Positions 1-59,310 of a stretch of 59,310 nt of DNA are shown here, in pieces (position 1 is the stretch's first letter; every line of letters begins with the position of its first letter). This DNA comes from an uncultured Pseudokineococcus sp. (lineage in GTDB: Bacteria > Actinomycetota > Actinomycetes > Actinomycetales > Quadrisphaeraceae): the NCBI RefSeq assembly GCF_947495735.1, contig NZ_CANMAA010000018.1, forward strand, positions 1 to 59,310, written 5' to 3'. The translations under genes and the position numbers were made by a program. The notes below the pieces were generated by a model. It was given only the letters and a program-made list of their open reading frames with translations, was not told the DNA's origin and did no database searches.

Positions 1-84
1 GCACTCGGTTCTGAAGGACGCGTTTTTGACGCACCCGCCGAAGCCTCTCTAGCCGAGTGCTCCAAAAACCATCGGATTAGGCCA

Positions 85-108
85 GGGACACTCCAGTAGG
101 AGGATCCC
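85..108. terminator. Imperfect hairpin downstream of ohrR
   Basis: GGGA-CTCC (85-94) can pair with GGAG-TCCC (99-108) around an AGTA loop. It lies beyond the stop of the minus-strand regulator, so a terminator role is plausible. There is no clear U tract. The edge sequence 1-60 has another 8-bp inverted repeat (1-8 with 53-60). No gene is seen in 1-175. Confidence 0.35.
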
Positions 109-175
109 CACAAGGGCCGCTCGGGCTGCCGGAGTCGAGAGCTGCGCGGGCCAGCTCGAGCCCTCAGAGCTGACG

Positions 176-661
176 TCAGGGTGTCGCGTGCTCGACGGCT
201 CGCAGGACCGGGACGAGGGCCTGGTGCAGGGTGATGAGCTGGTCCTGGCTCAGGCCGAGGCGGGCCACCACCTCGTGAGGGACGGCCTCGGCGCGCTGGC
301 GCAACGCTCGTCCTGCCGGGCTCAGGCTCACGACCACCGACCGCTCGTCGTCCTGGCTGCGCTCCTTGGTCACCAGCCCCGAGACGGTCAGTCTCTTGAC
401 CAGCGGCGACAGCGTCCCGGAGTCCAGCTGGAGCAGCCGCCCGAGCTCCTTGACCGACAGCCCTCCGTGCTGCCACAGCGCCAGCATCACCAGGTACTGC
501 GGATGGGTCAGCCCCAGCGGTTCCAGCGCCGGTCGGTACAGGCCGATCACGTTGCGCGAGGCCACCGCCAGGGCGAAGCAGACCTGCCGGTCCAGGGCCA
601 GCGGGTCCTCGCTCGGCACCGCCTCCTGGGCCGCCGGTGTGGGCCTCGCCTCGATGGTCAC
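176..661 (-). CDS. ohrR: OhrR-like MarR-family transcriptional regulator
   Basis: This is a MarR-family winged-helix repressor of about 161 residues. The N-terminal stretch QVCFALAVASR followed by LGLTHPQYLVMLALW is the signature of the OhrR branch, whose single reactive Cys senses organic hydroperoxides. The wing region reads DERSVVVSLS. I chose the GTG at 661 because the homologous region starts just after it. An upstream ATG at 751 would add about 30 unrelated residues and would place the operator inside the gene. The usual partner gene ohr is not in the window. The divergent neighbour is a small unknown protein. The OhrR subclass is inferred from the Cys context; MarR membership is firm. 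Confidence 0.85.
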   Translation of the reverse strand: MTIEARPTPAAQEAVPSEDPLALDRQVCFALAVASRNVIGLYRPALEPLGLTHPQYLVMLALWQHGGLSVKELGRLLQLDSGTLSPLVKRLTVSGLVTKERSQDDERSVVVSLSPAGRALRQRAEAVPHEVVARLGLSQDQLITLHQALVPVLRAVEHATP

Positions 662-683
662 ACCGAGAGCGTACGGGACAGTC

Positions 684-719
684 GTGTACCGTTCGGTTGT
701 ACGCAACTGAACCGTGCAC
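684..719. promoter_or_regulatory. Palindromic operator between ohrR and the small divergent gene
   Basis: The two 18-bp half-sites around 701/702 match at 13 of 18 positions in inverted orientation; the core half is GTTCGGTTG/CAACTGAAC. It lies 23 bp upstream of the OhrR start, the expected position for an autoregulatory MarR operator, and in the leader of the divergent gene at 778. Confidence 0.6.
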
Positions 720-777
720 CGTTTATCTGCGCGCTGTGCGCGGCGCCGCACGGTCCACGAAGGCTTGAGGAGCAGGG

Positions 778-1047
778 ATGGCGAAGTCGAACGAGCAGTC
801 GTGGCTGGCGCGGCTGGAGGCCACGTTCAAGCGGATCTACGGGCCCGCGGAGGTCGACTCCGCCAGCCAGCTGGATCCGCACGCGGCCAAGCGCCTGCAG
901 GGCATCAACGGTGACTTCGAGGTTCGCCGCGACCGCAACGGGCGTAACTACCTCGTGGCCCGCCCGGCCGCACAGCCCCCGGCGCCCCAGGACGGCGCCC
1001 GATCTGGCGAGGGCGACGGCGAGCCCACCGACCGACCGCGCCGGTAG
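778..1047 (+). CDS. Small hydrophilic protein of unknown function
   Basis: An 89-residue soluble protein starts at an ATG behind a good ribosome binding site (GAGGAGCAGGG). The first 60 residues look ordered and begin [20 protein letters not shown]. The C-terminal 30 residues are a Pro/Gly/Asp-rich tail. There is no signal peptide, membrane segment or motif I recognise. It is divergent from ohrR across a shared operator, so it may be controlled by OhrR, but nothing in the protein points to peroxide chemistry. The clean start and coding-like codon use make it a likely real gene. Confidence 0.6.
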
Positions 1048-1151
1048 AGCACCACCGACCACCCACCCCCGGACCACCCGTCCCGCGGGCGCCTGAGGAG
1101 TCCTCAGCACGCGCCCGGGTCGGTCCCCCGCACCGACCCGATGGAGACTTC

Positions 1152-2054
1152 GTGACGCTGCCCCGAGACGCCCACCCCAAGTTCGCCGAGTACGCCCACC
1201 CCGAACGTCTGGTCAGCACCGACTGGCTGATCGACCACCTGGGCGAGCCGGGCCTGGTCGTCGTCGAAAGCGACGAGGACGTCCTGCTCTACGAGACCGG
1301 CCACATCCCCGGCGCCGTCAAGGTCGACTGGCACACCGACCTCAACGACCCCGTCACCCGCGACCACATCGACGGCGAGGCCTTCGCCGCCGTGATGGCC
1401 AGCAAGGGCATCAGCCGCGACACGACCATCGTGATCTACGGCGACAAGAACAACTGGTGGGCCGCCTACGCCCTGTGGGTGTTCACCCTGTTCGGCCACG
1501 CAGACGTCCGGCTGCTGGACGGCGGGCGCACCGCCTGGGAGGCAGCAGGCCACGACTACACCACCCAGACGCCGCAGCCCACCCCCGCGGACTACCCCGT
1601 CATCGAGCGCGACGACTCCGCGATCCGCGCCTTCAAGGACGACGTGCTGACCTTCCTCGGCGGCCAGCTTCTGGACGTCCGCTCCCCCGAGGAGTACACC
1701 GGCGCCCGCACCACGATGCCGGCCTACCCCGAGGAGGGCAGCCTGCGCGGCGGGCACATCCCCGGCGCCCAGTCAGTCCCGTGGGCCCGCGCGGCCGCCG
1801 AGGACGGCACCTTCAAGCCCCGCGCCGAGCTTGAGGCGATCTACCAGGGCGAGAAGGACCTGACCCCCCAGGAGCCGGTCATCGCCTATTGCCGCATCGG
1901 GGAACGCTCCAGCCACACCTGGTTCGTGCTCCACCACCTGCTCGGCTTCCCCGACGTGCGCAACTACGACGGCTCCTGGGTCGAGTGGGGCAACGCCGTC
2001 CGGGCGCCCATCGCCGTCGGACAGGACCCGGGCACCCCCGCGGTGGGCGCGTGA
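1152..2054 (+). CDS. sseA: Thiosulfate/3-mercaptopyruvate sulfurtransferase (two rhodanese domains)
   Basis: A 300-residue protein with two rhodanese domains transfers sulfane sulfur from thiosulfate or mercaptopyruvate to cyanide or protein thiols. The inactive N-terminal domain (about 25-145) carries the [14 protein letters not shown] signature. The C-terminal domain (about 165-285) carries [11 protein letters not shown] and the active-site loop [11 protein letters not shown], with Cys247 as the persulfide carrier. This matches the mycobacterial CysA2/SseA type in length and motif. The GTG start follows GGAGACTTC. Its stop overlaps the next start (GTGA), so it is translationally coupled to hemQ, an unusual pairing of sulfur transfer with heme synthesis. 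Confidence 0.9.
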
Positions 2055-2791
2055 GCGAGACGAGCACCGGCCAGGCCACCCCGACACCCCCCGCGTCGGC
2101 CCCCGAGACGCCCCCGTCGTCGGCGGAGGTCAACGCGACGATCCGCTACACGATGTGGTCGGTCTTCCGCGCCGTGGACCACCTGCCCGACGACGAGCGC
2201 GACGCCGCGACGCAGGAGCTCGAGCAGCTGCTCGCCGCCGACGAGGACGTCGTCGTGCGCGGCCTCTACGACGTCAGCGGCCTGCGGGCCGACTCCGACC
2301 TCATGGTCTGGTGGCACGCGCCGACGGTGGAGGCGCTGCAGGCGGCCTACCACCGGCTGCGCCGCTCGGCCGTGGGTCAGGTGCTGGAGCCCGTGTGGTC
2401 CTCCACGGGGATCCACCGGCCGGCCGAGTTCAACAAGGGCCACGTCCCGGCCTTCATGGCCGGGGAGGAGCCCCGCGGCTACCTCTGCGTCTACCCGTTC
2501 GTGCGCTCCTACGACTGGTACCTGCTCGACGACGCCGACCGCAAGAAGATGCTGCGCGACCACGGCATGGCCGCCATGCCGTTCCCGGACGTGCGCGCCA
2601 ACACCGTGAGCGCCTTCGCCCTCGGGGACTACGAGTGGCTCCTGGCCTTCGAGGCCGACGAGCTGCACCGCATCGTCGACCTCATGCGCGAGCTGCGCGC
2701 CACCGAGGCCCGCCGCCACGTGCGCGAGGAGCTGCCCTTCTTCACCGGCCCCCGCGTGAGCCCCGAGCAGGTCGTCGCCCGCCTGCCCTGA
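2051..2791 (+). CDS. hemQ: Coproheme decarboxylase HemQ (chlorite-dismutase family)
   Basis: This 246-residue enzyme of the Gram-positive coproporphyrin-dependent heme pathway decarboxylates coproheme to heme b with peroxide. The ferredoxin-like repeats are recognisable. FNKGHVPAF holds the distal His typical of actinobacterial Chd[13 protein letters not shown] holds the catalytic Tyr, and [18 protein letters not shown] holds the proximal heme-ligand His. The first 35 residues are a Thr/Pro-rich tail. The GTG start overlaps the sulfurtransferase stop by 4 nt. No other heme biosynthesis gene is present, although these often lie nearby in related genomes. Confidence 0.93.
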
Positions 2792-2910
2792 GGACCCCAT
2801 GGGCGATAGTCGCCGAGCTCGGCTCCGGCCTCATCACGATGCGCGCCCCGAAGGCGCCGAGCGGGGACGGGGCTGCACGTGGGCGTCCAGCAGGGGGCAG
2901 AGGCGAGCAG

Positions 2911-3552
2911 TCACGACGTCGCCTGAACACCTCCCTCAGGACCGCCTGCGTCCGGCCGAGGTCCGGCGGTGATCTGCTCGGACGGCCGGGGTGGCAGGTG
3001 CCGGTACAGGCTGGTGCGGGCGATGCCGGTCTTGGCGACGATGTCGGCGATGGTGTGCCCGCCCTCACGCAGGTGGACCGCGTAGGCCAACTTGTCGGGG
3101 TCGACCACGGTGGGCCGCCCGATCCGGCGGCCCTTGGCCGCGGCGACCGAGCGGGCGTGCGCGGCGCGCTCCACGGTGTAGGTCCGTTCCATCTGCGCGA
3201 AAAGCGCGAGCAGCACCACGGCCAGCTGCGCCATCGGGTCCTCGGGACGCGAGGAGTCCACCCGGATCGGGTCGGCGAGGTTGCGCACGCCGACGCCGGC
3301 GTCGGTGAGCTCGTGGATCAGGTTCAAGGTGTCGCGGACGGTGCGCCCGAGCCGGTCCAGGGTGTGGACGACGATCACGTCGCCGGGGCGGGCGTAGGCC
3401 AGCGCGGCGCGCAGCCCGGGCCGGTCAGTGGTGGCCCCGGACTTCTTGTCGAGGTAGATCCGCTCCCGCGCGACGCCGGCCTCGACAAGAGCCTCGACCT
3501 GGCGCTCGAGGTCCTGCTTGGCCGTCGAGACCCGCGCGTACCCGATGTCCAC
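2911..3552 (-). CDS. Serine recombinase of the resolvase/invertase family
   Basis: A full-length 213-residue small serine recombinase. The catalytic domain (1-about 135) begins MDIGYARVSTAKQ with the nucleophilic Ser9. It continues with the VVHTLDRLGRTVRD active-site arginines and the long E helix. The C-terminal helix-turn-helix is GHTIADIVAKTGIARTSLYRHL. All catalytic elements are intact. It stands alone: no transposase, passenger genes or long terminal repeats are visible, so it is a transposon remnant, an orphan resolvase or an invertase whose target lies elsewhere. It separates hemQ from an unrelated HNH gene and is the best sign of transfer in this part of the window. Confidence 0.88.
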   Translation of the reverse strand: MDIGYARVSTAKQDLERQVEALVEAGVARERIYLDKKSGATTDRPGLRAALAYARPGDVIVVHTLDRLGRTVRDTLNLIHELTDAGVGVRNLADPIRVDSSRPEDPMAQLAVVLLALFAQMERTYTVERAAHARSVAAAKGRRIGRPTVVDPDKLAYAVHLREGGHTIADIVAKTGIARTSLYRHLPPRPSEQITAGPRPDAGGPEGGVQATS

Positions 3553-3558
3553 GCCCCC

Positions 3559-3588
3559 GACCGTACCGGAGGTCAGCGCCGTACGGTC
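3559..3588. promoter_or_regulatory. Inverted repeat at the resolvase start (candidate crossover site/operator)
   Basis: GACCGTAC (3559-3566) and GTACGGTC (3581-3588) are perfect inverted arms 14 bp apart, beginning 7 bp upstream of the recombinase start. A dyad of about 30 bp in this position resembles a res subsite or an autoregulatory operator of small serine recombinases. Confidence 0.5.
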
Positions 3589-3670
3589 GATGCGGGACGG
3601 TGTTGTGGGGCTGGCTTTTGGGACGCCTTACGGCCTCTCCAGCGACTGCAGGGCGGCCCCTCGGCAGGCC

Positions 3671-3694
3671 GTCCCACTTCCAAGGAAGTGGGAC
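3671..3694. terminator. Perfect 11-bp hairpin after the HNH gene
   Basis: GTCCCACTTCC (3671-3681) pairs perfectly with GGAAGTGGGAC (3684-3694) around AA. It lies 8 bp beyond the stop of the minus-strand HNH gene. No T tract follows, as is usual for actinobacterial hairpin terminators. Confidence 0.55.
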
Positions 3695-3701
3695 TGTCCG
3701 G

Positions 3702-4202
3702 CTACGCCACCTCGGCGGCGACGGGCAGGTAGTCCGACCAGCCCGGGCGGCTCTCGACGCCCGTGAGGACCCACGCCGGGCCGACGGGCGCGACGGGACG
3801 GGTCCGCAGCGCCCAGCCCATCTCCTCCGGCGTCCTGCTGCCCTTGAGGCCGTTGCAGCGCAGGCAGCAGGCGACGAGGTTCTCCCAGGTGTCCCGCCCG
3901 CCGCGGCTGCGCGGCAGCACGTGGTCCACGGTCGTCGCCGACCGGCGGCAGTACGCGCACCGGCCGCCGTCGCGGCGCAGCACCCCCCGCCGGGAGACGG
4001 CGACGCGCCGGAGGTGGGGCACCCGCACGTAGCGCGTCAGGATGATGACCGAGGGCCTCGGCAGGCTCAGGGTCGCCGCGACGACGGGGACCTCGTCAGC
4101 GGCCAGCACGACCGCCTTGCCCGCGAGGACGAGCACGACGGCCCGCTTGAAGGAGACGACGCCGAGCGGCTCGTAGCCGGCGTTGAGGACGAGAGTGCGC
4201 AT
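3702..4202 (-). CDS. HNH endonuclease family protein
   Basis: A 166-residue protein starts MRTLVLNAGYEPLGVVSFKR, the N-terminus of the common actinobacterial HNH family. The nuclease module near residues 100-140 has a CAYC zinc pair, the DHVLPRSRGG catalytic segment and a second CLRC zinc pair, followed by NGLKGSRTPEEMGW. Both zinc pairs and the catalytic His are intact. A longer frame reaches 4406, but the ATG at 4202 begins the conserved region. The family is usually chromosomal and of unknown physiological role, so it is not evidence for a restriction system here. Confidence 0.85.
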   Translation of the reverse strand: MRTLVLNAGYEPLGVVSFKRAVVLVLAGKAVVLAADEVPVVAATLSLPRPSVIILTRYVRVPHLRRVAVSRRGVLRRDGGRCAYCRRSATTVDHVLPRSRGGRDTWENLVACCLRCNGLKGSRTPEEMGWALRTRPVAPVGPAWVLTGVESRPGWSDYLPVAAEVA

Positions 4203-4632
4203 GACGACCCCGATCTGCCCGCGCCCGGCGCCGCGCACCGGGACACGAGCGCTCGCTCCGCGGCTGGAGTGCGCGCGGAGGGGAGGACGCACGACGGCGC
4301 CGACCAGCAGTGGTCGACGCCGTGGGGTGCGGGGAGTGCGGGGCTGACGCGCAGCCGGGTGGCCACGGGCAGCTGAGCGCCCCCGTCGAGCACCTGGCGG
4401 GGGCACCGCGGCGCGACCCGGCCCTGGAGCGGGCTGGACGCGCCGGTGCTGCCGCCACGAGACCTCCTCGACGGGGCCGGCCGCGGAGGTCCGCCGCCGA
4501 CGCCGTCACGGTACGACTCCAGGGCCCTCCCGTCACGGGGGTTGGGAGGACGTCCTGCGCCCGCCGTCCGCCCGTCATCGCCGCTCCACCGCCCGGACGC
4601 CCTCCGCGTCGTCCGTCGCGACCCGCGGACGA

Positions 4633-4670
4633 CGACGGCCCGCCACCCCGTGCGGGGTGGCGGGCCGTCG
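4633..4670. terminator. Strong 18-bp hairpin terminator of the NlpC/P60 gene
   Basis: Arms 4633-4650 and 4653-4670 are perfectly complementary over 18 bp (CGACGGCCCG to CGGGCCGTCG ends). It sits 53 bp past the stop of the minus-strand NlpC/P60 gene. The rest of 4203-4722, upstream of the HNH gene, shows no convincing gene. Confidence 0.75.
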
Positions 4671-4722
4671 CGGCGAGCTGCTCGAGAGCCGGCTCAGGAG
4701 GCGGGCTCAGCAGCGGGCGTCC

Positions 4723-5775
4723 TCAGTAGCGGACGAAGTAGACGTCCGAGGTCCACATGTCGCGCAGGGACACCGACTTGCCCGGGCGGGGCGAGTCGTA
4801 CCACTGGTTGCCGCCGGCGTAGATGCCGATGTGCGAGCCGTCCGAGACGACCGCGAGGTCACCGGGGCGCGCCTCCGAGCGGGAGACGCGGGTGCCCGCG
4901 GCGCCCTGGGCGGCGGCGGTGCGGGGCAGCGAGACGCCCGCCTGCGCGAAGACGTACTGGGTGAAGCCCGAGCAGTCGAAGCCGGACGGCGACGTGCCGC
5001 CGTAGGAGTAGGGCGTCCCGACGTACTGCGCGGCGATGTCGAGGACGGAGCCGCCCGCGCTCGAGGACGCCGAGCTGCCGGCCGAGTCGCTGGACGAGCT
5101 CTCCTGCGACGAGGACTCCTCGGAGGAGCCGCCCGAGGACGAGCCCTCCGAGGACGACTCGTCGGAGTCGTCGGACGACGAGCCGCGCTCGGAGTCCCGG
5201 GAGACGGCCCGGGTCTCCTCGCGCTCCGAGGACGCCGTCTCGTCGGAGCCCTCGGCGCCGGACTCCCCTGCCTCGGACGAGCTCCCGTCCGAGGAGGAGG
5301 ACTCGTCGGACGAGCTCTCGTCGGACCGGTCCTCGTCGGCGGAGTCCGCCTCGACCGGCTCCTCCACGACCGGCGCGGGGGGCGGCGGCGGGGGCGGCGG
5401 CGCCGTGACGCCGGGCGCCGCGCTGCGCGCGAAGGTCACGGGCACGTCGGCCGCGACGACGAGCGCCTCGGTGACGGCGGGCTCGGCGACGGCGGCCTGC
5501 GGGGCCTCGACGCGCTCGGCCGGCGCGGTGAGGGCGGGCTGGGGGCGCGGCTCCTCGACGAGGGGCTCGGCGCTGGAGGTCGTGACGCCCAGGGTCATGA
5601 CCAGACCGGTCGAGGCGACGACGACGGCGCCGCGGCGGGCGACGCCCCCGGCGCGGGCGGCGACGGCCTCGGTGAGCCCGCTGAGGGGCGTGCTGACCGG
5701 CCCAGGAGCGGCGTGCCGGGCGCGGTGGCGTCCGGCGACGGGCGCAGGGGCGTGCGAGGGGGCGTGCAGGGGCAC
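4723..5775 (-). CDS. Secreted NlpC/P60 cell-wall endopeptidase with acidic-Ser linker
   Basis: A 350-residue exported peptidoglycan hydrolase. A basic N-terminus and a hydrophobic segment (about 48-66) form an export signal. A Pro-run (about 126-133) follows. Residues about 140-240 are an extreme Ser/Asp/Glu-rich low-complexity linker. The C-terminal NlpC/P60 domain (about 243-350) has SGFDCSGFTQYVF with catalytic Cys268 and DGSHIGIYAGG with the catalytic His. Such enzymes cut the gamma-D-Glu to diamino-acid bond in stem peptides. The GTG start at 5775 has GAGAGG upstream. A c-di-AMP riboswitch precedes it, a known arrangement for actinobacterial wall hydrolases. Confidence 0.9.
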   Translation of the reverse strand: MPLHAPSHAPAPVAGRHRARHAAPGPVSTPLSGLTEAVAARAGGVARRGAVVVASTGLVMTLGVTTSSAEPLVEEPRPQPALTAPAERVEAPQAAVAEPAVTEALVVAADVPVTFARSAAPGVTAPPPPPPPPAPVVEEPVEADSADEDRSDESSSDESSSSDGSSSEAGESGAEGSDETASSEREETRAVSRDSERGSSSDDSDESSSEGSSSGGSSEESSSQESSSSDSAGSSASSSAGGSVLDIAAQYVGTPYSYGGTSPSGFDCSGFTQYVFAQAGVSLPRTAAAQGAAGTRVSRSEARPGDLAVVSDGSHIGIYAGGNQWYDSPRPGKSVSLRDMWTSDVYFVRY

Positions 5776-5794
5776 GGGGTGTGGCCTCTCCCAG

Positions 5795-5970
5795 TCGCCT
5801 ACGAGGTGAGCTGTCGGGTTCGGGTGGGAGCCACCCGGCCGTCTCTCCACGGGAGAGACCGGCTTCACCCCGAGGACCCGCGAGGGCCCGACCTCGCGGT
5901 CGGACCGATGTCGCGGGACCGGAAGTGGGTCCCCCGCCCCTGCCTCGTCGAGCTCGGTGGGACCTGCGAC
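5795..5970 (-). promoter_or_regulatory. c-di-AMP riboswitch (ydaO/yuaA leader)
   Basis: Read on the minus strand, this leader contains the hallmark blocks of the ydaO class: GGGGTGAAGCCGG, then CCCACCCGAACCCGACAGC, then CACCTCGTAGGCG just before the NlpC/P60 gene, with a 5' block GAGGCAGGGGCGGGGGACCC. Established biology: c-di-AMP binding turns off expression of wall hydrolases and potassium/osmolyte genes. The exact ends are approximate. Nothing else is seen between it and the dtxR stop except a short hairpin. Confidence 0.88.
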
Positions 5971-6265
5971 CCGGCGGCAGGGCTCGGCGCTCCGGGGCAG
6001 GCGCGCCCGGGTCCCCGGGCAGCGGCGGGAACGTAACCCACGGACACCCGCCGCGTCACATCCCGGTAACGGCGCGGCGTGGCGTCGGCGACATGCCGTG
6101 GTCGACATCACGCAGGGTGAGGTAAACCGCCGTCGCCCACCGGAGGGGTACCCGGCCCCGCTACCGACGGGCGGACGTGCGCGAGCGCCGACCCCCGAGC
6201 GGTCGTCATCCGCCGCTCGGAGGCGCGTCGTCGACTGCGCCCCCACGACCCGGCCGAGAGATGGT

Positions 6266-6284
6266 CAGGGGCCGGGAGCCCCTG
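6266..6284. terminator. Hairpin downstream of the DtxR-family gene
   Basis: CAGGGGC (6266-6272) pairs with GCCCCTG (6278-6284) around CGGGA, 22 bp past the minus-strand stop at 6306. This modest hairpin would separate the repressor transcript from the riboswitch transcript. Confidence 0.45.
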
Positions 6285-6305
6285 TCGTCCCGCCCGAGCC
6301 GCTCC

Positions 6306-7040
6306 TCAGACCGCGGGCGCCACGAACACGTGGGAGGCGACGGAGTCCAGCAGCTCGAGACCGACCTCGGCGCCCTCGACGGCGACGACGACCGAGCCCT
6401 CGGAGCCGCGGCGCGCGGACGGGCGGCGCTCCAGCGTCACGGCGCTGCCCGGGCGCACCGACGCCGCGGCCAGCTGCGCCATCACCACGTGGTCGTACTG
6501 GACCGGCTCGCCGAGCCGTCGGACGACGAAGGAGCCGCTCCCGGACTCGCTGGCCTGGACGAGGGACACCACGCCCTCGAGGAAGGACGTCGTGGCGGCG
6601 CGCGCCGCGTCGGGCTCACCGCCCTCGAGCTCGCCGAGCCCCGGGATGGGGTTGCCGTAGGGCGACTCCGTCGGGTGGTCCAGCAGCTCCACGAGCCGCT
6701 TCTCGACGCGGTCGCTCATGACGTGCTCCCAGCGGCACGCCTCCTCGTGGACGTACTCCCAGTCCAGGCCGATGACGTCGGTGAGCAGGCGCTCGGCGAT
6801 GCGGTGCTTGCGCATGACCCGGGTGGCGAGCGTGCGCCCGTGGTCGGTCAGCTCCAGGTGGCGGTCCCCGCTGACGACGACGAGGCCGTCGCGCTCCATG
6901 CGGGCCACCGTCTGGGAGACCGTCGGGCCGCTCTGGGAGAGCCGCTCGGCGATGCGCGCCCGCAGGGGGACGATGCCCTCCTCCTCGAGCTCGAAGATCG
7001 TGCGCAGGTACATCTCGGTGGTGTCGATGAGGTCGCTCAC
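6306..7040 (-). CDS. ideR: Iron-dependent repressor of the DtxR/IdeR family
   Basis: A 244-residue metal-dependent repressor. The N-terminal winged helix ([20 protein letters not shown]) holds the recognition segment [19 protein letters not shown]. The metal-binding dimerisation domain follows with HRIAERLL and the [10 protein letters not shown] cluster, so the ancillary- and primary-site His, Glu and Cys ligands of DtxR are all present. A C-terminal SH3-like domain completes the long actinobacterial architecture. It represses iron uptake genes when loaded with Fe(II). The GTG start at 7040 has GGAGGG upstream. No iron uptake gene is in the window. An Mn-responsive paralogue cannot be excluded, but the Cys ligand favours the iron type. 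Confidence 0.9.
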
Positions 7041-7174
7041 GCGGTGCCCTCCGTGTCGTCGTCCTCGCCCGCGCCCGTGCTCTCGCGCCGCGCCTGTCAC
7101 CCGCCCCGCACCGGTGCGGACCTGGGCCCTCCTCGGGCTCGGCGCGCCGGTGCGACGTCGGGCTGTCTGGAACG

Positions 7175-7180
7175 ATCCTA
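7175..7180 (-). promoter_or_regulatory. Candidate -10 element for the DtxR-family gene
   Basis: On the minus strand TAGGAT (within CTCTAGGATCG) fits an actinobacterial -10 box and would give a leader of about 125 nt. A plus-strand TAGAGT (7179-7184) overlaps it. No good -35 is seen for either, so this is tentative. Confidence 0.3.
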
Positions 7181-7371
7181 GAGTGGCGCGGCCCGCCCCG
7201 GCGCCCCCCGACGCCCGTCCGCCCCCGGCCGCCCGCGCGCTCGTCCGGACCCCGCCGCGCCTCGCCGCCGAGGCGCCCGCGGCCTCCTGCACGACGTCGG
7301 GGAAACCTCTGGCGCGGACCGCGGAGGCCGTCGTACGGTGCGCGGACACGAGAGAGGAGGTGGTCCTACCA

Positions 7372-7410
7372 GTGGTTGACAACAGGACGCGTGAGGTGGC
7401 TGCCCGCTAG
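7372..7410 (+). CDS. Tiny ORF (12 codons) with near-perfect Shine-Dalgarno
   Basis: The sequence 7351-7365 matches the full anti-SD complement AGAAAGGAGGTGATC at 13 of 15 positions, far stronger than any other site in the window. The first following start is GTG at 7372, encoding [12 protein letters not shown] and a TAG stop. An alternative GTG at 7360 would give 16 codons but overlaps the SD. A TACGGT box at 7334-7339 could be the -10. I do not recognise the peptide. The last codons form the 5' side of a 10-bp stem with 7507-7516, which suggests a translation-sensitive RNA rather than a functional protein. Confidence 0.4.
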
Positions 7411-7592
7411 CCGCCCGAGCACATCGGACGACGCTGCCCAGCAGTCGAGTCCGGCCGCCGACCGGGGAACAGTCCCCGGCCCGACAGAGGCGACCGGCGA
7501 GATCCAGGCAGCCACCGCAGCCCCCGGGTGCCGTGCCCGTCCAGCACGGCGCGACGTCGACGGCCCGCCGCCGACGTCGGCCCCGGGGGCTG
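7395..7592 (+). ncRNA. Candidate structured RNA (long stem plus three-way junction)
   Basis: Four perfect complementary elements are packed here. GGTGGCTGCC (7395-7404) pairs with 7507-7516 and encloses a 7-bp hairpin (7462-7468 with 7473-7479, loop ACAG). The 11-bp stem 7518-7528 with 7582-7592 encloses two hairpins: GCCGTGC (7530-7536) with 7544-7550, and CGACGTCG (7552-7559) with 7572-7579. No known RNA family was recognised; it lacks the signatures of tmRNA, SRP RNA and RNase P. The plus strand is favoured by the strong SD upstream, but the structures are strand-symmetric. Confidence 0.35.
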
Positions 7593-7624
7593 TTCCGCGC
7601 CCGGCCCCCGGCGCGCGCCCCACC

Positions 7625-7731
7625 CGCGAAGCAGACGCCTCCTTCACCACGCGGAGGCGCCACACCGCGAAGCAGACGCCTCCTTCACCACCTGGACGCC
7701 CCTCGCGGCGAAGCAGACGCCTGCTTCACGG
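7625..7731. repeat. Three tandem hairpin units with 41-bp period
   Basis: GCGAAGCAGACGCCT begins at 7626, 7667 and 7708, an exact 41-bp period, followed each time by CCTTCAC or GCTTCAC. Unit three folds perfectly (GAAGCAG, loop ACGC, CTGCTTC); units one and two have one mismatch each. The array ends 16 bp past the pdxH stop, so it could also serve as its terminator. Confidence 0.8.
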
Positions 7732-7746
7732 CAGAGGCGCGGCGGC

Positions 7747-8430
7747 TCAGGGCTGCAGGCGGGCGAGCTCCCAGCCACCGGCGTCGTCGAGACGCGCGGG
7801 CTCCCCCGTGCGCGAGGTCCACGCGGCGCGGTCGTGCAGGCGCGAGGCGCGGCCGGCCCAGAGCTCGACGGACGTCGGGAGCACCCGGACCCCGCCCCAC
7901 GACGGCGGCAGCGGCACGTCCCCCCCGGCGAAGCGCTCCTCCAGCTCGGCCACGCGCTGCTCCATCGCCGCGCGGCTGGCCACGCGCTCGGACTGCGCGG
8001 ACGCCCACGCCGCCACCTGCGAGCCCCGCGGCCGCTGGGCGAAGTAGGCCGCCGACTCCTCGCGGGTCAGGCGCTCGACGGCGCCCCGCAGGCGCACCTG
8101 GCGCGACATCGCGTGCCACGGCAGGACGAGCGCCGCCCGGGGGCGGGCCTCCAGCTGCCGGCCCTTGGCCGAGGCCAGGTTCGTGTAGACGACGGCGCCG
8201 CGGCCGTCGAGGCCCTTGAGCAGGACCGTCCGCGCGTCCGGCACCCCCTCGGGGTCCACCGTCGCCAGCACGACGGCGCCCGGCTCGACGACCCGCTCGT
8301 CGGCGGCCGCCTCGGCGTACCAGCGCTCCAGCAGCTCCAGCGGGGGCACCGGCGGGTCCGCCCGCCACAGCGGGGCGTCGTCGTCGAGGCCGGCACCGGT
8401 GTAGGCCACCCGCGCCGACGGGTCGACCAC
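7747..8430 (-). CDS. pdxH: Pyridoxamine 5'-phosphate oxidase
   Basis: This FMN enzyme oxidises pyridoxamine or pyridoxine phosphate to pyridoxal 5'-phosphate. The family order is intact: VVLATVDPEGVPDARTVLLKGLDGRG with the FMN-binding segment, VYTNLASAKGRQLEARPRAAL, WHAMSRQVRLRGAVERL, and the C-terminal VELWAGRASRLHDR block that closes the substrate site. The GTG at 8430 gives 227 residues, the usual length. A GTG at 8553 would add 41 disordered residues, so the start is uncertain. It is divergent from the citrate-synthase-like gene and near serC, whose product needs PLP. Confidence 0.9.
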   Translation of the reverse strand: MVDPSARVAYTGAGLDDDAPLWRADPPVPPLELLERWYAEAAADERVVEPGAVVLATVDPEGVPDARTVLLKGLDGRGAVVYTNLASAKGRQLEARPRAALVLPWHAMSRQVRLRGAVERLTREESAAYFAQRPRGSQVAAWASAQSERVASRAAMEQRVAELEERFAGGDVPLPPSWGGVRVLPTSVELWAGRASRLHDRAAWTSRTGEPARLDDAGGWELARLQP

Positions 8431-8647
8431 CGGCGGCCGCGCGGGACCGTGCTCCGGAGCGCCTCCCGCGGGCTGCCGGGCGCCGCCGTCCGCGACCGGT
8501 GCGCCGTCGCCCGGCGCCCGATCACCCCCACCGCTGCCCAGCCCACCGACCACGCCGGGCAGAGTAGGCCCGCGGCCGCGACGGTGCGCCGCGGGCGGCA
8601 CCACCTCCAGACCGAGGGGTCGGCGCCGGTGACAAGGGGGAGGGTCC

Positions 8648-11018
<2,371 letters not shown>

Positions 11019-11115
11019 GAGGCCCCCTCGGCGGCCGGCACGGCGTCGCCCCGGGCGGCGCGGCGCGCGCCCGCGCCGCGGCCCGTCGACAGCCCGCGTC
11101 GCGGGACGCTGTCCG

Positions 11116-11121
11116 TAGGCT
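11116..11121 (+). promoter_or_regulatory. -10 box of a probable leaderless transcript (plsC)
   Basis: TAGGCT ends 7 nt before the ATG at 11129, so transcription would start at or next to the start codon. No SD is present. Similar spacing recurs upstream of the genes at 17381, 17693, 20859(-), 32109(-), 35589 and 44485(-). Confidence 0.5.
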
Positions 11122-11128
11122 GCCCGCC

Positions 11129-11956
11129 ATGTCACGCACCGCAGCGTGGGCGGTGGACGGCGCCCGCTTCGTCCTGCAGCGCCTGGTCCTCCGGCCTCTC
11201 GTGCGCGGCGTCGTCTCGGTCGACATCGAGGGCACCGAGCGCGTCCGCGACCTGGAGCCGCCCTTCGTCGTCGTCGCCAACCACTCCAGCCACCTCGACG
11301 CGCCGCTCGTGCTCGGGGCGCTGCCCCCGCGGCTGAGCCACCACCTCGCCGTCGCCGCGGCGGCGGACTACTTCTTCGACGCCCGCTGGCGCGCGCGCCT
11401 GACGGGGCTGGTCTTCAACGCCTTCCCCGTCGACCGCAGCGGCACCCGCGGCAGCTACCGCGGGCTCGCCGCGCAGCTCCTCGACGAGGGCGTGCCGCTG
11501 CTGCTCTTCCCCGAGGGCACGCGCTCGCGCGACGGGTCGATGGCGCCGTTCAAGGTGGGCGCCGCGGCGCTGGCCGTCACCCGCGGCGTCCCCGTCGTCC
11601 CCGTGGGGCTCGTCGGCGCCTACGACGCCATGCCGCGGGGCCGCAGCTGGCCGCTGCCCGGTCGGCCCCCGGTGCGGGTCGTCATCGGGGACCCGCTGCA
11701 CCCGCGCGACGGCGAGAACGCCCGCGCCCTCACCCAGCGGGTCGCGCTCGCGGTCGAGCGCCTCGTGCGCGGCGAGGACGAGGCCGACGGCGAGGGCGAG
11801 GGCGGCCCCGGCGTCGTGTCGGTCCTGGAGACCGAGCGCCCCCGCGACGGGCGCCCCGCGGACGCGCAGCCGGACGGCGGGGGCACCCCGGACGGCAGCG
11901 CGCCGCCGCCGGACGGGGACCGCGACCGGAGCGGTCCCGACGCGCAGGCATCATGA
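11129..11956 (+). CDS. plsC: 1-acyl-glycerol-3-phosphate acyltransferase family protein (PlsC-like)
   Basis: A 275-residue LPLAT-family acyltransferase. Block I is NHSSHLDAP (HX4D catalytic motif), block II includes FNAFPVDRSGTRGSYRG, block III is FPEGTRSRDGSMAPFKVGA, and block IV is VPVVPVGLVGAYDAMP. The last 55 residues are a hydrophilic Gly/Asp/Pro tail. It transfers an acyl chain from acyl-CoA or ACP to a glycerophosphate-type acceptor at the membrane. Its stop overlaps the start of an alkyl-DHAP-synthase-like gene (ATGA), so the acceptor could be DHAP rather than lyso-PA; that is inference. It appears leaderless. Confidence 0.88.
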   Translation: MSRTAAWAVDGARFVLQRLVLRPLVRGVVSVDIEGTERVRDLEPPFVVVANHSSHLDAPLVLGALPPRLSHHLAVAAAADYFFDARWRARLTGLVFNAFPVDRSGTRGSYRGLAAQLLDEGVPLLLFPEGTRSRDGSMAPFKVGAAALAVTRGVPVVPVGLVGAYDAMPRGRSWPLPGRPPVRVVIGDPLHPRDGENARALTQRVALAVERLVRGEDEADGEGEGGPGVVSVLETERPRDGRPADAQPDGGGTPDGSAPPPDGDRDRSGPDAQAS

Positions 11957-13722
11957 GCCCCATGGACGACGCGGCGACCCAGCAGACCCCCTTCGACGCA
12001 CCGGGGACGTCACCGCGCACCGACCAGGCCGCGCAGGACCGCCTCGAGGGTGACGGCGCCACCGGTGTCCAGCACATGAAGTGGTGGGGCTGGGGCCGTG
12101 AGGGCGTCAGCTTCGACCACCGCGACAAGCCGAAGCTGCGGCCCTTCGTCATCGATCGGGTCGGCATCGACCTCGACACCCCGGGCCGCGCCGCGCTCGA
12201 CTTCGACCAGCTGCCCGTCCCGGACAGCCGCGCGCCGCAGGAGCTCCTCGACGCCCTGGCCGCCGCCGCCGGCGCGGACCACGTGCAGACCGGCGCCATG
12301 GAGCGCGTGGTCCACACCTACGGCAAGAGCCTGCGCGACCTCCTGCGCCTGCGCGCCGGCGACCTGCCCCGCACCCCCGACGTCGTCGTCTACCCCGGGG
12401 ACGAGGACGCCGTGCGCGCCGTCGTGGACGCCGTGGCCGGCGCCGGGGCCGTGCTCATCCCCTTCGGCGGGGGCAGCAGCATCTCCGGGAGCCTGCACCC
12501 GGACGCCGGCGAGGAGCGCCCCGTCGTCTCCCTCGACCTGGGCCGGATGAACCGCGTCCTGGAGGTCGACGAGCACTCGCGCCTGGCGCGCGTGCAGGCC
12601 GGCGTCCTCGGGCCCGACCTGGAGGACCAGCTCGGCGCCCGCGGCTGGACGATGGGCCACGTCCCGGACTCCTTCACCCACTCCACGCTCGGCGGATGGA
12701 TCGCGACGCGGTCCAGCGGCGCGCAGTCGGACAAGTACGGCGACATCGCCGACCTCACGCGTGCCCTGCGCGTCGTGCAGCCCGGTCGCGTCGTCGCCAC
12801 CCGCCACGTGCCCAGCGAGGCCACCGGCCCGAGCGTGCGCGACATGCTCATCGGCTCCGAGGGGCGCCTCGGCGTCATCACCGAGGCCTGGGTGCAGGTG
12901 CACCGCCTGCCCGAGCAGCGGCAGATCCTGGGCTACTTCTTCCCCTCCTTCGAGGCCGGGATCGCCGCGATGCGCGACATCTCCGCCAGCGACGCCTCGA
13001 CGGTGCTCACGCGCGTCTCCGACCCGAACGAGACCGCCTTCTCCTTCGCCACCGGCAAGCGCAGCCGCGGGGTCTCGCACCTCGTCAGCTCGGGCCTGAA
13101 GACGGTGCTCAAGCGGCGCGGCTGGGACCTGGACTCGATCTGCCTGTCCTTCGTGGGCTACGAGGGCGCCCCCTCCTTCGTGAAGGCGAACCAGGGGATC
13201 GTCAAGGGCATCGTCAAGGCCCACGGCGGCATCGTCGTCGGCAAGGGCCCCGGGACGCTGTACGACCAGAAGAAGTTCGACACGCCCTACATCCGCGACT
13301 ACATCCTCGACCGCGGCGCGCTGGCCGACGTCTCGGACACCGCGGCGCCGTGGTCGGGGCTCCTGCCCCTGTACCGGCACGTGCGCGAGGAGGCCGACCG
13401 CGCCTTCGCCCGCGTCGGCGTCAAGGGCTGGATCATGTGCCACCTCTCGCACAGCTACCACGGCGGCGCGTGCCTGTACTTCACCTTCGCCTTCGCCCAG
13501 ACGAGCGAGACCCCGCTCGTGGAGTACGACGTCGTCAAGGGCGCCATCCAGCAGGCGTTCGTGGACTCCGAGGGCACGCTCTCCCACCACCACTCGGTGG
13601 GCACCGAGCACGCGCAGTGGCTGGCCCAGGACATCTCCCCCGCGGGGCGCGCGATGCTCGGCGAGCTCTTCGCCGCGGTGGACCCGCAGCGGCAGCTGAA
13701 CCCGGGCGCGATCGTCGACTGA
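11953..13722 (+). CDS. agpS: FAD-linked oxidase, alkyldihydroxyacetonephosphate synthase-like
   Basis: A 589-residue PCMH-type flavoprotein. The N-terminal segment MKWWGWGREGVSF is typical of AGPS. The FAD domain (about 130-315) has TPDVVVYPGDEDAV and PFGGGSSISGS, then DSFTHSTLGGWIATRSSG. The C-terminal domain carries the essential His triplet in GTLSHHHSVGTEH near residue 540. In eukaryotes this enzyme swaps the acyl group of acyl-DHAP for a fatty alcohol, making the ether bond. Bacterial homologues (for example mycobacterial AgpS) have less certain roles. Translational coupling to the PlsC-like gene supports an acyl-DHAP to alkyl-DHAP step. The ATG at 11962 is an alternative start. Confidence 0.85.
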   Translation: MSPMDDAATQQTPFDAPGTSPRTDQAAQDRLEGDGATGVQHMKWWGWGREGVSFDHRDKPKLRPFVIDRVGIDLDTPGRAALDFDQLPVPDSRAPQELLDALAAAAGADHVQTGAMERVVHTYGKSLRDLLRLRAGDLPRTPDVVVYPGDEDAVRAVVDAVAGAGAVLIPFGGGSSISGSLHPDAGEERPVVSLDLGRMNRVLEVDEHSRLARVQAGVLGPDLEDQLGARGWTMGHVPDSFTHSTLGGWIATRSSGAQSDKYGDIADLTRALRVVQPGRVVATRHVPSEATGPSVRDMLIGSEGRLGVITEAWVQVHRLPEQRQILGYFFPSFEAGIAAMRDISASDASTVLTRVSDPNETAFSFATGKRSRGVSHLVSSGLKTVLKRRGWDLDSICLSFVGYEGAPSFVKANQGIVKGIVKAHGGIVVGKGPGTLYDQKKFDTPYIRDYILDRGALADVSDTAAPWSGLLPLYRHVREEADRAFARVGVKGWIMCHLSHSYHGGACLYFTFAFAQTSETPLVEYDVVKGAIQQAFVDSEGTLSHHHSVGTEHAQWLAQDISPAGRAMLGELFAAVDPQRQLNPGAIVD

Positions 13723-13730
13723 GGCGCCCC

Positions 13731-13758
13731 GCTCTCCCCGGTCGCGACCGGGGGGAGC
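13731..13758. terminator. Bidirectional hairpin between convergent genes
   Basis: Arms 13731-13744 and 13745-13758 are complementary with one mismatch (GCTCTCCCCGGTCG against CGACCGGGGGGAGC). It lies 9 bp after the AGPS-like stop and 50 bp from the stop of the convergent dienelactone hydrolase. Confidence 0.65.
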
Positions 13759-13808
13759 ACGCCCCGCCGGGACGTCGACCGAGGACTCGAGCCCCCCGGT
13801 GGGGCGGG

Positions 13809-14714
13809 TCAGCCGACGCGCGTCGTCACCGCTCCGCCCGCGCCGACCCACCCGACGGGAGCGCTGCTGCTCGAGGGGACCGGCTCGTCGTCGGCACCGG
13901 TCAGCGGGGCCGACGCGCTGCCCGCCACCTGGTCGACCACCTGGTCGGCGTCGTCGACGCCACGGCCCCGCAGGTGCTCGTCGAAGAAGCCGAGGATGCG
14001 ACGTCGCGCGTCGGCCGAGGCCTCGTGGTCGTGCGAGACGCCCATCACCCGGCGCATCACGGGCACCAGGGGCGAGGTGTCGGCGGTGCGGGTGATGAAC
14101 CCGTGCTGGACGCCGTCGTACTCGCGGACGTCGTGGGGGACGCCGGCGCGCGACAGGGCGCCCTCGACCCGCGCGGCGGCGCCCGCCAGCAGGCGGTCGG
14201 CGCCGCCGAAGCTGGCCACGACCGGGCAGGCGCCCTGGACGGCCGCGTCGAGCGCGGCGTCGTCGTCCGGGAGGATCCCGTAGTTGACCGACGCAGCCGA
14301 CCACCCGGGCCGACCGGCGAGCAGCAGCGCGAAGCCGCCGCCCATGCAGAAGCCGATGACGCCGACGGTCCCCGTGCAGTCGTCCCGCTGGGCGAGCGCG
14401 GCGCGGGCCGACTCGAGCCGCTCGAAGGCGGGCCCCTCGCCGCGGCCCAGCTGCTGCATCGTGCGCGCGACGCACGGCACGCGGCCCCAGCCCTGCGTGC
14501 GCCCGTCCCTGCTGTAGAGGTCGGGCAGCAGGGCCACGTGCCCGGCGGCGGCGAGCCAGTCCGCCTGGTCGCGCATGTCGTCGGACATGCCGAACGCGTC
14601 GTGGACGACGACCACGCCCGGCCACGGCCCGGGGTCGCGCTGCGTCGCGACGGGCGTCGAGAGGTACGCCGGCATCGTCGAGCCGCCGGGACCGGGCACC
14701 GAGGTCGTCGTCAT
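13809..14714 (-). CDS. Dienelactone hydrolase family protein
   Basis: A 301-residue alpha/beta hydrolase. PGVVVVHDAFGMSDDMRDQADWLA forms the oxyanion-side strand. GFCMGGGFAL holds the nucleophilic Cys of the dienelactone hydrolase family, GGADRLL the acid, and DGVQHGFITR the His. DLH proteins hydrolyse carboxymethylenebutenolides and related lactones or esters, but most actinobacterial members have unknown substrates. The last 45 residues (after FFDEHLRGRG) are an extra Ala/Pro/Ser-rich tail. No aromatic degradation genes are nearby. The start is the ATG at 14714 with a weak GGG site. Confidence 0.85.
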   Translation of the reverse strand: MTTTSVPGPGGSTMPAYLSTPVATQRDPGPWPGVVVVHDAFGMSDDMRDQADWLAAAGHVALLPDLYSRDGRTQGWGRVPCVARTMQQLGRGEGPAFERLESARAALAQRDDCTGTVGVIGFCMGGGFALLLAGRPGWSAASVNYGILPDDDAALDAAVQGACPVVASFGGADRLLAGAAARVEGALSRAGVPHDVREYDGVQHGFITRTADTSPLVPVMRRVMGVSHDHEASADARRRILGFFDEHLRGRGVDDADQVVDQVAGSASAPLTGADDEPVPSSSSAPVGWVGAGGAVTTRVG

Positions 14715-14779
14715 CCCGGCACTCTCGTGCGGGGACCCGGCGATCGCGACCCGGGAGCGCGCTGCCGGACCGCCCCGCC

Positions 14780-14997
14780 TCAGCCGCGCCCGTCGTCGTC
14801 CTCGGCCGGGTGGAGCCAGCGGCCGACCAGGAGCAGGGCCAGCTCCCAGACGAGGAAGGCCGCGCAGAAGGCGGCTGCGGTCAGGACGACCCGCAGGAGC
14901 CAGGGTCCCGCGAGAACCCGTCCTGCAGCACGAGCGTCGCGACGGTGCTCCCCGTCGCGTAGACCACGGCCCACCGGTGCCGCCGCTCGGGACGCAC
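14780..14997 (-). pseudogene. Small membrane protein gene with an apparent frameshift
   Basis: The reading starts at GTG 14997, directly after the stop of the next minus-strand gene, as MRPERRHRWAVVYATG and continues to LVLQDGFS near 14920. There the coding signal moves to another frame and continues LAGPWLLRVVLTAAAF, LVWELALLLVGRWL to a stop at 14780. Joined, the parts give a two-segment membrane protein of about 70 residues, similar in layout to its upstream neighbour. One missing base near 14920 explains it. A sequencing error is possible. An alternative is two unrelated tiny frames. Confidence 0.45.
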
Positions 14998-15000
14998 GGC

Positions 15001-15294
15001 TCAGCGCCGCGAGGGGACCCTCAGCGAGGCGCGCTCGGTCCAGGCGAGGCCCAGGGACGCCACGACGACGGCACCCCACAGGGGCAGGAAGCCGCCGAAG
15101 CCGTCCTGCTCCGGCACGCGCGCCGACAGGAGCTGGTGCAGGACCACGCCGACCGCCAGCCACGCGAGCCCGGCGACCCAGCGCCGTCGCCGCGGCGCTC
15201 CGTGCCACGACGGCACGAGGCCCTCGCGCCGCTGCGCGTCCGGGTCGGCCCTCAGGCCGAGCCAGGCCACTGCTCGCCGTCCCCTGCCCACCAC
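15001..15294 (-). CDS. Small two-segment membrane protein of unknown function
   Basis: A 97-residue protein with a basic N-terminal half (RRRRW) and two hydrophobic segments, WVAGLAWLAVGVVLHQLL and LPLWGAVVVASLGLAW. It starts at GTG 15294 (or 15291) with GGGGGAG upstream. Its stop is followed after three bases by the GTG of the frameshifted membrane gene, and both share the positive-patch, two-hydrophobic-segment layout, so they may be a paired unit. No family was recognised. Confidence 0.6.
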   Translation of the reverse strand: MVGRGRRAVAWLGLRADPDAQRREGLVPSWHGAPRRRRWVAGLAWLAVGVVLHQLLSARVPEQDGFGGFLPLWGAVVVASLGLAWTERASLRVPSRR

Positions 15295-15405
15295 AGCGCT
15301 CTCCCCCGTCGGCGTCGACGTCCGGGTCGACCGTACGTGCCCGGGCGCGAGGTGTGGGGGCTCCACTGGCCTGGCATGGCCGCAGATCGGGGTCGCAGTG
15401 GGGCG

Positions 15406-16728
15406 TCAGGCCGCGGGGCGTGCGGCCCGCCCGCCGGCGGCGTCGAGGGACTCGCGGGCGGCGCGGCGGTCGTCGGGGTGGAGCACCTGCAGGTGCGGGT
15501 GGCCGTGCACGCGGTAGCGGATCTTCAGGTCGTCGTGGCGCAGGACCCACAGGACGGCGAGGCCGGTGACCAGCAGCGCCGAGATGCCCCCGACGTAGAT
15601 GGTCCAGCGGGCGCCGAAGGTGTCGCCGAGCCAGCCGAGGAGGGGCGAGCCGATCGGCGTCCCGCCCATGAAGACCATCATGTAGAGCGCCATGACGCGC
15701 CCGCGCATCGCCGGCTCGGTGGTGGTCTGCACGAGCGTGTTGGCCGCCGTCATGAGCGTCAGCGCGGTCAGCCCCACGGGGATCAGCGAGACGGCGAAGG
15801 ACCAGTACGTCGGCATGCTGGCGGCCACCATCGCCGCGACGCCGAAGGCGCCGGCCGCCCCGAGCACCAGCCGCAGCCGCACCTGGGCCCGCCCCGCGGC
15901 GAGCAGCGCTCCGGAGAGCGAGCCGATGGCGAGGATGGAGCCGAGGATCCCGTACTCGGCGGCCCCCTTGTCGAAGACCTGGGTGGCCACCAGCCCCGTG
16001 GTCAGCTGGTAGTTCATGCCGAGCGCGCCCACCGTGCCCATGACGACGAGCACCAGCACGAGGTCGGGCCGGCCGCGCACGTAGCGCAGCCCCTCCCGGA
16101 TCTGGCCCTTGCCGCGGCCCGCGAGCGGCATGGGGTGCAGCTCGGAGGTCCGCAGCAGCGCCAGCGCCACCACCGTGGCGGCGAACGACACCGCGTTGAT
16201 GAGGAAGACCGGGCCGGTGCCGAAGGCCGCGATGAGCAGGCCCGCGACGCCCGGGCCGACGAGCCGGGCGCCGTTGAACGACGCGCTGTTGAGGCCCACC
16301 GCGTTGCCGAGGTGGTCCGCCGGCACGAGCGCGGCGACGAAGGTCTGGCGCGCGGGCGCGTCGAAGGCCGTCGTGATGCCCAGCAGGGTCGCCAGGGCGT
16401 ACACGTGCCACAGCTGGGCGAGGTCGGTGAGGACCAGCAGCCCGAGCACGAGGCCCCACAGGCCGGAGAGCCCCTGCGTGAGCATGAGCAGCTTGCGCTT
16501 GTCGAAGCGGTCGGCCACGACGCCCGCGTAGGGACCGAGCAGCAGCATCGGCAGGAACTGCAGCCCCGTGGTGATGCCGACGGCGACACCCGAGCCGGCG
16601 GTGAGGACCTGCAGGACGAGCCAGTCCTGGGCGACGCGCTGCATCCACGTGCCCACGTTGCTCACGAGGGCGCCGCCGAACCAGATGCGGTAGTTGGGGA
16701 TGGACAGGGAGCGGAAGGTCGCGCTCAC
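15406..16728 (-). CDS. MFS transporter (EntS/MFS_3-like exporter)
   Basis: A 440-residue major facilitator with about 12 membrane segments. It begins MSATFRSLSIPNYRIWFGGALVSN, typical of MFS_3 drug or siderophore exporters. The loop 2-3 motif A is GVVADRFDKRKLL, and the second-half counterpart is TEPAMRGRVMALYMM. The hydrophilic C-terminus (residues about 390-440) is His/Arg-rich. The GTG start overlaps the stop of a MarR regulator (GTGA), so the two are one operon and the regulator probably senses an exported toxic compound. The substrate cannot be read from sequence. Confidence 0.9.
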   Translation of the reverse strand: MSATFRSLSIPNYRIWFGGALVSNVGTWMQRVAQDWLVLQVLTAGSGVAVGITTGLQFLPMLLLGPYAGVVADRFDKRKLLMLTQGLSGLWGLVLGLLVLTDLAQLWHVYALATLLGITTAFDAPARQTFVAALVPADHLGNAVGLNSASFNGARLVGPGVAGLLIAAFGTGPVFLINAVSFAATVVALALLRTSELHPMPLAGRGKGQIREGLRYVRGRPDLVLVLVVMGTVGALGMNYQLTTGLVATQVFDKGAAEYGILGSILAIGSLSGALLAAGRAQVRLRLVLGAAGAFGVAAMVAASMPTYWSFAVSLIPVGLTALTLMTAANTLVQTTTEPAMRGRVMALYMMVFMGGTPIGSPLLGWLGDTFGARWTIYVGGISALLVTGLAVLWVLRHDDLKIRYRVHGHPHLQVLHPDDRRAARESLDAAGGRAARPAA

Positions 16729-17294
16729 GGCGCCACCACCCGGCGCAGGATGGCGGCGGCCTCGGCGAGGACCGCGCGCTCGTGCGGGCTCAGCTGCGCG
16801 AGGCGCCTCGTGAGCCACTGGTCGCGGCGGCGGCGCGTGGCCTGCAGCAGGTCGCGCCCGGCCTGCGTCGTCTCGACGAGGACCTGGCGGCCGTCCTGCG
16901 GGTGCGGCCGGCGGTCGACGACGCCGGCCTCGACGAGCGCGGCGATCGTGCGCGTCATCGACGGCGGCTGCACGTGCTCGGCCTCGGCGAGGGCTCCCGG
17001 CGTCGTCGGCTCCAGGCGCTCGAGCAGCGCGAGCACCGAGTACTGGCTGTCGGGCAGCGCGTCCTCGGCCCGCTCGGCGCGGATGCGGCGCACGGAGCGC
17101 ATGAGCGCGACGCGCAGCTCGGCGGCGAGGGCGGAGGGACCGGTGCCCGGCGCCCCCGGGCGCCGGGAGGACGGCGGGACGGCGCCCGCCGGAGCCGTGC
17201 CCGCCGGGGCGCTGGTGGACGGAGCCGGTGCGGGCGGGGCCTCGCCCGGGGCGCGGGTCTGCAGGCGCTGCGGCACCTCGTGAACGTACGTCAT
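16725..17294 (-). CDS. MarR-family transcriptional regulator
   Basis: A 189-residue regulator starts MTYVHEVPQRL. After an Ala/Pro-rich stretch (about 17-50), the winged-helix domain shows DSQYSVLALLERLEPTTPGALA, recognition helix QPPSMTRTIAALVEAGVV and wing DRRPHPQDGRQVLVETT. The DxR wing motif is intact. It is translationally coupled to the MFS exporter downstream and divergent from the DUF2530 gene 86 bp away. From memory, a MarR gene sits in the equivalent conserved locus of mycobacteria (Rv0880). An upstream ATG at 17312 is an alternative start. Confidence 0.88.
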   Translation of the reverse strand: MTYVHEVPQRLQTRAPGEAPPAPAPSTSAPAGTAPAGAVPPSSRRPGAPGTGPSALAAELRVALMRSVRRIRAERAEDALPDSQYSVLALLERLEPTTPGALAEAEHVQPPSMTRTIAALVEAGVVDRRPHPQDGRQVLVETTQAGRDLLQATRRRRDQWLTRRLAQLSPHERAVLAEAAAILRRVVAP

Positions 17295-17380
17295 TACCCG
17301 GGCTAACGACATCCGGGGGCGGGGGCATTCCCCCTGCTCGGGCCTGGAGGACGCGCCCGGGGGCGCACTACGGTGCGGAC

Positions 17381-17683
17381 GTGAAGTTCGCCGGCCTGCC
17401 CATGGAGGAGCGACCCACGCCACCCGCGCCGCGCACCGACGACCGCCTGGCCGCGCTCGCCGGGACGCTCGTGTGGGCGGTCTCCCTCGTCGTCGTGCTC
17501 GTGGAGCGGGACTCCCTGGTCGCCGACGACCGCGGCTGGTGGGTGTGGTGCTGCGTCGCGGGAGTCCTCCTCGGCCTCGTGGGCCTCGTGCACCTGCAGC
17601 GCCGCGAGATCCGCTACCGCACCGCCCGGCGCCGGGAGCGGCGCACCGCGCGCTCGGGGCTCACTGACGGGTCCCAGCCCTAG
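17381..17683 (+). CDS. DUF2530 membrane protein
   Basis: A 100-residue integral membrane protein. MEERPTPPAP leads into two hydrophobic helices (LAGTLVWAVSLVVVLV and GWWVWCCVAGVLLGLVGLVHL) and a basic tail (RRRERRTAR). This is the layout of the actinobacterial DUF2530 family, function unknown. The GTG at 17381 lies 6 nt after a TACGGT box, so the transcript is probably leaderless. It is divergent from the MarR/MFS operon, a neighbourhood that recurs in actinobacteria. Confidence 0.75.
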   Translation: MKFAGLPMEERPTPPAPRTDDRLAALAGTLVWAVSLVVVLVERDSLVADDRGWWVWCCVAGVLLGLVGLVHLQRREIRYRTARRRERRTARSGLTDGSQP

Positions 17684-17692
17684 GGTCGCGCC

Positions 17693-18565
17693 ATGACCGA
17701 CCTCGGTGCCGTCTTCCTGCCGCAGCTGCCGCCCGAGCGCCTGCGCGAGGTGGCGCAGGCCGCCGACGCCTCCGGGCTCGACGAGCTGTGGCTGTGGGAG
17801 GACTGCTTCTTCGAGGGCGGCGTCTCCACCGCCGCCGCGGCGCTCGCGTGGACGGAGCGGGTGCGGGTCGGCGTCGGCCTGCTCCCGGTGCCGCTGCGCA
17901 ACGCGGCCCTCGCCGCCATGGAGATGGCGGTGCTGCACCGCACCTTCCCCGGCCGCGCCGAGCTCGTGGTGGGCCACGGCGTCCAGGCGTGGATGGGTCA
18001 GGTCGGGGCCCGCGCCGCCTCGCCGCTGACGCTGCTCGAGGAGCACCTGGTCGCCCTGCGCCGCCTCCTCGCCGGCGAGGAGGTGACGACGTCCGGCCGC
18101 TACGTGCAGCTCGACGGGGTCCGCCTGGACTGGCCGCCGACCGAGCCCGTGCGCGTGCTCGCCGGCGCCGAGGGGCCCAAGACGCTGGAGCTGAGCGGGC
18201 GCGCCGCCGACGGCACCGTCCTCGTGGCCGGCACGACGCCGGAGCGCCTGCGCAGCGCGCGCGAGCGCGTCGACGCCGGGCGCGAGGCCGCCGGGCGGCA
18301 CGACCACCATCGGGTCGTCGTCTACCACCTGGCCGCGACGGGGCCCGGCGCGGCCGAGCGCCTCGCCGGCAGCCGCGCGGCGTGGGACCTCCCGGACGCC
18401 GAGGACGTCGCCACGGCCGGCTCCGCCGAGCAGGTGGCCGACGCCGTGCGCCGCCTGGGCGACGCCGGGGCCGACGTCGTCGTGCTGCAGCCGACGGCGG
18501 ACGAGCCCGACCCCGCGGGCTTCGCCGCCTGGGCCGGCGACCAGGTGCGCCCGCTGCTGGCCTGA
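17693..18565 (+). CDS. LLM-class (F420- or flavin-dependent) oxidoreductase
   Basis: A 290-residue bacterial-luciferase-like TIM barrel. The N-terminus MTDLGAVFLPQLPPERLREVAQAAD and GLDELWLWEDCF are typical of F420-dependent LLM enzymes. RVRVGVGLLPVPLRN, GRAELVVGHGVQAWMGQVG and PVRVLAGAEGPKTLELSG follow in the family order. It transfers hydride with F420 or FMN; the substrate is unknown. The ATG at 17693 is 6 nt after a TAGGGT box and lacks an SD, so it is probably leaderless. It begins 9 bp after the DUF2530 stop but seems to have its own promoter. Confidence 0.88.
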   Translation: MTDLGAVFLPQLPPERLREVAQAADASGLDELWLWEDCFFEGGVSTAAAALAWTERVRVGVGLLPVPLRNAALAAMEMAVLHRTFPGRAELVVGHGVQAWMGQVGARAASPLTLLEEHLVALRRLLAGEEVTTSGRYVQLDGVRLDWPPTEPVRVLAGAEGPKTLELSGRAADGTVLVAGTTPERLRSARERVDAGREAAGRHDHHRVVVYHLAATGPGAAERLAGSRAAWDLPDAEDVATAGSAEQVADAVRRLGDAGADVVVLQPTADEPDPAGFAAWAGDQVRPLLA

Positions 18566-18656
18566 GGCCCCGCGCGGCGGAGAGGGCCGGGCGCGCCCGA
18601 CGCGGCAGCCGCGCGCGTCGGGGAGGATGGGGGCGACCGACCACGACAGGACAGTG

Positions 18657-20306
18657 ATGACCAGCAGCGCCCCCACCGCTCCCGGAGCCGGCTCCGAGGC
18701 CGCCCCCCTCTCCGACGCCCCCTCCTCCGACGCCCCGAGCCGCCACGCGGCGGCGCGGCGCACCTTCGCCGTCATCAGCCACCCCGACGCGGGCAAGTCG
18801 ACGCTCACCGAGGCGCTCGCCCTGCACACCGGCGCCGTCAACCGCGCCGGTCACGTCAAGGGCAAGGCCGGGCGCGCGGGCGTGGTCTCGGACTGGCAGG
18901 AGATGGAGCAGCAGCGCGGCATCTCGATCTCCTCGGCCGTGCTGCAGCTGGACCACCAGGGCCACGTGCTCAACCTCGTCGACACCCCCGGCCACGCCGA
19001 CTTCTCCGAGGACACCTACCGCGTCCTCGCGGCGGTCGACTGCGCGATCATGCTCGTCGACGCCGCCCGCGGCATGGAGCGCCAGACGCGCAAGCTCTTC
19101 GACGTCTGCAAGCACCGCGGCCTGCCCGTCCTCACCGTCATCAACAAGTGGGACCGCCCCGGGCGCGAGGCCCTCGACCTCATGGACGAGGTCGCCGAGG
19201 TCACCGGCATGACGCCGACGCCGCTCACCTGGCCCGTGGGCGTGGCCGGGGACTTCCGCGGCGTGGTCGACCGGCGCACCGGCGGGTACACCGCCTACAC
19301 GCGCACCCCCGGCGGCGCGACGATCGCCGTGCAGGAGCACCTGAGCCCCGAGCAGGCCGACGAGCGCGAGGGCGAGACCTGGACCACCGCCGTCGAGGAG
19401 GCCGAGCTGCTCGCCGTCGAGAACGGCGAGCACGACGAGGAGGCGTTCCTCGCGGGCCGCACGACGCCGGTGCTGTTCGCGGCCGCCGTCCTGAACTTCG
19501 GCGTCGACCACCTGCTGGAGGCGCTGCTGGAGCACGCACCGGCGCCCGGCCCGCGCCCGGACGTCGCGGGCGAGCCGCGGGCGCTGGACACCGGCTTCTC
19601 CGGGCAGGTCTTCAAGATCCAGTCGGGCACCGACCGCGCCCACCGCGACCGCGTGGCGCTCGTGCGCGTGTGCTCGGGCCACTTCGAGCGCGGGACGCCC
19701 CTGACCGTCGCGCGCACGGGGCGCACGCTGACGACCAAGCACGCCCAGCACCTGCAGGGCGCCACCCGCACGAGCATCGAGGAGAGCTGGCCGGGCGACG
19801 TCGTCGGTCTCGTCGGCGCTGCCGGCATCGAGGTCGGCGACACGCTGCACGCGCGCGGCGCCGTGGAGTTCCCGCCCATCCCCTCCTTCGCGCCCGAGCA
19901 CTTCGTCGTCGCCCGGCCCGCCGACCTGTCGCGCTCCAAGCAGTTCCACAAGGGCATCGCCGAGCTCGACGCCGAGGGCGTCGTCCAGGTGCTGCGCTCG
20001 GACCTGCGCGGCGAGCAGGCGCCCGTGCTCGCCGCCGTCGGCCCGCTGCAGCTCGAGGTCGCCGTCCACCGCATGGCCGGCGACTTCAGCTGCCCGATCA
20101 AGACCGAGTCGCTCTCCTACAGCGTCGCCCGCCGCACGACCCGCGAGCACGTGCAGGCGCTGACCCAGCAGCGCGGCACCGAGGTGCTCGAGCGCCGCGA
20201 CGGCGACCTGCTCGCCGTCTTCACCGACGTCTGGCGCCTGAACGGCGTCGTCCGCGAGCTCCCGGACGTCGTCCTCGAGCCGCTCGTCGCCGACACCACC
20301 GGCTGA
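18657..20306 (+). CDS. prfC: Peptide chain release factor 3
   Basis: A 549-residue translational GTPase. G1 is SHPDAGKSTLTEAL, G2 lies in QQRGISISS, G3 is DTPGHADFSED and G4 is NKWD, followed by the beta-barrel domain II (GQVFKIQSG) and the RF3-type domain III ending in FTDVWRLNGVVRELPDVVLEPL. RF3 removes RF1/RF2 from the ribosome after peptide release and acts in post-peptidyl-transfer quality control. The first 25 residues are a Ser/Ala/Pro-rich extension. The ATG at 18657 follows GGACAG; an adjacent GTG (18654) is possible. Confidence 0.95.
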   Translation: MTSSAPTAPGAGSEAAPLSDAPSSDAPSRHAAARRTFAVISHPDAGKSTLTEALALHTGAVNRAGHVKGKAGRAGVVSDWQEMEQQRGISISSAVLQLDHQGHVLNLVDTPGHADFSEDTYRVLAAVDCAIMLVDAARGMERQTRKLFDVCKHRGLPVLTVINKWDRPGREALDLMDEVAEVTGMTPTPLTWPVGVAGDFRGVVDRRTGGYTAYTRTPGGATIAVQEHLSPEQADEREGETWTTAVEEAELLAVENGEHDEEAFLAGRTTPVLFAAAVLNFGVDHLLEALLEHAPAPGPRPDVAGEPRALDTGFSGQVFKIQSGTDRAHRDRVALVRVCSGHFERGTPLTVARTGRTLTTKHAQHLQGATRTSIEESWPGDVVGLVGAAGIEVGDTLHARGAVEFPPIPSFAPEHFVVARPADLSRSKQFHKGIAELDAEGVVQVLRSDLRGEQAPVLAAVGPLQLEVAVHRMAGDFSCPIKTESLSYSVARRTTREHVQALTQQRGTEVLERRDGDLLAVFTDVWRLNGVVRELPDVVLEPLVADTTG

Positions 20307-20316
20307 GCGCGCGAGA

Positions 20317-20398
20317 CGACCTGCAGAAGTCATCGCCGTCGCACCCGGCAGGCGGCTGACGTGCGGTGACGCTGCGTCAGCCGGACTTCTGCAGGTCG
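20317..20398. repeat. Nested palindromic element after prfC
   Basis: Outer arms of 15 bp (CGACCTGCAGAAGTC at 20317-20331 and its inverse at 20384-20398) enclose 52 bp. Inner arms of 8 bp are GGCTGACG (20354-20361) and CGTCAGCC (20375-20382). The element overlaps the last codons of the convergent gene ending at 20377. It may be a bidirectional terminator or a copy of a small palindromic repeat family. Confidence 0.75.
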
Positions 20399-20859
20399 CC
20401 TGGCGCTCGTCGCCCCCCGGGCGGGTCCGCGCGCGCCGCCAGCACGGTCAGCACCGCCGAGACCGCGGCGATGACGAGCCGCGGGTGGGCGGCGCCGCGA
20501 CGGCGCAGGAACGCCTCCGCCTCGCGGTCGAGGGCGAGCGCCAACCACTGGACGCCGGCGGTGAGCACGGCGGCCGCGGCGGGGAGAGCGGCGCCGGAGG
20601 GCAGCCCCGCCTCGGCGGGCAGCACGGCATCGGCGGGCCGCGGCGACCTCGCGGGGGCGGCAGCGGACGGCGAGGGCTCGTCGGGCCCCTGGCGCTGGCC
20701 GACCGCGACCGCCGTCGCGACGAGGGCCGCGGGAGCGCCGACCAGCACCGCCCTCAGCACCCCCGTCGCGCGCCCGACGGGCACCAGGCCGCCCAGGCCG
20801 CCGACGACCGCGGCCGTCACCGGGCTGCGCAGCACGGTCTGGACACGTGAGCGCTCCAT
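20377..20859 (-). CDS. Small membrane-associated protein of unknown function
   Basis: A 160-residue Ala-rich protein with three hydrophobic stretches (VTAAVVGGLGGLVPVG, VLVGAPAALVATAVAV and LVIAAVSAVLTVLAA) and a Pro/Ala-rich middle. No family was recognised. The ATG at 20859 follows a TAGGGT box by 7 nt with no SD, so it is probably leaderless. The last residues (DLQKSG) are encoded by the right arm of the nested palindrome, so the C-terminus may have been changed by insertion of that element. Confidence 0.55.
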   Translation of the reverse strand: MERSRVQTVLRSPVTAAVVGGLGGLVPVGRATGVLRAVLVGAPAALVATAVAVGQRQGPDEPSPSAAAPARSPRPADAVLPAEAGLPSGAALPAAAAVLTAGVQWLALALDREAEAFLRRRGAAHPRLVIAAVSAVLTVLAARADPPGGRRAPGDLQKSG

Positions 20860-20869
20860 CGCCCGGACC

Positions 20870-23860
20870 CTAGCGAGCGGTCGCGGGCCCGGCCCCGTCC
20901 TGCAGCGCCGCGACGGGGCCGGTCGCCTCGGCCGGCATCCCGTGGTCGACGGGCCGGTCCTCCGGCGCCGTGCCCCACGCCCGGTCGGGCTCCTCGCCGA
21001 CGGCGACGCGGACGTGTCCGCCCTCGAGCAGGACCGAGGCGGGCAGCCACGAGCGGCTCCACGGCCGGCCGTCGACCCGCACGCCCCGGACGTGGACGTC
21101 GGCGCGGGAGGCCTGCGGCGCCGTGATGGTGGTCGTCGGGCCGCCGTCGCGGTGGATCCGGACCTGGGTGAAGGTCGGGCTGGAGATCAGCATCTCGCCG
21201 CGGCTCGGCGTCTGCGGGTACAGGCCGATCGCGCCCCAGACGTACCAGGCGGACATGGTCCCGAGGTCGTCGTTGCCGGGGAGCCCGCCGGGGCCGGTCG
21301 TGTAGACCTCGTCCAGGTAGGCGCGGACCGTCTCCTGCGTCTTCCACGGCTGCCCGAGGGCGTTGTAGAGCCACGGGACGTGGATGCCGGGCTCGTTCGT
21401 GGGGTCGTAGCCCTCCGGCCCGCCGGTCGCCCACGAGCCGTCGTCGTCGTGGAAGAAGTCGTCGAGCCGCTCGACGGCTCGCTCCTCACCGCCCATGAGC
21501 TGCGCCAGCCGGGCGACGTCGTGCTGGACCATCCACGTGTAGGTCGCCGAGGTGCCCTGGGCGAAGCCCACCTCGGTCCCGGGCGAGAAGGGCTCCACCC
21601 AGGAGCCGTCAGCGTTGCGCGCCTGCTGGTAGCCGTCGTCCGCGGTGGCCTCGGGGTTGAAGGTGTTCTGCCACCAGCCGGCCCGGTCGGTGAAGGTCTC
21701 GGCGACGTCGTCGCGTCCCAGCCGGCGCGCCCAGTCCGCCAGGGCGTAGTCCGCGGTGGCGTCCTCGAGCGTCTCCGCGGCCCCGCCCCAGCAGTGGCAG
21801 TCGTCCTGCGGGGCGTAGTGCAGGTCGAGGTAGGCGGCGAGGTTCGGGCGCATGCCGTGGCACTGCCCGGGGCAGCCGTAGTCCGAGAGCCCCTCGGGCC
21901 GGGGGACGGTCGCCTGGCGCACGAGGGAGTCGAACGCGGCCTCGACGTCGAAGCCGTCCACGCCGAGGGCGTGCATGCCGGCGAGCGTGGGCGCGCTCGG
22001 GTCCCCCGTCATGACCCTCGTGGCGCCGTTGACGTGGATCCACCGGTCCCAGACGCCGTCGTTCTGCTCGGAGAGGTTGAGCAGCGACTGGGCGAAGTCG
22101 CCGGCGACCTCGGGCTCGAGCAGCGCCAGCAGCTGCGTGTGCGCGCGGTACTGGTCCCAGCCGGAGAAGTTGCCGTACTGGGCCTCCTGGCCCTCGACCA
22201 CGCGGTGCACCTGCTGGTCGCCGCCGGGGTAGGTGCCGGCGACGTCGCTGGTCACGTTGGGCTGCAGGAACGAGTGGTACAGCGCCGTGTAGAGCTTCGT
22301 CAGGTCCTCGGGGGTGCCGCCGCGGACCTGGACGCCCTTGAGCTGGCGGTCCCAGAGCCGGTCCCCCGAGCGGGCGACGCGCTCGACGGTGTCCCGGGGG
22401 CGCAGCTCGGCGGCGAGGTTCTCCTCGGCCGCCTCGGCGCTGGTGTAGGACAGCCCGACCCGCATGGTGACCGGCCCCTGCGCGGGGTCGAAGCCGACGT
22501 ACCCGCCGGAGCCGCGGCCCGCGCGCGCCGCACCGGTCTCGAAGGTCTCGCCGCCGCTGGCCTCCAGCGTCCCCGGGCGCAGCTCGCCGTCGACCCAGGT
22601 GCCCGTCGTGGTGAAGTCCTGGTCGAAGTGCGCCGTGAAGTGCAGCCGGTAGTAGGAGTACTTGTTGCTGCCGCCGCCGTTGCCGCGCCGGCTGCAGAAG
22701 CCGCCGGTGAGCACCGACCCAGAGACGGTCCGGGCCTCGGGGTCGATGCGGACGTCCGCGTCCTCGCTGCCGTTCAGGGAGTTCGACGTGCGGAAGAGCA
22801 GCCGCGCCGGCTGGTCCTCCGGGAACTCGAGGGTGCCGACGCCGGCGCGGGTCGTGGCGGCGAAGTCCGTCGAGACGCCGTTGGCCAGGTCCAGGGCGTA
22901 CCGACCCGGCTCGGCGACCTCGTCGGCGTGGGAGAAGTCGCTGGCGTAGACCGCGTCCGTCGTGTCCGCGCTCGGCGAGGACGTCACCTCCCCGACGTGC
23001 GGGAACACCGGGACGTCGCCGGAGGCCCCGGGGTAGCAGCCCGCGCCGTTGACGTGCGTGAGCGAGAACCCCCGCAGCCGGGTGGTGTCGTAGGCGTAGC
23101 CGTTGCTGCCGCCGGTCGTCGTCTGGTCGCCCCGGGTGGTGGTGGGCGACCACGACAGCATCCCGAAGGGCCGCACGGCGCCCGGGTAGGTGTTGCCCCC
23201 GCGGGCGGAGCCGATGAGGGGGTCGACGTACCCGGTGACGCTGGTGCCGCGAGGCGCGTCGAGGTAGCCGGGCGGCGGCGAGAACGCCGACGACGGCACG
23301 ACCTGCTCCGCGAGCTGCGGGCTCGACCACCGCAGGACCAGGTCCGCCTCGCCGGTGACCTGGACGTGCTCGACCCGGATGTCGTGGGCGCGGTCGGCGC
23401 TGAGCTCCACCGGGGCGCTGGTCTGCTCGACCTCCCCCTCGTCGGCCCAGCGGTCGAGCACCGGCTCGCCGTCGACGAGGACGCGGAAGCCGTCGTCCCC
23501 GGTGGCCGAGAAGGTGTAGGTCGCCGTGGCGGGAGCGCTCAGCCGACCGGTCCACCGCGCCGCCACGTGCTCCCCGCGCCCCGCCACCCGCTCGTAACGG
23601 TCGCGCAGGTCCGTGAAGTCGATCGCGTCGTCCAGGACGGTGCCGCCCCGCTGCGCGAGGTCGCGCGCCCCGGGCGCCGAGGACGTGAAGTACTCCCCCA
23701 CGAGGCCGTGCACGGCGTCGTCGACCGGGGCCGCCGCGGGGGCGCCGGGAGCCGCGGCCCGCGCTGCGGGGGCGGCGACGCCGAGCGGCACCAGCAGCGC
23801 CGTCGCCGTGAGGGCCGCCGCGGTGGCGAGCAGGGCGGGGACCGGACGTCGAGCGCTCAC
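20870..23860 (-). CDS. Secreted GH92 alpha-mannosidase with N-terminal PA14 domain
   Basis: A 996-residue exported enzyme. The signal peptide (about 1-36) ends in an Ala-rich cleavage region. A PA14 domain (about 52-190: GLVGEYFTSS, TYTFSATGDDGFRVLVDG) may bind glycans. The GH92 catalytic part begins YVDPLIGSARGGNTYPGAVRPFG and contains GFSLTHVNGAGC, FSGWDQYRAH, GCPGQCHGMRPN, TNEPGIHVPWLYNALGQPW and GNDDLGTMSAWYVW. The last holds the conserved catalytic acidic cluster. GH92 enzymes are Ca-dependent exo-alpha-mannosidases acting on N-glycans or yeast mannan. The GTG start has GGAGAG upstream. No sugar transporter is adjacent. Confidence 0.92.
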   Translation of the reverse strand: MSARRPVPALLATAAALTATALLVPLGVAAPAARAAAPGAPAAAPVDDAVHGLVGEYFTSSAPGARDLAQRGGTVLDDAIDFTDLRDRYERVAGRGEHVAARWTGRLSAPATATYTFSATGDDGFRVLVDGEPVLDRWADEGEVEQTSAPVELSADRAHDIRVEHVQVTGEADLVLRWSSPQLAEQVVPSSAFSPPPGYLDAPRGTSVTGYVDPLIGSARGGNTYPGAVRPFGMLSWSPTTTRGDQTTTGGSNGYAYDTTRLRGFSLTHVNGAGCYPGASGDVPVFPHVGEVTSSPSADTTDAVYASDFSHADEVAEPGRYALDLANGVSTDFAATTRAGVGTLEFPEDQPARLLFRTSNSLNGSEDADVRIDPEARTVSGSVLTGGFCSRRGNGGGSNKYSYYRLHFTAHFDQDFTTTGTWVDGELRPGTLEASGGETFETGAARAGRGSGGYVGFDPAQGPVTMRVGLSYTSAEAAEENLAAELRPRDTVERVARSGDRLWDRQLKGVQVRGGTPEDLTKLYTALYHSFLQPNVTSDVAGTYPGGDQQVHRVVEGQEAQYGNFSGWDQYRAHTQLLALLEPEVAGDFAQSLLNLSEQNDGVWDRWIHVNGATRVMTGDPSAPTLAGMHALGVDGFDVEAAFDSLVRQATVPRPEGLSDYGCPGQCHGMRPNLAAYLDLHYAPQDDCHCWGGAAETLEDATADYALADWARRLGRDDVAETFTDRAGWWQNTFNPEATADDGYQQARNADGSWVEPFSPGTEVGFAQGTSATYTWMVQHDVARLAQLMGGEERAVERLDDFFHDDDGSWATGGPEGYDPTNEPGIHVPWLYNALGQPWKTQETVRAYLDEVYTTGPGGLPGNDDLGTMSAWYVWGAIGLYPQTPSRGEMLISSPTFTQVRIHRDGGPTTTITAPQASRADVHVRGVRVDGRPWSRSWLPASVLLEGGHVRVAVGEEPDRAWGTAPEDRPVDHGMPAEATGPVAALQDGAGPATAR

Positions 23861-24006
23861 GTGCTCTCCAGGGACTCAGACCAGTGCGACCGGGCCAGCG
23901 AAGCACCGAACCGGTAGACGACGGGCGAAGGGGACGAGTCCATCCGGTGCTGAGTCATCACCGGGGCCGCACGTCGGGCCGACGACGGTCGAGAGGGAGG
24001 TCTGCG

Positions 24007-27000
24007 TCAGGACCCGGGCCGCTGGGTGACGCGGACCTCCACCTCGACGGGCGAGGGCGCGTCCAGGGCGACGTCGACCAGCAGCGCCCAGGCGGGAGCG
24101 GGACCGGCGGGCGCGGGCAGCCCCGCGGCGAGGAGCAGGTCGGTCAGGGCCGAGCGCGCGGACCAGGCGCCGGCCGCCCAGGCCAGCGCCCGCCCGGCGC
24201 CGCGGGCGTCGACCGCGGAGGCCGTGGCGGGCTCGCGGTCGGACACCGCCGACGCGACCCAGGCCTCGACGCGCTCGCCGTCGACGACGAGCGCGTCGTG
24301 GAGCACGAGGCGCACCTCCTCCGCGGCGGGGTCGCCGGCCAGGCCCAGGAGCGCGCGGACGGCGTCCGGGAGCGCCACCGCGCGTCCGGTGCTCTCGACG
24401 CGGCCCGGCAGGTCGTCGGCCGCCAGCGGCAGGTCGAGCAGCTCGGCCACGAGCTCGCCGGTGCCGCGCGGGACGAGGAGCGCCGGCCCGCACGCCGGGT
24501 GCGCCGCCGCGAACGGGTCGTCGACGACGCGAGGCTCCTCCCGGCGCACCGCGGTGCCGTCCGCGGCCAGGCACGCGAGGCGCTCGGGCACGTCCAGCAC
24601 GACGGGCCCGGCCGCACCGGCGTCCGCGACGCGCTCCGCCAGGGCCCGCCACGCCCCGAGCAGCGCGGCGGTGCCGGCGGGACCGCCGGGCACCGACGGC
24701 GGGTCGAGCACCGCGGCCCAGGCCCCGGCGTCCAGGTCCTCCCAGCCCGCCACGACGCCGGTGGCGGCCCGCCACCCGGGCGGCAGGGCCGCTCCCCCGG
24801 GCGGCGGCGCGGGCAGCAGCGCCCGCAGGGCGGGCGGGGCGTCCGGGTCGGCGCAGGCGGCCCCCCGGTCATCAGGGGTGCCGGGGCGCAGCACCTCCGC
24901 CAGGACCACGGCGGTCGGGGACGCCACCACCGCCGTCTCCCCTCCTGGCCCGCGCAGCCGCAGGCGCGGGCGCAGGACGGCGGCGGCGCGGGGGCCCTCG
25001 AGCGCGGCGGCCAGCACGGCGACGACACCCGACGCGCCTCCCGTGCCGTCGTCGTCGTCCTCCTCGGGCGCGACGAGGTCCAGGTCGCGCACCAGCGCCA
25101 CCTCGTCGGCGACCCACCCTCCGGCGCCCTGCGCGACCTCCTCCGCGGCGTCGAGCCAGCCCGGCGCCGCGTCGACGAGCTCCTCGGGCGGGTCGTCCAG
25201 GTCCACCTCGTCCCAGAGGAGGACGCCCGCCGACCCCGTGACCCCCACCGCCACGAGGGCGCTCGCCGACCAGCGCTCGAGGAGGTCGGCGGCGAGGGGC
25301 GCCACCTCGTCGGGGTCGAAGAACGCCGCGGCCGGCGAGCCGGGCAGGACGAGCGAGGCCGCGGGGGCCAGCTCGTCGCCGTCGTCCCGCAGGGGCAGGT
25401 CGAGCAGCCACGCCCGGGCCCCGGGCACGACGCCCACCGGCGCCGGCCCGGCGGGGAGCTCGTCCGCGCCGTCGGCCGTGACCCAGCCGAGCACCGCGGC
25501 CGCCAGCGCGTCGACGACGTCGTCCGGGTCCGCCGGCTCCGCCCGGTTCGCCGGGCTCCCGGCGCCGAGGCCCTCGACGAGGTCGTCGAGGTCGTCTTCG
25601 GCGAGGGCCTCGGCGACCGCGCGGACGGCGCCCGCGGTCGCCGGGTCGTCCAGCAGCGCCGCGGGCCCCGCCGGCACCGCGCCGAGGCGCTCGAGCAGGG
25701 CGGCCGCCGCCGGGTCGGCGCCGGCCCGCGGGTCGATCAGCCGCAGCCCGTGCTCGGCCAGGAGCGCTGCCACCGCCCTGTCCGCCGCACCGGTGCCGCC
25801 GACGACGTCGACCGCGGCGGGCCCGGCGAGCAGCGCCCCGCGGCAGCCGCGCACCCAGCGCCCGCCCGCCAGCGGCACGGGCAGCCCGGCCAGCGCCTCG
25901 CGCGCCCGCTGGTCGAGGGCCAGGGGGGCGAGCGCGGCCGCGAGCGCCCGCCACCGCGCGAGCCCCGCCCCCGGCTCCCCCGCCGCACCGTCCTGGTCGT
26001 CCCCCGTCGCGTCGCCCCAGGTCGCGTCGCCCCAGGTGGCGTCGTCCTCGGTCGCGTCGTGCCAGGTCGCGACATCGTCCGCCTCCGCCGCGCCCGGCGA
26101 CGGGACCCCGCCGAGGTCCTCCCCCGGGGCGGGCAGCGGCCAGCCGTCGACGAGGTCGGCCAGCGCCAGGCGTCCGACGCCGAGCACCTCCAGCGCCGCC
26201 CGGTGCCGCCGGGGCGCCGCGACGAGCGCGGGCTCGGCGGCGGCGAGCGCCGCGAGCGCGTCGGCGTCCGGCGGGGTGCCGCCGTCCTCGAGCGCCAGGG
26301 CGCGCGCGCCGGGCAGCAGCCGTCCCGCACCGCCGGCCGCGGGGACCAGCAGCGGGACGTCCGGCAGGACCTCGTCGAGCACCCGTCGCAGGGCGGTGTC
26401 CACCCAGCCGGCCGACGGGCCCACGGGCACGAGGTCCAGCGGGTCGGGGAGGCCCTCGTCCTCGTCGTCGCCGGCGGTCCGCTCCGCCGCGACGAGCCCG
26501 AGGAGGTCCGCGTACGCCGCCCCGGCCTCGCGCAGCACGGCGGCCGCGGCCGGACCGGGCTCGACGTGGCGGCGCGTCGGCTCCAGCGGCAGCCCGGCCA
26601 CCAGGACGGCCGGCCACGGCAGCGGCTCGTCGGTGGGCGTGGGGGCCAGCAGCACGCCCTCCCCCGCCGCGGCGACCGGCGCCGACCCGAGGGCCGCGGC
26701 CAGCGGGTCGAGCGGCGCCAGCCGTCGCGGCAGGGCCCACGCGAGCGACCACCGCGGGTCCGCCTGCTCCTCCGCGGGCCGACCGGCGAGCACCGCCGGT
26801 GCGTGCGTCCCCGTGCGGCGCACCACGACCCAGCGCTCGGCGACGTCGCGCAGCACCCGCGCCGGGGCGCCGGACCGCTCGAGCACCACCTCCCCGAGCG
26901 CCGGCAGCGCCAGCAGCAGCGGGTCGTCGACGGCGTCGAGCAGGCGCACGACCCCGTCCACGGCCGCCTCGCGCAGCGGCAGCGCGACGACGGTCGACCA

Positions 27001-27654
27001 CCCGGCGTCCAGCAGCGCGACGGCCTCCGCGCCACCCGGCACGTCCTGCGGCCCCACGGCGAAGGGGGTGCGCAGCACCGGCAGCGAGGCGCCGCGGCGG
27101 CCGACCTCCGCGGCCAGCTCCCCGCCCGCCTCCTCCGCCGCCTCGTGCAGGAGCGCGGCAGCCCGGGCCCGGTCGAAGGCGACGCCCCCGGCCGCGGTGA
27201 GCAGCGCCGGCGCGTCGCTGACGCCGAGCACGGCCGTGAACCCGACCCCGAAGCGCCCGACGACGCCCTCCGGAGGGAGGTGCGCCCCGCCCGGGGCGCC
27301 CGCGGGCTGGGGTCGCTTGGTCGAGGCCCGCAGGCCCGAGAGCGCCCGCACGCCCGCCGCGTCGAGCGGGGCACCGGAGCTGGCGGCCAGCAGGACGGGC
27401 GGGGACGACGGCGCGGCGGGGAGCAGCCGCAGCAGCAGCCGCCCCCGGCCGGCCTCGCGCCCGCGGACGGCGGCGTCCGCGGCGTTCTGGGCCAGCTCGA
27501 CGAGCACGCGGTCGCGGTAGCCCCCGCGCGCCAGCTCCTCCTCGGCGTTGGCGTCCTCGCGCAGCCGGTCGGGAGCCGCCGCCCAGGCGGCGAGCGCGCG
27601 GCCCGCGAGGGCCTCGCAGCCGAACGGGTCGGCGCCGACGGGGCCGGGCGCCAC
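24007..27654 (-). CDS. Sacsin-like GHKL ATPase domain protein
   Basis: A 1215-residue protein. The N-terminal 200 residues are a GHKL (Hsp90/sacsin-type) ATP-binding fold: N-box VLVELAQNAADAA near residue 50 and G-box GRFGVGFTAVLG near 140. The large remainder is Ala/Leu/Asp-rich without recognised domains. It includes a short repeat tract (ATWGD/ATEDD units) from a 15-bp tandem repeat near 26005-26070. Actinobacteria commonly carry this protein beside DUF3027 and a cold-shock protein; its role is unknown, and a chaperone-like or signalling ATPase is inference. The GTG at 27654 was chosen because it starts 14 bp after the DUF3027 stop. Confidence 0.8.
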   Translation of the reverse strand: MAPGPVGADPFGCEALAGRALAAWAAAPDRLREDANAEEELARGGYRDRVLVELAQNAADAAVRGREAGRGRLLLRLLPAAPSSPPVLLAASSGAPLDAAGVRALSGLRASTKRPQPAGAPGGAHLPPEGVVGRFGVGFTAVLGVSDAPALLTAAGGVAFDRARAAALLHEAAEEAGGELAAEVGRRGASLPVLRTPFAVGPQDVPGGAEAVALLDAGWSTVVALPLREAAVDGVVRLLDAVDDPLLLALPALGEVVLERSGAPARVLRDVAERWVVVRRTGTHAPAVLAGRPAEEQADPRWSLAWALPRRLAPLDPLAAALGSAPVAAAGEGVLLAPTPTDEPLPWPAVLVAGLPLEPTRRHVEPGPAAAAVLREAGAAYADLLGLVAAERTAGDDEDEGLPDPLDLVPVGPSAGWVDTALRRVLDEVLPDVPLLVPAAGGAGRLLPGARALALEDGGTPPDADALAALAAAEPALVAAPRRHRAALEVLGVGRLALADLVDGWPLPAPGEDLGGVPSPGAAEADDVATWHDATEDDATWGDATWGDATGDDQDGAAGEPGAGLARWRALAAALAPLALDQRAREALAGLPVPLAGGRWVRGCRGALLAGPAAVDVVGGTGAADRAVAALLAEHGLRLIDPRAGADPAAAALLERLGAVPAGPAALLDDPATAGAVRAVAEALAEDDLDDLVEGLGAGSPANRAEPADPDDVVDALAAAVLGWVTADGADELPAGPAPVGVVPGARAWLLDLPLRDDGDELAPAASLVLPGSPAAAFFDPDEVAPLAADLLERWSASALVAVGVTGSAGVLLWDEVDLDDPPEELVDAAPGWLDAAEEVAQGAGGWVADEVALVRDLDLVAPEEDDDDGTGGASGVVAVLAAALEGPRAAAVLRPRLRLRGPGGETAVVASPTAVVLAEVLRPGTPDDRGAACADPDAPPALRALLPAPPPGGAALPPGWRAATGVVAGWEDLDAGAWAAVLDPPSVPGGPAGTAALLGAWRALAERVADAGAAGPVVLDVPERLACLAADGTAVRREEPRVVDDPFAAAHPACGPALLVPRGTGELVAELLDLPLAADDLPGRVESTGRAVALPDAVRALLGLAGDPAAEEVRLVLHDALVVDGERVEAWVASAVSDREPATASAVDARGAGRALAWAAGAWSARSALTDLLLAAGLPAPAGPAPAWALLVDVALDAPSPVEVEVRVTQRPGS

Positions 27655-27668
27655 GGCCGTCCCGCCGG

Positions 27669-28439
27669 TCAGGCGACGGGGAGGACGTCGAGCACCTGGT
27701 CGTCGACGACCGGCGCGGGCACCTGCTCGCGGCGGACCTCGACGTCGGTCTCGCTGTGGGCGCCGCACCCGTGGTCGACGCTGACGACCGTGCCGTCCGA
27801 CGGCGACCAGCCGTTCGCGCAGACGCCGAAGACCTGGCGCATCGCGCCCGGCAGGGGCAGGAAGAAGCCGCAGCTGCCGCAGCCGGCGGCCGAGACGCGG
27901 GCGCTCTCGGCCCCGGGGCCGTGGTCGCCGTCGTACCAGCGCCGGGCGGCCTCGGCCCGGCCGTCGCGCGAGAGCACCCGTCGGCGCCCGAGGCCCAGCT
28001 CGTGCACCGCGACGGCGTCGACGTCCTCCTCGCCGGTGGCGGCGAAGCCGGCGACGAGGCGGTCGTCGTCCTCGAGCCGGGGCAGCACGTCCGTGGGACC
28101 GACGTCGCCCGGCTGGATCCGCTCGGCCCAGGGCAGCCAGGTCGGGGCGAGGACGGCGTCGTCGCCCGCCACGAGCTCGGCCTCGCAGACGGTGACGACG
28201 CGGGCGCGGGGCGCGCGCGCGACCGTCACGGCCCACCGCCAGCCGTGGTAGCCGGCTGCGGTGCAGGCGAAGTCGTGCGTCAGCAGGCGGTCGCCCTCGA
28301 CGCGGACGCCCAGGTGGTCGCCGACGAGGCCCTCACCGCGGGGGCCCAGGCCGGCGACCTGCTCCGCGGCCTCCCGGGCCAGGTCGACGGCACCGGCGAG
28401 CACGGCGTCGGAGGCCGGGGTGCGGCGGCGGGGGGGCAC
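27669..28439 (-). CDS. DUF3027 family protein
   Basis: A 256-residue actinobacterial DUF3027 protein of unknown function. The N-terminal part has HDFACTAAGYHGWRWAVTVAR and PTWLPWAERIQPGDVGPTDV. The C-terminal part is Cys-rich: CGSCGFFLPLPG, VCANGWSPSDG and DHGCGAHSE, spacing that suggests a zinc or other metal site. It lies between the cold-shock protein (3 bp) and the sacsin-like ATPase (14 bp), so the three are probably co-transcribed. Operon partners hint at nucleic-acid or stress biology; that is inference. Confidence 0.85.
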   Translation of the reverse strand: MPPRRRTPASDAVLAGAVDLAREAAEQVAGLGPRGEGLVGDHLGVRVEGDRLLTHDFACTAAGYHGWRWAVTVARAPRARVVTVCEAELVAGDDAVLAPTWLPWAERIQPGDVGPTDVLPRLEDDDRLVAGFAATGEEDVDAVAVHELGLGRRRVLSRDGRAEAARRWYDGDHGPGAESARVSAAGCGSCGFFLPLPGAMRQVFGVCANGWSPSDGTVVSVDHGCGAHSETDVEVRREQVPAPVVDDQVLDVLPVA

Positions 28440-28442
28440 GCC

Positions 28443-28823
28443 TCAGCCCTCCAGGTCGTCGGCGACGCGACGCAGGACGGTGGCCACCTTGCGCCCCGCG
28501 GAGCGGTCGGGGTAGCGCCCGCGGTGCAGCTGGTTGGAGACGTCGTCGAGCAGCCGGATGAGGTCCTCGACGATGACCGCCATGTCCTCGGCGCCCTTGC
28601 GCGTGCCGGCCACGACGGACGCCGGCGCCGCCACGACGCGGACCGAGAGCGCCTGCTTCCCGCGGCGCCCGTCCGCGACGCCGAACTCGACCTTCGCGCC
28701 GGGCGCGACCGTGCTGCCCGCGGGCAGCGCCGAGGCGTGCAGGAAGACCTCCTCGCCCTCCTCGGAGGCGATGAAGCCGAACCCGCGCTCGGCGTCGAAC
28801 CACTTGACCCTGCCTGTCGGCAC
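28443..28823 (-). CDS. cspB: Cold-shock-domain protein with C-terminal extension
   Basis: A 126-residue protein. Residues 1-65 form a cold-shock domain with RNP1 KWFDAERGFGFIA and RNP2-like VFLHASAL. The second half (MAVIVEDLIRLLDDVSNQLHRG and KVATVLRRVADDLEG) is predicted helical and typical of the longer actinobacterial form. It binds single-stranded RNA or DNA, acting as an RNA chaperone. The GTG at 28823 heads a probable operon with DUF3027 and the sacsin-like ATPase. The short canonical CspA is separate at 56199. Confidence 0.9.
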   Translation of the reverse strand: MPTGRVKWFDAERGFGFIASEEGEEVFLHASALPAGSTVAPGAKVEFGVADGRRGKQALSVRVVAAPASVVAGTRKGAEDMAVIVEDLIRLLDDVSNQLHRGRYPDRSAGRKVATVLRRVADDLEG

Positions 28824-28939
28824 CCTCGTCCGTCCTCGCGTCGTCCTGGGCCGGGCGGCTCCCCGCGGAGGGCGCCTGCGCCCCCCGCGGCGCGGAGGGC
28901 CGGCGACCCCGGGCGGGCCCGCTCCGGCGTGCACCCGCC

Positions 28940-28945
28940 AGGCTA
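28940..28945 (-). promoter_or_regulatory. Candidate -10 box of the cold-shock operon
   Basis: Minus-strand TAGCCT (in GGTTAGCCTGGC) lies about 117 nt upstream of the GTG at 28823, leaving a leader of about 110 nt, as is common for cold-shock genes. No clear -35 is seen. Confidence 0.35.
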
Positions 28946-29001
28946 ACCGCCCCGGGCCGCGGCGCGCCGCGCGGCGGGCCGGGCCGGGCCGCCCGACGGG
29001 C

Positions 29002-29007
29002 TAGCGT
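29002..29007 (+). promoter_or_regulatory. Candidate -10 box of the ATP-grasp/racemase operon
   Basis: TAGCGT lies 97 bp upstream of the ATG at 29104 and matches the box used before several other genes here. The intervening leader is about 90 nt, mostly C/G, with no clear structure. Confidence 0.35.
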
Positions 29008-29103
29008 CGCGGGCGCGCCCGCCGCCCCCGCGGCCGGCGCCGACCCGACCCGACCTGGCCGCACCGCCCCGCGAGCGCGGCCCACGAGCCCCGGAGCCAC
29101 CGC

Positions 29104-30459
29104 ATGCGCCGCCCGTCACCGCCCGCCCCGTCGCAGCCGCCGGTCCAGCCGGTGGTCCTCGGCGGGGACATCGGCGCCTACAGCCTGGCCCGCGCCGCGC
29201 ACGAGGCGTACGGGGTGCGCACGGTCGTCGTCTCCTCGGTGGCCACGGGGCCGGTGCGCCGCTCGAAGATCGTCGAGCACGTCGTGGTGCCGGGCGTCGA
29301 CGACCCCGCGGTCGCCGTCGCCGCGCTGCGCCGGGTCGCCGACGACCACCGGGCCACGGGCTCGTCCGCCCCGCTGCTGCTGCTGGGCAGCGCCGACCGC
29401 GCCGTCCGCCTGCTGGTCGAGAACCGCGCGCAGCTGGAGGACCGCTTCGTCCTGCCCTACGTCGGGCGCGACCTGCTGGACCGGATGACCGACAAGGAGG
29501 GCTTCGGCGCCGTGTGCGCCGAGCTGGGCATCCCCTCCCCGCGCACCGTCGTCGTCGACGTCCAGCGCGACGCGCGGGCCACCGGCGGCCCCGGGGTCGA
29601 CGTCGCCCGCACGGTCGGCGGCGGCGAGCCGCTGACCTTCCCCGTCATCGCCAAGGCCGCGAGCACGACGGCGTACGCCGAGGTGTCCTTCCCCGGCAAG
29701 CAGAAGGTCTTCACGGTCGCGGACGCCGCCGCGCTGGACGACCTCGTCGACGTCCTGGCCCGCGCGGGCTACCGGGGCGCCTTCCTCGTGCAGGACCTCG
29801 TCCCGGGCGACGACTCCGGCATGCGGATCCTCACCTGCTACAGCGACCGCACCGGGCGGGTGCGCTTCTCCGCCTTCGGCCGGGTGCTGCTCGAGGAGCA
29901 CACGCCCGGCGCGCTGGGCAACCCCGCCGGCATCATCACCGGCCGCGACGCGGAGGTCGCCGCGCAGGCCACCCGGCTGCTCGAGCACGTGGGCTGGACC
30001 GGCTACGCCAACTTCGACCTCAAGGTCGACCCGCGCGACGGGCGCGCGGTGTTCTTCGAGCTCAACCCCCGCCTCGGCCGCAGCAACTACTACGTCACCG
30101 CGGGCGGCCAGAACCCGATCGAGCTGTACGTGCGCGAGCACCTCCAGGGGCTGGACCCGCTGCCGCCGGGCGCGCCGGCCGAGCCCGACGAGGAGCGCCT
30201 CTACACGGTGCTGCCCCCGCGGCTGCTCCTGCGCTACGTCGCCGACCCGGCCCTGCGGGCGCGCGTGCGCCACCTCGTCCGCTCGGGCCGCGCGCTCGAC
30301 CCGCTGCGCTACGGCCCCGAGAGCGACCCGCGGCGGCTGGCCTACGTGGCGGCGGCGCACCTGAACCAGCACCGCAAGTTCCGCCGGCACTACCCGCTCG
30401 AGCGGGCGCGGGCGATCCGCGAGGAGGCCGAGGCCCTCACCCGGCGGGCGGGCGCGTGA
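29104..30459 (+). CDS. ATP-grasp carboxylate-amine ligase
   Basis: A 451-residue ATP-grasp ligase. After a Pro-rich N-terminus, VVLGGDIGAYSLARAAHEAYG resembles the pre-ATP-grasp domain. FPVIAKAASTTAYAEV supplies the ATP-binding lysine, FLVQDLVPGDDSGMRI the hinge, and FFELNPRLGRSNYY the Mg-binding Glu/Asn. It activates a carboxylate as acyl phosphate and joins it to an amine. It is coupled by GTGA overlap to an aspartate/glutamate-racemase homologue. That pairing resembles the D-aspartate ligase plus aspartate racemase of enterococcal peptidoglycan cross-bridges, so a D-amino-acid ligase is the best guess. Confidence 0.83.
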   Translation: MRRPSPPAPSQPPVQPVVLGGDIGAYSLARAAHEAYGVRTVVVSSVATGPVRRSKIVEHVVVPGVDDPAVAVAALRRVADDHRATGSSAPLLLLGSADRAVRLLVENRAQLEDRFVLPYVGRDLLDRMTDKEGFGAVCAELGIPSPRTVVVDVQRDARATGGPGVDVARTVGGGEPLTFPVIAKAASTTAYAEVSFPGKQKVFTVADAAALDDLVDVLARAGYRGAFLVQDLVPGDDSGMRILTCYSDRTGRVRFSAFGRVLLEEHTPGALGNPAGIITGRDAEVAAQATRLLEHVGWTGYANFDLKVDPRDGRAVFFELNPRLGRSNYYVTAGGQNPIELYVREHLQGLDPLPPGAPAEPDEERLYTVLPPRLLLRYVADPALRARVRHLVRSGRALDPLRYGPESDPRRLAYVAAAHLNQHRKFRRHYPLERARAIREEAEALTRRAGA

Positions 30460-31268
30460 GCGCCGACGCGGCCGGGCGGGCCGCCGAGCACCCCCTCGTC
30501 GGCGTCGTGGGCGGCGTCGGGCCGCTGGCGACCGTGAGCTTCCTCGACACCGTCGTCCGGCTGACCGAGGCCGACCGAGACCAGGACCACGTCGACCTGC
30601 TGGTCCTCCAGCACGCGAGCATCCCCGACCGGACCGCCCACATCCTCGGCGCGTCCGAGGAGGACCCCGGCCCCGTCATGGCCGAGGACGCCCGCCGCCT
30701 GGAGCGCTGGGGCGCGGGCTTCGTCGTCGTGCCCTGCAACACCGCCCACCACTACACCGCGCAGATCGCCGAGGCGGTGCGCATCCCGGTGGTCAGCATC
30801 GTCGGCGAGACGACGGCGGCCGCCGTGGCGCGTCGCCCCGGCCTGCGCGCCGCGGGCGTGCTGGCCACCGAGGGCACGGTGGCCGCGGGCGTCTACCAGC
30901 GCGCGCTCGAGGGCGCCGGCGTGCGCGCGCTCGTCCCCGGCGCCGCGGGCCAGGCCGTCGTCACCGGCGTCATCTACGACGGCGTGAAGGCCGGCGCGCC
31001 GGTGGACCTGGCGGGCCTGCTCGCCGTGGCCGAGCGCCTGCTCGCCGACGGCGCCGAGGTGGTGCTGCTCGGCTGCACCGAGCTCTCCGTCGTGGCCGAG
31101 GCCGCCGGGCTGCTGGACGACCCGCGCTTCGTCGACTCCCTCGACGCCCTGGCGCGCAGCACCATCACGCGGGCCGGCCACCGCCTGCGGGAGCACCGGG
31201 CGCCGAGCCCCGCGGCGGCCCCCACCCGGTCAGCGGACGTCGACGCCGACCGGGTCACCGAGCGCTGA
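30456..31268 (+). CDS. Aspartate/glutamate racemase family protein
   Basis: A 270-residue cofactor-independent amino-acid racemase. VGVVGGVGPLATVSFLD starts the fold. The two catalytic cysteines lie in VVPCNTAHHY (first half) and LLGCTELSVV (second half), and both are present, so it should be active. It interconverts L- and D-Asp or Glu. Its start overlaps the ATP-grasp stop, so D-amino acid made here probably feeds that ligase. MurI is less likely because the PCNTAHHY form is that of aspartate-racemase-type enzymes. The last 35 residues are a disordered tail. Confidence 0.87.
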   Translation: MSADAAGRAAEHPLVGVVGGVGPLATVSFLDTVVRLTEADRDQDHVDLLVLQHASIPDRTAHILGASEEDPGPVMAEDARRLERWGAGFVVVPCNTAHHYTAQIAEAVRIPVVSIVGETTAAAVARRPGLRAAGVLATEGTVAAGVYQRALEGAGVRALVPGAAGQAVVTGVIYDGVKAGAPVDLAGLLAVAERLLADGAEVVLLGCTELSVVAEAAGLLDDPRFVDSLDALARSTITRAGHRLREHRAPSPAAAPTRSADVDADRVTER

Positions 31269-31364
31269 CCCCCCGCACCTCGTCGGCACCCTGTCGCCCG
31301 GGACGCCCCCTCACGGCGAGATGCCGACGACGTGCCCGGCGGGGCCGGCGCCGACGGGCGGGGC

Positions 31365-31436
31365 CCTGGTGAGCCGGAGCCCTGGTGAGCCGGCCCTCTG
31401 GTGAGCCGGTCCCCGTGAGCCGGCTCTAGTGAGCGG
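31365..31436. repeat. Five GTGAGCC tandem units between convergent genes
   Basis: GTGAGCCGG-like units begin at 31369, 31385, 31401, 31415 and 31429, with spacings of 16, 16, 14 and 14 bp. They lie between the racemase stop and the HAD stop, and the last unit overlaps the HAD stop codon. No terminator hairpin is obvious; the tract may reflect slippage. Confidence 0.75.
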
Positions 31437-32109
31437 GCACCGCAGCGGTCCAGCGGGCCAGCCACGCGGGGAAGCCGCCGAGGTCGGCCAGCACCTCGTC
31501 GGCGCCCGCGAGGTGCTCAGGACCGTGCGCCCCGGTCGCCACGGCGACGGCGGTGGCACCGGCCGCGCGGGCGGCCTCGACGTCCGCGGGGTGGTCGCCC
31601 ACGTAGGCACCCGCCCCCTCGGCGCGCAGCGCGCCCGCCTTGGCGACGCCGAACAGGTCCCCCGCCACGGCGGCGACGAGGTCCTCCAGCCCCGCCCAGG
31701 CGAGGACGCGGCCCACGGCCTCCTGCCGCTTGGCGCTCACCACGACGACGCGGCCGCCGGCGTCGACCACGGCCTGCAGCGTCGCCCGCGCGTGCGGCAT
31801 GGGCCCCACCAGCGGGTGGCCGCCCTCGCCGTCCGGTCGGCGGTCCTGCGCGCGGTAGCGCGCCGCCACGTCCTCGACGAGCGCCGGGTCGGCGCCGACG
31901 GGCAGCAGCGCGGCCAGCGTCCCGGTCAGCGGCAGCCCGCGGGAGGCCTCCGCGACGGCCTCGTCGAAGGGCAGGCCGACCTCGGCGAGCGCCGCGCGCA
32001 GGCACGAGCTGATGCGGGGCCCCGAGTCGACGAGCGTCTGGTCGAGGTCGAAGCCCACGACGGGGGCGCTCGCCCCGTCCCGGACGGGGGCGGCCGCGTC
32101 GATCGTCAC
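31426..32109 (-). CDS. HAD-family hydrolase (phosphoglycolate-phosphatase-like)
   Basis: A 227-residue HAD phosphatase. Motif I is GFDLDQTLVDSG (both catalytic Asp present), motif II is VVVVSAKRQEAVG, and motif IV is AYVGDHPADVEAARAAGA. A helical cap lies between residues 20 and 90. The subfamily (Gph/PpaX-like) usually dephosphorylates 2-phosphoglycolate or other small phosphates; the substrate is not determinable. The GTG at 32109 follows a TACGCT box by 6 nt, so the mRNA is probably leaderless. The C-terminus borders a tandem repeat. Confidence 0.87.
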   Translation of the reverse strand: MTIDAAAPVRDGASAPVVGFDLDQTLVDSGPRISSCLRAALAEVGLPFDEAVAEASRGLPLTGTLAALLPVGADPALVEDVAARYRAQDRRPDGEGGHPLVGPMPHARATLQAVVDAGGRVVVVSAKRQEAVGRVLAWAGLEDLVAAVAGDLFGVAKAGALRAEGAGAYVGDHPADVEAARAAGATAVAVATGAHGPEHLAGADEVLADLGGFPAWLARWTAAVPAH

Positions 32110-32402
32110 CGGGGCAGCGTACGGAGCGGCCCGACGGCGCCGGACGAGCCCGGCCAGCAGCGGGAGCACAGACGTGGACAAAAGCCACGATCTGGGTCGA
32201 GTCGCGCGACGCTCGGTCACCTCCGATCCCGACGCGTGACGGCCCGGACCTCGCCGGCAGCCTTGACGTACGCCGGGAGCCGGGGTCCCATACCCCCGAG
32301 CGGGTGATGCAGAGCGTTCTGGTCGTCACCCGCAGTGCCGGCGTGCGCGCCGGCTGCCCCTCGCCGGCCCCGGCCGGTCCTCTCCCACCAGGAGGCTCCT
32401 CC

Positions 32403-35400
32403 GTGCACCCACGCCCCTCCCCGAGCGCGCGCTCCCGCCGCGCTGCGGCGACGCTCACCGGCCTCGGCCTGGTCGTCGCCACCGTCGGCGCCGTCGGCCC
32501 GGCCACCGCCGCACCGCTCGCCCCCGACACGGCAGCCCTGCAGTTCGAGGACGGCCGCTACGTCGTGACGCTGCTGCAGGAGCCGGCGGCCACCTACGAC
32601 GGCGGCGTGGCCGGCCTCGAGGCCACCAAGCCCGCCGAGGGCGAGAAGCTGGACGCCGAGAGCCCGGCGGTGCAGGAGTACCAGCAGTACCTGGAGGAGG
32701 AGCAGGCCGAGGTCGCGGACGTCGTCGACGCCGACGTCGAGTACCAGTACACGGCCGCGGTCAACGGCTTCTCGGCCGACCTCACCGCCGAGCAGGCCTC
32801 CGCGCTGTCCCTGCAGCGGGGCGTCGTCAGCGTCGAGCGCGACGTGGCGCTGGACGTGGACACCATCGACAGCCCCGAGTTCCTCGGCCTCTCCGGCGAG
32901 GACGGCGTGTGGGCGCAGCTCGGCGGGCCCGACGCCACCGGCGAGGGCGTCGTCGTCGGCGTCATCGACTCGGGCATCACCCCGGAGAACCCCTCCTTCG
33001 CCGGGGAGCCGGTCACCGGCACCCGTCCCGGCGGCGTGGGCAGCACGTTCCGCACCGCCAGCGGGAACATCGGCGTCGTCAAGGCCGACGGCGAGGTGTT
33101 CGAGGGCGAGTGCGAGGTCGGCGACACGTTCACCGCCGACCTGTGCAACAGCAAGCTCGTCTCGGCGCGCTACTTCGCCGACGGCTTCTCCAGCACCGTC
33201 GCCCCGGAGGACTACGCGGAGTTCGAGACGCTCTCGCCGCGCGACGGCGACGGCCACGGCACGCACACCGCCGGCACCGCCGCCGGCAACGACGGCGTGG
33301 AGATGGTCGTCGACGGCCGCAGCTTCGGCTCCGGCTCCGGCATGGCCCCGGGGGCGAAGGTCGCCTCCTACAAGGTCTGCTACTCCGACGTCGACCCCGA
33401 GACCGGCGGCTGCTACACCTCCGACTCGGTGGCGGCCATCGACCAGGCCGTGCTCGACGGCGTGGACGTCCTGAACTTCTCGATCTCCGGCTCCACGACG
33501 AGCTCCATCGGCGCGGTGGAGATGGCCTTCATGTCGGCCGCCTCGGCGGGCGTCTTCGTGGCGGCCTCGGCGGGCAACTCCGGCCCGGGCGCCTCGACGG
33601 TCGCGCACAACAGCCCGTGGCTGACCACGGTGGCCGCGAGCACGCACCACTACTTCTACGGCACCGTGCAGACCGGTGACGGCGAGCAGTACCGCGGCAT
33701 CTCCGTGACGGCGCCGCTGCCCGAGGGCGCTCCCGCCGTCCTCTCGACCGAGGTCGGCCTGGCCGGCGCGGCGCCGGCCGAGGTGGCCCTGTGCTACCCG
33801 GGCACGCTGGACCCGGCGCAGGTCGCGGGCACCGTCGTCGTCTGCGACCGCGGCGCGATCGCCCGCACCGAGAAGTCCCTCGCGGTGGAGCAGGCCGGCG
33901 GCGTCGGCATGGTGCTCGCCAACACGGTCCCCTCCAGCGTCGACGCCGACGTCCACTACGTGCCCACCGTGCACGTGGACGAGGTCGCCGGTGCCGCCGT
34001 CAAGGCGTACGTGGCCTCGGCGGAGGAGCCGACCATCGCGCTGCTCGAGGGCGACCAGACCGGCCAGGAGCCGCAGGCCGCCCCCGTCATCGCCGGCTTC
34101 TCGAGCCGCGGGCCCGCCGCCGCCCACAACGGCGACCTGCTCAAGCCCGACATCTCCGCCCCCGGCGTCAGCGTCCTCGCCGCCGTGGCCCCCGGCCCCA
34201 GCGGCGGGCGCGACTTCAACTTCCTCTCCGGCACCTCGATGTCGAGCCCGCACGTGGCCGGCCTCGGCGCGCTGATCCTCGGCGAGCGCCCGGAGTGGAG
34301 CCCGATGGCCGTCAAGTCGGCCATGATGACGACGGCCTACGACCTGGTGGACGAGGCCGGCGCGGGCGACACGAACCGCTTCAACGGCGGAGCCGGCCAC
34401 GTGGACCCGACCCGCTTCCTCGAGCCGGGCCTCGTCTACGAGTCCGACGTCGACGACTGGCTGTCCTTCCTCGAGCGCACCGAGGAGGTCGACTTCGAGA
34501 TCGACGGGATCGACCCGATCGACGACGCGTCGAACCTCAACCAGGCCTCCATCGCCGTCGGCGCGCTGGCCGGTCGCCAGACCGTCGAGCGCACCGTCAC
34601 CGCCACGACCCCGGGCGTCTACCGGGTGCAGGCGGACATGCCGGGCTTCGACGTCCGGGTGACGCCCCGCGTGCTCAACTTCACGAACGCCGGGCAGAGC
34701 AAGACCTTCAAGGTCAGCGTGTCCCGCACCTCGGCCCCGCTGGACCGGTTCGGCCAGGGCACGCTGACCTGGCAGGGCCGCGGCCTCTCGGTCCGCTCCC
34801 CGATCGTGGCCCAGCCCGTCAACGTCGCCGCCCCGACCGAGGTCTCCGCCTCGGTCGCCGACGGCTCGGTCAGCTTCGACGTCACCCCCGGCACCTCGGC
34901 GCCGGTCGACATCTCCGTCGACGGCTTCGTGCCGGGGACGCGCCAGCGCGGCGACGTCGTGGCGGGCTCGCCCATCGTCGCCGGCAACCCCTCGACGGAC
35001 CTGGTCACGGTCGAGGTGCCCGCGGGCACCAGCGTCGCCCGGATGGACCTGACGGCGGGCGAGGGCGCGAGCGACCTCGACCTGTACGTCCTCGGCCCGA
35101 ACGGCCGCGAGGTCGGGCGCAGCGCCACGGGCGACCAGGACGAGCAGCTCACGCTGCGCGACCCGGCGCCGGGCACCTACCGGGTGCTGGTCCACGGCTA
35201 CTCCACGGCCCCGACGGGCGGCGCCTACACGCTGGACTCGTTCGTCGTGGCGGGCTCCGAGGGCAACGCCACCGCCACCCCCGACCCGCTCACCAACCGC
35301 CCGTCGTTCCCGCGGGAGCTGACGGTGCGCTGGGACGGGCTCCAGGAGGGCACCGCCTACCTGGGCGTCGTCCGGTACTCGGGCTCCTCGATCGAGACGG

Positions 35401-35417
35401 TCGTCTCGCTCGACTGA
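32403..35417 (+). CDS. Secreted subtilisin-like serine protease (S8) with PA domain
   Basis: A 1004-residue exported protease. The signal peptide (about 1-38) ends in PATAAP. An inhibitor I9-type propeptide (about 45-150: YVVTLLQEPAATYDGG) follows. The S8 domain has the full triad: Asp in VVGVIDSGITP, His in GDGHGTHTAGTAAG, Ser in SGTSMSSPHVAG. A PA insert (about 420-560) and a C-terminal fibronectin-III-like domain match cucumisin-type subtilases. A PPC-like domain ends the protein (LDLYVLGPNG). It degrades extracellular protein. The GTG at 32403 follows CCAGGAGG. The 290 bp upstream shows no further gene. Confidence 0.93.
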   Translation: MHPRPSPSARSRRAAATLTGLGLVVATVGAVGPATAAPLAPDTAALQFEDGRYVVTLLQEPAATYDGGVAGLEATKPAEGEKLDAESPAVQEYQQYLEEEQAEVADVVDADVEYQYTAAVNGFSADLTAEQASALSLQRGVVSVERDVALDVDTIDSPEFLGLSGEDGVWAQLGGPDATGEGVVVGVIDSGITPENPSFAGEPVTGTRPGGVGSTFRTASGNIGVVKADGEVFEGECEVGDTFTADLCNSKLVSARYFADGFSSTVAPEDYAEFETLSPRDGDGHGTHTAGTAAGNDGVEMVVDGRSFGSGSGMAPGAKVASYKVCYSDVDPETGGCYTSDSVAAIDQAVLDGVDVLNFSISGSTTSSIGAVEMAFMSAASAGVFVAASAGNSGPGASTVAHNSPWLTTVAASTHHYFYGTVQTGDGEQYRGISVTAPLPEGAPAVLSTEVGLAGAAPAEVALCYPGTLDPAQVAGTVVVCDRGAIARTEKSLAVEQAGGVGMVLANTVPSSVDADVHYVPTVHVDEVAGAAVKAYVASAEEPTIALLEGDQTGQEPQAAPVIAGFSSRGPAAAHNGDLLKPDISAPGVSVLAAVAPGPSGGRDFNFLSGTSMSSPHVAGLGALILGERPEWSPMAVKSAMMTTAYDLVDEAGAGDTNRFNGGAGHVDPTRFLEPGLVYESDVDDWLSFLERTEEVDFEIDGIDPIDDASNLNQASIAVGALAGRQTVERTVTATTPGVYRVQADMPGFDVRVTPRVLNFTNAGQSKTFKVSVSRTSAPLDRFGQGTLTWQGRGLSVRSPIVAQPVNVAAPTEVSASVADGSVSFDVTPGTSAPVDISVDGFVPGTRQRGDVVAGSPIVAGNPSTDLVTVEVPAGTSVARMDLTAGEGASDLDLYVLGPNGREVGRSATGDQDEQLTLRDPAPGTYRVLVHGYSTAPTGGAYTLDSFVVAGSEGNATATPDPLTNRPSFPRELTVRWDGLQEGTAYLGVVRYSGSSIETVVSLD

Positions 35418-35457
35418 CCCCCGCACTGCCCCCGGCCGACGGCCGGGACGCACGAGA

Positions 35458-35497
35458 CGACGGCCCGGTCCGAGCACCCGCTCGGGCCGGGCCGTCG
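35458..35497 (+). terminator. Terminator after the subtilase gene
   Basis: Arms 35458-35474 and 35481-35497 (CGACGGCCCGGTCCGAG against its inverse) form a 17-bp stem with one mismatch and the 6-nt loop CACCCG, 41 bp past the stop codon. Confidence 0.75.
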
Positions 35498-35575
35498 GCC
35501 GTCCGGCCCCCGCGCGCCCCGGCGCCCGACCGCCCCGACGTGCGGGCCCGTCACGCGCCGTGCCGCTCCCTCGCC

Positions 35576-35581
35576 TAGCGT
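35576..35581 (+). promoter_or_regulatory. -10 box of a leaderless transcript
   Basis: TAGCGT ends 7 nt before the ATG at 35589; no SD precedes the ATG. Confidence 0.5.
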
Positions 35582-35588
35582 GGTGCGG

Positions 35589-38060
35589 ATGCCTCCGCCG
35601 CCCGCCGCCCCCGGCTCGTCCGCCCCGTCGTCCGGGTCGTCGGGCGGGCGCAGCCGCGCGCCGCGCAGCCTGGCCGACGACCTGCGGGGCCGGGGCGAGG
35701 ACGCGCTCGTCGCGCTGCTGCAGGGGCGCCCCGACCTCGCGACGCCCGTGCCCGCCGACACCGGGGCGCTGTCGGTGCGGGCCAGCACCCGCCACAGCGT
35801 CCAGCGCGCCGTCGACGCGCGCAGCCGCGCCGAGCTCGACGTCCTCGCGGCGGTCGTCGTCGCCGCGGGGGGCGGGGGCGGCTCGACCACCACGGCCGCC
35901 GTCGCCGCCGCGTGCGGGCTGCCGCAGACGCGCACCGCCCCCGTGCTGGCCCGGCTGCGCGAGCTGGCCCTGCTGTGGGGCACCGCCCGCGAGCACACGG
36001 CCGTCTCCGTGCTCGCCGACGCGCTGGGCCCGCACCCGGCCGGGCTGGGACCGCCGGTCGCCGACCTCCTCGACCAGGCGCCGTCCGTGCGCCCCCGGGT
36101 GGAGGTGCTGGGCCGCCTGCTCGAGGTGCCGGCCGTCGAGGGCGTCGACGCCCTGGCCGCCCGCCTCGCCTCCCCCGAGGCCCTCGCGGCGCTCCTCGAC
36201 GCCGCCCCAGCGGGCACGGGCGACCTGCTGTCCCGCCTCGACGCCGGGGGCCCGCTCGGCCAGGTCTCCCGGGCGCGCCGCGACGTCGACGCGGGCGCCG
36301 AGCGCGGGGACGTCGCCCCGCTCGACTGGCTGCTGGCCCGCGGCCTGATCGTGCCGGTCGGCGACAGCCGCGTCGTGCTCCCCCGCGAGGTGGGGCTCGC
36401 GCTGCGCGAGGGGCGCGTGCTGCGCGAGCCCGCGGCCCTCGAGCCGCCGCCGCTGCCCACCCGCGCCGTCCCCGCGGGCCGCCGGGACGCCCTCGCCGGG
36501 GGCGCCGCGGGCGAGGCCGTGCGGCTCGTCGACGCGCTGGGCCGCTCCTGGGGCCAGCGACCCGCGTCCCTGCTGCGCTCGGGCGGCCTCGGGGTCCGCG
36601 AGCTCGCGCGCGCCGCGACCGAGCTCGAGGTCGACGCCGGCACGGCCGCGCTCGTCGTCGAGCTGGCCGCGGCCGCCGGCCTCGTCGCCGAGGACGGCGA
36701 GGCCGACCCGGCCTGGGCCCCGACGCCACGCTACGACGCCTGGGCCGACGGCAGCACCGGCGAGCGCTGGGCGGCGCTGGCGTCGGCGTGGGTGGCCATG
36801 CCGCGGCTGCCCTCCCTCGTCGGGGGGCGTGACGACCGCGGCAGCGCCCGCGCCGCCCTGTCCGACGCCGTCGCCCGGCCGCAGGCCGCCGTCGTGCGCT
36901 CGCTGCTGCTGCGCGCGCTCGGGGAGGTGCCCGAGGGCGAGGGCGCCTCGGCCCCCGACCTCGCCGACCGCCTGGCCTGGCAGCGGCCCCGCTGGGCCCC
37001 GGCGCGCGACGCCGAGCTGCTCCGCGCGCTCGTCGAGGAGGCCTCGTGGCTCGGCGTCGTCGGCTCCGGCGCGCTGTCGGCCGCCGGCCGCGCGCTGCTC
37101 GGGGACGGCGGGACGGCCCCCGGCGAGGACGACGAGGGGGCCCGGCGCCGCGCGGCCGCGGCCGCCGTGCTCGACGAGGCCCTGCCGACCCCGGTGTCGG
37201 AGGTGCTGCTGCAGGCCGACCTGACCGCCGTCGCGCCCGGCCCCCTGGAGCGAGACCTGGAGCTCGAGCTGTCGCTGGCCGCCGACGTCGACTCCCGCGG
37301 CGGGGCCACCGTCTACCGCTTCGACGGCGGCACCGTGCGCCGGGCGCTCGACGCCGGGCGCACGGCCGACGACGTGCTCGACTTCCTGAGCCGCATCTCG
37401 GCGACGCCGGTGCCGCAGCCGCTGACCTACCTCGTGCGCGACGTCGCCCGCCGGCACGGGCGCGTGCGCGTCGGCTCGGCCGGCGCCTACCTGCGCAGCG
37501 ACGACGAGGCCTCGCTGGCCGAGCTGCTCGCGGAGCGGCGCGCCGCGGCGCTCGGCCTGCGACGCCTGGCCCCGACCGTCCTCGTCTCGCGCGCCGACGC
37601 CTCGGAGGTGCTGCGCGTCCTGCGCTCGCTCGGCCTGGCCCCCGCCGCCGAGTCCTCCGACGGCGCCCTCGTGCTCGACCGCCCGACCGTGCGGCGGACC
37701 CCGCCGCGGCGCCTCCCGCGGCCCGCCCCCGCGCAGACCGCGCCCGACGACGCCACGGCGCGCAGCGTCGTCGCCGCCCTGCGCGCGGGGGACGAGGCCG
37801 TCGCCGCGGCGCCGCCCCCGCCGCCGGGCGCCCCGCTCGTGCCGCCGGCGGACCCGGCCGTCTCGCTCTCGGAGCTCCGCCGCGCCGCCGCGGACCGACG
37901 GCCGCTGTGGGTGGGCGTCGTCGACACGACGGGCGGCCCCAGCCGGGTGCACGCCCAGCCGCTGTCCGTCGAGGGCGGGCGCATCACGGTCCGCGACCTC
38001 ACCACCGGCGCGGTCCGCGTCCTGTCCGTCCACCGCGTGACGGGCACGGCGCCCGGCTGA
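35589..38060 (+). CDS. Helicase-associated (XPB/Ssl2 C-terminal-like) domain protein
   Basis: An 823-residue actinobacterial protein of the helicase-C_3/XPB-associated family. It has no Walker motifs. The N-terminal part (SLADDLRGRGEDALVALLQGRPDL) and repeated winged-helix-like segments lead to the conserved core around LPTPVSEVLLQADLTAVAPGPL and GATVYRFDGGTVRRALDAG. The C-terminus RPLWVGVVDTTGGPSRVHAQPL is WYL/SH3-like. It is normally found near the bacterial XPB helicase, which here lies 2.1 kb downstream, and is presumed to act with it in repair or transcription-coupled processes; evidence is contextual. Its start is leaderless. Confidence 0.82.
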   Translation: MPPPPAAPGSSAPSSGSSGGRSRAPRSLADDLRGRGEDALVALLQGRPDLATPVPADTGALSVRASTRHSVQRAVDARSRAELDVLAAVVVAAGGGGGSTTTAAVAAACGLPQTRTAPVLARLRELALLWGTAREHTAVSVLADALGPHPAGLGPPVADLLDQAPSVRPRVEVLGRLLEVPAVEGVDALAARLASPEALAALLDAAPAGTGDLLSRLDAGGPLGQVSRARRDVDAGAERGDVAPLDWLLARGLIVPVGDSRVVLPREVGLALREGRVLREPAALEPPPLPTRAVPAGRRDALAGGAAGEAVRLVDALGRSWGQRPASLLRSGGLGVRELARAATELEVDAGTAALVVELAAAAGLVAEDGEADPAWAPTPRYDAWADGSTGERWAALASAWVAMPRLPSLVGGRDDRGSARAALSDAVARPQAAVVRSLLLRALGEVPEGEGASAPDLADRLAWQRPRWAPARDAELLRALVEEASWLGVVGSGALSAAGRALLGDGGTAPGEDDEGARRRAAAAAVLDEALPTPVSEVLLQADLTAVAPGPLERDLELELSLAADVDSRGGATVYRFDGGTVRRALDAGRTADDVLDFLSRISATPVPQPLTYLVRDVARRHGRVRVGSAGAYLRSDDEASLAELLAERRAAALGLRRLAPTVLVSRADASEVLRVLRSLGLAPAAESSDGALVLDRPTVRRTPPRRLPRPAPAQTAPDDATARSVVAALRAGDEAVAAAPPPPPGAPLVPPADPAVSLSELRRAAADRRPLWVGVVDTTGGPSRVHAQPLSVEGGRITVRDLTTGAVRVLSVHRVTGTAPG

Positions 38061-38080
38061 GGGGATCGGCGCCGCGGGGG

Positions 38081-38086
38081 TAGCGT
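38081..38086 (+). promoter_or_regulatory. Candidate -10 box of the DUF4190-like gene
   Basis: TAGCGT lies 30 nt upstream of the GTG at 38117; unlike the leaderless cases, an SD (GGAGG) follows in the leader. Confidence 0.4.
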
Positions 38087-38116
38087 CGGGCTTCCGCACC
38101 GACGCAGGAGGCAGCC

Positions 38117-38704
38117 GTGAGCCACCCGGAGCCGCAGGACCGTCCGGACCGCAGCTGGCGGGAGCCCAGCCGCGACGTCCCGACGGGCGACTACCCGTAC
38201 GGCCCGGGCGCCGCGGGCCCCGCGCAGAGCCCCTGGCCCGGCTCCGCCGACGACCGGACCGGCGCTCGGGCCGACGCCCCCGCCGGCGACGGCGGGTGGG
38301 GGGCCCCCTCGGACCCCTGGACCTCGGGCGCGCGCGACGGCGGCGCCTCGCCGGTCCGCTACGGCGGGGACCGGCCGCAGCACGAGGACCGCTACGGCGG
38401 CGGCGCGACGAGCAGCGCGGGCCTGCCGACGTCGACCGTGGTGCTCCTGGTCGTCTCGGGGCTCGGCGTGTTCACCGGGTTCGCGACCCTGGCCGGCGTG
38501 CCGGCGCTCATCCTCGGGATCGTGGCCGCCACCAGCGCCGCCACCGACCGCGAGCGCGCCGAGCGGCTGACCCGCACCGGCTGGATCGTGTTCGTGGCGA
38601 TCATCGCGGCGAGCCTCCTCCTGCTGGTCCTGGCCTTCGTGCTGGGCATCGCCGTGCTCGGAGGGCTCAGCGGGCTGGCCAGCACGGGCTTCGGCGGCTT
38701 CTAG
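38117..38704 (+). CDS. Two-helix membrane protein with Gly/Pro-rich N-terminus (DUF4190-like)
   Basis: A 195-residue protein. Residues 1-100 are hydrophilic and rich in Pro, Gly, Asp and Arg (PYGPGAAGPAQSPWP). Two hydrophobic helices follow, TSTVVLLVVSGLGVFTGF and GWIVFVAIIAASLLLLVLAF, separated by a charged loop, as in DUF4190 proteins. The C-terminus is Gly-rich. Function unknown. The GTG has a good AGGAGG site 7 nt upstream. It lies between two helicase-related genes without evident connection. Confidence 0.7.
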   Translation: MSHPEPQDRPDRSWREPSRDVPTGDYPYGPGAAGPAQSPWPGSADDRTGARADAPAGDGGWGAPSDPWTSGARDGGASPVRYGGDRPQHEDRYGGGATSSAGLPTSTVVLLVVSGLGVFTGFATLAGVPALILGIVAATSAATDRERAERLTRTGWIVFVAIIAASLLLLVLAFVLGIAVLGGLSGLASTGFGGF

Positions 38705-38785
38705 CCGGGCGGCCGCGCCGTCCCCGGGCGAGCCGGGGCGACAGTCGACCGGCGGCGCCCCCTCCAGGTGCTGCGCGCGCTCCCC

Positions 38786-40003
38786 TCAGGCGCGGCGCGC
38801 GGTGCCCGACCGGGTGATGAGCTCCAGCGCGCTCCCGCACCCGTCCTCGGCGGCCATCGCGCGGGCGGCGGCCGCCAGGCGCTCCGGCTCGGCGCCGGCG
38901 GCCAGGGCCCGGCCGAGGCGCTCCGCGGTGAGGCGGCGGGCGGGCACCGGCCGCGCGGCCAGGCCCTGGCGGTGCAGGCGGGCGGCCCAGAAGGGCTGGT
39001 CGGCCAGGAAGGGCACGGGGACGGACGCCACCCCCGCGCGGACGGCCGCGTGCGCGGTGCCGGCGCCGGCGTGGTGGACCGCGGCGACGCACCGGGGCAG
39101 CACCGCCTCGTGCACGACCTCGGCGCGGACGAGGACGTCCTCGCCGGTCCGGCCGGGCGGCAGGCGCAGCCCGCCCCAGCCCGTCACGAGCAGGGCGCGG
39201 CGGCCGGCGGCGCGGACGGCGTCCAGGACGACCTGCGCCCGGTGCTCGGCGTCCCCCGCGGCCATCGACCCGAACCCGGCGCAGACGACGTCGCCCCGCG
39301 CGAGGAAGTCGTCGAGCTCGGCGTCGGCCCGCGTCGCCCCGGCGGGGGCGGGCTCGTGCCAGGCGCCGGTCACCACCGTGGTGGCCGGCCAGTCCTGCGG
39401 TTGCGGCAGCAGGACCGGGCTGACGGGCACCAGCGTCGTCACCGGCGGCGGCAGGGGGCCGCGGGCGGGTAGCCCGAGCCGGGCGCGGACGTCGCGCAGC
39501 GCCCCGGCGGCCACGGACGACGCCGCACCGACCACCCGGTGGGTCAGGGGGTTGAGGGGTCCGAGGTCCCGCCCGCCGAGGCCGGCGGCGGGGAACTCGC
39601 GCGTGGGCGTGAGGGTCGGCACGATCTCGACGAGGACGTGCGGGACGCCGAGGTGCGCGGCGGCGAGCGGTGCCGAGAGCACCTTCGGGTGGTGCACGAG
39701 CACGTCGGGCCGGAAGTCCAGGGCCGCGTCGACGGCCGAGGACAGCACCGCGGCCAGCATCGGCGCGACCGTGCTGCGGTAGGAGCGCAGGGCCGCCCAC
39801 GGCGAGACGCCCTGCCGGCGGACGAGCTCGGCGAAGTCGCCGTCGAGGACGGCGACCTCCACCCCGCCGGCGCGCGCCTCGGCGACGAACTCGCGGGTGA
39901 CCGCGAGCCGGACCTCGTGCCCCTCGGCGCGGGCGCGGCGGGCGAGCGCCAGGAAGGGGACGACGTCACCGCGGCTGCCCGCGGTGAGGAGCAGGACGCG
40001 CAC
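38786..40003 (-). CDS. Glycosyltransferase of the UGT/GT1-GT28 type
   Basis: A 405-residue GT-B glycosyltransferase. It starts MRVLLLTAGSRGDVVPFLALARRA, the acceptor-domain signature of sterol/macrolide glycosyltransferases. The donor domain has VCAGFGSMAAGD, and the nucleotide-sugar motif reads AAVHHAGAGTAHAAVRAGVASVPVPFLADQPFWAARL. The conserved HHAGAGT and DQP residues are intact. It glycosylates a lipid or small-molecule acceptor; which one is unknown. The GTG at 40003 follows GAGGAGG. It is divergent from XPB and not in an operon with biosynthetic genes. Confidence 0.9.
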   Translation of the reverse strand: MRVLLLTAGSRGDVVPFLALARRARAEGHEVRLAVTREFVAEARAGGVEVAVLDGDFAELVRRQGVSPWAALRSYRSTVAPMLAAVLSSAVDAALDFRPDVLVHHPKVLSAPLAAAHLGVPHVLVEIVPTLTPTREFPAAGLGGRDLGPLNPLTHRVVGAASSVAAGALRDVRARLGLPARGPLPPPVTTLVPVSPVLLPQPQDWPATTVVTGAWHEPAPAGATRADAELDDFLARGDVVCAGFGSMAAGDAEHRAQVVLDAVRAAGRRALLVTGWGGLRLPPGRTGEDVLVRAEVVHEAVLPRCVAAVHHAGAGTAHAAVRAGVASVPVPFLADQPFWAARLHRQGLAARPVPARRLTAERLGRALAAGAEPERLAAAARAMAAEDGCGSALELITRSGTARRA

Positions 40004-40181
40004 GTGGGCCTCCTCGGACCGCGCCGACGTGCGACCGGAGCGGTGCGCACGCACGCGATCCTCCTCGTCGGCCGCCGCCCGCGGCACGGGAAGCCACGGA
40101 CCGCGCTCGTGGTTGGGCCTGAGGTCGGCACGGGCGCCCCCGCGCGCCGTGCGCCCGCTGCACCAGCCCGGAAGGACTCGC

Positions 40182-41846
40182 GTGAGCGACGGACCCCTCA
40201 TCGTCCAGAGCGACAAGACCCTGCTGCTCGAGGTCGACCACCCCGACGCACCGGCGTGCCGCAAGGCCATCGCGCCGTTCGCCGAGCTGGAGCGCGCGCC
40301 CGAGCACGTGCACACCTACCGGCTCACGCCCCTGGGCCTGTGGAACGCCCGCGCCGCCGGGCACGACGCCGAGCAGGTCGTCGACGTCCTGCTCGAGCAC
40401 TCGCGCTACCCGGTGCCGCACGCGCTGCTCGTCGACGTCGCCGACACGATGGACCGCTACGGGCGCCTGCAGCTCGTGGACTCTCCCACCCACGGCCTCG
40501 TGCTCCACGCGGTGGACGTCCCGGTGCTCGAGGAGGTGCTGCGCAGCAAGAAGGTCGCCCCCCTCGTCGGCGAGCGCATCGACGGCAGCACCGTCGCCGT
40601 CCACCCCAGCGAGCGCGGCAACCTCAAGCAGGTCCTGCTCAAGCTGGGCTGGCCCGCCGAGGACCTCGCGGGCTACGTCGACGGCGAGGCGCACCCCATC
40701 GACCTCGACACCGCCGGCTGGCAGCTGCGGCCGTACCAGGCCGAGGCCGTCGACGGCTTCTGGGACGGCGGCTCCGGCGTCGTCGTCCTGCCCTGCGGCG
40801 CCGGCAAGACGCTCGTCGGCGCGGGCGCCATGGCCAAGGCCCGGGCGACCACGCTGATCCTGGTGACGAACACGGTCTCGGCGCGGCAGTGGAAGGACGA
40901 GCTGATCAAGCGCACGTCCCTCACCGAGGACGAGATCGGCGAGTACTCGGGCACCCGCAAGGAGGTCCGGCCGGTCACCATCGCGACCTACCAGGTGCTC
41001 ACGACGCGCCGGAAGGGCGTCTACCCGCACCTGGAGCTGCTCGACGCCCGCGACTGGGGCCTGATCGTCTACGACGAGGTGCACCTGCTCCCCGCGCCGA
41101 TCTTCCGGATGACGGCGGACCTGCAGGCGCGCCGGCGCCTGGGCCTGACGGCGACGCTCGTGCGCGAGGACGGCCGCGAGGGCGAGGTGTTCTCCCTCAT
41201 CGGCCCCAAGCGCTACGACGCGCCGTGGAAGGACATCGAGGCGCAGGGCTACATCGCCCCGGCGGACTGCGTCGAGGTGCGCGTCACGCTGCCCGACAGC
41301 GAGCGCCTGCTCTACGCGACGGCCGAGCCGGAGGAGCGCTACCGGCTCTGCGCGACGACGGAGTCCAAGACGCGCGTCGTCCAGCGCGTCGTGGAGGCCA
41401 GCAAGGGCGAGCAGGTCCTCGTCATCGGCCAGTACATCGACCAGCTCGACGACCTCGGCGAGCGCCTCGACGCGCCGGTCATCAAGGGCGAGACGTCGGT
41501 GGCCGAGCGCCAGCGGCTCTTCCAGGCCTTCCGGACCGGCGAGATCTCCGTCCTCGTCGTGAGCAAGGTCGCCAACTTCTCCATCGACCTGCCCGAGGCC
41601 AGCGTCGCCATCCAGGTCAGCGGGTCCTTCGGCTCGCGCCAGGAGGAGGCCCAGCGCCTCGGCCGCCTGCTGCGCCCCAAGGCCGACGGGCGCACCGCCC
41701 GCTTCTACACGGTGGTCTCGCGCGACACCCTCGACCAGGACTTCGCCGCCCACCGGCAGCGCTTCCTCGCCGAGCAGGGCTACGCCTACCGGATCATGGA
41801 CGGCGACGACGTCCTGTCGGGCTCCCTGGAGCCCGACGGCGCCTGA
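40182..41846 (+). CDS. DNA repair helicase XPB (bacterial)
   Basis: A 554-residue SF2 helicase of the XPB/Rad25 type, a known actinobacterial feature. The N-terminal damage-recognition-like domain begins GPLIVQSDKTLLLEVDHPDA. Motif I is LPCGAGKTLVGAG, motif II is YDEVHLLPAP (DEVH), motif III is GLTATLVRED, and motif VI is QEEAQRLGRLLRPK; the RED motif is present. It unwinds DNA 3' to 5' and is implicated in nucleotide excision repair, possibly with a partner nuclease not present here. The GTG start follows GGAAGGA. The helicase-associated protein at 35589 is its usual genomic companion. Confidence 0.93.
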   Translation: MSDGPLIVQSDKTLLLEVDHPDAPACRKAIAPFAELERAPEHVHTYRLTPLGLWNARAAGHDAEQVVDVLLEHSRYPVPHALLVDVADTMDRYGRLQLVDSPTHGLVLHAVDVPVLEEVLRSKKVAPLVGERIDGSTVAVHPSERGNLKQVLLKLGWPAEDLAGYVDGEAHPIDLDTAGWQLRPYQAEAVDGFWDGGSGVVVLPCGAGKTLVGAGAMAKARATTLILVTNTVSARQWKDELIKRTSLTEDEIGEYSGTRKEVRPVTIATYQVLTTRRKGVYPHLELLDARDWGLIVYDEVHLLPAPIFRMTADLQARRRLGLTATLVREDGREGEVFSLIGPKRYDAPWKDIEAQGYIAPADCVEVRVTLPDSERLLYATAEPEERYRLCATTESKTRVVQRVVEASKGEQVLVIGQYIDQLDDLGERLDAPVIKGETSVAERQRLFQAFRTGEISVLVVSKVANFSIDLPEASVAIQVSGSFGSRQEEAQRLGRLLRPKADGRTARFYTVVSRDTLDQDFAAHRQRFLAEQGYAYRIMDGDDVLSGSLEPDGA

Positions 41847-41884
41847 CCCACCACGAGCACGGACACGAGAGCGGGGAGATCGAG

Positions 41885-42151
41885 CTGACCGCCCCTGACG
41901 ACCCCCGCGCCGCCGCCGGGCGCTCCCTGGCCCGTGCGGCGGCGGAGCGGGAGGCGCGTCGCGCCGCCCTCGACTCCGCCGAGGCCGACTACGCCACCAG
42001 CCACGCCGCGGCGCTGTCGGCCGGCTGGACCCCCGCCGAGCTCGCGAAGATCGGGCTCGACGAGCCGGGCGTGCGGACGGGGGCGCGCCGCGCGCGCCGA
42101 CGCCGTCCCCCGGCGTCGTCGGCGGGCGGGGGCGTCGGCGCTCGGCCGTGA
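41885..42151 (+). CDS. Small helical protein with probable CTG start
   Basis: An 88-residue protein: residues 1-60 look like a genuine compact helical domain (PDDPRAAAGRSLARAAAERE, then SAGWTPAELAKIGLDEPG), followed by a basic Arg-rich tail. No ATG, GTG or TTG lies at a suitable place in this frame. CTG at 41885 follows GCGGGGAGATCGAG at good SD distance, so a near-cognate start is the best guess. It begins 38 bp after the XPB stop and could be read with it. The basic tail suggests nucleic-acid binding; that is inference. Confidence 0.5.
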   Translation: MTAPDDPRAAAGRSLARAAAEREARRAALDSAEADYATSHAAALSAGWTPAELAKIGLDEPGVRTGARRARRRRPPASSAGGGVGARP

Positions 42152-42214
42152 GCCGACGTGGGCCCGCGTCGGCCGGTGGCACCCCCGCTGAGCCGGCGCA
42201 GGTGCTGGTCCGGG

Positions 42215-42261
42215 ACGACGCCCGGCTCCGTCCTCGGTCCAGGGACGGAGCCGGGCGTCGT
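42215..42261. terminator. 19-bp bidirectional hairpin terminator
   Basis: Arms 42215-42233 and 42243-42261 are perfectly complementary over 19 bp with a 9-nt loop. It lies between convergent transcripts: the XPB/small-protein unit and the thrombospondin-type-3 gene ending at 42289. Confidence 0.8.
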
Positions 42262-42288
42262 GGCGGGGTGGGACCTCGCTGCTGCGGC

Positions 42289-43170
42289 TCAGCTCGCGGC
42301 GCTGCGGAGGGTGTTCTCCTCCAGCACGCCGCGCTCGACGTCGAGCTCGACGACCTCGGCGCCCTCGACCAGGTCGGCGGTGGTGCCCTCGCGGTCGTCG
42401 GTCTCCTGCTCGCCCTCGTCGTCGGTGGTGACGACCTCGACCTCGATCTCGGTGCCGGTGGTGACGCGGAAGGTCAGGGTGGTGCCGGTGATCACCAGGG
42501 CGCCGGTGGCGGCGTCGAAGGAGGCGATGACGCCGAAGGTGTCGCCCTCGTCCTCGTCGGGGCGCCCGTCGCGGTCGCGGTCGCCGTCGCAGCGGTCGTC
42601 GGCGGCGTCGTCCTCGTCCTCGTTGACCTCGCCGTCGCGGTCGCTGTCCTCCTCGCCGTCGAGGAGGCCGTCGTCGTCGGCGTCGGCGTCCTTGGCGGCG
42701 AGCTTCAGCTCGTTCTCGTCCTCGTCGGCGACGTGGTCGCGGTCGAGGTCGTCGTCGTCGCCGGCGCAGGTCTCGCGGGCGTCGTCCTCGTCCTCGTTGG
42801 CGACGCCGTTGCGGTTGTGGTCCTCGTCACCGTCCGGGATCCGGTCGCGGTCGGTGTCGGTGTCGGTGGGGTTGGTGCGGGTGGTGCGCTCGTCGGCGTC
42901 GTCGTGGCCGTCGTCGTCGGTGTCCTCGTCCCGGGGGGAGGTGCGCAGCTTGTGCTCGGCGAGGTTGTTGAGCCCATCGGCGTCGGCGTCGGCGCGGGCG
43001 TCGGCGGCCTTCTTGGAGTTGAACTTGTGGGTCGCCTCCCAGGCGTCGGGCATCCCGTCGCGGTCGGTGTCGACCGCCGCGCGCGGCGGTGCGGCGACGG
43101 CGGGGGCGGACAGGCCGGTGAGCAGGGCGCCGGTCAGGCAGAGCGGGAGCAGGACGGTGCGTGCGTGCAT
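42289..43170 (-). CDS. Secreted Asp-rich thrombospondin type 3 repeat protein
   Basis: A 293-residue exported protein. A signal peptide (1-27, MHARTVLLPLCLTGALLTGL) precedes a calcium-binding region (about 33-205) of DxDxDG-type repeats such as DTDRDGMPDAWE, DTDDDGHDDADE and DADDDGLLDGEE. A Cys in each half of that region may form a disulfide. A smaller beta-rich domain (about 207-290: GVIASFDAATGALVITG) resembles DUF5666. It probably forms a Ca-stabilised surface or matrix protein. The ATG at 43170 has AGGAGG upstream, placed within a c-di-GMP riboswitch helix, so its synthesis appears tied to motility/biofilm signalling. Confidence 0.85.
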   Translation of the reverse strand: MHARTVLLPLCLTGALLTGLSAPAVAAPPRAAVDTDRDGMPDAWEATHKFNSKKAADARADADADGLNNLAEHKLRTSPRDEDTDDDGHDDADERTTRTNPTDTDTDRDRIPDGDEDHNRNGVANEDEDDARETCAGDDDDLDRDHVADEDENELKLAAKDADADDDGLLDGEEDSDRDGEVNEDEDDAADDRCDGDRDRDGRPDEDEGDTFGVIASFDAATGALVITGTTLTFRVTTGTEIEVEVVTTDDEGEQETDDREGTTADLVEGAEVVELDVERGVLEENTLRSAAS

Positions 43171-43176
43171 GGGACA

Positions 43177-43260
43177 GCCTCCTGGGTAGCTGGGCCGCCT
43201 TCTAGAAGGCCCCTGGCTTTGCGTCCCCGCCTCGCGGCGGGTTTGCCCTGATGTGGAGCG
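43177..43260 (-). promoter_or_regulatory. Cyclic di-GMP-I riboswitch (GEMM)
   Basis: The minus strand reads CATCAGGGCAAACC, then helix P2 CCCGCC with GNRA loop GCGA and GGCGGG, then GGGACGCAAAGCCAGGGG, a P3 palindrome GCCTTCTAGAAGGC (43197-43210) and GGCCCAGCTACCC. GGGCAAACC and GGACGCAAAGCC are the diagnostic GEMM-I blocks. The closing P1 pairs CTCC (43255-43258) with GGAG (43179-43182) of the ribosome binding site. Ligand binding would therefore hide the SD: an off switch. Confidence 0.9.
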
Positions 43261-43420
43261 CAGCCGGGTGGCTGCCTCAGCCCAGACAACGGCAGACGAC
43301 ACCCTCGACGCCATCTCCTCAACCCTTCAACCACCCAGAGAGAGGCTCCCCAGCGCCCGGACGGACCAGCGCCGGTGCGAGGAGAGCCGCACGAGCGGAA
43401 CTCCTCCGCACGCCGTCCCC

Positions 43421-44485
43421 TCACCGACTGCCTGCCGGAGCCTCGACCGACGCCCGCTGCTGCTGGCGACGGCGCTCCAGGTGTCCGCCGACGATCGGCG
43501 ACCAGGACGCGGCCAGGGCACCGGGCGCGGTCGCCTGCGCGGGCGGCCCGAGGCGGCGGTGCCGGTGGGCGGTCGGGGTCAGGCCGTGGTGGCGGGTGAA
43601 CGCGGCGCTGAGGGCGTAGGGGGTGCTGTAGCCCACGCGCCGTGCGACGGAGGCCAGGGTGGCGGCGGGCTCGAGCAGGAGGTCGGCGGCCAGGTCCAGG
43701 CGCCAGGCGGTGAGGTAGGTCATCGGGGGCTGGCCGACGAGGGCGGTGAAGCGGCGGGCGAGGGTGGCGCGGCTGGTGGTGGTGGCCGCGGCCAGGGCAG
43801 CGACGGTCCATCGGCGTGCCGGCTGGTCCTGCAGCAGGCGCAGCGCCGGGCCGACGAGGGGGTCGGCGGCGGCGGCGTACCAGCCGGGAGCGGTGACGTC
43901 GGGCCGGTCGAACCAGGCCCGCAGGGCGGTGACGAGCAGCAGGTCGAGCAGGCGGTCCAGGACGGCCTCCTGCCCGGGGGCCTCGGAGGCGACCTCGGAG
44001 GCGAGCCAGGTCGCGACGGGCCCGGTCGTGCCGGTGGCGGGGACGACGACGGCGGGCGGCAGGGCCTCGAGCAGGCGGCTGCTGACGGCGGCGTGGTCGG
44101 TGTAGGTGCCGGTGACCATCCGGGTCGCCCCGGCGGCGACGTCGGGTGAGCCCCAGACGCGGGCGCCCCGCCAGCTCAGGCTTACCTCGGCGCCGTCGGG
44201 GGTGGTGCAGGTCTGCCCGGGGCCGATGACCGCCTGCGGCGGTGTGCCGGGGGCGTCGGCCATGACGTACGGGGCCGGGCCGCGGACCACGGCCACGTCT
44301 CCCGGTCCGAGCTGCTGCGGTGGCGCGTGCTGGGGCAGCAGCCAGGCGGCGCCGGTCACGAGCGCGACGACGGTCAGCGGGGCGCCGTCGGCCACCTCCA
44401 GCGCCCACGGCGGGGACAGGTCGCTGCGCAGCACGAACGCACCGCGGGCGCGGGGCCCGGCCAGCAGGCCGGCCAGGGGGTCCAC
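43421..44485 (-). CDS. AraC-family transcriptional regulator with cupin-6 domain
   Basis: A 354-residue activator/repressor. The N-terminal cupin part (1-about 180) contains FVLRSDLSPPWALEVADG and LGPGDVAVVRGPAPY, typical of AraC proteins with the cupin-6 domain. The C-terminal DNA-binding domain has WTVAALAAATTTSRATLARRF (first HTH) and LASVARRVGYSTPYALSAAFTRHHGLTP (second HTH). The family senses small hydrophobic or redox compounds. The GTG at 44485 lies 8 nt behind a TAGCGT box and is probably leaderless. The divergent NmrA-like/DUF1772 operon across 117 bp is its likely target. Confidence 0.9.
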   Translation of the reverse strand: MDPLAGLLAGPRARGAFVLRSDLSPPWALEVADGAPLTVVALVTGAAWLLPQHAPPQQLGPGDVAVVRGPAPYVMADAPGTPPQAVIGPGQTCTTPDGAEVSLSWRGARVWGSPDVAAGATRMVTGTYTDHAAVSSRLLEALPPAVVVPATGTTGPVATWLASEVASEAPGQEAVLDRLLDLLLVTALRAWFDRPDVTAPGWYAAAADPLVGPALRLLQDQPARRWTVAALAAATTTSRATLARRFTALVGQPPMTYLTAWRLDLAADLLLEPAATLASVARRVGYSTPYALSAAFTRHHGLTPTAHRHRRLGPPAQATAPGALAASWSPIVGGHLERRRQQQRASVEAPAGSR

Positions 44486-44602
44486 GACCGAGCACGCTAG
44501 GACCCCGCCGCACCGTGGCGCACCCCTCGTGAGACGCCGGCGCATGCCCTCGCGCGTCCGGCCCATGTCCTGCGCGCACGCCGGGGGCGTTGGCTGGGAC
44601 CC

Positions 44603-45448
44603 ATGACGACACCAGCGCGCACGACCGACGACTCCCGGCCCGTCCTGGTCCTCGGGGGCACGGGCACGACGGGCCGCCGCGTGGCCGACCGCCTGCGACG
44701 GTCCGGACGCCAGGTGCAGGTCGGCTCACGGGCGGGGTCCCCGCCGTTCGAGTGGACCGACCCGGCCACGTGGGCGCTCGTGCTCGAGGGCGTCGGCGCG
44801 GTCTTCGTCGTCTGCTCCCCCGACCTCGCCGCCCCCGGAGCCCCGGACGTCGTCACCGACCTGGCCCGGGTCGCCCTCGATCGGGGAGCGGGGCGCCTGG
44901 TGCTGCTGTCCGGGCGCGGAGAGGCCGAGGCCCAGCGCGCCGAGGCCCAGGTCCGCGCCCTGGCCCCGGACCTCGTGGTGGTGCGGGCGAGCTTCTTCAT
45001 GCAGGACTTCGACGAGAAGCTCCTCCTCGAGCAGGTCCGCGCCGGCCTGGTCCGGCTGCCGGTCGGCGCGGTGCGCGAGCCCTTCGTCGACGTCGAGGAC
45101 GTCGCCGACGTCGCGACCGCCGCCCTGCTGGACGCCCGGCACGCCGGGGCGACGTACGAGGTCACCGGCCCGCAGATGCTGACCTTCCCCGACGCGCTGG
45201 CGTGCATCTCGGCCGCCCTGGGCCGGCCGGTGCGCTACCAGCAGGTGCCGGTGGACGCCTACCGGCAGGGGCTCGAGGACCAGCACCTGCCGTCCGAGGT
45301 GGTGGACCTGCTCGTCTACCTGTTCACCGAGGTCCTCGACGGCCGCGGCGAGCACCTCGGCCACGGGATGCAGGAGGCGCTGGGCCGCGCCCCGCGGACC
45401 TTCGCCGACTACGCCCATCGGGTCGCCGCCAGCGGGGGGTGGGGCTGA
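44603..45448 (+). CDS. NAD(P)-binding protein, NmrA/SDR-like
   Basis: A 281-residue atypical SDR. VLVLGGTGTTGRRVADRL is the dinucleotide-binding GxxGxxG. GVGAVFVVCSPDLAAPG and RLVLLSGRGEAEA follow. VVRASFFMQDFDEKLLLEQVRAG and DVEDVADVATAALLD are typical of NmrA-like enzymes. The SDR Tyr-x3-Lys pair is absent, as in other NmrA proteins, so redox sensing or quinone/flavonoid reduction is possible. It is cotranscribed with DUF1772 (TGATG overlap) and faces an AraC regulator, a common actinobacterial module. Confidence 0.85.
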   Translation: MTTPARTTDDSRPVLVLGGTGTTGRRVADRLRRSGRQVQVGSRAGSPPFEWTDPATWALVLEGVGAVFVVCSPDLAAPGAPDVVTDLARVALDRGAGRLVLLSGRGEAEAQRAEAQVRALAPDLVVVRASFFMQDFDEKLLLEQVRAGLVRLPVGAVREPFVDVEDVADVATAALLDARHAGATYEVTGPQMLTFPDALACISAALGRPVRYQQVPVDAYRQGLEDQHLPSEVVDLLVYLFTEVLDGRGEHLGHGMQEALGRAPRTFADYAHRVAASGGWG

Positions 45449-45894
45449 TGCGAGGTCTCGTCCTGGCCGCCGGGATCGGGTCGGCTCTGGTCGGTGGCGT
45501 CTTCTTCGCCTTCTCGGCGTTCGTCCTGCCCGCTCTCGGGCGGCTGCCCGCCGCCGACGCCGCCGCGGCGATGCGCTCGATCAACGTCCTCGCCGTCCGC
45601 CCTCCCCTGATGGTCGCGCTCTTCGGCACCGCGGCGGCATGCGCCCTCACCGGCGTCCTGGCGCTGCGCCGCGGCGACGGCTGGGTCGCCGCCGGGTCCG
45701 CGACGTACCTGGTCGGCGTCGTCCTGGTGACCGTGGCCGCGAACGTCCCGCTCAACGACCGCCTCGCCGGCCTCCAGCTCGACGTCACCGCCTACGCCGA
45801 GGCCTGGGGCCGGTGGAACCACGTGCGCACCGCCGCCGGCGCCGTCGCCGCAGCCCTGCTCCTCGGGCCGCACGCAGCCGACCCGTCGTCATGA
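45448..45894 (+). CDS. DUF1772 (anthrone-oxygenase-like) membrane protein
   Basis: A 148-residue integral membrane protein with four predicted helices (LVLAAGIGSALVGGVFFAF, LMVALFGTAAACALTGVLAL, YLVGVVLVTVAANVPLN, AAGAVAAALLLG). The signature NVPLNDRLAG and WGRWNHVRTAAG with conserved Asn, Trp and His identify DUF1772, whose fungal relatives are anthrone oxygenases. The start overlaps the NmrA-like stop, so the two are translationally coupled and probably serve the same small-molecule pathway under the AraC regulator. The exact reaction is unknown. Confidence 0.83.
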   Translation: MRGLVLAAGIGSALVGGVFFAFSAFVLPALGRLPAADAAAAMRSINVLAVRPPLMVALFGTAAACALTGVLALRRGDGWVAAGSATYLVGVVLVTVAANVPLNDRLAGLQLDVTAYAEAWGRWNHVRTAAGAVAAALLLGPHAADPSS

Positions 45895-46528
45895 CGCCAC
45901 CGCACGGGTCCGCGGCGGGGCTCAGAGGTGCGTCCACCGCGAGGTCGGGTCACGACGGTGCAGGTGACCGACCGGGCCCGGTCGGGGGTGGCGTCGCGCC
46001 CGTCGCCGTCCGGCGGGCGTGCGCCACGGCCCGCGGGCAGGACGCCGCACGCCTCGGCGAAGCCCGCACCGTGACATGACTGCTTCCCCCAGGGCTGCCG
46101 GCCGGACCAGGAGACAGCCGCTCAGGGCTACTCAGGGCTGCTCAGGAGGCGACCCACCACCGGCGCTCCGGCCCGCCCCTCGGCGACGCCACCACCGACG
46201 GCGCCGGGCCGGACGGGACGGGCGTCCGGTGGTGGCGCGCCGAAGACGGCCAGGACGCGGTGCGGGACGGCCTCGTCGGTGAGGTGGGCGGCGCGACGCC
46301 GAGCTGCTGTGGGGCACGGGCCGAGGCCTCCTGCCGCAGCGCCGCACGCGGCGACGGCGGAGGCGGGCCGTGGCGCGCGAGCACGAGGTCCTCGGTCAGG
46401 ACGGGGAGCCGGCCGGCAGCGGATGGCACCCGCACCGAGCCGCGTGGTGAGGTCCCGCCGCGCCGCGCCGCGCCGCGCCGAGAGCCGGGCTGGGGCGAGG
46501 GCCGCTGGTCCCTCGCCCCGAGCAGCCG
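45895..46528. other. 634-bp region without a convincing gene
   Basis: Open frames exist on both strands, but none has a plausible start, SD or protein-like composition. The sequence contains a 10-bp tandem CTCAGGGCTA/CTCAGGGCTG near 46122-46145 and a CCGCG(C) run near 46460-46480. It lies between convergent genes. It may be eroded coding sequence. Confidence 0.5.
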
Positions 46529-46960
46529 TCAGCCGTTGTAGGGCGGGAGCACGTCCAGCACCCAGGTCACCCCGAAGCGGTCGGTGACCATCCCGTAGAG
46601 CGGCGCGTAGCCGGCGGGGGCGAGGTCGGCGCGCACCGTCCCCCCGACGGTCAGCGCCTGCCAGCAGCTGGTGATCTCCTCGGCGTCGTCCCCGCGCACC
46701 GAGACGTACACCGCGTCGGTGCCCGCGTCATGGGCCCGCCCCGGCGGCACGTCGAAGGCCATCACCGAGAACCCGTTGGGCGCACTGACCCCGCCCCACT
46801 TGATCTGCTCGGCCACCGCGCCGTCGGCGGCGTCCTGCTCGTCCCCGCCCTGGGCGAAGGTGAAGGCCATGACCTGCCCGCCGAACACGGACGCGTAGAA
46901 GTCCAGCGCCTCAGCGGCCTGGCCGCGGAAGTTCAGGTGCGTGGTGGTGGTGATGCTCAT
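46529..46960 (-). CDS. VOC-superfamily protein (PhnB/glyoxalase-like)
   Basis: A 143-residue VOC protein starts MSITTTTHLNFRGQAAEALDFYASVFGG and ends DRFGVTWVLDVLPPYNG, the layout of PhnB-like proteins. The fold is two beta-alpha-beta-beta-beta units; the usual N-terminal Glu ligand is not evident, so metal catalysis is uncertain. The family includes glyoxalases and antibiotic-binding proteins. The ATG at 46960 follows GGAGCACCCC. It is divergent from a WYL-domain regulator with a perfect operator palindrome between them, indicating joint regulation. Confidence 0.87.
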   Translation of the reverse strand: MSITTTTHLNFRGQAAEALDFYASVFGGQVMAFTFAQGGDEQDAADGAVAEQIKWGGVSAPNGFSVMAFDVPPGRAHDAGTDAVYVSVRGDDAEEITSCWQALTVGGTVRADLAPAGYAPLYGMVTDRFGVTWVLDVLPPYNG

Positions 46961-47020
46961 GGGGTGCTCCTCGGCCGTGTGCGCCACCCCTGCGGTGGCG
47001 ACGACAGGACACTCCCCGAT

Positions 47021-47045
47021 GAAGAGGACAGGTCGAGTCCTCTTC
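47021..47045. promoter_or_regulatory. Perfect operator palindrome of the VOC/WYL-regulator pair
   Basis: GAAGAGGAC (47021-47029) and GTCCTCTTC (47037-47045) are perfect 9-bp inverted arms separated by 7 bp. The site lies between the divergent starts at 46960 and 47064, 18 bp from the regulator ATG, so it is probably bound by the regulator. Confidence 0.7.
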
Positions 47046-47063
47046 TTCCGTCACCATGGCGGC

Positions 47064-48101
47064 ATGACCGAGAGGACCGGGACCTCGTCGCGGCTGCTGA
47101 CCCTGCTGTCCCTGCTGCAGGCGCGCCGGGACTGGCCCGGCGCCACCCTCGCCGAGCGGCTGGACGTCACGCCTCGCACGGTGCGCCGGGACGTCGACCG
47201 GCTGCGCGAGCTCGGCTACCCCGTGCAGGCGTTCAAGGGTCCCGACGGCGGCTACCGGCTGGGCGCCGGCTCCGAGCTCCCGCCGCTGCTGTTCGACGAC
47301 GACCAGGCCGTCGCCCTCGCCCTCGCCCTCCAGCTCGCCGCCACCAGCGGCGCCGGCATCGGGGAGGCCGCCGCCCGCGCGCTGACCACCGTGCGCCAGG
47401 TGATGCCCGCTCGGCTCCGGCACCGCGTCGACGCCGTCCAGGTCACCCCCCTGGCCCGGAGCGCCACCCCGGACGTCGACCCGGCGGTCCTGGTCGCGCT
47501 CACCGCAGCCGTCCGCGCCCACGAGGTCCTGCGCTTCGACCACACCACACCTGATCGGTCAGCCGCCGCCCCACCCGCTGCGGACCGGTCGTCGGCAGCC
47601 ACCCGAGGCCAGGACCCCGCCCCGCCCCGCCGCGTCGAGCCGCACCACCTGGTCGCCCGCGACGGACGCTGGTACCTGCTGGCCTGGGACCTCGACCGCG
47701 GGGACTGGCGCACCTTCCGCGCCGACCGGCTCGTCCCCCGCATCCCGACCGGGCCCCGCTTCACCCCCCGCCAGGTGCCCGGTGGCGACGTCGCCACCTT
47801 CGTCGACAGCGTGTTCAAGGGCTCCACCAGCGGCTCGGGGAGCTGGCCGTGCACCGGCACCGTCGAGCTCGCCCTGCCGGCCGCCGACGTGACCCCCTTC
47901 GCCCACGACGGCGTCGTCGAGCCCCTCGGACCCGAGCGCTGCCGGCTCACCCTGGGCGCCTGGTCCTGGGTCGGCGTCGCCGCCGCCGTCGCCCGCTACG
48001 ACGCCGACGTCCTCACCGCCAGCCCCCCGGAGCTCGCCCGCGCGTTCGCCGTCCTGTCCGGGCGGTTCGCCGCCGCGGCGGCGAGCAGCACCGGCGGCTG
48101 A
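47064..48101 (+). CDS. YafY-type transcriptional regulator with WYL domain
   Basis: A 345-residue regulator. The N-terminal DeoR-type HTH_11 domain includes TLAERLDVTPRTVRRDVDRLRELGYPV and KGPDGGYRLG. The WYL domain (about 150-240) includes RRVEPHHLVARDGRWYLLAWDLDRGDWRTFRADRL (WYL as RWYLLAWD). A WCX domain ends the protein. WYL proteins sense nucleotides, ssDNA or small ligands. The insert at about 170-195 is Pro/Ala-rich and variable. The ATG at 47064 follows the 25-bp palindrome closely, supporting autoregulation. The divergent VOC gene is the likely regulated target. Confidence 0.9.
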   Translation: MTERTGTSSRLLTLLSLLQARRDWPGATLAERLDVTPRTVRRDVDRLRELGYPVQAFKGPDGGYRLGAGSELPPLLFDDDQAVALALALQLAATSGAGIGEAAARALTTVRQVMPARLRHRVDAVQVTPLARSATPDVDPAVLVALTAAVRAHEVLRFDHTTPDRSAAAPPAADRSSAATRGQDPAPPRRVEPHHLVARDGRWYLLAWDLDRGDWRTFRADRLVPRIPTGPRFTPRQVPGGDVATFVDSVFKGSTSGSGSWPCTGTVELALPAADVTPFAHDGVVEPLGPERCRLTLGAWSWVGVAAAVARYDADVLTASPPELARAFAVLSGRFAAAAASSTGG

Positions 48102-48125
48102 CCACCGGCGCCCCGCCGCTCCCCG

Positions 48126-48218
48126 TCACCGGCGCAGGGCCTCGAGCCGCGCTGCCGGCCTGCTGGGGTCAGGACGACCTCCGCCGAGGTCCTCGACGAC
48201 CGCCTCGACGTCGTGCAC
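48126..48218 (-). CDS. Possible small ORF or readthrough extension of the enone reductase
   Basis: GTG at 48218, with CCGGAGGA just upstream, opens a 30-residue frame beginning MHDVEAVVEDLGGGRPDP and ending EALRR. Composition is protein-like. This frame is in phase with the preceding reductase gene across its TGA stop at 48285 without other stops, so it could alternatively be a former C-terminal part. A hairpin terminator lies between them, which argues against readthrough. No family recognised. Confidence 0.25.
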   Translation of the reverse strand: MHDVEAVVEDLGGGRPDPSRPAARLEALRR

Positions 48219-48236
48219 GAGGTCCTCCGGGAGCCG

Positions 48237-48269
48237 GGCTCCTCCCGGTGCCGGGGACCGGGAGGAGCC
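48237..48269. terminator. 13-bp hairpin after the enone reductase
   Basis: GGCTCCTCCCGGT (48237-48249) pairs perfectly with ACCGGGAGGAGCC (48257-48269) around a 7-nt loop, 16 bp past the minus-strand stop. Confidence 0.7.
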
Positions 48270-48284
48270 GCTCGTGACCGGTGC

Positions 48285-49466
48285 TCAGGGGACGAGGCGC
48301 TCCGCGCGGTAGGCGTCGACGCGGCGCAGGAGGGCGCGCTCGGTGCTCACCCAGCCCGTGTACCCGAGCAGGCGGCTGCGGGTCATGTCCGCGACCACCT
48401 CCATGGGCCGCCCGAGGTCGGCGTCGGTGTGCCACCAGGACGCCACCCGGGCCAGGTCGGGCTCGACCAGGTCGTGCGCGGCCACGAGCTCGGCCCAGAC
48501 GCCCTCGGCGCCGGCCATCTGCTCCTCCAGCGGCGCCGGCTCCTCCCCGGGGCCCTGCGCCTCGACGCCCAGGTGCGCGGCCAGCGACGGCCACAGGCGC
48601 CGCCAGCGCACGACGTCGCCGTCGACCACGTTGTACGCCGCGTCCGCCGCCGCCGGGGTCGTCGCCGCCCAGAGCTGGTGGTCGGCCAGCAGGTCCGCGT
48701 CGGTGAGGTCGACGACGCCGTCCCACTGCGCGCGCGACCCCGGGAAGACGAGCGGCCGCCCCAGGTGGCGCTGCACGCCGGCGTAGGCGCCGAGCGTGGA
48801 GGCCATGTTCATCGCGTTGCCGACGGCGTGTCCGACGACGGTGTGCGAGCGGTGCACGCTCCAGGAGAACCCGTCTCGCTCGGCCGCGGCGAAGAGCTCG
48901 TCCTCCTGGGCGTAGTAGAAGTTGTCCACGGGCAGGCGCGCGGCGTCCTCGAGGAACGGCGTGTCGGGCATCTCACCCTGCCCGTAGGCCTCGAAGGGCC
49001 CGAGGTAGTGCTTGAGGCCGGTGACGAGCGCCACGTGCCGCAGCGAGCCCTGGGCGCCCAGGACGGCGAGCAGGTCGCGGACCATCCCGCCGTTGACGCG
49101 GATGTTCTCGGCCTCGGTCGCCTGCCGCGCCCAGGCGCCGATGAAGACGTGCGTCGGGCGCAGGTCGGCCAGCGCCTCCTCGAGCGAGGCCCGCGAGGTG
49201 AGGTCGGCGGCCACGTGCGCGGCGCGCCCGTCGGCGGGCGGGCGGCGGGACAGGCCCGTGGTGCGCCACCCCGCCTCGACGAGCTGGCGCACGAGCGCGG
49301 AGCCGGTGATGCCCGTGGCGCCCACCACCAGGGCGTGGGCGCCCTCCGACGGCTCCCGCACCGGCGTCGGGGCGCGGTCGGTGCCGGGGTCGCCCGCCCA
49401 GCGCGCGCCGAGGTCGACGGACGCGGCGGAGGCCTGGGACGAGGACGCGCTCTCGGGGGTGCTCAT
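48285..49466 (-). CDS. PRISE-family (progesterone 5-beta-reductase/iridoid synthase-like) enone reductase
   Basis: A 393-residue atypical SDR. After a 40-residue disordered N-terminus, ALVVGATGITGSALVRQLVEAG binds NADPH. The PRISE signature residues are present: Lys in VTGLKHYLGPFEAYG and Tyr in NFYYAQEDELF, in place of the standard YxxxK. SWSVHRSHTVVGHAVGNAMN and NVVDGDVVRWRRLWP follow. Known members reduce activated enones by 1,4-hydride addition; bacterial substrates are largely unknown. The ATG at 49466 is clear. It lies alone between a WYL regulator and a sugar cluster. Confidence 0.87.
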   Translation of the reverse strand: MSTPESASSSQASAASVDLGARWAGDPGTDRAPTPVREPSEGAHALVVGATGITGSALVRQLVEAGWRTTGLSRRPPADGRAAHVAADLTSRASLEEALADLRPTHVFIGAWARQATEAENIRVNGGMVRDLLAVLGAQGSLRHVALVTGLKHYLGPFEAYGQGEMPDTPFLEDAARLPVDNFYYAQEDELFAAAERDGFSWSVHRSHTVVGHAVGNAMNMASTLGAYAGVQRHLGRPLVFPGSRAQWDGVVDLTDADLLADHQLWAATTPAAADAAYNVVDGDVVRWRRLWPSLAAHLGVEAQGPGEEPAPLEEQMAGAEGVWAELVAAHDLVEPDLARVASWWHTDADLGRPMEVVADMTRSRLLGYTGWVSTERALLRRVDAYRAERLVP

Positions 49467-49584
49467 GCCGTCCCAGCACCCGCGGCGAGCGCGCTGTTCC
49501 GGCGCCGAGCCGGACGCTCCGACGCCGGAGCCGTCGCCGAGGTCGGGCGGGACGGCGGTGGGCAGTCGGCCGGCTGGTGCCGGC

Positions 49585-50565
49585 TCAGATGGCGGCCGGG
49601 CGCCAGTCGGCCGGTGCGCGCAGCGCGACCTGCTTCAGGAGGCCGGCTGCGCGCTCGACGCCCTCGCGGGAGCTCACGAGGGCGTCCTCGTGCTCGATGC
49701 TGAGCACTCCGTCGTAGCCGGCTGCGCGCAGGTGGTAGACGAAGTCGGCCCAGAACGTCGCACCCCGGGGGTGGCCCAGTCCGAGGGTGACGTAGTTCCA
49801 GGCGCGCTCGCCGGGGCGGGTGATGTCGGTGGTGTCCAGCAGCCCGTCGCGGGCGGCGGGGCCGTGGTTGACGCGGATGTCCTTGGCGTGGACGTGGGTG
49901 ATGTGCGGGCCCAGGGCACCGATGACGCTCGGGATGTCGGCGCCCATCCACATCAGGTGGGACGGGTCGAGGTTGGCGCCCACGACCCCCTCGCCGACGG
50001 CGTCGGCGACGTGCTCGACCAGGCGCAGCAACCCCGAGACGTCGTGCACCAGCTGCGCTCCGCAGGCCTCCACGGCCAGGCGCACCCCGTGCTCGTGGGC
50101 GAAGGCCGCCAGGTCGCGCCAGTAGGGCAGGGCGACCTCGTCCCACTGGTAGGCCAGGACGCGGAGGTTCTCCGGTGGCCAGGCGGTGGTGACCCAGTTC
50201 GCGCTGGTGTCACCGGCGGCGCCGGCGGGCAGCCCGGACATCAGCACGACGGTCGGCACCTCCATCAGGGCCGCGGCGCGGATGGTGTCGCGCACGACGG
50301 AGTCGTGGGCGGGCCCGGTGAGCGGGTGCAGCTGGTTGCCGTTGGCGTTCAGGGCGCTCAGCGCCAGACCGCGGTCGCGGACCTGGCTCAAGAGCTCGTC
50401 GCGCCGGCTGGGCCCGGCCAGCAGGTCGGGCAGATCCAGGTGAAGAGCCCGCGACCAGCCGCCGGTGGCGATCTCCACCTCGTCCAAGCCCAGGTGGGCC
50501 GCGAGGTCCAGGACGTCGGTCAGGGGCAGGTGGCCCAGGGAGTCAGTGATCAGACCGATCTTCAC
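49585..50565 (-). CDS. Sugar phosphate isomerase/epimerase (AP-endonuclease-2 TIM barrel)
   Basis: A 326-residue xylose-isomerase-like TIM barrel. It begins MKIGLITDSLGHLPLTDVLDLAAHLG and has metal-site segments LAVEACGAQLVHD, VVGANLDPSHLMWMGAD, ITHVHAKDIRVNHG and GVLSIEHEDALVSS, so the Glu/Asp/His metal ligands of this superfamily are present. Members isomerise or epimerise keto sugars and inososes (IolE/IolI/IolH types). Position 78 bp before a hydroxypyruvate-isomerase-like gene and near an IolG homologue suggests cyclitol or sugar catabolism. The ATG has GAGGAGACGAGC upstream. Confidence 0.88.
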   Translation of the reverse strand: MKIGLITDSLGHLPLTDVLDLAAHLGLDEVEIATGGWSRALHLDLPDLLAGPSRRDELLSQVRDRGLALSALNANGNQLHPLTGPAHDSVVRDTIRAAALMEVPTVVLMSGLPAGAAGDTSANWVTTAWPPENLRVLAYQWDEVALPYWRDLAAFAHEHGVRLAVEACGAQLVHDVSGLLRLVEHVADAVGEGVVGANLDPSHLMWMGADIPSVIGALGPHITHVHAKDIRVNHGPAARDGLLDTTDITRPGERAWNYVTLGLGHPRGATFWADFVYHLRAAGYDGVLSIEHEDALVSSREGVERAAGLLKQVALRAPADWRPAAI

Positions 50566-50642
50566 GTGCTCGTCTCCTCGACGTCGTGGGCGCGCGCCCG
50601 GTCAGGTGGTCGGCGGTGCTCCTGCCCGCTCCGGCGTCCTCG

Positions 50643-51449
50643 TCAGACGTCCGGGCACGGGGCGGGTGGGTCTCCGCGGAAGGCGTCGCGGAAGTCCGCC
50701 AGCGCAGCGTCGACCTCGCCGCGGGCGTAGGCCTCGAGCGCGACGACGCCCTCGTAGCCGCCCCGCCGCAGGGCGGCGGCGACGGCCGGGTAGTGGATCT
50801 CCCCGGTGCCGGGCTGGCAGCGGCCCGGGACGTCGGCGACCTGCACCTCCCCGATCAGCGGCAGGGCCCGCTCGACGAGCTCGACGAGGTTCCCCTCGCC
50901 GATCTGCGCGTGGTAGAGGTCGAGGTTGAGCCGCAGGTAGGGGGAGTCGACCGCCTCCACCAGGGCGATCGTGTCGGCGGCCCGGGCGAAGGGGACACCG
51001 GGGTGGTCGACGGCGGTGTTGAGGTTCTCGAGGACGAAGACCTGCTCGTGCCGCTCCCCCAGCGCCGCCAGCCGGTCGAGGGTCCGCAGCGCCCGCAGCC
51101 ACATCGCCGGCGTCGCCCCGCTGCTCGGGACGACGGGCAGCCCGCCCGGGCCGAGCCCGGTGCCGTGCACGTTGAGGCGCTCGACGCCGAGCGGCCGAGC
51201 GGCGCGGACCGACTCCTCGGCCGTCGCCAGCAGCCGAGCGGCGCCGTCCGGGTCGGCCAGCGCGCCCTCGACGTAGCCCGTCATCGAGGAGAACCAGACG
51301 CCCTCCTCGCGCAGGACGGCCAGCGCCCCGAGATCCGCGCCCCGCCAGTCCCACAGGACGACGCCGTAGCCGGCCGCCCCCAGGCGCCGCACGCGCTCGG
51401 GCAGCGGGAGGTCGGTGAAGACCATCTCCGCGCAGACCGCCAGCCTCAT
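50643..51449 (-). CDS. Hydroxypyruvate-isomerase-like TIM-barrel protein
   Basis: A 268-residue sugar isomerase of the Hyi/OtnI type. It starts MRLAVCAEMVFTDLPLPERVRRLG. Metal-site strands are EQVFVLENLNTAVDHPG (Glu), YLRLNLDLYHAQIGEGNL (Asp, His), GEVQVADVPGRCQPGTGEIHY (Asp, Glu) and YEGVVALEAYARG (terminal Glu), matching hydroxypyruvate isomerase. It interconverts hydroxypyruvate and tartronate semialdehyde or a related tetrulose/inosose. The ATG at 51449 follows GAGGAGG. It is divergent from the oxidoreductase and followed by the other TIM-barrel gene in the same direction. Confidence 0.87.
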   Translation of the reverse strand: MRLAVCAEMVFTDLPLPERVRRLGAAGYGVVLWDWRGADLGALAVLREEGVWFSSMTGYVEGALADPDGAARLLATAEESVRAARPLGVERLNVHGTGLGPGGLPVVPSSGATPAMWLRALRTLDRLAALGERHEQVFVLENLNTAVDHPGVPFARAADTIALVEAVDSPYLRLNLDLYHAQIGEGNLVELVERALPLIGEVQVADVPGRCQPGTGEIHYPAVAAALRRGGYEGVVALEAYARGEVDAALADFRDAFRGDPPAPCPDV

Positions 51450-51524
51450 CCGGCCACCTCCTCGTGGTCCCGCCCGCGTCGACGCCGCCGCGACACCTGC
51501 TGCAGCGTCGGTGCTGACGTCACA

Positions 51525-51536
51525 TTGTCGTGACAA
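51525..51536. promoter_or_regulatory. Operator-like palindrome in the divergent sugar-gene promoter
   Basis: TTGTC (51525-51529) and GACAA (51532-51536) flank GT, giving TTGTCGTGACAA, similar to GntR- or LacI-type operators. It lies between the starts at 51449 and 51598 and follows a TGACGTCA palindrome (51514-51521). No regulator gene is adjacent. Confidence 0.5.
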
Positions 51537-51597
51537 CATAGCGCTCGACGCGGCGCTCGACACGGGCGCAGGCCCTGCTCGACGACGAGGAGACCCC

Positions 51598-52620
51598 GTG
51601 GACACCCGCCACTCGCAGCCCGTGCGCATCGCCCTCATCGGCAGCGGCCGCATCGGCCAGGTGCACGCCGCCAACGTCGACCGCGCGCGCGGCGCCGCGC
51701 TGCAGGTCGTCGCCGACCCGGTCCTGCCGGGCGCGCAGGCCGTCACGGCCCGCCACGGCGGCCGGGCGGTCACCGACGCGCTCGACGCCGTCCACGCCGA
51801 CGACGTCGACGCCGTCGTCATCGCCTCCCCCACCCCCACGCACGTCGACCTCATCGGCGCCTGCCTCGACGCCGGCCGTCCCGTGCTCTGCGAGAAGCCC
51901 GTCGACCTGGACATCACCCGCGTCGACGGGCTCCGCGCACGCGCCCGGACCGCCGCGGTCCCGGTCGCGCTGGGCTTCAACCGCCGCTTCGACCCGCACT
52001 TCGCCGAGCTGCACCGACGGGTCACCGCCGGCGAGGTCGGCCCCCTGGAGCAGCTGGTCATCACCAGCCGCGACCCCGAGCCGGCGCCGGCGGAGTACCT
52101 GCGGGTCTCCGGCGGGATCTTCCGCGACATGACCATCCACGACCTCGACACCGCACGCTGGTTCGTGCCCGACGTCGTGGCCGTCACGGCCGTGGGCCTG
52201 CGCCAGTTCTCCGACGTCATCGCCGGCCTGGACGACTACGACGGCGCCGTCGTGACCCTGCAGGGGGCGGGTGGGGAGTCGGTGACGATCATCAACTCCC
52301 GGCACTGCGCGGCCGGCTACGACCAGCGGCTCGAGGCGACGGGCCCGTCGGGCACCTTGTCGGTCGGCAACGTCACCGACACCCTCGTGCGGTCCTCGAC
52401 CGCGGCCTCCGGCGACGCGGGCCCCGCCTTCCAGCGCCCCTTCCTCGAGCGCTACCGGCAGGCCTACGCCGCCGAGCTCGAGGCCTTCCTCGACGCCGTC
52501 CGCGGAGCCCCCCTGACCTGCCCGGGCTTCGAGGACGGACGGGCGGCGCTGCTGCTCGCCGACGCCGCCGAGACCTCGGCCCGCGACGGCCGGACCGTCG
52601 CCGTCGACCTCAGCGCCTGA
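51598..52620 (+). CDS. iolG: Gfo/Idh/MocA oxidoreductase (inositol 2-dehydrogenase-like)
   Basis: A 340-residue NAD(P)-dependent sugar/cyclitol dehydrogenase. The N-terminal Rossmann fold has RIALIGSGRIGQVHAANV, then VIASPTPTHVDLI and the catalytic motif CEKPVDLDI (Lys). The C-terminal domain has FNRRFDPHFAEL, GGIFRDMTIHDLDTARWF (with the IHD catalytic His/Asp) and INSRHCAAGYDQRLEATG. These are the signatures of IolG inositol dehydrogenases, although scyllo-inositol or other polyols are possible. GTG at 51598 follows GAGGAG. With the two divergent TIM-barrel isomerases it forms a small catabolic cluster. Confidence 0.87.
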   Translation: MDTRHSQPVRIALIGSGRIGQVHAANVDRARGAALQVVADPVLPGAQAVTARHGGRAVTDALDAVHADDVDAVVIASPTPTHVDLIGACLDAGRPVLCEKPVDLDITRVDGLRARARTAAVPVALGFNRRFDPHFAELHRRVTAGEVGPLEQLVITSRDPEPAPAEYLRVSGGIFRDMTIHDLDTARWFVPDVVAVTAVGLRQFSDVIAGLDDYDGAVVTLQGAGGESVTIINSRHCAAGYDQRLEATGPSGTLSVGNVTDTLVRSSTAASGDAGPAFQRPFLERYRQAYAAELEAFLDAVRGAPLTCPGFEDGRAALLLADAAETSARDGRTVAVDLSA

Positions 52621-52830
52621 GCCGCCCCCAGGACGGGCTCCTGGCGCTCGGGCTCGCGGACGACCGGCGCCCCTCGGGAAGGGGACACCGCCCTCCCCTG
52701 ACGGCTCGGGCGTGTCGCGTCGACGCGGACCGCGCGGACGTCCCCGCGGCCGGCGTCCCGGCGTCGAGCACTGGTCGTCGCACCGCAGGCGCCGTCCGAG
52801 ACGGGGGGAGCGCCTGAGGCCCCGGTCGGC

Positions 52831-53982
52831 TCAGCCGTCGGCTCCGGAGGCGCTGTCACGCGCGACGGCGAAGCCGGTGCGGACCGTCTCGGCGAGGTCG
52901 GCGCGAGCGGGGGCGGGCAGGAAGGCGGCCCGGGCGGCGTTGAGCTGGAACTCCTCGAGCTCGGCCAGCCCGTAGCCGAAGGCCTCGACCAGGGCGGCCA
53001 GGTCGGCGGTGAGCGTGGTCGCGCTCATCAGCCGGTTGTCGGTGTTGACCGTGACCGCCATCCCGCTGCGGTGCAGCAGGTCGAACGGGTGGTCGGTCAT
53101 GCGATGACCCCAGTGCGCGAAGGCGCCGGTGTGCAGGTTGGAGGTGGGACTGAGCTCGAGGGCGATGCCGCGGTCGCGCACCCACGTGGCCAGGGGCCCC
53201 AGGACGGGACGGCCGTCGACCTCGGTGATGTCCAGGGCGAGGCGGACGCCGTGGCCCAGGCGCAGGGCGCGCCCGTCCAGCAGGGCGGAGGCGATGCTGG
53301 GCAGGTCGTCGGCCTCACCGGCGTGCACCGTGATCGGCAGGTGCGCGGCGGCGAGGCGCTCGAAGGCGGCCCGGTGGGCGCTGGGCGGGAAGCCCTTCTC
53401 GGGCCCGGCGATGTCGAAGCCGACCACCCCGCGGTCGCGGTGGCGCAGGGCGAGCTCGGCGATCTCGTCGGACCGGTCGCCCTGGCGCATGGCGCACAGC
53501 AGCAGGGTGACCGTCGTCGAGCCACCCGCCGCGCGCACCTGCGCGGCGCCCGCCTCGAGCCCCGCCAGGACAGCCTCGACAGCGCCGTCCAGCGACAGCC
53601 CGGCGGTGGCCGACTGCTCGGGCGCCCAGCGCACCTCGCCGTGGACCACGCCGTCGGCCGCGACGTCCAGGACGTACTCCCTGGCCACCCGCTCCAGGCC
53701 GGCCGCGTCGCGCATCACCGCGGTGGTGATGTCGAAGGAGCGCAGGTAGTCCACCAGCGACCCGGTGGTGGACTGCCCCAGGAACCAGGCGCCGAGCTCG
53801 TCGGCGTCCGTGGTCGGCAGCTCCAGGCCCGCGGCTCCGCCGAGCTCGATGATCGTCTGCGGTCGCAGGGCCCCGTCGAGGTGGTCGTGCAGGCTCACCT
53901 TCGGCAGCGCCCGCAGCACGGACTCGCTGGGGGCCTGCACGGCGGGGGAACCCCCGGTGCTCGGGCTGGTCGGTGCGCTCAC
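52831..53982 (-). CDS. add: Adenosine deaminase
   Basis: A 383-residue zinc amidohydrolase converts adenosine to inosine in purine salvage. Metal and catalytic motifs are SLHDHLDGALRPQTI (two His), PITVHAGEADD (His and catalytic Glu), ALELSPTSNLHTGAF and VTVNTDNRLMSATTL (metal-bound Asp). The last is the usual actinobacterial form of the terminal motif. The N-terminal 27 residues are a Ser/Pro-rich tail. The GTG at 53982 was chosen over an upstream ATG (54099) because it follows CCAGGAGA. The 210 bp downstream, before the IolG stop, hold nothing recognisable. Confidence 0.93.
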   Translation of the reverse strand: MSAPTSPSTGGSPAVQAPSESVLRALPKVSLHDHLDGALRPQTIIELGGAAGLELPTTDADELGAWFLGQSTTGSLVDYLRSFDITTAVMRDAAGLERVAREYVLDVAADGVVHGEVRWAPEQSATAGLSLDGAVEAVLAGLEAGAAQVRAAGGSTTVTLLLCAMRQGDRSDEIAELALRHRDRGVVGFDIAGPEKGFPPSAHRAAFERLAAAHLPITVHAGEADDLPSIASALLDGRALRLGHGVRLALDITEVDGRPVLGPLATWVRDRGIALELSPTSNLHTGAFAHWGHRMTDHPFDLLHRSGMAVTVNTDNRLMSATTLTADLAALVEAFGYGLAELEEFQLNAARAAFLPAPARADLAETVRTGFAVARDSASGADG

Positions 53983-54196
53983 GTCGTCTCCTGGGTCGGT
54001 GTGCTCGGTCGGCGCGCCGTCCGGCGCGGCTGCCCCGCGCGAGCAGGGACGTCCGGGCCGACCGGCCCTGGTGCCGGGTCCGGTGACAGCCTGGTGCACC
54101 GCGGGTCCGGACCAGGCCGGGGTGGTCGCTCGGGTGGTCTGCGCCGCGTCGACGACCGGGGCGGCTACCTCAGCCGCCCGCAGACGTGATGGCGCC

Positions 54197-54757
54197 TCAG
54201 GCGTGCTCGGAGACGAGCACCGCCGTCGTGCCCGGCTCGAGGGCGGCGAAGACGTGGGGGCCGTCCGCGGGGTAGCTCACGTAGTCGCCCGGCCCGAGCT
54301 CCACGGACGCCGACGAGGGCCCCACCTCGGCCCGGCCCGTGCACAGCACGACGTGCTCGCGGACCCGGGGCAGGTGGGCCTCGGACCGCTGCGGGGTGCC
54401 CGGCTCCGCCACGAGCCGGTAGACGTCGCGGCGCACGCCCGGGGGGCACGGCGCCAGGAGCGTCGCGAGGTAGTCCGAGCTCTCCGACTCGAGGACGAGC
54501 CCCTCACCCGCCCGCACCACCTGGACGACGGGCGCCTCGTCCTGGAGCAGCTGGGTCACCGGGACCTCGAGGGCGGTCGAGAGCGCCCACAGCGTCTCGA
54601 TGCCCGGGTTGCCGGTGCCCTGCTCCAGCTGGGACAGCGTCGACTTGGCCACGCCCGCCAGCCGTGCCAGCTCGGTCAGGGACATGTCGCGCCGACCCCG
54701 CTCGCGGACGAGCGCGCGCGCGATGACGTCGAGCGGTGCGGTGGTGCGCCGGTCCAT
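54197..54757 (-). CDS. XRE-family regulator with cupin domain
   Basis: A 186-residue regulator. The N-terminal HTH (MSLTELARLAGVAKSTLSQLEQGTGNPGIETLWALS) is a classic XRE helix-turn-helix. The C-terminal cupin (about 105-186) includes HLPRVREHVVLCTGRAEV, LGPGDYVSYPADGPHVFAAL. Such proteins commonly control adjacent amino-acid exporter genes and sense a small ligand through the cupin. It is divergent from azlCD with nested inverted repeats between, so it very likely regulates them. The ATG at 54757 is preferred over the GTG at 54778 because of its GGAGGA site. Confidence 0.9.
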   Translation of the reverse strand: MDRRTTAPLDVIARALVRERGRRDMSLTELARLAGVAKSTLSQLEQGTGNPGIETLWALSTALEVPVTQLLQDEAPVVQVVRAGEGLVLESESSDYLATLLAPCPPGVRRDVYRLVAEPGTPQRSEAHLPRVREHVVLCTGRAEVGPSSASVELGPGDYVSYPADGPHVFAALEPGTTAVLVSEHA

Positions 54758-54780
54758 CGGGTCCTCCGTGGCGGTCACGA

Positions 54781-54823
54781 GTCGTTCGCTCTGCCGGTCG
54801 TCATGGACGACTTGACGAACGAC
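54781..54823. promoter_or_regulatory. Nested inverted repeats between the XRE-cupin gene and azlC
   Basis: Outer arms GTCGTTCG (54781-54788) and CGAACGAC (54816-54823), and inner arms GTCGTC (54797-54802) and GACGAC (54806-54811), are both perfect. The location in the 91-bp divergent gap makes this the likely binding site of the XRE-cupin regulator. Confidence 0.55.
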
Positions 54824-54848
54824 GACGGGTGCGACCACTGTACCGATC

Positions 54849-55574
54849 ATGCGTTCGCCGTACCGAACAGCGCTGACTCGGGTGGGTCTGGAGCCCGACC
54901 TCGCCCGCGACGCCGGCGTGGCCGCCCTGGCCGCCGGCGTGGTCGGCGTCGCCTTCGGCGCGGTGTCCGTCGCGGCGGACCTGCCGCTGTGGGCGCCGGT
55001 CCTCATGTCGGTCGTCGTCTTCGCCGGCGCCTCGCAGTTCCTCCTCGTCGGCCTCCTGGCCGCGGGTGCCGGACCGCTCGCGGCCGTGGCCGCCGCCCTC
55101 CTCGTCAACGCCCGGCACCTGCCCTTCGGCATGGCCCTGGCCGACGTCGTCGGGCGCGGCGGGCCGTGGCAGCGGGCGCTCGCGGCGCACCTGCTGATCG
55201 ACGAGAGCGCCGCGATGGCGCTCGCGCAGCGCGACCCGGGCCGTCGCCGCCGCGCCTTCTGGGCGTGCGGGCTCTTCCTCTTCGCCGCCTGGAACGTCGG
55301 CGTCCTGGCCGGCGCGACAGCGGGCTCGGCGCTGGACACGACGGCGCTCGGCCTCGACGCCGCCCTCCCCGCGCTGCTGCTCGCCCTCGTGCTCCCCGCC
55401 CTGCGCGACGACGCCGGCACCCGCCGCGCGGCGCTGGCGGGGGCCGTGCTCGCCGTGGTCCTCACGCCCGTGCTGCCCGCGGGCCTGCCGGTGCTCGTGG
55501 CGCTCCTCGGGCTCGTCCTGCTCGGCCGGACCCGCCCCGCGACGCCCGTGCGCGTGCCGGAGGTGAGCGCGTGA
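54849..55574 (+). CDS. azlC: AzlC-family branched-chain amino-acid exporter subunit
   Basis: A 241-residue membrane protein with about six to seven helices, the large subunit of the AzlCD (LIV-E) exporter of branched-chain amino acids or analogues. Typical segments are GVVGVAFGAVSVAADLPLW, VFAGASQFLLVGLLAAGAG, LLVNARHLPFGMAL and LLIDESAAMALAQR, the family signatures. The ATG at 54849 follows GTACCGATC without a good SD, so the mRNA may be leaderless. Its stop overlaps the azlD start (GTGA). The divergent XRE-cupin regulator is the expected controller. Confidence 0.93.
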   Translation: MRSPYRTALTRVGLEPDLARDAGVAALAAGVVGVAFGAVSVAADLPLWAPVLMSVVVFAGASQFLLVGLLAAGAGPLAAVAAALLVNARHLPFGMALADVVGRGGPWQRALAAHLLIDESAAMALAQRDPGRRRRAFWACGLFLFAAWNVGVLAGATAGSALDTTALGLDAALPALLLALVLPALRDDAGTRRAALAGAVLAVVLTPVLPAGLPVLVALLGLVLLGRTRPATPVRVPEVSA

Positions 55575-55891
55575 GCACGGCCGGGCTGCTGCTCGCCATC
55601 GCCGTCCTCGGCGCCGGGACGTGGGCGATGCGCGCCGCGGGCCCGTGGCTGCGCGCCCGCACCGAGCTGCCCGCCGGCCTCGAGCGGGTCGTCACCGCGG
55701 CCGCCGTCGTGCTGCTGACGGCCCTCGTCGTCACCTCGGCCGTCCTCGCCGACGGCGGCCCGGCGGGGGTGGCCCGACCCGCGGGCGTGCTCGTCGGCGG
55801 CCTGCTCGCGTGGCGCAGGGCGCCGCTCGTCGTCGTGGTGGTCGCCGCAGCCGCCGCCGCGGCGCTCCTGCGCCTCGCCGGCCTGCCCTGA
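55571..55891 (+). CDS. azlD: AzlD-family exporter small subunit
   Basis: A 106-residue membrane protein with about four helices, the small partner of AzlC. Segments LLLAIAVLGAGTWAMRAAGPWL, VVTAAAVVLLTALVVTSAVL and RPAGVLVGGLLAWRRAPLVVVVVAAA match the AzlD family, including the conserved Arg/Gly after the first helix. GTG overlaps the azlC stop by 4 nt, so the subunits are made in coupled fashion. The 300 bp that follow, up to cspA, contain no gene. Confidence 0.9.
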   Translation: MSTAGLLLAIAVLGAGTWAMRAAGPWLRARTELPAGLERVVTAAAVVLLTALVVTSAVLADGGPAGVARPAGVLVGGLLAWRRAPLVVVVVAAAAAAALLRLAGLP

Positions 55892-56154
55892 CAGACGGGA
55901 CGGCGGCGTCCCCTGGGCGCGGACGCCCCCACTCCCCGCGGCACGGTCGCCCTGCACGCCCGCGACCCCGAGGCGCGCTGACGGCCCCGGTCCAGACGAC
56001 TGACCGCCCCACCGGCGGAATGCACGGCCCCGCCGAGACGCTGCAGCCCCTGGTCGTCCAGTTCCGTGTGTCGTGTTCGCCACGTCCCCGGTAGCAGTGC
56101 GGCGGTGGTCGGGCCTCGACGAGCGAGGTCGCGACGCCGCCGCGTGGGTCGGCC

Positions 56155-56175
56155 GGTCCCGCACGGTGCGGGACC
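56155..56175 (+). promoter_or_regulatory. Hairpin in the cspA leader
   Basis: GGTCCCGCAC (56155-56164) and GTGCGGGACC (56166-56175) form a 10-bp stem just 8 bp upstream of the cspA SD (GTGAGGAG). It may modulate translation, as structured leaders do for cold-shock genes. Confidence 0.5.
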
Positions 56176-56198
56176 GACACCCGTGAGGAGTGGTTCGC

Positions 56199-56402
56199 AT
56201 GGCACAGGGAACAGTCAAGTGGTTCAACGCCGAGAAGGGCTTCGGCTTCATCACCCCCACCGACGGCGGCGCTGACCTCTTCGTCCACCACAGCGAGATC
56301 GACGCCCAGGGCTATCGCAGCCTGGACGAGGGCCAGACCGTGGAGTTCGAGATCGGCCGGGGCCAGAAGGGCCCCCAGGCCCAGGGCGTCCGCGCCGTCT
56401 GA
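56199..56402 (+). CDS. cspA: Cold-shock protein CspA
   Basis: A 67-residue canonical cold-shock protein: [18 protein letters not shown] contains RNP1 and LFVHHSEID contains RNP2, followed by [17 protein letters not shown]. It binds single-stranded RNA and prevents secondary structure. It is the short form, as opposed to the extended cold-shock protein at 28443. The SD GTGAGGAG lies 8 nt before the ATG. A hairpin leader upstream and a strong terminator downstream make it a monocistronic unit. Confidence 0.96.
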
Positions 56403-56451
56403 TCCCCGACGTGGGACCGAGCCCCCTCGGGGCCTGACCCACGAGCACGAC

Positions 56452-56489
56452 CGGAGCCCGCCCGCCCCCTCCGGGGCGGGCGGGCTCCG
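56452..56489 (+). terminator. 17-bp hairpin terminator of cspA
   Basis: Arms 56452-56468 and 56473-56489 are perfectly complementary (CGGAGCCCGCCCGCCCC and its inverse) with the 4-nt loop CTCC, 49 bp past the stop. Confidence 0.85.
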
Positions 56490-56491
56490 CC

Positions 56492-56710
56492 GTGTCCGAG
56501 GACCCACCCAGCCGGCGTCGTGAGCAGCCGCTGCCGGCGCGGCTGCGCGCGGTGCGGCGGACGGCGACGCGGACGACGTCGTTCGTCGCGGCAGCGTCGG
56601 CGGGTGCGGAGGTCCGCGCGTCGACGTCAGCCCTCACCCGCAGCACCCGTCACCCGCGGCTCGCCCGACTGCTGCGCCGAGGACCACGCCCCGCCCTGTA
56701 TGGCGCCTGA
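56492..56710 (+). CDS. Possible small basic protein
   Basis: GTG at 56492 opens a 72-residue Arg/Ala/Thr-rich frame beginning MSEDPPSRRREQPLPARLRA and ending RGPRPALYGA. It begins immediately after the cspA terminator with no SD. Composition is compatible with a small basic protein, but no family is recognised and it may be a chance frame. The remainder of 56711-56852 shows nothing. Confidence 0.25.
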   Translation: MSEDPPSRRREQPLPARLRAVRRTATRTTSFVAAASAGAEVRASTSALTRSTRHPRLARLLRRGPRPALYGA

Positions 56711-56852
56711 GCCCGTGACCCCCTGTCGCGCAGGGGCCTGCCGCGCGAGCAGGAGCAGTGCGCGTCGGTGGACCTGTCGGGGACGTCGTGGAGCCGGGCG
56801 GGCGCCACTGCCTCGACGCCTCGTGCTCCGTGGTGCGGCCGCCCCGCTGGAC

Positions 56853-57491
56853 TCACCCCGCAGGAGGGCACTCGCGCAGGGTCGGGGGCTCGAACTCCGG
56901 CACCGGGCGCAGCTGCGCCTGCTCGAGCGTCTCGGCCTCGCCGTTCTCCTGGATGTCCTGGATGAGCCAGTCCATCTCGTCGATCTCCCGGATCTGGGCC
57001 CCGATGATCTCGGAGGCCAGCTGGCAGACCCGGACGTCGGAGATGTCGGCGCGCTCGGAGCGGGTGATGGCCAGGGAGTGGTGGGGGATCATCGCCCTCA
57101 TCCAGCTCACGTCCTGGACCGTCACCTGGCTGCGGTCGAGGGCGATGCCGCCGCCGAGCAGCACCAGGCTGGCCGCCACCACGACCGCGTTGAGCTTCGT
57201 GTTCTTGTACATGTCGAGCATCCAGGCGATCATCACCAGGCCCATGGTCCCGCCCATGGTGATGGCCATGAAGACGCGGCTCTCGCTGAGACGCACATGG
57301 CTCAGCTCCCACGAGCCGACGAACATCACCCAGTACATGACGAACATCGATGTCGTGATCATGGCGGCGAAGCGGAGGTACATCTTCCAGCTGCGGCCCA
57401 TTCCTCTGCCGTCGTGCTGCCGCTCGTCGTGGTGGGAGTCGTCGTGGCGCTGCTCGCTGCCGCTGGCATGAGGACTGCTGCCCGTGCTCAT
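56853..57491 (-). CDS. DUF305 protein with membrane segments
   Basis: A 212-residue protein. The His/Asp-rich N-terminus (EQRHDDSHHDERQHDG, possibly metal-binding) is followed by three helices (YLRFAAMITTSMFVMYWVMFVG, FMAITMGGTMGLVMIAWML, NAVVVAASLVLLGGGIAL). The C-terminal DUF305 domain has WMRAMIPHHSLAITRSERADI, the MIPHH motif, and IREIDEMDWLIQDI. DUF305 proteins are often linked to copper or other heavy metals and face the periplasm; the function is not established. The ATG at 57491 has AAGGAG upstream. It is divergent from a SodC-like lipoprotein. Confidence 0.85.
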   Translation of the reverse strand: MSTGSSPHASGSEQRHDDSHHDERQHDGRGMGRSWKMYLRFAAMITTSMFVMYWVMFVGSWELSHVRLSESRVFMAITMGGTMGLVMIAWMLDMYKNTKLNAVVVAASLVLLGGGIALDRSQVTVQDVSWMRAMIPHHSLAITRSERADISDVRVCQLASEIIGAQIREIDEMDWLIQDIQENGEAETLEQAQLRPVPEFEPPTLRECPPAG

Positions 57492-57754
57492 CGTCCAGAC
57501 TCCTTCGGGTGGCGTCGCTTCGGACGTCGCGGCTGACATCGGCGGGCGCCTGCGGGCCCGGCTGCCCCGGGGGTCGCCCGGGTTGGCTCGGGCTCGGCAG
57601 GGGATCCGCACGGGATCCGTGCGCAAGCCGATCGGGAAGCTCAGCCCCCCCGCGGCGCGCTCCGACGATGGGTGGTTCGTCGGCAGAGCGCCAACCGGGA
57701 CGAGCCTCTGACCCATTTCGTCATGTGCTTGTCATGAAGTTCACCCAGAACCTG

Positions 57755-57770
57755 CAGACCACGAGGTCTG
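57755..57770. promoter_or_regulatory. Inverted repeat upstream of the SodC-like gene
   Basis: CAGACC (57755-57760) and GGTCTG (57765-57770) flank ACGA, about 100 bp upstream of the ATG at 57871. CGTCATG near 57719 and CATGACG near 57802 form a wider dyad around it. This 380-bp divergent region (57492-57870) holds no other gene. Confidence 0.4.
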
Positions 57771-57870
57771 TTATCGATCTGTGCAGGCAGGTCGAGGCAT
57801 TCATGACGACAACTCCTCGGATGCGGCGGACACTCGGGAGGGTCCAGCCCCCTGCACCTCGGAGACCCCC

Positions 57871-58518
57871 ATGCCTTCTGCCGTGCTTCGCGCCCTCACG
57901 CTCGCCGGCGTGCCCCTCCTCCTGGCCGCCGGGTGCAGCGGTGAGGAGGCCGCCGACGTCGAGACCGAGGACCCGGGCGTGTCGGTGGACGAGGAGGGCC
58001 TGGACTCCGGGTACTCGGCGATGGACCCGGGAACCGCCGGCGTCGCAGTGCTCACGGCTGCGCTCGTCGACCCCGAGGGGACCGAGATCGGCGTGGTGGG
58101 CATGGACCCGGTCCCGGAAGGGACCGTGGTCAAGGTCATCCTGACCGACAGCGGCCTGGAAGCGGGCTACCACCGCCTGCACCTGTACGAGACCGGTCTG
58201 TGCGAGCCGGGCAGCCAGAGCCCGAGCGACCCGTCCATGACAGGCGGCTTCCTCTCGGCCGGCGGCTACCTGGATGTCGGCCCCGGCGACCAGGGGCCGC
58301 CGTCGGGCGAGCTGGCGTCCCTGTACGTGCTCAGCACCGGTGATGCCTCGTTGAGCTTCGTGACCGACGCCTTCACCGTCGACGACATCACCGACGCCGA
58401 CGGCACCACCGTGATGGTGCACTCGGGCGCCGGCGACGTCGCCGGCATCCCCGCCGGTCCCGACCAGGAGACACCGGGCACCGCCAGGCGCGTCGCCTGC
58501 GCTCTCATCGCCCCTTAG
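57871..58518 (+). CDS. SodC-like lipoprotein with altered metal ligands
   Basis: A 215-residue lipoprotein. The signal (MPSAVLRALTLAGVPLLLAAGC) ends in lipobox LAAGC. After an acidic spacer, the beta-barrel of Cu,Zn superoxide dismutase is recognisable: GYHRLHLYETGLCEPG, FLSAGGYLDVGPGDQG, ELASLYVLSTG, VTDAFTVDDI, TVMVHSGAGDVAGIP and the closing RVACALIAP. The disulfide Cys pair is kept. The HxH copper pair is HLY, the bridging His of SAGGH is Tyr, and the following His/Asp zinc ligands are missing, so classic SOD activity is unlikely. It may bind copper differently or be a chaperone-like derivative. It is divergent from the DUF305 gene. Confidence 0.8.
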   Translation: MPSAVLRALTLAGVPLLLAAGCSGEEAADVETEDPGVSVDEEGLDSGYSAMDPGTAGVAVLTAALVDPEGTEIGVVGMDPVPEGTVVKVILTDSGLEAGYHRLHLYETGLCEPGSQSPSDPSMTGGFLSAGGYLDVGPGDQGPPSGELASLYVLSTGDASLSFVTDAFTVDDITDADGTTVMVHSGAGDVAGIPAGPDQETPGTARRVACALIAP

Positions 58519-58571
58519 GAGACCTCCGCGCAGAGGGCTCGTGGAGCGGGAGGGACAAGACGACCTCGGCG

Positions 58572-59027
58572 TCAGCCGATGGGCTCCTCTCCGGTGCTGC
58601 CGTCGGCGAGCTCGCGCAGCAGGTCGAGATGGCCCAGGTGCCGCGCCGTCTCCTCGAGGAGGTGGAGCAGGACCCAGCGCAGCGAGAACCCGCGGCGAGC
58701 CGAGACGTCGTCGAGCTGGTGCGCGGCCACGACCGCGTCGCAGCGCGCGGCTCCAGCCGCGTACTCCGCGAGCAGCTGCTCCATCGTCGCGCCGTCGGGC
58801 ACGTGCAGCTCGCCGTCGGGGTCGTCGGTCCAGTCGAAGACCAGCTCCTCGTGGCCGGCGAAGACGTCGCGCAGCCAGGAGCGCTCGACGTCGGTCAGGT
58901 GGCGCACGATCCCGTGCGCGTCCAGGCCGGAGGGCGTGGAGGCACATGGACGGCACCGGCTGGCGAGAGCAGGACGACGTCGTTCCCCGCGAGGACGAGC
59001 TCGTCGCCCACCAGGAAGCTCAGGCAC
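58572..59027 (-). CDS. DUF664 (DinB/mycothiol-transferase-like) protein with abnormal N-terminus
   Basis: The C-terminal 128 codons form a good DUF664/DinB core: TPSGLDAHGIVRHLTDVERSWLRDVF (first metal His), FDWTDDPDGELHVPDG, and RWVLLHLLEETARHLGHLDLLRE with the HxxxH metal site. The first DinB helix expected before TPSG is missing; instead the frame runs through Arg/Pro-rich sequence. The GTG at 59027 is a tentative start, and a frameshift or truncation near 58955 is likely. Actinobacterial relatives include mycothiol-dependent transferases. The rest of the window (59028-59310) shows no convincing gene. Confidence 0.55.
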   Translation of the reverse strand: MPELPGGRRARPRGERRRPALASRCRPCASTPSGLDAHGIVRHLTDVERSWLRDVFAGHEELVFDWTDDPDGELHVPDGATMEQLLAEYAAGAARCDAVVAAHQLDDVSARRGFSLRWVLLHLLEETARHLGHLDLLRELADGSTGEEPIG

Positions 59028-59310
59028 CCGGCTCTGGGCCTCGACCGACGAGCTCGACGACCGGTACCACGACGCCATCCCCAGCCCCAGCGGAGTGGTC
59101 CACCACCTGCTCTGACGACGTTGAGCGACCGCCGACAGGTCGAGGACCCGGGCCCACAAGTCGTCCCATCAGCCCATCAGCTATCGGCTCGCCCGGCGCT
59201 CCTCGACGACGGCGCCATCGGCCTGCCGCTAGGTGTACTGCCCAGGGACGTTGGTCGGGTGAGTGCGACGTGAGCGTGTGAGCGCGTCGTGACCGAAGGG
59301 TGAGGACCTC

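Follow-up and report, generated by a model that had tools for sequence, protein, structure and literature searches.

An Ms_IGR-5 (RF02471) RNA from an uncultured Pseudokineococcus with a short open reading frame as the backbone of its fold: a candidate translation-gated small RNA

In an uncultured Pseudokineococcus sp., two minus-strand genes, one for a dtxR-type repressor (Pfam PF01325/PF02742) and one of pdxH type (PF01243), flank a region that carries on the plus strand a new member of the catalogued RNA family RF02471 (Ms_IGR-5 RNA, 7346–7598). A 12-codon ORF within this RNA pairs, from codon 5 to its stop, with four other strands. Helix P1a is formed with the 5' end of the RNA, pseudoknot PK with the loop of the 3' hairpin, P2 with the strand preceding this hairpin, and P3 with the region that follows the stop codon. 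This anatomy, with the ORF as the backbone of the fold, looks new for RF02471. A literature search did not find such a design described for the family in the parts of the literature covered, and older literature may deal with the RNA or its S. coelicolor counterpart. With belief and doubt in balance, the comparative evidence suggests that the RNA may be a stand-alone, translation-gated sRNA for which the passage of the ribosome, and not the peptide, matters. The window referred to below is the whole stretch of 59,310 nucleotides that was analysed, and all coordinates are positions within it.

Identity and distribution of the RNA

Direct reading of the gap between the two genes found all of the features that had been named in the initial annotation, on the plus strand. 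The Rfam search that the annotation had proposed matched the locus to RF02471 at 53.4 bits (covariance model, gathering cut-off 45), and this is the one match to the model in the whole host genome. Because the locus belongs to RF02471, described in Rfam as an 'Actinobacteria sRNA', the RNA itself is already known, contrary to the suggestion that it was not yet described. In M. smegmatis IGR-5 is transcribed and overlaps ncMSMEG15794c (PMC10454040), a relative is transcribed in S. lividans as SLIV_16488 (PMC8079986) and another is reported to be transcribed in S. avermitilis (PMC8780764). In both M. abscessus and M. smegmatis the homologues carry ribosomal reads, in a study where many ncRNAs were ribosomally protected without clear evidence of translation (PMC4974804). 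These reads agree with translation of the ORF and are no proof of it. As far as the available text of these four papers goes, no function, ORF or fold is stated for the RNA. The RF02471 model shares P3 and the P4/P4a hairpin with the fold found here; its printed structure is without P1a, P2 and PK, and no ORF is marked. The fold has a z-score of -3.09, with none of 200 shuffled sequences equally stable.

At E≤0.001, RF02471 matches 12 of the 13 genomes sampled from the family, 192 of 296 from the class and 70 of 396 from the phylum; the genomes over the gathering cut-off number 12, 191 and 35 respectively. The 14 control genomes gave no RF02471 match. Each listed genome has one match, with the exception of G478, which has two. 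When named genomes were scanned with an exact pattern, at least 120 loci were found, and the hosts among the 80 matches listed are mainly Streptomyces, Mycobacterium and Nocardioides. One other family of the same order (f5) has 13 of 13 listed genomes without a match and none listed with one, an apparent loss or divergence of the RNA.

Some matches are unusual. A 55.9 bit match with SD and ORF (L072:603–757) is on a contig labelled Zixibacteria; here the RNA is followed by a hairpin and a T-run, and PK is not evident. The large gene of this contig looks non-actinobacterial by eye, and the match may reflect misbinning or transfer. Four short variants (L187, L192, L193 and L196) have the ORF in another frame, a simple 3' hairpin and, by eye, no PK loop; these are a possible sub-family. 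Phage carriage was considered on the basis of one exact pattern and rejected, the three viral-contig matches (L202–L204) including two that share one stretch and none resembling this RNA outside the pattern by eye. These three, and L137, a pattern match without the RNA, were omitted from all counts. The count of 218 homologues (99 via Rfam and 119 via the pattern) also omits L186, which has no SD and is probably a false Rfam match (34.5 bits), and L184, which is beyond the search range of the script and has an ATA start by eye. The pattern demanded parts of the SD and GAGGTGRCTGC, and the finder scripts additionally demanded GAGG(T/C)G.

Shine-Dalgarno sequence and reading frame

The sequence AGAGAGGAGGTGGTC (7351–7365) is identical at 13 of 15 positions to AGAAAGGAGGTGATC, as had been claimed. 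The 16S tail used for this comparison is an assumed sequence, and its pattern was unmatched in the host draft genome. The extended SD (7351–7366, plus strand) is the complement of this tail with two G-U pairs, giving 16 contiguous pairs including G-U at -29.5 kcal/mol. This is the best anti-SD match in the window, ranking first in energy among 118,584 18-mers on both strands. Relatives also have the extended SD, part of which was required by the searches that found them.

The SD is followed by the 12-codon frame first noticed in the initial annotation, from GTG at 7372 to TAG at 7408–7410 on the plus strand. With the start sought 7–14 nt 3' of GGAGG and the stop 3–20 nt 3' of GAGGUG, an ORF of 10–15 codons was found in 216 of the 218 homologues, and in 173 of these 216 it is exactly 12 codons long. 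The start codons are ATG (98), TTG (71) and GTG (29) in 198 cases and CTG (10), ATT (4) and ATC (4) in the other 18; the stop codons are TAG (177), TGA (21) and TAA (18). Two loci that are one and the same stretch, L031 and L117, are without a standard start codon. In the four short variants the motif is read in another frame, yet a start and a TAG in the same place are kept. GAGGUG (7393–7398), inside the 5' strand of P2, resembles a second SD, and its invariance comes partly from the selection of loci, because the patterns and scripts required the motif.

Pairing accounts for much of the conservation within the ORF, and footprints do not prove translation, at least in the available part of PMC4974804. 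The RNA could thus be a purely structural sRNA in which GGAGGUG and GAGGUG are kept for contacts with RNA or the ribosome and the ORF is incidental. Yet when the free part between the SD and GGAC is shuffled, the ORF survives in only 28% of cases with all of the starts allowed and in 12% with ATG, GTG or TTG, against the 216 of 218 found. Codon 13 is TAG, TGA or TAA in 129 of 132 non-redundant RNAs, with CAG in two and a gap in one, and in both CAG rows (L123 and L128) a TAG is present one codon further on. The kept frame and stop make an incidental ORF rather improbable.

Helices of the fold

The 5' strand of P1a, CACG (7347–7350), is near the predicted 5' end of the RNA and pairs with CGUG (7390–7393), which is codon 7 and the first base of codon 8. 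This helix was assessed in 210 RNAs, 168 of them non-redundant, after removal of L072, L117, the four short variants and two cut-off rows. Four pairs are present in 129 of the 168 and at least three in 145, compared to 17% and 41% with strands swapped between RNAs. The compensated words include CACG/CGUG, CACA/UGUG, CCAG/CUGG, CUUC/GAAG, CCGA/UCGG, CCAA/UUGG and more. The pairing is absent in 23 of the 168, many of which look by eye like alignment shifts of one base.

The 3' end of the SD (7363–7366) can pair with 7385–7388 in a further helix, P1b, for which 97.5% of cells are paired in 40 RNAs, with double changes at one of four pairs; in L193 this is GGUCU-AGACC by eye. Codons 5 and 6 can pair either here or with the loop of the 3' hairpin, therefore P1b and PK are mutually exclusive. 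In PK, GGACG (7385–7389, codons 5–6) pairs with CGUCC (7538–7542) in the loop (7537–7543) of hairpin P4a (7530–7536/7544–7550). Over 132 RNAs, 94.8% of the PK cells are paired and there are double changes at two of five pairs, in 53 cells compared to 15 when shuffled. The loop covaries with codon 6, the combinations being ACG/CGUCC, ACU/AGUCC, ACA/UGUCC, AUG/CAUCC and AUU/AAUCC. PK matches of at least 6 bp are present in 47% of 36 deep RNAs and 48% of 179 others, some of these rows being outside the PK loop, and the controls are 8% and 14% with swapped strands and 13% with shuffled 3' parts. By eye PK is weak or absent in the four short variants and L072, and in L030 it survives only via a G-U pair. 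Neither P1a nor PK was part of the structure first proposed for this locus; both were added by comparison.

P2 is the perfect 10 bp stem of the initial annotation, formed as it had said by the last codons of the ORF (7395–7404, codons 8–11) with GGCAGCCACC (7507–7516). In the 132 RNAs 98.1% of the P2 cells are paired, with double changes at three of nine pairs but in only 7 cells. Among 41 deep or odd RNAs, P2 is found in 38 (32% when swapped); of 177 others, 166 have it, and here the match rule, which permits bulges, gives 62% when swapped. Deep relatives form it from other letters, such as CCGG/CCGG and CUGG/CCAG, and CCAU/AUGG in L012. The 5' helix printed in Rfam, between GGUGGU of the SD and GCUGCC, has 90.4% of its cells paired in 40 RNAs with double changes at none of six pairs, and P2 appears to explain one strand of that helix better.

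In P3, codon 12 and the first base of the stop (7405–7408) pair with 7496–7499. In 55 of 131 RNAs the pair 7405–7499 is C-G and in a further 42 it is G-C, and 88.9% of P3 cells are paired in the 132 RNAs. Between P3 and P2 is a bulge, AGATCCA (7500–7506), commonly GAAUCCCA-like by eye, which is a candidate contact site. P4 is the 11 bp stem of the 3' hairpin (7518–7528/7582–7592), with 99.4% of cells paired and double changes at 9 of 11 pairs in the 132 RNAs. It had been described as closing two hairpins. This is the case here, but by eye the second hairpin varies among the relatives; the first, with its GUCC-type loop, recurs.

Taken jointly over the 132 RNAs, P1a, PK, P2, P3 and P4 have 4129 of 4342 cells paired (95.1%, compared to 86.6% when shuffled), P1a itself having 83.0%. 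Double changes are present at 20 of the 33 pairs, in 415 cells compared to 116 when shuffled, a number reached in 0 of 200 shuffles. A set of 40 RNAs, hand-picked for diversity from 85 references, has 97.5% of cells paired and 122 cells with double changes compared to 32 when shuffled (0 of 500), and pairing falls to 32–47% when the partner strands are slid by 1–3 columns. This smaller set favours the fold because none of the rows flagged as weak are among it, therefore the count was repeated on the 132 rows, which take in six of these. The ends of the RNAs were fixed by P2/P4 complementarity (by P4 for the ends of the tree-test alignment), which favours P2 and P4, and not P1a or PK.

The tree-aware test was also done on these 132 RNAs, which are what is left of 158 after removing the cut-off rows L040 and L046, as well as L137, L072 and rows nearly identical to others. 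The eleven best column pairs are canonical in at least 77% of rows and are in P4, P4a, P1a or PK. Four pairs, all of them in P4, have E<0.05, and the pairs of P1a and PK singly have E of 0.3–7. Joint compensatory changes on the tree number 7 and 5 for pairs of PK and 6, 3 and 3 for pairs of P1a, with none in 18,642 of the 21,321 column pairs. Of the 12 column pairs with at least 5 such changes, 7 are inside the fold and 5 outside.

The covariation check on relatives that had been proposed for the locus thus found the SD, the ORF and both of the stems again in relatives, with compensatory changes. A chance fold of GC-rich sequence is opposed by the family match, the retention of the ORF against shuffles, P1a and the covariation in 132 RNAs; nothing was found in its favour and it can for practical purposes be dismissed.

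The encoded peptide

The motif EV(A/T)(A/G) is common to many of the encoded peptides, which could be taken to indicate a classical dual-function sRNA whose short peptide is itself active. Against this, changes counted on the tree in codons 2–4 number 75, 95 and 69 at the first, second and third positions, without an excess at the third. Codon 7 can be R, C, E, S, L, A or others, tracking the RNA 5' end with which it is paired and by which it is dictated. The four short variants encode unrelated peptides from the same motif, for example LIETSGGGCS rather than ...REVAAR. The peptide appears to have no sign of selection and a conserved functional peptide was not found, therefore peptide function was rejected as the main role and this explanation is considered very unlikely. 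The term 'dual-function', which had been applied to the locus, is in its usual sense unsupported because the peptide seems not to be conserved for its own sake.

Promoter, terminator and neighbouring genes

A -10-like TACGGT is present at 7334–7339 on the plus strand, with CTG in the -35 place, where most relatives have TTG. Directly 5' of the RNA, 153 of the 218 homologues have TTG with TANNNT and 195 have TANNNT alone, compared to 0 and 7 of 696 upstream control frames. Since this promoter-like pair sits at a fixed place, the transcript is inferred to start near ACAC. A scan of the window for the sigma-70 consensus found no promoter match. The window likewise yielded no poly-T terminator, and there is no T-run at P4. 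The P4 hairpin is a possible terminator, and several deep relatives have a strong hairpin 3' of P4 by eye.

The next gene on the same strand of the window starts at 8648, beyond pdxH, as the initial annotation had stated. The leader-like layout, with an ORF overlapping helices that a ribosome would decide as far as the anatomy goes, raises the case of a leader or attenuator of a downstream gene. Among the 115 loci listed, a crude gene caller, prone to shadow ORFs in such DNA, gives a first downstream ORF on the opposite strand at 66 and on the RNA's own strand at 49. The largest same-strand groups among these loci are six mycobacterial loci (L060 type) and four of L062 type. The three largest downstream families, however, pdxH-type (18), citrate-synthase-type (18) and nitrobindin-type (12), are mostly convergent. 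Of the neighbours identified within 900 nt among the matches listed, 55 of 56 are convergent (26 pdxH, 17 nitrobindin-type and 12 citrate synthase), a count biased because the queries (pdxH, citrate synthase, nitrobindin and dtxR) are genes already observed near the RNA; a further 63 of the 119 loci are without an identified neighbour. The downstream genes vary with lineage among the matches listed, and no same-strand gene recurring across lineages was found in the 115 loci, although some loci do have one. No regulated same-strand downstream gene was therefore identified among them, cis-attenuation was rejected as the main role, and a leader or attenuator is judged highly unlikely. The 'stand-alone' character proposed for the RNA is supported by these loci.

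In mycobacteria the neighbouring genes encode a class-IV aminotransferase and a protein of THAP4/nitrobindin type, and we take these genes to be Rv0812/Rv0813c; a literature search on Rv0812 with Rv0813c and sRNA found nothing. Directly downstream of the RNA, at 7624–7746, are three tandem copies of a 41 nt repeat with core GCGAAGCAGACGCCTSCTTCAC. The genome has a second array of three copies at G000:C2:202329–202432, as well as two single variants in other places. Two riboswitches are present on the minus strand of the window. The first is a c-di-AMP riboswitch (RF00379, 5781–5969, 49.6 bits) that precedes a reading frame on that strand, the product of which presumably resembles an NlpC/P60 cell-wall hydrolase, and the second is a c-di-GMP-I-GGC riboswitch (RF03167, 43181–43256, 63.5 bits).

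Proposed mechanism

As codons 5 to stop are the 5' strands of PK, P1a, P2 and P3, the RNA can adopt a closed, pseudoknotted fold when it is not translated. In this closed state the 5' end would be on codon 7, codons 5–6 on the P4a loop, codons 8–11 in P2 and the stop region in P3, which would leave the SD and the start codon inside the loop closed by P1a. It had been suggested that translation through the ORF would open the first stem. That the ORF forms the 5' strands of helices is borne out; since these helices are structural, translation should open them, an expectation from the anatomy. An initiating ribosome would have to break PK, P1a and P2 and then reach P3. This would free the strand GAAUCCCA...GCAGYCACC, including the 3' strand of P2, as well as the GUCC loop. 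GAGGUG (codons 8–9) may hold a ribosome that is terminating at the stop codon, because this motif ends 6 nt before codon 12, which would then be in the P site; 6 nt is a usual distance from an SD to the P-site codon. The activity of the RNA would report or require translation. The freed parts may have mRNAs, a protein or the ribosome as binding partners, or opening may set the lifetime of the RNA. The earlier term 'ribosome-sensing' would fit this anatomy.

The main rival to translation gating is a ribosome trap, in which the extended SD beside the pseudoknot captures 30S subunits or slow 70S initiation complexes and the ORF is rarely completed. The main role of the RNA would then be to sequester or sense ribosomes. 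The SD is the best anti-SD match of the window, non-ATG starts are present in 118 of 216 homologues, and ribosomal reads were reported in two mycobacteria (PMC4974804, in the part available). A pseudoknot just 3' of the SD and start, as entrapment would need, is evident from the covariation of PK, whose first base is 13 nt downstream of the start codon's first base. A trap alone leaves the kept stop codon and open frame unexplained, and is considered unlikely, with more weight than the other alternatives.

Translation gating itself has points against it. A structural RNA could retain an SD and a frame for other reasons, P1a and PK pairs singly do not go below E of 0.3, five of the twelve column pairs with most joint changes are outside the fold, and by the crude caller the ORF nearest downstream is a same-strand one at 49 of the 115 loci listed. 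A wider form of the translation-gated reading is offered tentatively, with doubt outweighing belief. This would be a phylum-wide class of ribosome-programmed RNA that retains its ORF for the sake of a switch and not of the peptide. The passage and parking of one ribosome would move the RNA between two forms, one closed by the pseudoknot and one open, giving a read-out in trans of translation or of free ribosomes.

Significance and comparison with known systems

An RF02471 RNA that is found in most of the sampled genomes of the class, including Streptomyces and Mycobacterium hosts, gains a concrete architecture of four helices on one ORF strand, one of them a pseudoknot. It also gains an unusual rule, in which reading is conserved and the peptide is not. 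The role of the RNA is therefore testable with start-codon, stop-codon and helix-swap alleles. It would also be worth looking for ORFs embedded in the folds of further catalogued 'non-coding' RNAs whose ribosome footprints lack an explanation. If the wider form is true, actinobacteria have in this RNA a read-out in trans of translation or of free ribosomes.

RNAIII is a dual-function sRNA, and SgrS and SR1 are named among such RNAs in the available part of a published account (PMC11133741). SgrS/SgrT, SR1/SR1P and RNAIII are likewise stand-alone RNAs with a short ORF, but they differ from the present RNA, where the peptide appears not to be under selection and the ORF itself provides the backbone of the fold. 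The RNA is also like the trp and erm leader-peptide attenuators, where a ribosome on a short ORF decides which helices form, but here no downstream gene is recurrent across lineages. Pseudoknots in some ribosomal-protein mRNAs, those of the alpha operon and rpsO, entrap ribosomes. There too the SD and start adjoin a pseudoknot that the ribosome must break, but those pseudoknots are in the mRNA of the regulated gene, unlike the stand-alone RNA described here.
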